A DNA stretch of 64,000 nucleotides, from the NCBI RefSeq assembly GCF_021917145.1, contig NC_061066.1, positions 3,095,891 through 3,159,890 on the forward strand. The letters are read 5' to 3'. Below the pieces are notes generated by a model. That model did not search any database, was not told the DNA's origin, and worked only from the letters and a program-made list of their open reading frames with translations. A program made the position numbers and the translations under genes. Shown piece after piece: positions 1 through 64,000 of this stretch. How positions within the stretch are numbered: the stretch's first letter is position 1; the number at the start of each line of letters is the position of its first letter. Origin of the DNA: Hypomesus transpacificus. Lineage: Eukaryota > Chordata > Actinopteri > Osmeriformes > Osmeridae.

Positions 1-740
1 TGTTAAGATAATGCTGTGTATTTATTGCTACTGCTGTACCTATAAAATATTAATATTTCAGGTGGACATACATTGTGTATTAATTTAATTTATCATTCAT
101 TTTCAGTGTGTGTGCGCATGAACGTGTGTGCATAATTAAGTATGTTTGTCAACAAGCTAAAGACAAGCCTGTGGTCGAAAGGCCCAAAAGCTACGCTTCC
201 TGATATCCCTGCTCGCCTCTCCTGAAGACATCTCCCTCAACCTGAACTTGAGGAGCAAGGAACTAAATACAACATGACCAATGTGCCCTCTTTACTGAAC
301 CATCCATAGTTGGACACAACTAAGGGCATGGAAAACAACGTTAACAGGGCGATTTATTCAAGACCAGGAACTATCATGCTCTGACATTGACGATTAGTAA
401 GTTTGTTACAAATGCTCCTATCCTTGTTCCCTGCTTGGTTAAAGGCACACAAAAAATTTGAACAAAAACAAGTTGATTACAATAAACTCAAATGACCTTT
501 ATTTTGGAAACAAAACACAAAAAAATGACAATTATACCCAAAGTCAAAGTTAAAACAGAGTGAAAGTTAAAAGTATAACAATGGTTCAAACAGTTCTAGT
601 ATTTGAATGAATGAATTTAGATGCACACATAATAATTTAAAATATATTGTGTGACTATGCATTAAGTTATATGAGCAGTATGTAATATATAATGATTCTT
701 AATTATATTAAAGGGAAAATGTAGATCACATCATCCTGGG
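1..740. other. AT-rich intergenic DNA, no gene seen
   Basis: No reading frame with recognisable protein similarity is present on either strand. The stretch lies downstream of the minus-strand lectin gene and probably holds its 3' UTR and polyadenylation region. The exact end cannot be placed, because the last coding exon of that gene is itself uncertain. Confidence 0.5.
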
Positions 741-747
741 TTAGTGG

Positions 748-3700
748 TTAATGAGATCCTTCAGTCCAGACTGAGATGTAGAGAGCCCTCTAGTGGTTTA
801 AATCTGTAAGTACATTAAATAACAGATTAAAATAGATCAGCACTCTGTGATAGGACAACACAAAAAACAGCATTATCAGTCTGTTTGTACTATGGTCTTT
901 AACATACCTTGACAGATGAAAGGGAGTTCCTCCTGACAGGAAGCACCCAGCCACTTTAAAGTGGATTCCTCATCATCATCCCAGATCATCTTACCACAGT
1001 AGAGGGTAGGAGTGTTGAGGGGGAAGCATTGGTGCCACTGGGTAAAGTTCACCTCCTCACCACTGACCCACACCCAGCGAGCGTTAGACTGGAAGATGAA
1101 CCTTTCCAGCCCTATCCACACTCCCCAAGGCAGATCCTCACTGTCCAGGAGCCAGGTCACATCCTCCTGCACAGTGGAGTTGGTTATATGGACGAGGGTG
1201 GAGTTCTGATCCTTACAGAACTCCAGGGCAGCAAGCCAGGTTTTGGGTGTTTTGTAGTAGTGCAGGTAGTCTGCATGGATATGACAAAAACAAGTTAGAC
1301 ACATCCACACACTTTGTCAAGAAGGAAATCAATTTCACTCTTACAGCCCTTCGAGAGTCACAAGGGAGGGTTGAATTACCAAGTGTTGGAATGGTAGGAT
1401 CTATAGTGGTGTCATTCACTGGATTTGCGTCTGCACCATGAGAGCAAGAATAAAGTTAATGTTGGCAAAATCAGGATTCACTTTAACTATAATTTTTAAG
1501 ACATTTTTCCAACGTAACATTTTGAATGTACCTCCAAAGCACAAAAAATGCTCTTGCTCTCGACAGTTTTTAGCTTGCCATGTTTTATCAGTGTTTATCA
1601 CAACAAAATGTTCTTCTCCTTCTTCATCCCATGCTTCAAATGGCTCCTCACTGGACCACTTCCACTTGTTGATGGTCAGATTATAATGAAGCCCAATCCA
1701 TGTCTGCTTTTGTGCCACTTCATCAAAGGCCTCCTGCTCTTCCTGGTTGAGGATACTGGCCAGAGTTTTATTTCGACTCTCACAGTCCAACTGAGCAGCC
1801 GACATATTTATACTACCTCCAGCAACGTTTTTATATGTTTTTGTTGTTGTTCCATTCACCTGATGAACTTTCAGCGAAAAATACATTTCATGAGCATCCA
1901 CATTTTAAAAGTAAGAAAACAGTAACTTATGTTTTAGATGAATAGTGAAGACACACCTACCATCCTGACACACATGGTTGTTTACATTTGTAGCATTACA
2001 GGGTGTTTCTTTCCATGTAGACTCAGAGGAATAGACACATTTATGTCCATTGGTGGTCGGGTGTCCATGTTGCCACTTGAGGTACATGTGGTTCTCCCCA
2101 GTTGACCACTTCCATGGTTTATTAGAGTCTTCTCTGTGGAGACCAATCCAGACATTTCTACTGGAGCTTCTCAGCTCTTGTTTGACAGCCTCCCAGTCTG
2201 CTGCTGTGTGGATGCTGGCCAGGTCTGTGTAGTGCTGCTGACAGTAGGCTTGTGCCTCAGTCCAGTTCTTCACCTCACTGACAAGACTGTACTTCTTGGC
2301 TGGGTGGATCACTGTTTGATAAATGAAACAATGATCAATATATTCTAGTTTATGTGGAGGGCAAATAGACACAGTTCACGGAAACACCAACAAATATGTT
2401 CAAATGTATATTTAGTATTTAGTACAAACGGTATAAGCATCTGTGTCTCACATGCCAGGTACTGTATACTTTAGGCTGGGAGACATCCTGTCCCTACTAA
2501 GACATTGTTGTACTGTGAACTATTGAAGAGATTCAACGTATATATGGTTAAATGGTATGTATGGTTAAATGTATATGTGGTATTCAAACAAATTGCATAA
2601 ATGGCTGTGATTGTGTCCCCAATGCCAGGTATAATGCACATTGTTGTACTGCATACTGTTGCAGAGATCTCTAACAGTGCCAACAGAAGAACTACTCATG
2701 AATTTCGTGTCTCTAACATGGATGTGTGTCCTCACCTATACCACTGCAGTTTCTCAAAGAATAGCCTGAGGTTCTGGTCTTAACATATTTTATATTAATT
2801 GGTGTTGTACCAGCAGGTGAGGCCTTCAGGTAGCACTTTCTGAGGATGGAAGTCAAAATATAGATAACATATTTATACAGTGATTATTCTTTCCATTCAT
2901 AAATAACAGGCAATAAACGTGTGTTGTTTGATAATCATTGAACTGCATAAACATCATTTGTTTGCTCATGACACAAAGTATAAAAACACATTACCTATTT
3001 TTATGAAATGTGAAGATTTGGCATCCCTGGTCTTTAGTGCATCTTTCTCTACACTTCAAAGCTGTTGCTGATTCTGAAAACTTGTGATTTGAAATGTCAT
3101 TTCCAGGGAAGGCTGTATTGTCCATGAGGTCCCTTGTACAACCTGTGTCAGATATTTATTACAAAATAAAACTTAAATGCATAACGTCATTTATTACTAA
3201 ATGAAACACACACACACACACCAATACACACATATTTGTGAGATGAAACATTGGATACTGAACATCTCCAGTGGGAGAAATACACAGTACAGCATGTGGA
3301 GTGTTGCTGTAATGTAAAGAACATCATAGTAGGTGCATGTGCACTCTGCAGTAATTGTAGCACCCCATCATCACTTACCTTTCACCACTGTCAGTTTGAA
3401 CTTCCCGTAGTAAAAAAATCTATTGCCAGTATAACAGCTGTATGTCCCACTGTGCTCTGGATGAATGTTGGAAATGACAAGGTCCATTGCACCAGTCATC
3501 CTGATTTGTTCAAGATCGTTTTGTATACAGGCATCACCATCACAGTGCTCACAAGATCGTATCCAGCATGTTTTTCTGCCCCACCGATATCTAGGGCAGC
3601 GAAGAGTCACAGTGGAGCCCTCCAGTACAGACGCCTCAGATATCTTCTGCCCACACACAGGTAGGAGGCTGACTGCTGTGGTTATAGTGACAGGTGAAAT

Positions 3701-3883
3701 AACATATATAGGGTCAGATGTTGTAGGTTTACACTACTAGACTAATGACATTAGGTTTAGAATGCATCTGAAAAAATGCTGGGATTTTGTGTGCCAGTTG
3801 TTTCCTGAACAGAGGACAAAGATGGAAGTATTTATAACTGCTTTCTTACCCAGCAACAGGAGCAGAAGGGTTGGCTGCAGCAT
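748..3883 (-). CDS. Secreted Ig - PAN/apple - triple C-type lectin domain protein (unrecognised architecture)
   Basis: Eight coding exons join in frame (about 551 aa): 3850-3883, 3379-3675, 2995-3142, 2736-2839, 1961-2311, 1532-1867, 908-1270 and a doubtful terminal exon 748-770. Exons 1-2 encode a leucine-rich signal peptide (MLQPTLLLLLL..) and a V-type Ig fold of the CD300/pIgR kind (TLRCPRYRW, extra cysteines in CWIRSCEHC, DSGTYSC-like HSGTYSCY). Exons 3-4 form one PAN/apple domain with an internal phase-2 intron (GCTRDL, RCTKDQGCQIFTF, KCYLKAS, GYSLRNCSG). Exons 5-7 are each a single-exon C-type lectin domain with phase-1 borders and WIGL motifs. None carries EPN or QPD, so Ca-dependent sugar binding is doubtful. 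CTLD2 lacks the usual third cysteine. No membrane segment is seen, so the product is probably secreted. A function in immune recognition is inference only. The domain calls are firm; the joining of all exons into one transcript and the last exon are less so. Confidence 0.72.
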
Positions 3884-4603
3884 TTCAACTAAATAAACCA
3901 AAGAAACAATCAACATAAATTGAAGTGAAGATTACTAAATATTAATCATCAAACATAACCATTAATAAAATGCATACTGTATATTTGTATAGCACACTTT
4001 AAGTTAATCATTTAATTAAAAAAATGAAAACATTTCATAATATACTCTTTTTGTCCAGACATTACAGATGATGTTATTCAAAGGTGTATGTGTGCATAAT
4101 CACTTTACAAGGAAATCTGCAGTGGGTAGAGATTCCCTGAGAACAGTGAAGGAACATAAAAAACTAGAAATGAAGACTAGATTAATTTGACCACCAAACT
4201 AATATCTACCCTCTGGCAACATACTTCAGCTACAATTGATGAGTAAACCAAAATTCAAAAATGATTTTACATAGCGTTTTTCATTTTGTGTTGCTTTCAT
4301 TAATACATTATTAACTTATTATAATTGCACATTCACATAGAAAATGTTAATTTCAAGTAGTGTTTATGTGGTATAAATGGTCTTATTCTATTTCCTACAG
4401 CATACAATGACAGGTTCATGACAATTGTAATTGTTCACTATCTGCTACACAGAAAAGGGTTTTGAAACGTGTACTGTATGTGTAAGTTCCAAATATAGTA
4501 TTTCCAGCAAAACAACCACCAAAAAAATAAAACTTTCATTTCTTCAAAATATTTTTTACACAACTAACTTGTATCTTCAGACGGCTCCCAGCAGTACACT
4601 TAC

Positions 4604-4758
4604 CTAGTGTGTGTCGTTCTCACCAAGTTGAGTGGGGTCAGTGGATGAGGCATCAGATAAAGCCACAGTCACAGAGCATCAGGTTATAGATCCACCTTTC
4701 TCTCCTCCCCTCTTTAGAAACATAGCTTCCATTTGTTCAGCTACATTTACATGCAAAT
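4604..4758 (-). promoter_or_regulatory. Putative promoter and non-coding first exon of the Ig-apple-lectin gene
   Basis: On the minus strand a good splice donor (CTAG|GTAAGT) ends a likely untranslated exon at 4604. It would join the acceptor just 5' of the start codon (tttatttag, near 3887), leaving an intron of roughly 0.7 kb. A TATA-like tctataac lies at about 4683-4690, and a perfect octamer (ATTTGCAT on the minus strand, 4751-4758) lies about 65 bp further upstream. That spacing resembles octamer/TATA promoters of immunoglobulin genes. The motifs are visible; promoter function is inferred. Confidence 0.4.
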
Positions 4759-4845
4759 ATGTTTTGAATTTGAAACGTATATTCAGTACAGTAAGACTGT
4801 TGTTTGTCTCTGGAGGTGGGAGTGCATGGACATGTACTGTTGCCC

Positions 4846-4960
4846 TGTTGGCTCACCAGCTAAGTGTGCGTGCCACACACAGGCTAAGGCCTTACCACAG
4901 AGGCCTGAGTTATAATTCAGCCCGGACCATTTCCTGAACGTCCTCTACACTGTCCCTGTT
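4846..4960 (+). mobile_element. Possible decayed tRNA-derived SINE fragment
   Basis: The segment has the layout of degraded fish tRNA-SINEs: a ggctcaccagctaagtg stretch like an A-box region, a degenerate B-box-like gttataattc, then a ccatttcctgaacgtcctct stretch resembling the body of such elements. No target-site duplication was identified, so this is a resemblance call only. Confidence 0.35.
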
Positions 4961-5141
4961 CATATGAAGCAGAAATGCAACAAACTACCTCTGCTGACCA
5001 CATAAACATCTTATGATAAGTTTTTTGTCCAGACCCATCTACTCCAACCCTACCTTCCAACAGGACCACCAGGGACAAACCCAGGAGGACAAGGCCCTGA
5101 GAGAGAGGCTGAAGAGCAGCTGTGGAGGGTCAGGGTATGCT

Positions 5142-5206
5142 TGTGTGTGTGTTTGTGTGTGTTTGTGTGTGGGAGTGTGTGCATGTGTGGGGGTGTCTGT
5201 GTGTAG
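5142..5206. repeat. Imperfect TG microsatellite
   Basis: Interrupted (TG)n run in an intron of the slc26a4 remnant. It creates spurious cysteine/valine-rich open frames on both strands. Confidence 0.85.
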
Positions 5207-6462
5207 AATATGTACACTACAGTTGTAATGTATCCTGTTCTATAACCTCCATGCAGCTGCTCAGGTAGGCAGGTCCTGAAGGTGGTGAAAGAAATGTTTC
5301 CTGTCTCAGACTGGCTGCCGAAATATCCAATCAGAGAGTGGCTCCCCAGTGATGTCATCTCTGGTGTGAGCACTGGTCTGGTGTGCAGCTTGCAAGGTAC
5401 AGTATGTGTGCCGTGCCATTTCCTTCTGAAACATTCAGCTCTTTATGTAAATCTTGTCACCACAGCAGTGAGATTAATTTCCTGTGCGTGTGTGTTTTTC
5501 CGCACACCAGGTCTGGCGTATGCCATGTTAGTGTCTGTGGCCCCAGTGTACAGACTCTACTCTGCTTTCTTTCCCATCCTCACCTACTTCCTGCTGGGCA
5601 CGTCCAGGCACATCTCTGTGGGTAGGGACCTGACTGACATGTACAGTGACCAACAAGCAATGACTAATGACCAAGACCAGTTTTCTCTGCATTATTTGCA
5701 TAAATAATTTGCAACATGTTTTACACTGAACTCATTGAAGTATGTCAGTCATGCACAGGGTCTGACTGGCTGTTGGGAGAGTCGGAAGATTTCCCGAACG
5801 GCCGGTCAAACGGCTGGGGCATAATGCAAAAACAATAACAAATAATAATAATATGTTGTGGGCCGGTCTGCGTTTCAAAGTCCCGGGCTGTTTTTCAGTG
5901 CCAGACCTGGTCATGCATGTCATGTAACTGACCTGTGTCCACATGCAGGGCCCTTCCTTGTCACATGTCTGATGCTGGGAGAGGTAGTGTTGACCCTTAC
6001 CTCCGATGACCAATTCCTGTAAATAGCACCAGTGTGAATGGATGAAGGGCTGATGGGATAGAGGTAGACCTGGAGGCCATGGAGGCTTACAGGATCATGG
6101 TATCCTCCACCATGACTGTGCTGGTTGGCCCGTTCCAGGTACAGTAACTAGCAACTGTCCAGTAACAGACACATGCTGTTTGAGGGAATGTTCTGCTACG
6201 CTCCTGTTAAGGAGATGTATCTGGCTATACAGTAGGTGTGCCACCCTTGTCTCTGTGGTGATGGGATTGCTCCAGGTGGGCTTCCTGGTACGGTACCTGT
6301 CAGACCCCCTAGTGGGAGGGTTCACCACGGCGGAGCCGTGCATGTTCTCATCTCCCAGTTGAAGATCATCCTGTCCGTGCCCACCCACAACCACAGCGGC
6401 CTCTTCTCTGTGGTGTATGTGAGTGTCCAAGCTGCCCTGAGTATATCAGGCCAGGAATAAGG

Positions 6463-7614
6463 TACGGTGGCCCTGAAGTGCAAATGACACCCCCTAATAT
6501 GAGTACATCCCCCAAATGAAAATACTCCCCCCCAATACGAGTCAACTCCCCCCAAATCGGATGACTTGTTCACCTCCCCCCAATACAAAAACGCGCTCCC
6601 CCAAATGGAAAACGACATTACATTAACTCAAAAACACATTACATTAACTCTAAAAGGAAAGGGTAGGTACTACACTTTAGCGCTGATTGGATGCAGTAGG
6701 CTAACTGACAAGAAATAAGAAATTGATTGACAGAAGTACAAAATGCAATAGCCTGACAGAGTTACGTGCACCAGAACATTTATTTGGGTATTAAAGCATG
6801 TAGCATAGGCTATGTATGCAAAAGCATAAATTGCAATGTTAAACGTAAACATCGATAGCCAACTAGTCCAAGTAACTCTGTCATTATCATGAACTTAATC
6901 GTTTTGATTGGAAGGAAAGAGGAAACATTACAATTCAGAGTCATTACACTACTCTTTATTTTAATCAGGGTAATTCCTATGAAATAGTCTTAGATCTGCT
7001 GTTAACGTTTCACAATATGTAGCCTATGCGCACGCTAAAAACGCAGTTGAAGGAAGCAGGACTTTTCAGAAGAAAAAACTAATAGTCCACTACAGAAGAA
7101 TGAAATGCCACAATGACAGAGTAACGTGGACCAGGATAGTTGTTTGGCTATCGATTTTTACATTTAACTCGAAATACTTTTGCCTAAGTAGCCTACTATT
7201 TGCTACATTCTTCCATAGCCAAACACATGTTCTGGTGCACGTAACTCTGCCAGGCTATTGCATTTTGTACTTCTGTCGATCAATTTCTTATTTCTTGTTA
7301 GTTAGCCTACTGCATCCAATCAGCGCTAAAGTGTAGTACCTACCCTTTCCGTTCAGAGTTAATGTAATGTGTTTTTGAGTTAATGTAATGTCGTTTTCCA
7401 TTTGGGGAAGCGCATTTTTGTATTGGGGGGAGGTGAACAAGTCATCCGATTTGGGGGGAGTTGACTCTATTGGGGGGGAGCAGGTTTTTGTATTGGGGGG
7501 AGGTGAACAAGTCATCTGTTTTGGGTGGAGTTGACTCGTATTTGGGGGGGAGTATTTTCATTTGGGGGATGTACTCATATTAGGGGGTGTGGTTTGCACT
7601 TCAGGGCCACCGTA
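6463..7614. mobile_element. Fold-back DNA transposon (long inverted-repeat MITE-like element) inside the slc26a4 remnant
   Basis: The left end (tacggtggccctgaagtgca) is matched by its reverse complement at the right end (gcacttcagggccaccgta), with identical ATAAGG at 6457-6462 and 7615-7620 as a candidate 6-bp target duplication. A TA duplication with termini starting CGGTGG is the alternative. The arms stay complementary over several hundred bases: G/C-run blocks with tcatccgatttgggg, the TAGCGCTGATTGGATGCAGTAGGCTAACT block, and the inner ATCGATAGCCAA block near 6850 pairing with 7150. No transposase is encoded, so the element is non-autonomous. I could not assign a superfamily. Confidence 0.82.
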
Positions 7615-8410
7615 ATAAGGGGCTGAAACTGTATACTCTCACAACAAGGATTTCCTGAGCAATGATACATAAGAGGATATTGCTCTAGATTTGTTTTACT
7701 GTCAGTTTTTGTTGCATGTTTTCATACTTCATCATTTGTGCACAAGTGTTTCACGTTCATGTTTCTATGTGGGGGTTTTTCTACTCAGACGCTCACAGAT
7801 GTGTTTACCAACATCAGACAGAGCAACTTACCCGACCTGGCCACCAGATTGATTACTTTTGTTGTAGTGATGATTGTAAAGGAGGTCAACACCAAATCCC
7901 AGCAGAAGATTCCCGTCCCCATTCCTATTGAAGTGATTGTGGTAGGCACAATCGACTGAATAGCTCAGTCGATTGTTTACTCTTCTGGGATGATATTCAT
8001 CTATGTTTAAGGTTCTGCCAAATGCAGAATATCCAAACATTACTTACTTCTTACTTACAGACACGTGCATTTCATGTGAACTGCAATTCACCTTGGTGCT
8101 CTGTCCCGTTCTCTACACCCCTGTAACCCCTTCAGACCGTGGTTGCCACGGGGATCTCCTACGCCACCAAACTGGAGTCCCGCTATGGTGCTAGCATTGT
8201 GCACAGCATCCCCAGGGGGTGAGAGCACTTCCTGTGGCTGTTCCTGCTTCCTGTCCCCTCAGGGGAGGATGTTCTGGATATTTTATAGACTGCCTTGTAT
8301 TGTCATTGTGGTTTAGTTATACAGTGGGGTCTGTAGGACGCCCTGTTCTGTTAACCTCAGAACAATAATGGTGCATGTCCACTACAGCGGTGCGGAGCGG
8401 CGGCTTCCAA

Positions 8411-8500
8411 TCCATTTTCAATTAAACCGGGCGTTGACGCTCGCGTACGCTCCCACAATGCCCTACACCAGCGTCAACGCCCGGTTTAATTGAAAATGGA
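8411..8500. repeat. Perfect 31-bp inverted repeat with 28-bp spacer
   Basis: 8411-8441 (begins tccattttcaattaaaccgg) is exactly reverse-complementary to 8470-8500. It lies in an intron of the slc26a4 remnant. Flanks show weaker complementarity, so this may be the core of a small MITE. No clear target duplication was found. Confidence 0.8.
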
Positions 8501-9338
8501 CCAAACAGCACTCCAACAGCGCTCCAATGAAAACTAACATTACAGAGACACTAAACTGATCCAACAATATTTTGTAAAGCTGTGGTAGTTTTATTTCATT
8601 GCAGGCAGATACAGTTGGCCTTCATGAAGTCCTATTTGGGGTTGCTGTATGGAACATTTAACCTATAGGTGGCAGCAGAGAAATGATACATGTGTGTGTG
8701 TGTGAGTGTCTCATGTACACTGTGCTCTGTCACGCAGGTTCGCTCCAGCTCAACCCCCAAACACTGAGCTGTTTTGGGACATCTTAGGGTGCAGCTTCTC
8801 CACAGCTGTGGTGGGTTATGCAGTGGCTGTCTCTGGTGCAAAGGTCTATGCTGGAAAACACGACTACAACATTGACGGCAATCAGGTTTGTACGTAGTTC
8901 TTGATGTGAGTGGGCATGTGCGTGTGTGTTTGTGTGTGTGAGTGAGTGTGAGACAAACATTCTGCCAATCAAAGGCTTTCCCAGAACTAATTCTTGTAGC
9001 AGGTGAAACTTTGACATGAAGGACCACTCACACACAACCTTACCAAGGTCTCTTTAACACAAAAAGAGCATTGTGATCCACATTCAGTGCTTGGACATAC
9101 AAATTCTGTCTTTAACTTGATAGTTAATTTGACTTGTTCATTTGATGACATTTCATGTAATTGAGGTACTTGAGGTACTCAATGCGTTATTTTCATTAAC
9201 ATTTACAGAAGTAGCAAGCATTATAACCTGTCTGTTAAGGAACAGGTACCAGGAACAGGTACTGTGCAGGTTCCAGGCACTGCGCTTTACAACTTACAGG
9301 ACATTGTTCAGACTTCTTCCCTGTTTGTTTGTTCATTT

Positions 9339-9370
9339 GTGTGTGTGTGTGTGTGTGTGTGTGCGTGCAC
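9339..9370. repeat. TG microsatellite
   Basis: Pure (TG)n run just upstream of a slc26a4 exon that has lost its AG splice acceptor. Confidence 0.8.
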
Positions 9371-9517
9371 GTGAATGTTTGTGTCTGTGTTGTCGGAGCT
9401 GATAGCATTCGGGGTCAGGGATGTGTTTAGTGGCTGCTTCTCCAGCTTTGTAGCCAGCACGGCCCAGTCTCTCACTGCAGTGCAGGAGAGCACAGGAGGG
9501 AAGAGCCAGGTATGGCA

Positions 9518-9580
9518 CACACACGCACACACACACGTGCACCCACACCCACACACACACACACATGCACACAAACAAGC
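9518..9580. repeat. CA microsatellite
   Basis: Interrupted (CA)n run immediately after a slc26a4 exon. Confidence 0.8.
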
Positions 9581-9985
9581 ACAGACTTTAGGAGTGTGTG
9601 TTCCTCTTGCATGTGGCTGGGATTCTCTCAGCAGTGATGGGGATGATTGGGATCCTGGCTCTGGGGAACCTTCTGGAGCCCCTGCAGAAGGTGAGGTACA
9701 TTTGTAAATCTGTGTGTGTGTGTTCTGTTGCCATCGCCAACCTGAAAGGAATGTTCATGCAGGTGACCCAGGTTGCCAATCTTTGGACACAAAACAAAGC
9801 CAATTGTGTGAGTACAGTCTCTGACCAACACCGGCCTATGTTCAGTCAACTCATTGAAAACAGTACACACACACTACAGGCCCAATGGGACTAAGAAGAC
9901 AGGGGACTCTGTTGGGTGTCAGTCTAGTTTGATTGCGAATTGTGTCCTCAGTTCATCTGGCTGGCTACCTGCATGGCGTCTGTGG

Positions 9986-10129
9986 TGCTGGGGCTGGATC
10001 TGGGGCTGGATCTGGGGCTGGATCTGGGGCTGGATCTGGGGCTGGATCTGGGGCTGGATCTAGGGCTGGATCTGGGGCTGGATCTGGGGCTGGATCTGGG
10101 GCTGAATCTAGGGCTGGATCTCGGGCTGG
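9986..10129 (+). repeat. In-frame 12-bp coding minisatellite (LGLD x12) in slc26a4 remnant exon
   Basis: Twelve tandem copies of CTGGGGCTGGAT, one with an Asn variant, expand the single LGLD motif seen at the same place in both slc26a3 copies. The host exon is 239 bp against 107 bp in those copies. The difference is 132 bp, exactly eleven 12-bp units, so the frame is preserved. Confidence 0.92.
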
Positions 10130-12044
10130 ATCTGGGGCTGCTGGCTGGCCTGGTGTTTGAGATGGGCATTGTGGTGGTCAGGACCCAGTTGTGAGTATAC
10201 AACCCAAGCTCTTGTCTAATCACATCGCTGAGGATATCCCTTAATCTTGTCATTTAAACACAGTTCTGCAACAGTCCTACAAATGTTGAGATGTTCATCT
10301 GTGTTCTGTCTATTTACATTTTGTATTAGTTACTCAACCCCAATGAACCCAAGTTTGATTAAAGGGGAAAACGTATCAGTGCTTGGATATGATAAGGAAC
10401 ACCTTTCCATTCCCATTGCGAGATAAGAGTCTATAAAAGTCTAGTAAAGTGATACTATAATAAAAAATGACATTGAAATATCATTCAACACATACCAAAG
10501 TCCATAGGAAAATAATGGTGTGTGGTGATCTTACTTGTATGAGGATGAGATCAATTTATTGATTAATGTAGTTATTTTTACAACCAAGGTTAAAGTTTTT
10601 ATTCAGCTTTATCAATACTCTTATCAATCCACAGCCACAGTCCAGCGTGTTCCACACTTGGAAACATACCAGGCACAGACATTTACAGGAACATGAAAGA
10701 CTACAAGAATGTAAGATAAACAGTTTGTTTCTCATTCAACCCAGACAGTGCCAGTGCCTACGTACTGTATCAGAAAATCATTTTCTTATCAGATTGCTGA
10801 AATTCCTGAAATTTAGATTTTCAGTATCAGAAGTGCAACTCCCCCATTTACTTTGCTCACATTGACTACTGGAAGGAGCGCCTGAGAGTCACAGTGAGTG
10901 ATGTGACTTCACATGTTTCCATTTAACCAGGACACGCTTGTGGATTGGATGGCAGAGCTGCTTGTCAGGGTTTCTGTACCCCAGGTCCATATTCACAGTC
11001 TGGTCCTGCACTTTTCAGCTGTGTCCTTCCTGGATGTGGTGGCAGCAAAGTGTCTGAAACTGGTGGGTTCAACCTTGTTCTCCCTCTTCCTCCAGGGAAA
11101 GAGCACATATCCTCTGTAGTTCAGTAACTTTCACATGTCATTCAATGTAGCCAATTCCATTTCCGTTTTTCAATCTCTGAGTTCAGGAATGCCATCCATC
11201 AGAGGGTTGGTATGTTCAGTGGCATCAGGGAGATTAATGAGCTGTGCTTTCAGCTTATTTGTCTCCTCTCCTGTCCTCCACAAGTCATGAAAGAATTCCT
11301 CCGTGTTGGAGTGAGTGTCTTCATCGCCGGCTGTGATGGCACTGTTAGGATTGGAAGGATGTCAACCTTGAGCACATTTTGGGCACTATTATGAGCACAA
11401 CGTCAATGTGCTGTTTATTGTTTTTCCATGGTTGTAATAGATTCCAGTCTTTGTTTGATATCTACTATTGCAACAGGATGGCCAAAGGTTGGTTTTATCT
11501 CTGGCCAGCTGAAACCTTTGTTGCCCTTCCTTCTTTACCCTTTCTCTGACCCCATAGCCGTGTTACCCCTGTCCCTTGTCATACTGCGGATGAGATTGTC
11601 AGGAAAATGGAGTCCCTGGGCTTCTTCGACAAAGCTGTGACAAGAGACTTCCTCTTCCTCACTGTTCACGATGCCATCCTTTTCATCAAACTCCAGGCAG
11701 ACAATTGGAACGCACCAGATGCAGTTGTTGAGAAGGTAGGGGGGCGGGACAGAGTACAGCATGGGATCTTAAGATTAATTAGATGTGTAACGACATGGGA
11801 CGGGGCCACATAATCTTACCACCCTCTCTCTCTCTGTCCTTTCCAGCTGTCTCTCAATCAATATACTAAAAATCCACTCCCTATGACAAAGACAGAGGAC
11901 CTGATTGAGACCAACGACAACCGGCACAGGGTAAATTGATCAATTATGTCAAATGTCAAGTTTATCACAGGGGCTATTAAGATATTAGATCTCGTTTGAA
12001 GTCATTCTCCTTGTTCCTAGGCCATCCATCAACTCTCCAACTAA

Positions 12045-12795
12045 CACCAAGAAGAGAGCCAGGGCATCAGGAAGAAAACAGCTCAGCTCTGTTTCTTATT
12101 CATGAGGAACTGCAGATGGACTCGGATTAAAATATGACTTTGTCTCAGGTGGACTCACTGTTTACCCACCAAGAGAAGATCAGGATATAGTGGAGGTTGT
12201 CACATATTTAGTTTAGAATGCAACCATATCCTTATACATAGTCATGATTAGATCTGGGTATGATTTTCATATTTCATTTTGAACCCTCCAGGCATGCTCA
12301 TTTGAATGTACGCTTCTCGATATGCCATTGTTTATTGTGTTTGCGGGTTTCAGAGAAAGAACCACATCAATAGGGAAGGCCAGTCATCTCCGGGTGAGGT
12401 GTGGCCCTCTGTGGAGCCACAGTGGATCTGTGTTGTAAACACTTGGTTTCCTCCCCACCATGGGCACTCCCAAGGAGGCGGGGGTGTCAAATGGAAGCAT
12501 GAAACAGATAGATGGTACATCTCCGCTGCAGAGTCCTCGGTCCTGTCGACATGATGCAATAAAGAAAGCTTTAGGTGTGTTTGTTTGTGAAGGATTACAT
12601 TTTGCACTCAGTAGCTATTGTTGTATATTCAAAAAGGAACAAATTCAAACTAGTAGAACACTGGACACTGGCACCTCTTTCTGGCTTTTGATTTGAGATG
12701 TTTGACGATGTGAATTTTACCATTAAAATTTGGCAGAAAATAGAGAATGTGTTTTTGCGAAAAACTTAAGTGACTGGAAGGTTGATTACACCCTT
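12045..12795. other. Intergenic DNA after slc26a4 remnant, no gene seen
   Basis: Short open frames here overlap on both strands and show no family resemblance. It may include the former 3' UTR of the pendrin gene. Confidence 0.5.
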
Positions 12796-13003
12796 ACATT
12801 TACATTACATTACATTACATTTATTCATTTAGCAGACGCTCTTATCCAGAGCGACTTACAGTAAGTACAGGGACATTCTCCCCAAGGCAAGTAGGGTGAA
12901 GTGCCTTGCCCAAGGACACAACGTCATGTGCGCCGGTCAGGAATCGAACTGGCAACCTTCAGATTACTAACCCAATGTTCTACCCGCTCAGCCACCTGAC
13001 CCC
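12796..13003 (-). mobile_element. Common teleost interspersed repeat (about 200 bp copy)
   Basis: Contains catttagcagacgctcttat followed by ccagagcgacttacagtaag and, further on, ggaatcgaactggcaacctt. This is a conserved repeat seen throughout fish genomes. The end resembling a tRNA B-box region (reading ggttcgatt-like on the minus strand) suggests a SINE-like origin. Shorter pieces with the same core in the opposite orientation lie at 19895, 48137 and 60990. Confidence 0.65.
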
Positions 13004-14400
13004 CCCTCAGCCCTTGCCTGTCTTGTTCTCTTGAACGTTCCTGTGTGGGTTGTTCCGAAGGTCTGACATGATACTGTTGACATGAGTTACTAATTGTCGG
13101 ATAGTGTTTACTTTGTTGCCTAATCTGGCTACATTACTGGAGCAGTGTACAGAACACATGTTAATCACGTTCACATTCACACAAGCCCTGATAAACACAC
13201 ACACATTTGTGTGCCCTGATAAATCACACACACCAGAAAAGTAATGTTGTTCTTTTTTACAGTGGACTGTAAAAAGGTGGTGAGTGGGGTACTAATAATT
13301 TGGCTAAAAATGTGTTTGTATAGATTGTTTTCCTTAAACCAGGTACAGTTGACGTTTAGGAAAGAATTGTATGACTGGACTTAAGACAGGTCAGGTTAGA
13401 TCTGATGTAAAACCACCGTGTGTGTGTGTGTAGAAAGTGATTGTCACTGGATTATAATTTGAGATACCTCAGGTATGTTTCTGCTCTACGAAATGCTGTC
13501 ATTCATCTGCGACATCAATAAGCAATGTCAACAGTGTTAGACTGCTAGATAACAGAGTTATATTTCTTGGAGAGTATCGTCGTATTATCAAGAGATGGTT
13601 GTGACTGTAGAGTTGAGGGTGTGGATTTATTGCTGTGGTTAAAGTCTATTCAGTAATGTCTAAATACTTTGTGTTCAGAGCGTTCCGTTTTAACGCTTTG
13701 TCACTAAGATTACGTCAGTCGAACTGAGCCTGATCCGTACTGAGCCTGATCCGTACTGAGCCTGATCCGTACTGTATGTTGGATGCAGGTTATTAGGGTT
13801 GGATCCCTGTAGGGCATTGGCTTCACTATGCCGGGCAAGTTGAGAGGATTTAGTTGCATTCTTCTTGTGTTCTTCACTGGATATGGCGTTCTGTTTCTGT
13901 CAAGCTCATATGGGATGCAATCAGGGGTACAGCTTTCCACCTTCCTTTATGAAAAACCAGTTGGCGGAGAACTGAAAGATCACAGCATTTGTAAACATTT
14001 ATAGATAATTATGCATGATCAATGAATTGGTTGATTATTAATCGTATGCGAAACGACAAACTTGAGTCCTCTTAGTGAGTGTTGGCTGTACTGTGGAGAA
14101 GGTCTCTGTCGTAGAGAGAGCTCTTTATAAGGTTCCATCTGATGTTGACATGGTTTCATGACACCCCATCCTGTGTATCTCTGTATTATAATCATAATGT
14201 TCCTATCATTTAAAACAGTTTTCAAAATGATAATGTAATAAAATACTTCAATCACCATCAAAGTTCACATTACAGTGAGATATTGTTCAGTTCTTAATCT
14301 CTTCTGAGAGTGGAAACAAATGTATTAAGAAATAACTGGATGTCCTTGAGGTCATTAACAGGGAGGTCAAGCTTTTATCAGGCTTTGCTAAACTGGCAAC
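13004..14400. other. Intergenic DNA between slc26a4 remnant and slc26a3, no gene seen
   Basis: Only short unsupported open frames. It includes a small 16-bp tandem repeat, listed separately. Confidence 0.5.
13723..13774. repeat. Short tandem repeat, 16-bp unit, just over 3 copies
   Basis: The unit actgagcctgatccgt occurs three times in perfect tandem followed by a partial unit. Confidence 0.9.
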
Positions 14401-14408
14401 ACATACAG

Positions 14409-14673
14409 TATATAAAAACCCAGATGACTCAAAGCCGACACATCATAGTGCAAATGAAATGGCTTTCATTGCCGATCAATCAGTAAAGTGAATCTTGACA
14501 TTATGATGCAATATTTTTATTGGTCTTTCTATGAAACATTTTACTTGACAAAAACAAAAACCTCTTGGAGCAGGGCCAAGAGGTGGTTGTTCATCGCATA
14601 CATAATGGTATAAAACGGCCCTCAGCTATGAAGCAACTCACACACTCGCAGATCCAAAGAAGGCTCCTGAAGG
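14409..14673 (+). promoter_or_regulatory. Candidate promoter and untranslated first exon of the first slc26a3 copy
   Basis: Two TATA-type boxes are present: TATAAAAA near 14411 and TATAAAAC at 14609-14616. About 30 bp after the second, a plausible untranslated exon begins and could end at the donor AAGG|GTACTT near 14673. It could splice to the acceptor ggatctcag about 45 bp before the start codon at 15900. No transcript evidence is available. Confidence 0.35.
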
Positions 14674-15237
14674 GTACTTCCATTTAGAAACAGTGCAGAT
14701 AATTAATGAACATGTGTTTACAATTTATTTAAAAACATATTTCATGTATTTAATTTGTCAAATTTTGAATTCATATTCGATTAATCTCAACTGCTGCATT
14801 ACTGTACTGGGGATGTACACAGTCCCTATGACTCAGCAGACTACATTACAAACAATCCCTAACATTGGAGAAAAGAATTTGAAATGAAAATGAAAGAAAC
14901 ATTACAGTACTCAGAGCAATGAAATCACAATAGAGATACGGTAGTATGACATGTTCTTTCCAGAACAAAAACACAAGGTGAGAAAGGACAGAGCTGAACA
15001 GAGCTCATTAGAGGGTGACATTCCTCTGAACTTCTGCTGACTTTTCCAGTAGCCTCGATGACCATTGTCACATCTCCACTCTCCTGCCCACATGAGGGGG
15101 CCTTTGTGATACAGGACACTGGAGGCAGGAAGCCCTAGTTGAACATGAGGCATAGTGCCATTACATTTATCTGTAAGAACAATGGTCAAGGATAAGGCAG
15201 GTCTGGGGAAATTCGTGAAAACTGAATCATAATTGCT

Positions 15238-15249
15238 GTTAATAATTAC
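15238..15249 (+). promoter_or_regulatory. Candidate HNF1 site
   Basis: GTTAATAATTAC matches the HNF1 consensus GTTAATNATTAAC apart from one missing base near the 3' end. It lies about 650 bp before the slc26a3 start codon. HNF1 factors act in intestine and kidney, where SLC26A3 is expressed, so the site is plausible but unproven. Confidence 0.3.
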
Positions 15250-15899
15250 AGTTGTGATAAGCTCTGAAGATGGGATTTATGGATGGCCGCAATCTCAAGG
15301 GTCCCAGATAATCTCGGAACTCTCAGTGTGCACTTGGATAAGAAGCACAGGACATTTTCCAACATTGGAGACATATTTTTATTTGTTCCTGAGACAAAGG
15401 TAAGATCAATCTCCCAATTATATCTTAATGTACAGTCCATTATCTGAATACTTTAAGAACTTGATTTAAAATTGACCTTGGCCAATAACAGATTCCAGTT
15501 GGTAATGACATTTGACAATAATACAGAAATGATTTTCCTTGCCAAAATAACTAGATATTTTAATATTATTTAGATATCTTAAGACTTACCCTCCACTAGT
15601 TTCTGGTCCCTTGATCGTCCTGGTAGACCTTGCTACTCACCTGAGACTAGACAGGCTTGAAACAGCCTTGAGCTCATCCCTGGCACCCTGGACAGGATAG
15701 ATCTCTGTCACTTATGACCTGCCTGATGTAGTTAGCCAATGGCTGGGGCTGCAGCCTGCACCTTTGTTGCACGTCGATAATCATCTCTGTAAAGTGATGT
15801 TCAAAGGCACAATAAGAAACAAAGCCCTAATGTCATGTGATTGATGGATCTCAGAGCCACATTGAGGAACCACAGTAGTGCTACTGAAGAGGAGATAAA

Positions 15900-18800
15900 A
15901 TGCTGCGCCCAGCAGCGACCCAGTACTTGGTGGACAGGCAGGTCTACTCCGAGGACCGCTTTGCTGAGGAACACCAGAAGATTGAGAGGAAACACAAGAC
16001 CCTGCTGAACCATGTCAAAGAATATTTCACGTAAGGACCTTGACGGTTAATCTTTGCTGATCTGTTTTGTATGATATGCCGGTAGGTGGGTGGGTAGAAT
16101 TGACTGTGGTTATTTTTTGTGTACTGGGATTGTGACTTTACCGACTCTTATGCAGTCAGATTACAGACCTTTAGAAGGTAACAGTCTAAAGATCACCCCT
16201 ATATAATCTGTCTACGCGTGAATGAGATGCTAGATGCTTCTGTTATCGCATCGATGGACAGCTTTATGTCACTTGATTAGCTGAGATGAGATTAGATTTT
16301 GGGCACATTTGGTTGTAAGGAGCATGGATTTCCATGACGGTGCCTGTCTGTTGATCTAAAGTCCTGCCTCTACTTTTACAGCTGTGATGCCAAACGTGCC
16401 AAGAAAGGAGCGCTGTCTCTCCTGCCCATCGTGGGCTGGTTGAGGATCTACCGCCTGAAGGAGTGGCTCCTGAGTGACATCGTGTCAGGGGTCAGCACTG
16501 GGCTGGTGGCCGTCCTTCAAGGTTCATTCAAACCCCTGCTCAGTTCCTCTGTACACGTCACTGTGCGTACAAATGGCACAAATTGTGAAAGTACATCGTT
16601 GACGTGAATGTACTTCCTTAACTACGCCTCCGAAGTACTAAAAACATGTTTCTATTGATAGTGACGTAAAGGTGGAATTGCTTGGCATGCCTTGGAGTAT
16701 GTGCCGCTTAAAATCAATTCATGCTTTGTTTTGAAAGCAGAGATAATAATATCATGCAATCGCTATCTTTATCAGCCATGTAGAGTTATCTAAATAGTAG
16801 TCTATTTACGTATCGCTTTGTAACAAATAAAATCTAATAACATTTTATTTGCATAGCCCTTTTTACAAGCAATGTTCACAGAGTGAACAGTTTTTAATAT
16901 GATTATATGGAAGGGCTTACGTGCATGATTGTGAAACACTTATTGAGCCTTGAAACTGTATATTTGGAGTAACGTATTATCTTCTTGTTTCAGGTCTGGC
17001 TTACAGCCTGCTGGCATCCCTGCCACCCTGGTATGGACTCTTCACAGCTTTTTTCCCAGTCATTATTTACTTCTTTCTTGGCACCTCCCGACATATCTCA
17101 GTGGGTAAGAGGTTTACGTGTGTGTGTGTGCAAGTGTGTTTATGTGTGGGTGTGTATGTGTAGGTGATTTAAAATGAAGTGCCCCGGATGGTATTTGACC
17201 AGGCCCCTTAGCACAGGCTGTCCAGTTATGTCCATCATCAGATCAGGAACAAAAAACAAAAAACTAAAATACAGAACGTACTGTCCATCGTTAATCAGTT
17301 ACACACTGTCAGTGTGCACTCATGTTTCCAAACACATCCTTTCACCAACCCCTCTCACAAAGTCTCCCTCTGTGGCCCTTCCCTCCCCTCTCTCCCACTC
17401 CCTCTCTCTCCTTCCTCTCCTTATCTCTCTGCCCCTCTGAAGGGGCGTTCCCAGTCCTGTGTTTGATGATAGGCTCTGTGGTGACCCGACTGGTGCCCGA
17501 TGAAGGCCCGCCGGCCAACATCACAGGCTTCGAAGGCCTGACCAGGGACGAGCAGAGGGTGGTTGTGGCCGCCTCCGTCACCTTCCTCATGGGGATAATG
17601 CAGGTGGAGTCCCCACCCAGACCCACACACCTTGATCTACGTTATTCATTTATTTCTGTTATCAGAACACACTCTGAACAAAAGAAACGTCTTCTCTCCG
17701 CTCGGCCTCCATCTCCCAGCTAGCCATGGGGGTGCTACAGGTGGGCTTCATCGTCATGTACCTGTCAGACACCCTGGTGTCTGGGTTCACCACAGCAGCA
17801 GCAGTCCACATCCTGGTGTCCCAGTTGAAGTTTGTGTTGGGCCTGGTCGTTCCAGGTCTCAGTGGACCTCTAGCCCTCATTTATGTGAGTTCTGGAAGAT
17901 TCTGTGCATGGATATGCAGTCGAGCTGTCAAACAGCTCATATAACTGATCGAGTCATCGATAGTGCAAATAGTCAAATAAGGTGATACCAGTCTAATTTC
18001 CTGATTCATGTTGTCTTGTTTCTCAGACCCTGGAGAAGATCTTTGTCCAGATCACAAAGACAAACATCTGCGACCTGGTGATTTCCTTAGTGATCATGGT
18101 GGTGGTGTTCATAGTGAAGGAGGTCAACGACAGATTCAAAGCTAAGCTACCTGTTCCCATCCCCATAGAGGTCATTATGGTGAGTAAAAGTATTGCACCA
18201 TCATCATTAATAGTTACAATCTGAGTCACAATGTGTAAAGTACACAGATAGGAACATTTAACAGTTCCTCAGTTGGGATCCGCATCGTTAATGATTGTAT
18301 GGTACAACATTAGCAACACTTCGTCAGTCTTAATAAATGACAAATAGACCAGGTCTTGGAAGTATGAAACTACCTTAAAATCTCCATCTCGCCATCTAAC
18401 CAATCAGTAATGAATGCATCTGGGGTGTGTCTCTCACAGACTATCATAGCATGTGGCATTTCCTATGCATTCAACTTCAAGGACAAATTCAATGTGGATG
18501 TTGTTGGCCACATTCCAAAAGGGTAAGCATCTTCACTCGCAACAGCCTGAAGGCTTCCCACTTGTCCCTGGAACTGCCAGTATTGGGAACGAAAGGATCA
18601 TCAGACTGTAAACCTTCCTTCTATGTAGATACGAGGCACCCTTGGCCCCTAACATGCAGATCTTCCAGCAAACAGCCATGGAAGCCTTCCCCATGGCCAT
18701 CGTGGGCTTTGCCGTGGCGTTCTCTGTCGCCAAGGTGTACTCGGTTAAACACGATTACATCATCGATGGAAACCAGGTGAGTTGCCGTGACACCAGTAGG

Positions 18801-21800
18801 GTGGATTTGGGGGGTTTGTTGAAAAAGCCTGATTGTTTTGACGGGTTATGTCTTCTTGTGTGTTTTGTCATAGGAACTGATAGCCTTTGGGGTCAGTAAT
18901 ATGTTCGGGGCTGCGTTCAAGGCCTTCGCCTCCAGCACAGCTCTCTCCAGGAGCGCGGTGCAGGAGAGCACGGGTGGGAAAACACAGGTAGGGCACGGAG
19001 CAACTGCTTGACGTACTTCACACATCAAGCAAATCCAGTATGCCATGCACAGTACATCCACATCTACACCAGGGTCAGGAGAGCCAGTTCCTAAAATACA
19101 GGAAATGTTGACCTCTAGTGTTTGAAATGTGACCAATTTCATTTAAAACGGTTGATCCGGACACAAGATTATCTGCACATTCAGCAGACAGCCCAGTATT
19201 TTGATTGGTGGCCTTCTGTATTTTGAAGTTTGCCAAGCAGTGATACGAAAGTATAATTTTACTTTGTATTAGTCAGTGGTTGATTTGTCCTCTTAGGGGA
19301 ACGTGCTCATCAACACATCCAGAAAGAACATTTGAATAACCTGCTCCGTGTCTCTCTCTTTCAGGTCGCTGGTATTCTGTCAGCCCTCATTGTGATGATA
19401 GTGACCTTGGCCATTGGGTTCTTGTTGGAGCCACTTCCAAAGGTGAGACCATCTTAACTGCTCCATCGACAACAGCCATTAAGCGTGACCATGACCTCTG
19501 ACCCCTGTATTCACAGTCTGTGCTGGGGGCCGTAGTCATAGTCAACTTGAAGGGCATGCTGATGCAGGTCAGAGACATCCCTTACCTGTGGAAGAAGGAC
19601 CGTCCCGACTGTGTAAGCATTTCGCCAAGGACTTTCACTTGTATCATTAAGCCTTTACAACTAAGAAAACCTCCATCTTACACTTCAAATTCTACCTTTA
19701 AACACTCACTTATACATCGTGCCTCCCCAGGTGGTGTGGGTGGTGACCTGCCTGGCAGCCATCTTGCTGGGGCTGGATCTGGGGCTGGCTGTGGGCCTGG
19801 GGGTGGAGCTCCTCGCGGTTGTCTTCAGAACTCAGTTGTGAGTGCAGGCACACACCTCCATTACACACAACACACGGATACATGCGCCATTTGTGTTTCG
19901 CTTGGGAGAAGAGCATCTGCTAAATGAATCAGATGCGACATGATAAATAGTCTTGTGATCTCTGAAGTCTAAATTGATGACAGGGCCTACTCCCGTATGT
20001 TCGGCATTTTTCTCACCTTAACTAATTCATGTTCCTCCTGTAAAGTTACAGCAGTATGAAATGGAAGCTGTGCAGATATGACACATAAGAACACATACCC
20101 AGGAACACCAATGTACCAAAAGGCCTTTCCAGTGTGTAGGCCCCGCCAAAACACAACTAAAGACCTCCCTTGTGCATCCTCTCTCTCAGTCCTCGTTGCA
20201 GTGTTCTGGCCAACATCCATGGAACAGACATCTACAAAGACAGAAAGGACTACTTAAGTGTACGTCAGGATCACTATGTGGCTCCAATCATCTACATCCA
20301 ACATATGGTGGATTGGTCTTGTTGGTACCAGCTCTGTTAAACAACTCTTACTCCTCACAGATATATGAGCCAGAGGGGGTTAAGATCTTCAGGATACCTT
20401 CTCCCATTTTCTTTGCCAACATTGAGTTTTTCAGAGGAAAATTGGTGGAAGCTGTAAGTAGCATTCAAACAGACAAACACGTAGGTAGAGGGTGAAATTG
20501 CACACCCAGCTAGCCTGTAGAAATGTAAAAAAGAAACAAAATACATGAGTTGAAATGACAATGCATGAAGATCAAAGCTATGAGCACAGCTTCTGATGTC
20601 ATGCTCAATGTTGTTAACTTGTTAAAATGAACAATTTTCAACTCCCGATGACATCATTTCAGTTTTGAAATGTTTACCTGTGTGTTGCAATAAAAGTGAA
20701 ATATCCTCATTAATATTATGCCAAAGCTCCCAATTACTATTACTGACTATAAGTGTTACATCTCAGTGTTGACGTAAACTCTGTGAGGGACCTTTGTTGT
20801 TCCAGTAAGGGTAGGCACAGTTAAGTCTTCCCAAATCTGTTTTAAATACTCAATTGTGCCTCCAGGTGGGATTTAACCCTTTGAGGATCTTGAGGAAGAG
20901 AAACAAGGCCATGAGGAAGATCAGGAAACTGCTGAAGACAGCAGATCTGCAGATGACACCTGTAAGGAATGACTTGAGCATTGATCTTGTATAATTGAAC
21001 ACCTTTCTTGTAGGAAATATAATCATGTTGACCGATATTGGTCCTGACAATTTTGGATGTAAGCCAACACTGTAATGGTTACTCGATGTTTCGTTCCGCA
21101 GAAAGGGTTCCTGACCACGTCATCTGGACCCCTTGATGAATCGGAGGATGAGAGCAACATGGAGGACTTGGACCTGCCCATTGACTTCAAGGACCTCCCC
21201 ATCCAGGTGAACTGGAACTCTGAGCTCCCTGCCAACATCTGTGTCCCCAGAGTGGACATCCACAGCCTGGTCCTGGACTTCTCTGCTGTCTCCTTCCTGG
21301 ACATCTCTGCCCTGAAGGGACTCAAAGTGGTCAGTCTCTGACTCATTTAGTCACGTGGAACAGTCTTATGTGGGTGCCTTTCAACAGTAAACTCATGATA
21401 TTTTGTGGTGTTCTTGGCAGGCACTTAAAGAATTTATTCGGATTGACGTTGACATCTACATTGTGGCGTGCGATGGTAAGTCGGTTACGGTATCTCCTTG
21501 GTTTGGCAGTGAGCTGGCTTTGGCTGAGGCATGGTGGTAGTTGCTTGTGCAGCCTGACAGTGAATGATTCTTGCCCACAGTGTACATCTTAGAGAAACTG
21601 CATGACTGCCAGTTTTTCGATGATGAAGTGCAGTCATCCATGTTCTTCTTGACACTCCATGATGCCATGCTGCACATTCGGGAGAAATATCCTGCTCTGG
21701 TGGAAAAACATTCTGTTCCTGTAAAGGTATGAACTGTAGTCGTACAGTATATGTTTTTACACAACAAGCACACAGCAGTTCTTGAAGTTCAGATTTTAAG

Positions 21801-22049
21801 GAATGATGTTGTCTTACAGGTTGTAACAACTGCCACTGTCCACTACAACAATCAAAGCAATGAAGGGGGCCATTTGCGAAGCAGAGATATAACTGTGAGT
21901 AACAATGCCTTGATTTTGGGTGGTATCATGCATATTTTCAATGAGATGGGAATTGTGATCATGATTAATATAATGAATATTACCGCATACAGTATTGCAA
22001 TATCTGAATGATTCTTTTCCAGAGTTTTGAACCGGAGACCAAATTCTAG
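15900..22049 (+). CDS. slc26a3: slc26a3 copy 1, chloride/bicarbonate exchanger (DRA), complete
   Basis: Twenty in-frame exons give 758 aa: 15900-16030, 16382-16521, 16994-17104, 17443-17603, 17720-17884, 18027-18179, 18440-18522, 18629-18776, 18874-18987, 19365-19442, 19517-19612, 19731-19837, 20190-20259, 20361-20453, 20866-20961, 21102-21329, 21421-21475, 21581-21726, 21820-21894, 22023-22049. All splice sites are usable. The membrane part has the SLC26 signature ([20 protein letters not shown]), [25 protein letters not shown] and [18 protein letters not shown]. The C-terminal STAS domain starts around [11 protein letters not shown] and includes [20 protein letters not shown]. The last residues ETKF are the PDZ ligand known from SLC26A3. 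The family exchanges Cl- for HCO3- across apical epithelial membranes. The neighbour cbll1 supports the slc26a3 assignment. A tandem partner follows 0.6 kb downstream. Confidence 0.95.
19895..19930 (+). mobile_element. Short fragment of the common teleost repeat
   Basis: The stretch gtttcgcttgg...gagcatctgctaaatgaat is a truncated copy of the repeat core seen at 12796-13003, in the opposite orientation, within an slc26a3 intron. Confidence 0.5.
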
Positions 22050-22156
22050 TTCCTGATCTGACTGTGGGGTCCTTGAGCTTTGTGTCAATTGGTCCTGTCC
22101 TGGTTTTCTGTAACGTAGATGCTTCCAAGCGATGATGAACTGTCTTACTGTATGTA

Positions 22157-22334
22157 AATAAAACAATCATGTTTCACAGTACATTTTTATTTTCTGAAAT
22201 TCTAAGAAAAGTCTGTTTAGTAAGTATGTATATGCATTTTATACTTGTCCATACTTGTAATTTTGTAGAAACGTTGCTACATATTATTTTAGTAGTATTG
22301 CTGGTTCTTTTTCATGACAATACTGAATAATAAA
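22157..22334 (+). terminator. Polyadenylation signals of slc26a3 copy 1
   Basis: AATAAA occurs at 22157-22162, about 108 bp after the stop codon, and again at 22329-22334. Either could end the transcript before the start of the downstream copy. Confidence 0.55.
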
Positions 22335-22669
22335 GTTTTTAAACATCATCCTGTATGTTGCAAACGTGTTTGTGGGAAACATGATTTACTAGAAAAACAA
22401 CAATGGCAAAGACATTTATTTGCGAAATAAAAACAAGACCATTCATTTTTATTACACATCAAAGCCAAACAAGGAAGTTTAACTGCTCAGATGTCTATGA
22501 CTGTATGGCAAACTATCAGGGGTGACTGTATGCCAAAGGAGGAGCCTGTTTCCAGTTCAATTTGATTTCTGTCAATGATTATCAACAGGACAGGAACAAA
22601 AATGTGGAGCTATAATCCCAGAGAATCCCAGACTGTCTCCAGAGTTCTTACAGTGTAGACATTGTCAGT

Positions 22670-25600
22670 ATGGAAACTTTGAGGAGGCCTTATGCGGTGT
22701 CTAGATGTATCTATTCTGAAGATGACTTTGCTGAGGACCATGTCAAGATCCATAGGCAGCACAAGACCATTTTGGACCATGTCAAAGAATATTTAATGTA
22801 AGTGACCCATCATCTGCATGATGTCATGGTCTCCTGTCGAATGTCAGATCACATATGTTCATACGACAAGAAAAAAAATGAAACAATTGTGAATCAAAAA
22901 CGTTGTGCTTGTAATGTGTGATTTTTTCAGTTGTAACTCCAAACGTGCTAAGAACTTAGGCCTCTCTTTGCTACCTGTCATTGGCTGGATGAGAATCTAT
23001 CAGCTAAGAAAGTGGTTGCTGGGGGATGTTGTGGCAGGGGTCAGTGTTGGATTGGTGTCTGTTATGCAAGGTATTTTCTTAAAAAATCGACCTCACCCTT
23101 ACAGTTCGTCCAGTAAAAAGCACCATTCCTATGTCTCACCTTTTGTCTCTCTGTGATCCAGGACTGGCCTTCTCCCTCCTGGCCTCTCTCCCACCCAGCT
23201 ATGGGCTCTATACAGCGTTCTTTCCCATGATTGTTTACTTCTTTCTGGGCACCTCAAGGCACATATCCATAGGTAGGAACTACACAGACGAGAAAAGTAT
23301 AATTCAACAAATTCATGTTGTTTCATGGAGACATACAAAGGTTGTGAGCTTTAATCTGTTCAGTCAGACTTCATGTTTGATCTCATACAGTCCCTTCTCT
23401 CTGGGCAGGCTCTTTCCCTGTCCTGAGCCTGATGGTTGGGGCTGTGGTGACCCGGCTGGTCCCAGATCACGGACCTGTGGCCAACATCACTGGCTTGGAT
23501 GGCTTGACCATGGAACAGCAGAGGGTCATTGTGGCTTCCTCTGTTACTTTCCTTATGGGTTTATTCCAGGTGAACGGGACCAAGTGTATCCGTGTCGTAA
23601 ACATTTCATGATGATCCTGCACATAACCCTGTCATTTTAAATCACTTTAACACAGTCAGTATAACTTTTTCCTATATTATTTTATTTATCGTATTTTATA
23701 TTGTATAGCCCTAGTATTTAATTGTATTTTGTTGTACATTCTCTACATTTTTATTTTGTTCATTATGTTTAAATGTTCACTTTATGCACCTGCCCACCAA
23801 GGTATAATTCCTTGTTTGTGACCACTTACTTGGCGATTAAACACGATTCTGATTCAGATAGCAAAAAGGAAATGTAGTGTTGTGTTATATGTAATCGTTT
23901 GATTTCTCTGCCTCCATCTCCCAGCTAGCCATGGGGGTGCTACAGGTGGGCTTCATCGTCATGTACCTGTCAGACACCCTGGTGTCTGGATTCACCACAG
24001 CAGCAGCAGTCCACATCCTGGTGTCCCAGTTGAAGTTTGTGTTGGGCCTGGAAGTTCCAGGCTTTAGTGGACCACTTTCCATCATATACGTAAGTCCAGG
24101 TCTCAGTTCAGTGGCCTAGTTGTTCTATGGTAAATGTTTTTTGACCATTCATGTCCAAATCTCTAACGCATGTACATGTACATCTCTACCCCGGCTCAGA
24201 CCCTGGAGAAGATCTTTGTCCAGATCACAAAGACAAACATCTGCGACCTGGTGACGTCCTTAGTGATCATGGTGGTGGTGTTCATAGTGAAGGAGGTCAA
24301 CGACAGATTCAAAGCCAAGCTGCTTGTTCCCATCCCCATAGAGGTCATTATGGTAAATGAGGCATTTCTCCGTTTTTTTTTTACTATGCTGACTCCACAT
24401 CATGATTCTCCATTGCCAGACAAGGAGTCATTAACCTTGTTCATCTATTTGAACAGACGGTCATAGCTTGTGGGGTGTCTTATGGGTTCAACTTTGAGGA
24501 CAACTTTCAAGTTGTAATTGTCGGGGAGATGGTGAGTGGGTAAGTACCCACTTCAACAGTCGTTCACAACTGAAGGTTTGCATCTGTTGACTAAAACGGA
24601 GAACGTTGCCTTCAGGTATGAGTCTCCCATAGCGCCCAACGTGGAGGTATTCAGAGAGAGTGCTGTGGAGGCCTTCCCTATTGCTGTTGTGGGATTTGCT
24701 GTGGCCTTCTCAGTTGCCAAGGTCTACTCTATCAAACACGACTACACCATAGATGGAAATCAAGTAAGAGGCAGAGATCAGAACTTGTTGATTGCGAAGG
24801 GGAAGATGAGCAGCACTACATGTATTTATGGTTATGGAAAAAGTCAAACAGGGATTCACTGTGCTAAAGCATGTCTACAGGGGGCCAGCCAGTCAGTCTC
24901 AACCAACTTGTCTGTCCCATCCAGGAACTGATAGCCTTTGGTGTCAGTAACATGTTTGGTGCGAGCTTCAAGTCATTTGCTGCAAGTACAGCTCTCTCCA
25001 GGACTGCCATCCAGGAAAGCTCAGGGGGTAAAACGCAGGTAAACAAGCCCAGCCTTACTTTGGTTTTATGGCTCACACACACAATGTGTCTTCACATTTA
25101 TTGGTATGGATGTACGGGATAAGAATAGATCATAATCTATGAAAACGACATTTATTGTGCCCTTCATCTGTCAAGAAAACCATGATAAACTTGAGTTTAT
25201 AACTGCAGATTGCAGGGCTGATTTCAGCAATGATGGTTATGGTTGTTACTTTGGCACTGGGATTCCTTCTTGAGCCACTCCCAAGGGTGAGAGACTGGAT
25301 GACAACACATCCTTATCACAAACTTATGAGATCATCGTCATTCAGCCTTTTCACAGTTTGACTATTGTGATACATGACTTTGGACCTGTTCTGTACCAGT
25401 CAGTATTGGGCGCTCTAGTCATCGTCAACCTGAAGGGCATGTTGATGCAGGTCAAAGAGACCCCGTACCTCTGGAAAAGGGACAGACCAGACTGCGTGAG
25501 TGTTCACATTACCCATCTCTGGAGTCACGACAACCACTCCTGCAGATCAAGCCTTAAACATGAGCAACTCAAAGGTTTTTAAGTACACGTTTGTTGCGTC

Positions 25601-27523
25601 TCAAAATTCTATATTTATACAATTCTCCCCTACATTCCATGTCGCACCCCAGGTGGTGTGGGTGGTGACCTGCCTGGCAGCCATCTTGCTGGGGCTGGAT
25701 CTGGGGCTGGTTGTGGGTCTGGGGGTGGAGCTGCTCACTGTTGTCTTCAGGATCCAGTTGTAAGTCCAAAACATTCAAACATTCACATAATCTGTATTAT
25801 ATAGATTATATGATGTATATTATATGAATAATTGTACAATTTATTTAAATAGTAATACAGATTATATCTTCAGCCCCCGTTGTTCAGTGCTGGCTAACAT
25901 TGCTGGGACAGACATCTATAAGGACCGCAAAGATTATCAGTGTGTGAGTTGAAATCATTCCGATTGAATGGTTTATCTTTTTACTGGAGTCCATTGAGGT
26001 TAAACATAGATCCTTGATCCTAGGAGTCCAGTTAACCCAGCTGCATCATGTCATTTCATCCCTCAGATATATGAACCAGAGGGAGTGAAGATCTTCAGGA
26101 TGCCTTCACCGATCTTCTTCGCCAACATCGAGTTCTTTACAGGAAAACTGGTGGAGGCTGTATGTATACTGTGTCAGTGCAGGTCACATTACACCTGGTC
26201 CAGGTGAAGATGGACAGCTGGTCATGGTCTCATACTTCCAGGTGGGATTCGATCCATTGAAAGTGCTGAGGAAGAGGAACAAAGCCCTGAGGAAGATCAG
26301 GAAACAACTGAGGGAAGGAGAGTTACTGATTACAGACGTATGTATTTTCTCAGAATATTCTGAACACACACAAACATTGGTTTGAGATTCATAGAGCCTG
26401 TGTAATACAATGAAGGTCACTTACAATAAGAACACTAAACTAATTTGCTCCGTAACCTATGATCAACATAAGCTAAAATCATTTGGAACAAAATACTTTG
26501 GGATGTAGAGAGGTCTAGAACCAACAGCCTACCGGAAAACTGCAGAGTCTGAAGATGAGAGCAACATGGAGGACCTGGACCTGCCCATTGACTTCAAGGA
26601 CCTCCCCATCCAGGTGAACTGGAACTCTGAGCTCCCTGCCAACATCTGTGTCCCCAGAGTGGACATCCACAGCCTGGTCCTGGACTTCTCTGCTGTCTCC
26701 TTCCTGGACATCTCTGCCCTGAAGGGACTCAAAGTGGTCAGTCTCTTATTGACACCACATTCCTAGCTTAACCTCTTCATTGGATAACTATTGTGGACAT
26801 TTGAGTACACTGGAAAGGACTAGATCAAAACTTTATAAATGTTTTTAACTGGTTGACCAAAAGTTTGTATAAATGTCATCTCTTCAGATTTGGAAAGATT
26901 TCCTCCGTGTCGATGTAGAAATGTACATTGTGTCATGTGATGGTGAGTATACACTACTCGAATACAGCGCAGGTTATTGTTTATAATGTGATACATACAG
27001 TACACACATCCTCCCTCATTTGGAACTTCGTACTTTACAGCATACATCCTGGAAAATCTACACAACTGCCAGTTCTTTGATAACGAGATAAAGACATCGA
27101 TGTTCTTTCAAACTCTTCATGACGCAATGCTACATGTACAGCAAAACCATCTGAAAAATGATGTACAGGTGAAAGAAAACTTCATGTACAGTATATTGTA
27201 TTCAATGCTGATTACAGTTATTCTAATTATGTCATTGCAAGTTTAAATGACTATCTTGAGTATGAATTTGACCTCTCATGCTGGTTTCTGATTGTAGTCA
27301 TAATTGTAATCCTCTTGTAGGTTCCTATCCAAATACAAGCACACAACTTCTATAGTGATGCCTACACCTCAAAGATCGAAGGGGTGTCTTTGCGAAACAG
27401 AGAAAAAATGGTGAGTATGAGATTGAATCAACTTACATTAAATGCATTTATGATTGTCTCTTTGGTAGTTTCTGCAACGACAAATGTCTGTTTTGTCTAC
27501 AGTTGTGTGAAACAGGACTTTAG
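22670..27523 (+). CDS. slc26a3: slc26a3 copy 2, tandem chloride/bicarbonate exchanger paralogue, complete
   Basis: Twenty exons match copy 1 one for one and give 754 aa: 22670-22797, 22931-23070, 23162-23272, 23409-23569, 23925-24089, 24200-24352, 24457-24539, 24616-24763, 24925-25038, 25209-25286, 25400-25495, 25653-25759, 25874-25943, 26067-26159, 26242-26337, 26509-26736, 26888-26942, 27041-27168, 27321-27410, 27503-27523. Sixteen of the first seventeen exons have the same length as in copy 1; exon 1 and exons 18-20 differ. The transporter core and STAS motifs are intact ([41 protein letters not shown]). The C-terminus is ETGL, which fits a class I PDZ ligand but differs from the ETKF of copy 1. 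The acceptor of exon 16 (ggatgtag) has a weak pyrimidine tract. Exons 5, 6, 12 and 16 are almost identical to copy 1, while others have diverged. Confidence 0.94.
23690..23870 (+). mobile_element. Probable 3' tail of a LINE (L2-like)
   Basis: An AT-rich stretch ends in ...tacttggcgattaaacacga then ttctgattcaga. This closely resembles fish LINE 3' ends that finish in tgattctgattc-type tails. It sits in intron 4 of slc26a3 copy 2 and is absent from the same intron of copy 1, so it inserted after the duplication. Confidence 0.5.
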
Positions 27524-27629
27524 TGCATGGACATCCAAAACAACATCACATTCAAACCCTGGTGTTGGGATTTTTGGAATATTAGTTATACTACACAAAT
27601 ATGCATTTAAGGAGACGGATTTCTTTACA

Positions 27630-27635
27630 AATAAA
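27630..27635 (+). terminator. Polyadenylation signal candidate for slc26a3 copy 2
   Basis: AATAAA about 107 bp after the stop codon. Confidence 0.45.
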
Positions 27636-28045
27636 TATATATTAAAAAAAACATCTACGTTGTGGGGTAGTGACTTGTGGGATACATTCTCAAGTTTCCT
27701 TGTGAGGTATAAGGTGCCTTCGGCCAAGAGCGGATGTTATTAGGTGGTGCCCAACAGTCACTGAGAGATTTAACGATCCCACAGACCAATCACTGCCCAT
27801 CTGCTCCTGGCTTCCAGTTTACCTCCTCTCACCTACTCCAATAATCCACAACGGTTTGACTGGGTGTGAACTAATTTACACAGTCGAATACACTGATTCT
27901 ACACATTTTGCTCCCATTTACACAGTCCAGCTGTAATGCATGTACTGGTATATATCCTCTTTCATTGAGTTTATTAATGTGTGGGGAAATATAATATACA
28001 GGACATTCCAAAGTTATCACTACAGAGATTAAACTTTGTTAAAAA

Positions 28046-28051
28046 TTTATT
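28046..28051 (-). terminator. Polyadenylation signal candidate for cbll1
   Basis: AATAAA on the minus strand about 270 bp after the cbll1 stop codon. The interval 27640-28040 shows no gene and separates the convergent 3' ends. Confidence 0.45.
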
Positions 28052-28317
28052 TTGAATTCTTAAAACTAACATTTACATGAAATCGATGGAAAGCACACTG
28101 GTCAGATAGAAAAACGTATGTTCAGTCCAAGCTGACTTTAAGAGTTAAGCACAAGTATTTCAAAAGAACACAAAATACATTTCACAGAATAGTCTGGTCT
28201 CATTCCTTGTTTGCACTGAAAGTGTCATAATCAACCCTGAGGTTCACGACCACGTTGATTGCACCAGGGAAAAGCAACAGGGAAACCTAGTGCAGCACTG
28301 CTCTCCTTGAGTGGAGT

Positions 28318-30828
28318 CTACTGATAGTATGGCCGATAGCGGGACTGATCAGGGTGGTGAGGTCCAGGCATCTGACCCTGAGGGGGACCTTGCATCCGTG
28401 GGGGAGGGGGCCCTCTCGGGGCAGGCCACATCCCAGGACTGAGCCCTCCTGGCTGGTTGAAAGGAGGACTCATGGTTCCCTGGTCCTCAGGGAACTGCTG
28501 CATGGAGTTAGGGTTGTAGTGGTGGGGCGGAGGGGCATTGACGGGAGGACCCCCGTGTTGAGGTGGGGGGCCTGGGGGAGGGTGGTTCATGTAGGGGGGC
28601 ATCTGACCCATAATATGTCCCGGAGGAGGGGTGATGGGAGGGGGCGCAGAGGACATGGATGGAGGAGGGGCCTGATTATAAACCATGTGGGGTGTTCCAG
28701 AACCCTGTGGAGGGTGTTGCATTGGGTGGTTGATGGGAGGTGGGGGAGGAGGAGGAGGGCCATAATGCTGCTGCGGGGGGGCCATCATGTGGTGTGGGTG
28801 GGACACTACAGGCTGGCCTGGGTAGTCCCCAGGGTGGTGGTGGGGAGGGGGAACAGAGCCGGGCCCAGGTGGAAGGGCATCTCTAGAGGAGGAGGAGGAG
28901 CCAGAGTCGTCCTGGATGGGCACAGTGATGAGGTTACTGTGTTTGCGTGTGGTTACCGTGGCGATACGGAACGTCTCCTGGCCAAGCACTCGGGCGCCCA
29001 TGTCTCCGGAGGAAGGGGGCGGGGCATCGTGGGAGGCGGGCGGCGGCTGACCGTAGGGGTCGTGGAGCGGGGGAGGGAGGTGAACGTGGGCCTTGGGCAG
29101 GTGGGGCGGAGGCAGGCGGAAGCGGTCGGGCACCTCGGAGGCCGGGGGCAGATGCACCGGCTCGGGGCGGCCGCCCCCGGACTTGGCCGCTCGCATGTGG
29201 CGGTGGTTAACGTGGGCCTGCAGGTCCCGCTGGGACAGGTAGGTGCGTTTGCAGCCCTGCACGATGCTGCACATGTAGAGGGAGCCTCGCAGGCACTGCT
29301 CGATACGCTGGACGGGGTCTGTGCAGCTGTACATGTTAAGACTGAACGGAGAAAAAACAAGGCACCGTTTAGGGGCACATGCAGAGAAAGCAGAGACACA
29401 ACGGTGCCATCTTGATTTTCTAAAACAACACACGGACTACTGTTCTTACCCTGGACACATCTTGTCTCCCTTTTTCTCATGAAGTAACGCACAATCATAG
29501 CAAAACACATGTTTGCATGGGATCTATGGAAGTAAATCGGATAATGCACTTGTTAGATGAGGCATGTAAAAAAACGACTGCTATATCAAATTAAATCTAT
29601 GAAACCCATACCATCCGTCCATATATCCTTACAGGGAGACCACATTTGTCACAGAAGTGAGCAGGAACATCATCCTTTTCACCAATCAAGTTCAACTGTT
29701 AGAAAACAAGTATATGTTACTAACAAGAAGATCGTTTTAGAAGCAGACATTATGACCTAAATCAACAATGAGGACAGAGCTGGATTTTGAAGAGAGAAAA
29801 TACCTTATAGTCCCAAAACATTTGCTGGGGGAACCTCCGCTGACCAGCAAACACATCACCAGCTTTGGTACCACAGTCAAACCTCTCCTCTCCTTGCTTA
29901 AAGCCAAAGTTCTCTGAATAAGGAAAAGAACACATTCTAAATAAAGTCATTCTTATACTGAATAAACCACAAACAGAAACCAAACACATAACACCATACC
30001 TTCATCCCCAGCAGATTGTTTTGACGGCAATCGGCTCATGGGCCTCTGGCTCCGGGGGGCAGGTTTGATTCTAATGGGCTGTTTGGAGATGAGTTTGATG
30101 GGGATTCGTCTGCGCACATCTGGGCCCCCCAAACTGCCCGAGCCATCTGTGCCTTGTAAGTCATTGTCTGTGTAAAGACACGTGTAGCCCATATTAAGTG
30201 ATGAATTATCAATGCATACTGTCTTGACATCCCAAGCAGTTACATGAAAATATCGGTTGTCCCAATCGGTTACAATTATTCCATCTCTATAGTTTGCAAC
30301 ATTATTAGACGATACAAGAGTTTATCTTAAGGTCGTAAATTTGTCAGCATCTTGACAGTCCACAAAATCTTGTGACGGACAAAACACGCACATGAAGGAT
30401 AACTGAGCCAAACAGTGAACATCATGCAGTCCATTTACTGGGGAGACCAGAACCAAGTAGCTTAGTCATATTGCTAGACAAATTACGTTTAGCCCATCTT
30501 ACGAGCTTGCAATTATAATATGTTACTACATATTTTCTTTGTAAAAGGCACCTTGCAAACGTGTTTTATCGGATTTAGCGTTCTTAAATGCAGCAACTTT
30601 GCTAGCTGGCTAATAGCTAGTGCTAGCAAGCTCCACGGTAAAAAGGCCTTAAGAGTCATTTAGCAAGTGATACTCGGAAACTTCAGCATTATAATATTTA
30701 TTTGAGTTCTGATGTAGAATAAGTTGATTCCAGACATGTAAATGAATACATACTTAGCAAACTAGATAATTAAACACGTTTTAGTAGCTATTTTAGAAGT
30801 TGGTATTACGCTTACCATTCTGATCCAT
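28318..30828 (-). CDS. cbll1: cbll1 / Hakai, RING-type E3 ubiquitin ligase, complete
   Basis: Six coding exons give 485 aa: 30816-30828, 30000-30167, 29804-29913, 29612-29695, 29450-29523, 28318-29326. The N-terminus carries [14 protein letters not shown]. The RING finger reads [28 protein letters not shown] and [15 protein letters not shown] across three exons. It is followed by the Hakai-specific second zinc region [25 protein letters not shown], which in the family forms the dimeric phosphotyrosine-binding (HYB) fold. The single large last exon encodes a proline/histidine-rich tail ending RYRPYYQ, as in mammalian Hakai. The protein ubiquitinates tyrosine-phosphorylated E-cadherin and also belongs to the m6A writer complex (family knowledge). 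The acceptor of the last exon is the inner tgtacag, not the outer gttcag, because only that choice gives CPGCTDP. Length is close to the human 491 aa. Confidence 0.97.
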
Positions 30829-31313
30829 GATCCAGTAGAGACGCACTGCACTGTGGGATAGCTCGCTGGTAAAGGGCGGGGAGAGTTCAGCTTCTACAGG
30901 AAAGTAGTATATTGCAAACCCCAGTATTGAGAATATACCTATAATGGAATGAAACTGTTCATTATTTGATGATCATTCTCTTCTTACCAATGTATAGATG
31001 TCAGAGAATTATGTGAGTTCGTTTCGGCACGTATCACTATTTTCTACTTTAAAAGTAAGAAAAGATTACTATTTGTAAGGCCTTTGAAATTGTTTGTTAT
31101 ATTGTAATATTTCGTTTGGCATTTTATTAAATATATAAATACACAATAGCTGAACGTATCTTCATTATCTTTCTGAAGTAAAGGCGCGCCCCCGTGCATT
31201 AAGCGGTCTGCTGCGCGCCCCCGCCGCAGTATTCGCCATTTTGATTCGAAAATATGAGTTTTTCCTGCCTTGCATGCAAGAGTTGAGCAAACGGTTGGAC
31301 TTAAAATTTGACG
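30829..31313. promoter_or_regulatory. Divergent promoter region between cbll1 and ppp6r2
   Basis: This interval lies upstream of the cbll1 start codon on the minus strand. On the plus strand a GC-rich patch (31185-31235, with ggcgcgccc) is followed by CGCCATTTTG at 31234-31243, a YY1-type site (CAAAATGGCG on the reverse strand). A donor-like ACG|GTAACG near 31313 could end an untranslated first exon of ppp6r2. The start sites are not defined by the sequence alone. Confidence 0.4.
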
Positions 31314-34227
31314 GTAACGAATGTAATAGAGTATTTCGTTTCTGATGTAATACACAAGGTAGCTATTTATGTGAGGAAACTGCTTAAATGTTGATAAAAC
31401 GCATTTCAAAGGCACTGGGCTGACATAAAGGCACTACTGGTTCAGCCTGACCCATCAAAACAAATCACGTTTTGGCTAGCTTAGCAAGCTAGCTACCTTA
31501 TAGCCACGGTGACGTTAGGTCCGCTAGTTAAGGTAGCAACAAACAAGTGGATTGCAAGGTTTCAACTGTTAAGGTAGGTTTTAGAGGACCTATGCTGTAC
31601 TGCTCAAAACAGCCATAGTTGTCTTACTTTGACCAGTGAGTGATAGCTGAATTTGTGGTGCGTTATCGTTGGGTTAGCGACGCGAACTAGCCAACGTTAG
31701 CCAAAGCAACTTACTGAGCTAGCTCTACTTAGTTGGCTAGCAAAGTTAACTGTGTTGTGATAGCTCGGAGACGATCTGATTCAACCCATCCGTGGACTTT
31801 ATGGTAGCATGCTAGTCTTAAAATAGGCAGGCTAACTACGAACTAGTGTCCAGGTATCAATCTAACAACATGAATGTTTGTGTTTGTTGGTGTATATGTT
31901 ACAATTTTACTTGGAGTATTGCTACGATATTAATCGACTAACTTGTAATAATGTAGCTAGCTACCAATAGCCTGCTAACTACGAACTAGCTACCGTACCA
32001 TAATAGTAAGTTAGGAAAGTTTCAGAAATGCGTGGGGTTGCTTGTCAACAACAGTAGTCAGTCAGATGGCTATCTAACATAATAACTAAAAAATTGAGTA
32101 GATTACCTAGATTATGTAGTTAATGTTAGATAGCTAGCTCTAGCTAAATGTATTATGGCTACCTAATGGCCTAGTTGGCTAGTAGCTAGCTATATAAAAG
32201 GCAGTTGGTGGTGTTCAGCCATTTAGAAGAAGTTAGGTACGTCAACTAACGTAAGCATTATCCAATGATACGATCAGAAATGAGCATAGATTTGTACTAT
32301 TGAGTGTAAGAAAACCCGTAGTATTGGCCGGCACTGGTTAGTACTGAAGTAAACAGAAATGTGAGCTCCCACGACAGGGATATTGAAGTGCTTTTCTAGT
32401 CAAGGCCACAACATATCAGTTTACGTTTTTTGAACTCACGAGTCTCCATACATTGTCAGTACCGATTAAAAATAATCCACAGGGATGCTCTTTCAAATCA
32501 CCCATTGTGGAATGGTTGAAGAGTTGACTATTTAAATGTTGATATTTGTTCCCTTTTTAGTCAGTTCACTCAACCCACCACGTTTGTTCATGTTATGTAG
32601 GGATTGTGTCCCCCAGTTCGCCCTCTTCATGGAAAAACTGGTCCATAACTGGTCCATTGTGGTAACTTAACTAGCCATAGCTATATATACTGTACTAAGT
32701 AGTCGACCATAGTGCAACCAAACCACTGTCAGGCAATAAAATACTTTTGAGCGTGCAAGTGGCTAGCATTTACATGGATGAATCAAATCAAGGTTTATTT
32801 ACGTTAAAGGTTTTTAGTCAAGTATGCTGTCTGGTTGCATTTTCTCAACTGCCTTTCGACTTGCCAAATTCAGACCACTGTTGGGCCATAACATCCACTT
32901 GCTTTCCTTCCAACATTGTTCCTCTTTTCAACATTTATGCTATTCACCAGTGGACTTCTTTGTTGAGGTTGCCCCCGGTGAGTTCTATTTTAGATAAAAA
33001 GTCAGGCTTTCCTGTTTAGTATCCATGGGGAGCAGTCTATGTGTTATTGTTGCACTTGTGTGTGCTTTGTAAATGTATGCCAGATGGTTGCTGTCGCACG
33101 TGCAGGCCAGGGTCGTCACACGAAGAAAAGAAAAAAAAGGAAAATGGAGGAAGCATTTATATTTCCTTTTTTAGTGTTGTGTGATGGGCAGTCAGTGTCA
33201 AGTCTTTTGAGGAGGCAGCCATACTAGATTGAGTCACTGCTGATATGTTAGCAGTCTCTGCACTGCATTATTATGAAAAGATATTAACAGTTGAAGTAGG
33301 ACAACCCACAACTACATGTTGTGCCTGGCTTGTCTTTTTCACAGTGCAATGCTAAAACTAAGCCTCTGCAAACAGACATAGCTAGCTAACCAGGGTCTTG
33401 AGTGGGGTTAAGAATACAGTGTGCATGCATTGCACCGGATGCAAATGCTGCGTGTGGTTGTTGTGGAGTGCTACATGCTACTTTTATGTTTTACGCTGTG
33501 TGACCTCGTCTGTCGTAAGTGTGGTAGGTACTTGTTGCTTGACGGTGCGGCCCTAGGATAGCAAAGTGCCGGCCCTGTCTTTAAATAGACCTATGTATAG
33601 CCTATCCATCTATGTATGAATAGTACGGGTCGGTTGTAGAGGAAAGTATCTCTTGCGCAAAACATATGACTTTAGCCACTAACACAATCCAAGGGCAGGC
33701 ACCTGACTTGAACAAGACTTTCTAGGCTGGATACATTCTAAACCAGGCTCATTTGTTTGTGACTCGCACCATTGTCTGCAAACAAGTCTGAACTCCATTT
33801 CTACGGCTGTCAGTTCCTCATTATTCCTGTTTTTCGTTCCGAGCGTCAGGCTTATTTAGATTGTTTAGGCTACATCTGGTAACTAGGTACTGCCTCGACT
33901 TATGTAAAATAGGCAAGTCACTACTGGTTTGTCAGGTCATTGTGTCATAGAAACGAGTTGACTTGTGTTTAGGCTCCCTGAAGCAAATATCACATAAATC
34001 AACACCTTTATTGTCAGTGATTTTCACTGCCTGTCTACAACTAGAAAGCTTGGCCCCAACTGAATGACTAATAACAACAACTATGTCAAAGCTCAGTTTC
34101 TACAGGTCTTTTTAAGACACACGGCGTAGTGTGCGCTAGGTCAGAGGTGAAATTAGAGCAAATTTACACTATTTGTCATCTCGCTCTCGCTCGCTGTCCT
34201 TCGCCTCTATCTCTCCCTACTGCGCAG
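31314..34227. other. Probable long 5' intron of ppp6r2, no coding exon seen
   Basis: No coding exon with family support was found. The region is rich in GCTAGC/AGCTAGCT-type short palindromes (for example 31480-31500, 31945-31990 and 32115-32200). Its open frames are unsupported. Confidence 0.45.
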
Positions 34228-34303
34228 AGTTTGTGTTTTTGTCGAGCGCTCCCCATGAACCGCCAGTGAAGCTTCTGGAAGGAAACATAACGGCTCTGTG
34301 TGT
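34228..34303 (+). repeat. 76-bp sequence duplicated within the ppp6r2 locus, copy 1
   Basis: The block starting agtttgtgtttttgtcgag and ending aacataacggctctgtgtgt recurs at 40226-40302 in the same orientation with only a few differences. Each copy is followed by a TCTC-rich tract. It could be a fragment of an unlisted interspersed repeat or a local duplication. Confidence 0.8.
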
Positions 34304-34384
34304 CTCTCTCGCTCTCTCTCTGTCTCTCTCTCCGTCTCTCTCTCTGTTTCTCTGTCTCTCTCTGTCTCTCTCTCTGTCTCTCAG
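34304..34384 (+). repeat. TC-rich microsatellite
   Basis: Imperfect (TC)n/(TCTCTG)n tract directly after the duplicated block and about 400 bp before the first coding exon of ppp6r2. Confidence 0.75.
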
Positions 34385-34799
34385 GTTATGGTGAGTCCTT
34401 TTGTGTCTCTGCTACTAAGGAGGCCTGTGTTCTAAGAGGAGACCCATGCTGATAAATGCCAGGCCTCGCCACGCTCTCTGCCGTCTGCACAAACACAAAT
34501 GCCTGCCTGTCTGTGGGGGAGGTCATATTAAAGATACCCACGTTTCATCTACTGGTAGGAACAACCACCCGTCTCCACCCGCTTCAGGCCACATCTGATG
34601 TCGTTCCATGTTCGCGTCTGTCCTTGGGATTGTTGAATATTCATTTCCCCTTTTACTCCACCATGCCGTTCTGCTATGTTTTGTTCCTTATTCCTTCCTC
34701 TGTGTCCCCGCCCCCCCTCTCTCTCTGCCCCCCTCCACCCTTGGTTTCCTCTCGTCTCGTCCGCCTCGCAGGGCTGTGCCCCCTGTCCCAGCGGCCACC

Positions 34800-37700
34800 A
34801 TGTTCTGGAAGTTTGACCTGCACACCATCTCCCACATCGACCAGCTGCTGGACCGCGAGGACGTGACGCTGCGGGAGCTGATGGAGGAGGACGACGTCCT
34901 GCAGGAGTGCAAGGCCCAGAACCGCCGCCTGCTCCTCTTCCTCTCCCAGGACCACTGCATGCAGGAGCTCGTCAACCTCATCACCACGGAACCCCCCGCC
35001 GACCTGGAGGAGAGGAGCCGTTTCAAGTGCGTGTCGGGGCAGTGCTGGGGGGCCATGCTTTGGTAGACGGACCTCTGAACTGACTGTCAAGGCTTCCGTC
35101 TCTTTATTTCCCCCTCTTCCAGGTTCTCAAACATTGCTTGTGAGCTGCTGACGTCAGATGTGTCCCTCATCAATGACAAGCTGGGGGGGGACGAGTCGCT
35201 CCTGGAAACACTATATCACTTCCTGGAACAGGACCCGCCCCTGAACCCTCTATTGGCCAGCTTCTTCAGCAAGACCATCGGCAATCTCATCGCCAGGAAG
35301 ACCGAACAGGTAACGGGTTCATTGCTCTCGGGGACAGATACTCGGGACGCGGGTGCGGGTCAGCCTGCTCGTTTGGATCCCTTTTTCATCCATTTCGGCA
35401 AAGCTCCTCACCAGGCGCGTCTCCCCCCCCCCCAGGTGATCTCCTTCCTGAGGAAGAAGGACGGCTTCATCGGCCTGGTGCTGAAGCACATCGACGCCTC
35501 CGCCATGATGGACCTGCTGCTTCGGCTCATCAGCTGCGTGGAGCCCGCCCCCTTGAGGCAGGAGGTCCTCAATGTAAGCCTGCCACCGGGCGCAGCGGCC
35601 ACACTTAGAGAGGCCGATTCCCATTGGCCATTGATTCGATGAAAGGATTTGATCCCATTACGAACCATCTGGCGGCAGTGCCACTCATCCGTGACTTCTT
35701 GTGTTTGCCAGTGGCTGAACGAGGAGAAGCTCATCCAGAGACTGACGGAGCTCATCCACACAGGCAAAGACGAGGAGGTAAGGGCCGTAGAACTGGGCTG
35801 TTCACATGGCAAACACTGGACGTGGCGGGGCGTTCTTCGGGCCGTGTTGGTTGTCTGGGCGCCATGGGGAATGCTGATTGGTTGGCCTTGTTCTTTCGCA
35901 GAGACAATCAAACGCATCCCAGACGCTTTGTGACATCATCCGCCTTAGTCGAGACCAGGCCAATCAGATGCAGGAAAACGTGGAGGCCGACCCCTTACTG
36001 ACTGTGCTGGAGTCGTAAGTTGGCTTGGAACCCTACAGATGTGACTGAAATGGAGGGGGGGGTGTTTGTGTTGGAGAATCACTCACTCTGTGTGTGTGTG
36101 TGTGTTTGTGTGTGTGTGTTTCAGGCAGGAGAGCGTGGCAGGTCTTCTGAAGACCATGTTTGAGGGGGAGAGGAGCGAGGCCTCTATGGTGAACGGAACT
36201 CAAGTGCTACTTACCTTACTGGAGACCAGGAGGGCTGGGTGAGTGGACCCTGCTCTGCCCTCTCTCACCAGACCACCCTCACCAGACCACCCTCACCAGA
36301 CCCCCCTCATCAGACCCCCCTCATCAGACCCCCCTCACCAGACCACCCTCACCAGACCCCCCTCACCAGACCACCCTCACCAGACCACCCTCACCCCTCC
36401 TGTATATGCTAACACGGTCATCTTCTCCTCTCTGTCTCAGGTTGGAAGGGCTGATGGATCTGTATTCTCAGGGATATGAAAGGTCTTACACTGTCAACAG
36501 CAGTATTTTACATGCCATTGAGCCCCACCTAAAGGACTTCCAGCAGCTTCTCCTGAACCCCCCCAAGGTAGGCCCCCCCGCCGGCCTCATCCGTCACACG
36601 GTCGTCGTGTAAACCTGCCTGAGCCGTTCCCAGCGCCCACGCTGTCCTCTCCCCAGTCACTGCATTGTCTGCATCTCGTGTGTGTGTGTGTGTCCCGTGT
36701 AGAAAAGTGCAATACTGACAACCGTCGGCCTTCTGGAGGAGCCGCTGGGGAACGCCCGCCTTCACGTGGCCCGCCTGGTGGCCGCCCTGCTGCAGACCAG
36801 TGCTCCCAGCATCTGCCAGGAGCTGTGCCAGCTCAGCACCATGGACCTGCTACTGGTACAGCTGGACGATCAGGCCTCCGCTAGGCTGTCTGTGTCTCTA
36901 TCTCGCTCTCTCTCTTGCTCTCTTTCGCTCTCTCTCTCTGTATTTCTCTCGCTGTCCTTCTCCATTTCTTAAGCGCCCCCCCTACTGCTGTCTCTCCAGG
37001 ATCTCTTCTTCAAATACTGCTGGAACAACTTCTTGCACTTCCAAGTGGAGCTGTGCGTGGCGTCCATCCTGAGCCACGCCGTCCCCGAGGAGCGGCTCAA
37101 CCCGGGCCTCCAGAACCACGAGGAGAAGCCCTCGGCAGGCGCCGCTACCCAGGAGGAGGAGGGAGGGGAGCCGGACAAGAGCGCCGACCCGGAGACCCCC
37201 CTCCACCACGCCCTGGTGGCCCACGTAGGTGGCCCCTCCTCAGACTCACCCTGTCTGATCTCTCTCATGTCTCTCTCTCGCTCCTCCTGGCTCTCCCCTA
37301 ACGAGTCCTCCTGTCTCCCTTCTCAGCTCTTCCAGAAGTGTCGGCTGGTGATGAGGATCCTGGACGCCTGGGAGGAGAACGATAAGATCCAGTACGTGCT
37401 GTGTGCCCTGTGGGACCTGGTCTGCTTGGCTGGTCCCTGGGTGCCGTCCCCAGGGCCTGGTCCTCGAGAGATCTGTCCTCCTCATTCTGTGTGTGATCCA
37501 CAGGGTGGAGGGAGGCACTAGGAGAGGCAACATGGGTCACCTGACCAGGATTGCTAACATGGTGGTACAGAACCTGGAGAAGGGACCGGTCCAGACCCAG
37601 ATCAGTGACCTCATCAAAGGTATGTGTGTGTTTTCTCCCGTGTAGCTGCTCCTCAGGGTGGTTTCCAGCCCTCCTTACTAGCTTGTGGAGGTGACGTTTG

Positions 37701-40700
37701 TCTGTGTTGTTCCAGAGTTGCCAGAGGACTGCAGGGGACGCTGGGAGAGCTTTGTGGATGAGACCCTGAGAGAGACCAACAGGAGAAACACAGTGGAGTT
37801 GGTGAGGACCACACTTGGGTTCCTCTAAAAAGCACCTTTACACAATCTGTACACACACACACACACACACACGGTCACTCCCTCTGACAGGTCCTGTCCC
37901 CTGTGTTCCAGGTGAGCACCCATAACCTTCATTCCTCCAGCGAGGATGACGACATGGAGAGTCCTTTCCCCAACGACCTGTCGCTCCAGCAGGTAGGAGG
38001 AGCCACGGCCGCCATGGCAACCGGGCTGTTCTAGCTATGCCTGTTGGGAGGAATTCGTCACACCACGCTTGATTTGAAAGGCCTCTCCAAACTGTGCAAA
38101 CGTCCTGTGATGTGTTTTTCAGGCGTTCTCAGACTATCAGATCCAGCAGATGACTGCCAACTTCGTAGATCAGTTTGGGTTCAATGATGAGGAATTCAGT
38201 GAGCATGACGAAAACATTAAGTGAGTTTTATTTTTCTTCTTCTCCCTCCTCTCCTCTTCCACTCAGTTTCTCAAAAACATAACCACTGCACAGTGAATAT
38301 TTCTAATGTGCCAAAAAGCTTGGTAGGATTTTATAACAACATTCAATATCTCTCCTTCCAGCTCCACGTTTGACCGGAATGCCGAGATCAACTTCAATCT
38401 AGATGCTGATGATAATAGTGTAAGTTGTTATGAATTTGGCCGTGGATCGGCCTTCTACCAGCCTTCTACCGCGCCCCTGATGTGTGTGTGTGTGTGTGTG
38501 TTGCAGGCCAACGCGGCTGCCTTCGAGGCCTGCTGTAAAGAGAGGATACGCCAGTTTGACGACGCTGAGGAGGAGGAGGACATCTGGGATGACAAGGAGA
38601 TCAGCTATGCAGCTCAAGTCAAATCCAGAACAAGGTCTGGTTTCTATACATTTTTATTTGTATTATCATTTTTTATCTTGAATATTCAACACATGATTCT
38701 AATTTGTAGCATCCCTTTGCCTCTGTCCCCTCCCCCTTTTCTCTTCCTCTCTTGTTCCCTTCTTCCTTCCACCCCTGTCCCGTCGTGTCTCTCCCTGTGT
38801 GGGGGGCGGTTAGGTTTGGGGGGTCCCAGACGTCGGAGCGCAGCTCCAGGGGCAGCCTGGAGAACGGGGGCCGGGAGCGGGACCGCGGGTCGGGCTCCGA
38901 CGAGGACGACGACGACTCCCGACAGAGCCCCCCGGAGGCCCGCGGCGCCGAGGACGGCAAGGACGCACAGAGTACGGCCCCCGCCTCACGTAAACAAGCC
39001 CTTCCAGTCCCTCACACGCGCTCTTCTGGAGCTATGCACCGCCCTGACCCCCCTGTCTCTTGTTTGGCCCCCTAGGTCCAGGCTGGACGGCCAGCTTCGG
39101 GGAGTCAGGGGGGGATCCGTCCTCCCCGGCCCCCGTGGGGTGGGACTCCCCAGGTGGGGTCGAGGGAGACAAGCAGGAGACGGGCTGGGCCAACTTCACC
39201 GAGTTCCAGCCTTTCAGCAGGTGGGTGCCCTCCTCCTCCCTCCCTCCCCTCCACACGTCAGTGGAGAACACCGCGGCTCGCTCTTCTCTGGTGCTGCTGA
39301 CGCCGTCTTGTCCTGTGTTCCCGGCAGCTCCGAGATGGGCCGTAGGTGCAGCTCTCCCACGGAGACGGGCAGCAGCGACGCCGACAAACAAGCCAAACAG
39401 AGCCCCAAAAACAGCCCCAAGCACAGCCCCAACAAGAGCGGTGAGTGAGAGGGGGGAACCTGTGCGCGTCCGGATGGCCACATTTACAGCTCCAGGCATT
39501 AGACAAGCTAAGTGTCTGTGTGTGTGTGTGTGTGCGTTTGTGGGTGGCAGCGGCGGCAAACCCTTCTTCCTGTGACTGGCCGGTGGACCAGGGGAAGAAG
39601 GCGCCCCTGGTGGGCTCAGACGGCAGCTCCTCTGGGGGCTCGGACAGCGAAGAGGATGACAAGGCAGCCGCCGCAGCAGCCGCAGCCGCCGCATCCCAGA
39701 GCGCCAGCCCCGGCGCCAACAAGACAGCCGACCTCAAAAGGTTCGCAGCCATGAAAAAGCGGCCTCCCACCCCCAAACTCCAAAAAGGGGCGTCGTCCCT
39801 GCGCCCGGTGGTTCCTACAGACAGCCGTTTCCATGCTGACCTGTAGGTTATGATTGACAGGCGCACATTAACCCCTCTGTGATTCTATGCATGGGAGCTG
39901 CCATTCCCCAGCAGCCTCCATAGCCCGGTCGCAGAGACATCTCATGCCTGTTTAGCTCGTTAACGTGATCGTCGTTCCTGCGAGTCCGGGTGCGGTAACC
40001 TGTATTTCACTGCTGTTGCACAATGACAGTTTACACACCAGTAAGCTGTGTGCCTCTTGGTCCTGAAAGGGGGGGGGGTGCCTCTCAGCGCTGTGTAACA
40101 GCTCACACTGTCCACCCTCAGTGGGGAAAAGATAGTGGACCATGTCAATAGGCATCTATATATGGGATTGTAGTCACCACATTGAAGTAATTATAGACTG
40201 GACGGGGACTGGGAGTTCTGGACTCAGTTTGTGTTTTTGTCGAGATCTCCCCATGAACTGCCAGTGAAGCTTCTGGAAGGAAACATAACGGCTCTGTGTG
40301 TGTCTCTCTCTCTCCCTCCTTCTCGGTGTCTTTCTTTCCCCCTCCGCCCTCTCCCCTCAGTGAGGAGATCTCAGTGTCTCTGGAGAAGCTCTCCCTCACA
40401 GCCTCGCCCCCACCCTCGCCCCCTCCCCCAGCGGCCGTGGAGCAGAGTCCAGCAGCAGGCGCGCCCCCCAGCCCCGCCACACAGACTGATAGGAAGTAGG
40501 TACCTGGGGGACCTGCGACTGGGGAAATAGTCTGTTTCAGACCTCCTTTACTCTTCTCCTCTTTCTGAAATGGAACGTGTTAGTTCATGTGTAAAAGAAC
40601 CTTCTCTGTGTCGATGTCACGGATGAATAAATATCCCAGCTGGTCCATTGATTGTGGAAACCCCGTTAGCTGGCCTATAGAGGCCGGGCCAAGGATCAGA

Positions 40701-41003
40701 ACAATGGGAGCGCTCGGAGCCAGCTCTGCGCTGCCTGGAGAAATATTTACTGGGACTTATTTTTAGTCGGCCAGGAAAAGGGGAAGAATGGCTGGGCTGT
40801 GTGGGGTGCTCCAATGTCTGGATGGCCCCTCGCGCTGCACCTTTGTCCTTCAGTGGGCCATTACTGCCATTGTGCCCCGTTCAACCCAGCGCTCTCTCAA
40901 GAAACGTCTCTAAATCTCTCCTTCCCCTCCCTCTCTCTCTCTCCCTCTCTCCAGAGGTGACACGCCACAGCCCCCTGAGGTGTCAGTGAATGGGCCCGTC
41001 TGA
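34800..41003 (+). CDS. ppp6r2: ppp6r2 (SAPS2), regulatory subunit of protein phosphatase 6, complete
   Basis: Twenty-two exons in frame give 957 aa: 34800-35026 (exon from 34772), 35123-35309, 35436-35573, 35712-35777, 35902-36014, 36125-36238, 36441-36567, 36703-36855, 37000-37224, 37327-37391, 37504-37619, 37716-37801, 37912-37992, 38123-38220, 38362-38419, 38507-38634, 38814-38971, 39076-39220, 39328-39440, 39551-39842, 40361-40495, 40955-41003. The start MFWKFDLHT sits in a Kozak context (gccaccATG). The helical SAPS region carries [35 protein letters not shown] and [13 protein letters not shown]; downstream come the conserved [20 protein letters not shown] and an acidic, low-complexity tail with an eleven-Ala run. 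The terminus VNGPV fits PPP6R2 rather than PPP6R1 or PPP6R3, as does the convergent sbf1 neighbour. SAPS proteins bind the PP6 catalytic subunit and direct its substrates. The acceptor at 38814 is unusually G-rich. Confidence 0.96.
36262..36398. repeat. Intronic minisatellite (about 14-16 bp unit) in ppp6r2
   Basis: About nine variants of ctcaccagaccacc / ctcatcagacccccc in tandem between exons 6 and 7. Confidence 0.88.
40226..40302 (+). repeat. 77-bp sequence duplicated within the ppp6r2 locus, copy 2
   Basis: Near-identical to 34228-34303. It lies in the intron just before the penultimate coding exon, again followed by a TC-rich tract. Confidence 0.8.
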
Positions 41004-41495
41004 CGCAAGTGAGAGACAGAGGCCCAGCCTGGATGGATGCCACAGACTCTGTGCCACTTCCAGAGTGACCCCCTTCCTCCCTCCTTCTCCCCCCCCCCCC
41101 CCCCCCCCCCCCCAAAAAAAAATAACCTCACTGCAACCTATGGTGTTTTACTGAATCACTCTGCCATGTTATTGGACCTGGACACTGCCAATCAACACCA
41201 ATAATGAGAAGGCGGGACATGTATGAACCAACCAACAGACAGAACAGTGTAGAGGGATATTCTTCAAGCCTTTTCTGATGTTGCACATAAATACGTGCGG
41301 TTTTAATGTAGCAGTGATCTTTTAACGACGGAGTCTGTGGAGTATAAACCATTGTTGTTGTTGTTCCCCCCCCTCCCCCCTCTGAAGGATTTCCGTCCTA
41401 CTCTTAACAAAAGGTTGGATCAGAATTGTAGGGATGTAACATCATTGCCAAAAGCGGATAGCACAGGTTAACTTTAAATGAAATGATGCCTCAAC

Positions 41496-41501
41496 AATAA
41501 A
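41496..41501 (+). terminator. Polyadenylation signal of ppp6r2 (candidate)
   Basis: AATAAA about 490 bp after the stop codon, followed by a 19-base T run. A second weaker signal (ATTAAA) lies near 42361. A pure C run occupies about 41089-41113 in the 3' UTR. Confidence 0.5.
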
Positions 41502-41523
41502 TACTTTTTTTTTTTTTTTTTTT

Positions 41524-44500
41524 GCTTAAGAAAAGCACTTATGCAGCCATTTCCTGAACGTTATAGCACAATGTACGTGTCCAGCTCCTCCCCTCATCTC
41601 TGCAGGCCATCTTGTTCTCATCTCTCACTGAGATCCAAATCATCATTTCTTTTGTGTACCAAATCTGTTCTCGTTCTTTTGGTTGCTTTTATTGAAACAT
41701 TCTCTCATTCTTGCACGTCACCAGTTCTCTGAATGTGTTAAATGCTTCTGGGGAGTCTCAAGGAGGATAGTGGTGGGTCGCTGAACAGACTTCTGTAGTA
41801 TTACTGTCTTCTGCTCATGTGCAATAATGTCAATTAGTCATTTAATTTAAATTTAAATCTATTTTTTTTCTTTTCATCAACTTGCTTGTTGTCAGAGAAA
41901 GATGACTCATTCGGTATCACTATGGGCAAACCAATTTGGATATAATCTCAAATCAAGGTTTTGATTTTGTCTTGTTTTATTTTTGTTCTTGCATGTATAA
42001 GTGGTTCTCTGTTGACCTAGCTAGTGAGCTGAGACCTCCTGATTGTATCAACTTTTAAGTTCTTACTGCTATCCCCCCTTAAATCAACCAAACATTATCT
42101 ACCTATATTCAAATATTATCTACATTTAAAGTAATTTTACAAGCAATCTCAAGATGACTGTGTGTCTATGTTCAGTTTATCCTCCCTGCACTTACAAGGT
42201 AGGAGTGCCTGTTGCATCTGTTGAGGATGCTGCTGTCTCTGAAAGGGGCGGGTCTTGGAGAGGGGCATTGTGGGCCGCGTAGAACATCTCGAGTTCTCCG
42301 TGTGCTTACACAATCACTTGACAGCTATCGAGTTCTATGATCCTTGTTTCACGTTTTGAAATTAAACTTTTCTGGTTGACAATATGAATGCCAAAGGCCT
42401 GCTTGTCAATGTGGAACGAATGCATCTTTTCTTCCCAGAATGGTGAGGTAGAGACAGGACAATGTTCACCATCCCACCGTTTTGAGATGACAACGCTGCG
42501 ATAGGTAACATTATCAAATAAATTCCAAGATGAGAAACGGAGCGCCCAAGTCTTGTCTGAACTTCAGTGCTTTCTACCAGCTTGAGGTATGCACCGAGCT
42601 GTGTCGCTAAACAACACAAAGAGGGTCTTGTGCGTTTACATGTTCATAGGGTACAAAGTCGTATTCTTTCTGAAAGAATCTTGCCTATTGTACTTTTTAA
42701 AGGAGATGATGATGCATTTGAACAAGGTGTAGATCCTTTGCATATATTTATAATAACATTTCCCCCTCCCTCAACACTTGTCATTTGGACACCCGAGCGG
42801 AGGCGAGTGTCTTATGCCAACTTGATTCCATCAAAATATATCCAGTACATTCAGACCAAACATGATTTGTTTTTTGTTTCGCATGCAGTCGCTCTTGGCT
42901 TCATCTTGAAAAGAATAATTCACTTCAAATAGAAGTTATTTGGCCCTTATCACATTTCCCTCAAATGATGCCTGGACTAACCTTTTTTCCTTGTTTCTTA
43001 CAAGCTGCCTCCTGTATTTGTCAGCTGGGTCTGGCCTCTGACCACACTAACCACAGGGAGACTATAAAGAGCTGTGAGGGATGTTCCCTGCCCAAAGCTC
43101 TGACCACCAGCCACTCCAACAGGGTGAGGCCTCCCATCCACGTCTGTCTCGTCAGTCATCAAGGTTGAAAGCAGAAGTTGCTAAGCAGCCGAGCTAGAAA
43201 ACAATAGGGACTCGTTCAAACAAAGTGCAGAGGAACAACGGCTTTTAAACCCACAGTATTTTTTTTGTTTTAATTTCTAAAAAATATTTTACATGATTGA
43301 CAACGTAACCCGGCTCAGAAGGACATTTCTAATTAGAAAAGATGGAACATAAAAATAAATAAAATAATTACAATGTGTCATTCTGATGGATGTTTTATGT
43401 TTTCAAGTCCAATCAGGAGATGAATGAACCCCAGGGCATAGGGTGAGCAGGGCTTGTGAACTGATATTCTAAGCATCCACCTGTGCAGGTCAATTAACGT
43501 GGATTAAGCCTTTTTCAAAAGACTTGACCTTACTTTCACCAGCACACCTTCTTACTATTGCTCGGGTCGACATTGGGGGAGGACAACCGTGTTTTAAAAA
43601 AAAAACACATGAGGGTTTACTTGTACAACAAAATTTCAAAAAAGTAGTAGCATTAGTCACATTAATACAGAAATAAACAAATGGCACATCGGATTCCTAA
43701 TTCAAAAATAAGTGGTGCTTGAGGAACTTTTCTTACTGAGGAAGTTAAATAAATTACTGACATAAACGTTACATACAAATCTGAGTAGTATATACAAAGA
43801 AGTTATTAGACACAAAAATCTACAATTCAAATTTTATGTTCAACGAGACAGCAGTATAACCTTTTTACACGGCAATGTTTGTGTTAACAAGAACAAGGGT
43901 GTGGGCTTTGTGGTTGATGTGTATCTGTGAATTGGTGACAGGTTCAAAACGACGGCTAACCCATACTGTTCTGTAGCATTAAAAAAAAGAAAGAAAAAAA
44001 GTGACGATCTTAAATCTCACAAAATCCATCTAAACATATTCTTTCTCTACGATGCTCTAGCAGACATAGACTCCAATGTACAAGCTTTCGAAGAGAAGAT
44101 AACGGGCCCTAGATAAAAACACTGCTTTATAGACAAGACGCACAGTGCTGAGAGTGCTGGGCACCATGTTCAGATCAGCGACACTGTAGAGACACATGCT
44201 TCTCTGAGACCCCGCAGACCTCGGGCTGCCTGCTTGATAGGTGATTTGTAATGGAACACGTCACACGTGTAGATGTGTAGCCAGACGCCCCCTAAATGGA
44301 CGCCGTCTCGGATGTCTTGACTGCCGCATGACCCCACCCCTCTGGGTGATGAATGTACGCCATGTCACGATCTCATGTTCTTTGCAATTCCTGTCTAGAA
44401 AGAGGGAAGCAGGTCGTGGTCTCATCAGAACAATACTGTTGTCTCGGTCTGTACTACTTGACTAAAGCCACGGAGAGGGGGTGATGTGGTCACGTGTTTG

Positions 44501-45738
44501 TCGTCATGGCAGCCAGTTCCAGTCTCTCGGCACTGCGCTGTGTAAACAGTCTGAGGCATCCTATAATACCCTCCGCTCACCGGTCCCGTCTCAATCTCAC
44601 CTCTTAGTCCTCTGTAATATTTTGTGCACAAAATGAATCATCACGACAAAATACATCCCTCCTTTCCATCAGCATCCCTTAATATTGTGAATTTTAATAG
44701 TGGTTGTATTTTTGTGGTTGAGAATTAGAAACCTGGAAGAGGAGGCTAAGCTAGGGTAGTCACTGTCCGTAGCTTCTTTTGTAAACACTAATGGAGTTCC
44801 GCAGACCTCTTGTCTGACGGAGTGAGACTCTAATCTCCGACTGGCAATCTCCCGGTTTGATCACGAGGGCTAACGGTGTTCACAGTATCCCATCATCAGG
44901 GGAGGGAGGAAGGAGGACTGACATCACTGATGGGTGGGGGTGGGGGGGGGGAATGGAAAGGTAAGGAAAAGATTCTTCATGAAACCATTGAGGATTTCCC
45001 TCCTTGTCTCGGTGCTAGGTTAGGGTTAGCGGGGTGACGACCAAGGAGGATAGAACGCACTTCAACATCAGCCTGCAGGTTACTGCGACCGCCCGCCATC
45101 TGCAGGGGCCTGTTCATCTGCACGGCTGGCTGGAGGGGGGGACATGGGAGATGTAGTCCTCTGTTACGTCCTCCCTGGTGTGTTAAGAGTGTGTGTGTGT
45201 ATGGGGGGGTCGATGAGGTCTAAAGGTGGAGGGGGCAGGAGAGATCTGCATGCTGGAAGCCAAAAGGTTCATTCGGTCTGGTAGCAAACGGCCCTTCAGG
45301 CCTGCATCACCGAGGATTTCATGCGATATTTTGTTAGCTCCATAGTTGCATATAGACATCCAGCACACAGTGGTCGGACTAGCGGAGGTGAGCGACTGCA
45401 GCCACGCAGTGAAACGAGTGGTCATTCGGGGACGTCCTTTTTGTTTTCTTATTTTTTGTTTTCCTTTTCTTCGTTTTTTTTTTTTAAAACATAAACACTG
45501 AAACTTTTTTTTTCTTTTCGTTTGCTGTTGTAAAATTGTCAGTTCAACGCCACCGACACTGAACAGAGCGTCAGTGTTAGAGAGGCCCCCCTCTCCGATC
45601 CCGTTCCCCCTCTCTTCTGGAGGGGGGGACGAGCTCGGTGGGGGATTGGCCGGCAGACATGTCCGTCGGACGCCTCGACACTGCTCGTTTGCTCCTGCGC
45701 TGGATTGGTCCTGTCCTCTCTGGGAGTCCCGCCCCTCT
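41524..45738. other. Convergent 3' region between ppp6r2 and sbf1, no additional gene seen
   Basis: Open frames are short and lack family resemblance. The part next to 45739 is presumably the sbf1 3' UTR on the minus strand, with a possible ATTAAA signal near 43270. It includes poly-G and poly-T runs near 44941 and 45473. Confidence 0.5.
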
Positions 45739-63448
<17,710 letters not shown>

Positions 63449-63816
63449 CTACAGAGGGGGAGAGAAAGAGGCAGAGAGAGAGATAGTGAGGGGGTGGAGG
63501 GAGGGAGAAAGACAGGAAACGGAGGGGGGGGGGGTGAACACTTTCACTGGAAATTGGGTTTAACATATGTACTTTAACGCAATCAGAGAAGGGCGTCAGG
63601 GTTACGGGGAAGGTGGTCCAGAGGAAAGAGGTTGAGTCATGGAGGGCTTAGCCGGTACATGCCAATTACATGGGCCATTTCAGCAGGATGAAGTCCACAA
63701 AATCCATAGCAACCCCTATTGCATAGAGAGGTCTCAACCAGAGCACCATATCAATGGGCCTTTATGGCAGAAAAATGCCAAGGACATGCCAGGTTCTACA
63801 CACAGGCAGTGCTACG

Positions 63817-63847
<31 letters not shown>

Positions 63848-64000
63848 AGGGCAGAGATCAGGTTCAGAGTCACAGATCAGATAGATTTTTCAGGGCTTTT
63901 AGCTTTTGTGCGTGCGAGTGGGCCAAATATTTTATAGATCTGTTGTTTCACACAACTTTAATGATCCTCATTTTCAATTGAGCTGTTTTTTTTTTTGTAT
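63449..64000. other. sbf1 intron running off the window edge
   Basis: No coding exon was recognised between 63449 and the edge. It includes a TG microsatellite at about 63820-63845. The remaining 5' exons of sbf1 must lie further right. Confidence 0.6.

Follow-up and report, generated by a model that had tools for sequence, protein, structure and literature searches.

A predicted secreted fish protein with immunoglobulin-like, apple and three C-type lectin-like domains, encoded by two diverged gene copies

Among vertebrate proteins, the lecticans (aggrecan, versican, brevican and neurocan) carry an N-terminal immunoglobulin (Ig) domain and a C-terminal C-type lectin-like domain (CTLD), and members of the mannose receptor family possess 8-10 CTLDs together with FN2 and ricin-type domains and a membrane anchor. 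In its account of group F1, a survey of Fugu CTLD proteins describes soluble proteins with two or three CTLDs that lack mammalian orthologues (PMC514892). A passage on teleosts in another source states that these fish have no kallikrein protease but do have protease-less mucus lectins built from four apple domains (PMC3835742). In snails, the CREP subclass of the VIgL family is described, in the section concerned, as plasma proteins that combine an Ig fold with a C-terminal C-type lectin domain and that were recovered through their binding to parasite proteins (PMC5433772).

Here we describe a gene located in a 64,000-nucleotide stretch of the Hypomesus transpacificus genome (contig NC_061066.1, positions 3,095,891 to 3,159,890 of the forward strand), hereafter called the window, whose predicted product joins one Ig-like domain, one apple domain and three CTLDs. 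A preliminary description, made from the letters of the window alone, had stated that no protein with this domain order was known to have been described. The statement is supported as far as the open-access literature searched reaches, and no further: among the matches listed, which consist mostly of titles and the first part of abstracts, there was no fish protein that combines an apple domain with a CTLD and none with the order Ig-apple-CTLD-CTLD-CTLD. In the text of the Fugu survey, the words ‘apple’ and ‘immunoglobulin’ and the whole word ‘PAN’ do not occur, and the sole ‘Ig domain’ belongs to a versican (PMC514892). Elsewhere, one passage mentions CTLDs with PAN in nematodes (PMC5297725), and a figure legend in a section on rhamnose-binding lectins names a PAN module (PMC3269628). 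Orthologues may exist under automatic names in annotated fish proteomes.

Gene structure and domain composition

Splicing of the window sequence yields, on the minus strand from 3883 to 790, nine coding exons that encode one predicted protein of 565 residues (Table 1). Its layout runs from a signal peptide through an Ig-like domain, an apple domain divided between two exons, CTLD1, CTLD2 and a 17-residue linker to CTLD3 and the stop. All eight introns have GT...AG borders and measure 93-424 bp; seven lie in phase 1, and the remaining one, within the apple domain, lies in phase 2. The model has a single signal exon, after which all exons begin in phase 1 or 2, and a single terminal stop, in frame. 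The preliminary description had already placed all introns between domains in phase 1 and a single intron within the apple domain in phase 2, and splicing confirms these phases. It had counted seven exons in a span of 748..3883; the start at 3883 agrees, whereas the stop codon ends at 790 rather than 748, and the addition of a 51-nt linker exon and a 14-nt terminal exon brings the count to nine.

Table 1. Features of the gene in the window (positions count from the first letter of the window)
Feature	Positions	Strand	Remarks
Exon 1: translation start, signal peptide MLQPTLLLLLL...	3850..3883	-	Donor phase 1; from splicing and hydropathy
Exon 2: last part of signal peptide; one Ig-like domain	3379..3675	-	I-set-like in the paralog; four extra Cys between the core pair
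Exon 3: apple (PAN_1) domain, first part	2995..3142	-	Donor phase 2
Exon 4: apple domain, second part	2736..2839	-	Donor phase 1
Exon 5: C-type lectin-like domain 1 (CTLD1)	1961..2311	-	Lectin_C; model pLDDT 87; CD23 and LOX-1 folds
Exon 6: C-type lectin-like domain 2 (CTLD2)	1532..1867	-	Lacks one conserved long-loop disulfide Cys
Exon 7: linker containing Thr/Asn/Pro	1380..1430	-	51 nt, phase 1-1
Exon 8: C-type lectin-like domain 3 (CTLD3)	908..1270	-	Most conserved domain between the two copies
Exon 9: final residues DLNH and stop	790..803	-	14 nt; paralog counterpart L020:7740-7753
Candidate poly(A) signal AATAAA, 3' of the stop	498..503	-	Counterpart at L020:8054

Pfam recognizes three Lectin_C stretches in the predicted protein (4.2e-40) and a PAN_1 domain (7.5e-9; 35.8 bits against a cut-off of 21.4), and an NCBIfam scan returned only a polycystin match far under its cut-off. 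Hydropathy peaks at residue 1, in the signal peptide, and no hydrophobic or membrane segment was found beyond it. Because the signal peptide is the sole strongly hydrophobic stretch, the protein is predicted to be secreted; it contains 11 NxS/T sequons. Both the single predicted secreted product and the order of its domains, as originally put forward, are supported by the spliced model, the signal peptide, the lack of a membrane segment and the Pfam assignments, and most strongly by an intact second copy on contig C5 that has the same order.

The Ig-like domain had been likened to the V domains of CD300 and pIgR, an assignment that did not survive analysis. V-set scores are 17.7 bits in the window copy and 16.0 bits in the C5 copy against a cut-off of 26. 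The core Ig cysteines are 54 residues apart in a domain that carries four extra cysteines between them in both copies, whereas V-set cores show a spacing of about 65-75 residues. The best match among PDB sequences is an Ig domain of obscurin. On these three grounds, taken together, the CD300/pIgR-like assignment is rejected. No Ig family exceeds its Pfam cut-off in the window copy, where Ig_2 (1.2e-5) reaches 25.9 bits, slightly under the cut-off of 27, and I-set reaches 15.2 bits; in the C5 copy I-set scores 26.5 bits and passes its cut-off of 23.7. A structure model of moderate confidence (pLDDT 71.8, from a two-sequence alignment) was used for a fold search, in which the best 50 of 1949 rows mix FGFR, SIRP, TCR and antibody domains without separating V from I types, and include neither CD300 nor pIgR. 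Judged by its sequence, the domain looks I-set-like.

CTLD1 is modelled as an ordinary CTLD, with CD23 and LOX-1 as its best PDB folds. By PDB sequence, the CTLD part is closest to the mannose receptor family, whose members LY75, PLA2R and MRC2 are its top matches; type II antifreeze protein and ovocleidin-17 also appear among the matches. The FN2 domain, ricin-type domain and membrane anchor of the mannose receptor family were not found in the window protein. The canonical motifs of Ca-dependent sugar binding are EPN or QPD, and WND. Neither copy contains EPN, QPD, EPD, QPN or WND, and WDD is present in CTLD3 of both. Because the canonical motifs are absent, ‘lectin’ here denotes a fold and not a demonstrated activity, and the domains may bind proteins or may engage sugars through non-canonical contacts. 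In CTLD2 of the window copy (1532-1867), one of the two conserved cysteines that form the long-loop disulfide is missing, so that the other would be unpaired; the C5 copy retains the missing residue. The loss could reflect relaxed constraint.

A second copy of the gene and relatives of its modules

Scans covered 437 Mb of genome sequence in 376 contigs, and the Lectin_C scan scored the best 150 of 283 candidates. PAN_1 gives 11 matches in the whole genome, nine of them in one cluster on contig C4, one in the window gene and one at C5:4775336, where three Lectin_C matches are also found. The C5 paralog (L020:4655-7753) is a complete gene with the exons, order, phases and stop of the window gene, and its PAN_1 domain scores 38.1 bits against the cut-off of 21.4. 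Within scans that scored the best candidates (150 of 283 for Lectin_C), the Ig-apple-CTLDx3 architecture was therefore found twice in the genome. Given this second copy on a different contig, it is very unlikely that the exons line up by chance.

Searches with the individual modules gave distinct pictures. An Ig query has seven genomic matches, namely the window gene and the C5 copy (100 and 66% identity) and five others at 28-38%; the nearest of these other Ig exons, on contigs C10 and C26, sit within arrays of Ig exons that look obscurin-like, a name prompted by the obscurin match in the PDB. An apple query has four matches, all within the two copies. A query with the three CTLDs has 58 matches, which comprise the six CTLD exons of both copies and 52 others at 29-50% identity.

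DNA similarity to the C5 locus covers 336-4887 of the window. The flanks differ: the window gene lies beside a gene of the sulfate permease family, whereas the C5 copy lies beside one of the TCP1 chaperonin family. A segment of 316 bp at L020:9008-9323 nevertheless matches window positions 6169-6462 at 86%, and the window side of this match lies, by eye, inside the neighbouring SLC26-like sulfate-permease-family gene. A 55-bp match of 100% identity links the C5 locus to window positions 7614-7668. At C5 the SLC26-like match is on the opposite side of the gene copy compared with the window. This permuted order could mean that the copy moved from contig C7 to contig C5, perhaps via a circular intermediate, or could stem from dispersed repeats. 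In the last 400 bases of L020, the minus strand holds a frame, encountered as a chance tblastn row, that we take to resemble a Tc1/mariner-type transposase. The C5 copy also contains a further linker-like sequence (L020:6975-7029), which resembles, by eye, the linker exon at 7107-7157 and has no AG at the matching upstream place; it is perhaps a dead duplicate of that exon.

The apple domain finds its best PDB matches in the apples of plasma kallikrein (KLKB1) and FXI (E 3e-21 for the whole chain). With a PAN_1 score above the cut-off, KLKB1 and FXI as nearest relatives and exon phases of 1-2-1, the domain is, by sequence, of the kallikrein/FXI type. The nine PAN_1 matches on C4 belong to four-apple genes, which by their layout make up two groups of four and one additional first-part exon, and identity between these apples and the window apple does not exceed 38% for exon a and 40% for exon b. 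Exon phases on C4 were judged by eye from the splice sites. First-part apple exons there begin in phase 1, with a phase-2 donor visible in 4 of 9; the second-part acceptors that are visible fit phase 2, and the ends with a visible donor are in phase 1, as in the window apple. This sharing of phases, wherever they are readable, supports exon shuffling, the route for which uniform phase-1 borders had been invoked at the outset. Within C4:9424701-9434700 the four-apple genes stand in tandem, with first-part apple exons of very similar sequence at 9432910 and 9434442. Four short patterns, applied to unspliced frames, revealed no trypsin catalytic motif in C4 9416001-9434700, and the C4 genes thus fit the protease-less four-apple mucus lectins reported in a passage on teleosts (PMC3835742).

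Distribution of divergence between the copies

Approximately 257 coding changes separate the copies, and none has produced a stop codon; in an unconstrained sequence, about 12.9 of them would have done so (P about 2e-6). Six exons differ in length between the copies, in each case by a multiple of three, and both genes have kept intact splice sites. Neither copy contains a stop or a frameshift, and a pseudogene was rejected on these grounds.

Rates were estimated for these two sequences only, by the method of Nei and Gojobori, with bootstrapping of dN-dS for the whole gene and five domains. For the whole gene, dN/dS is 0.94. Values for its parts are 0.50 (CTLD3), 0.69 (CTLD2), 0.79 (Ig), 1.20 (CTLD1) and 1.21 (apple), and the 17-codon linker has a value of 4.29 that rests on one synonymous change. 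None of the bootstrap intervals, whether for the whole gene or for a single domain, excludes zero. CTLD3 is conserved between the window gene and the C5 copy.

Amino acid changes are concentrated along the protein. In windows of 20 codons, the observed maximum and variance of nonsynonymous changes were matched by none of 5000 codon shuffles, and for synonymous changes the maximum was matched by 394 and the variance by 38 of 5000. Nonsynonymous peaks fall in Ig loops (residues 39-48 and 93-105) and in the long loop regions, at 264-300 in CTLD1 and 383-414 in CTLD2. The long loop regions of CTLDs are the ligand-binding places of the fold. Loop borders were chosen after viewing the alignment, and the shuffle test is independent of them. 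Pooled over the loops of Ig (including residues 50-73), CTLD1 and CTLD2, 84.7 changes in 267.6 nonsynonymous sites give a rate of 0.316. Introns 1, 2, 3, 5, 7 and 8 show 100 changes in 742 aligned sites, or 0.135 (introns 4 and 6 align poorly and were excluded), and the excess in the loops is significant (Fisher P 3e-10). The loop rate is also higher than the rate over the gene's synonymous sites as a whole (P 4e-6). Outside the loops, the nonsynonymous rate is 0.110, which is not significantly under the intron rate (P 0.10).

Loops hold an excess of amino acid differences in Ig (P 4e-6), CTLD1 (2e-5) and CTLD2 (0.001), and no such excess is seen in CTLD3 (0.40). When loops and the rest are compared by their ratios of nonsynonymous to synonymous differences (Nd/Sd), P is 0.02 for Ig, 0.30 for CTLD1, 0.16 for CTLD2, 0.68 for CTLD3 and 0.028 for the pooled set, so that only Ig is significant singly. 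Synonymous divergence is 0.239 in the loops versus 0.142 elsewhere, and in Ig residues 50-73 it is greater than nonsynonymous divergence. Because synonymous divergence is raised in the loops, part of the excess may derive from uneven mutation or local gene conversion.

Competing explanations and comparison with known proteins

Given these data, the exons might still belong to two or three adjacent genes that have been wrongly joined. AATAAA words do occur inside the window gene, at 3195 and 3160 in intron 2 and at 2123 and 1772 in coding exons. However, the introns of 93-424 bp, the one signal exon, the one in-frame terminal stop and the phase-1 or phase-2 start of all later exons favour, indirectly but strongly, a single predicted transcript, and the C5 locus keeps the same exon set, order and phase. 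That copy has no AATAAA between Ig and CTLD1; one ATTAAA is found within the intron of its apple domain, at L020:5527, and its CTLD2 exon holds two AATAAA words. We regard a false joining as highly improbable. A weightier objection is that the divergence arose mostly by drift combined with uneven mutation, or by gene conversion from other lectin genes, in one or two copies that are weakly constrained or starting to decay. The overall dN/dS near one, the raised and unevenly spread synonymous divergence of the loops, the poor alignment of introns 4 and 6 and the cysteine lost from CTLD2 of the window copy would all accord with such a history. The reading frames argue otherwise, because stops are absent where about 13 would be expected, length differences preserve the frame and splicing signals are intact in both copies; moreover, nonsynonymous divergence in the loops exceeds the rate of the alignable introns more than twofold and also surpasses the synonymous rate of the gene. 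On balance, we consider this history unlikely.

The protein might also be secreted and yet serve no immune purpose, for example as a structural component of matrix, egg or mucus or as an ice- or mineral-binding protein in which the CTLDs are scaffolds without sugar binding. Such a role would suit the missing sugar-binding motifs, and some CTLDs are indeed antifreeze or mineral-binding proteins, as the matches to type II antifreeze protein and ovocleidin-17 recall. Divergence focused on loops is more typical of changing partners, and we judge a non-immune role to be rather improbable. Our favoured reading of the sequence data, to which we give evenly balanced credence, is that a single functional gene encodes a secreted five-domain humoral recognition protein of new architecture, which was duplicated and whose loops then diverged.

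If this favoured reading is correct, the product would be a secreted, soluble and probably N-glycosylated protein with the order signal peptide, Ig, apple, CTLD1, CTLD2, linker and CTLD3. Contacts with variable ligands, probably microbial or parasite-borne, would be made through the loops of the Ig domain and the long loops of the first two CTLDs, and positive selection rather than local hypermutation would have driven the divergence of these loops, as might suit a rapidly evolving recognition protein. The apple domain might bind proteins or glycans, as in teleost apple lectins, and may carry a glycan-binding function, and the conserved CTLD3 could serve an unvarying function, for example in attachment to a partner in the host or in self-association. 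Such a gene could have originated by exon shuffling that brought together a phase-1 Ig exon, a kallikrein-type pair of apple exons and fish-type soluble CTLD exons. A later duplication would have placed a copy at another locus, after which both genes kept open reading frames and diverged.

Compared with known systems, the predicted protein shares with lecticans an N-terminal Ig domain and a C-terminal CTLD within a vertebrate secreted protein, but it is small and has an apple domain instead of a Link module and three CTLDs. A lectican identity was ruled out, since Pfam scans of both copies gave no Link match at E values up to 1. With Fugu group F1 it shares solubility and three CTLDs, as judged from three Lectin_C stretches, a signal-like N terminus and the lack of a further hydrophobic segment. 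As described in the account of that group, F1 proteins consist of CTLDs only (PMC514892), whereas here Ig and apple domains precede them. By this analogy, F1-type soluble CTLDs are the likely source type of the CTLD exons, and the protein may be viewed, from its sequence, as a soluble fish multi-CTLD protein to which two modules, Ig and apple, were added. The teleost four-apple skin-mucus lectins and other KLKB1 relatives are alike in apple type and, where read in the C4 genes, in exon phases. These lectins have four tandem apples and no other domain, whereas here one apple is combined with Ig and CTLDs.

The VIgL/CREP proteins, as the section on them presents these, share the layout of an N-terminal Ig fold, a C-terminal CTLD and secretion, but they form a mollusc family and the likeness is one of layout only (PMC5433772). 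Convergence rather than kinship seems more likely to explain it. By analogy, one could go further and view the fish gene as an equivalent, in bony fish, of those snail immune proteins that combine Ig and lectin domains, that is, a newly shuffled humoral receptor in which the Ig loops and two lectin loops are under positive selection between duplicated loci while CTLD3 is held constant; we offer this only as a speculative and doubtful extension. If expressed as predicted, the gene would represent a clean case of vertebrate exon shuffling, in which three unrelated modules of compatible phase, one with its kin in a four-apple lectin family of the same genome, have yielded a new secreted protein that was then duplicated, with divergence at the loops likely to make contacts. 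The gene would also provide a vertebrate Ig-plus-lectin humoral protein that shares the layout logic of molluscan immune lectins.
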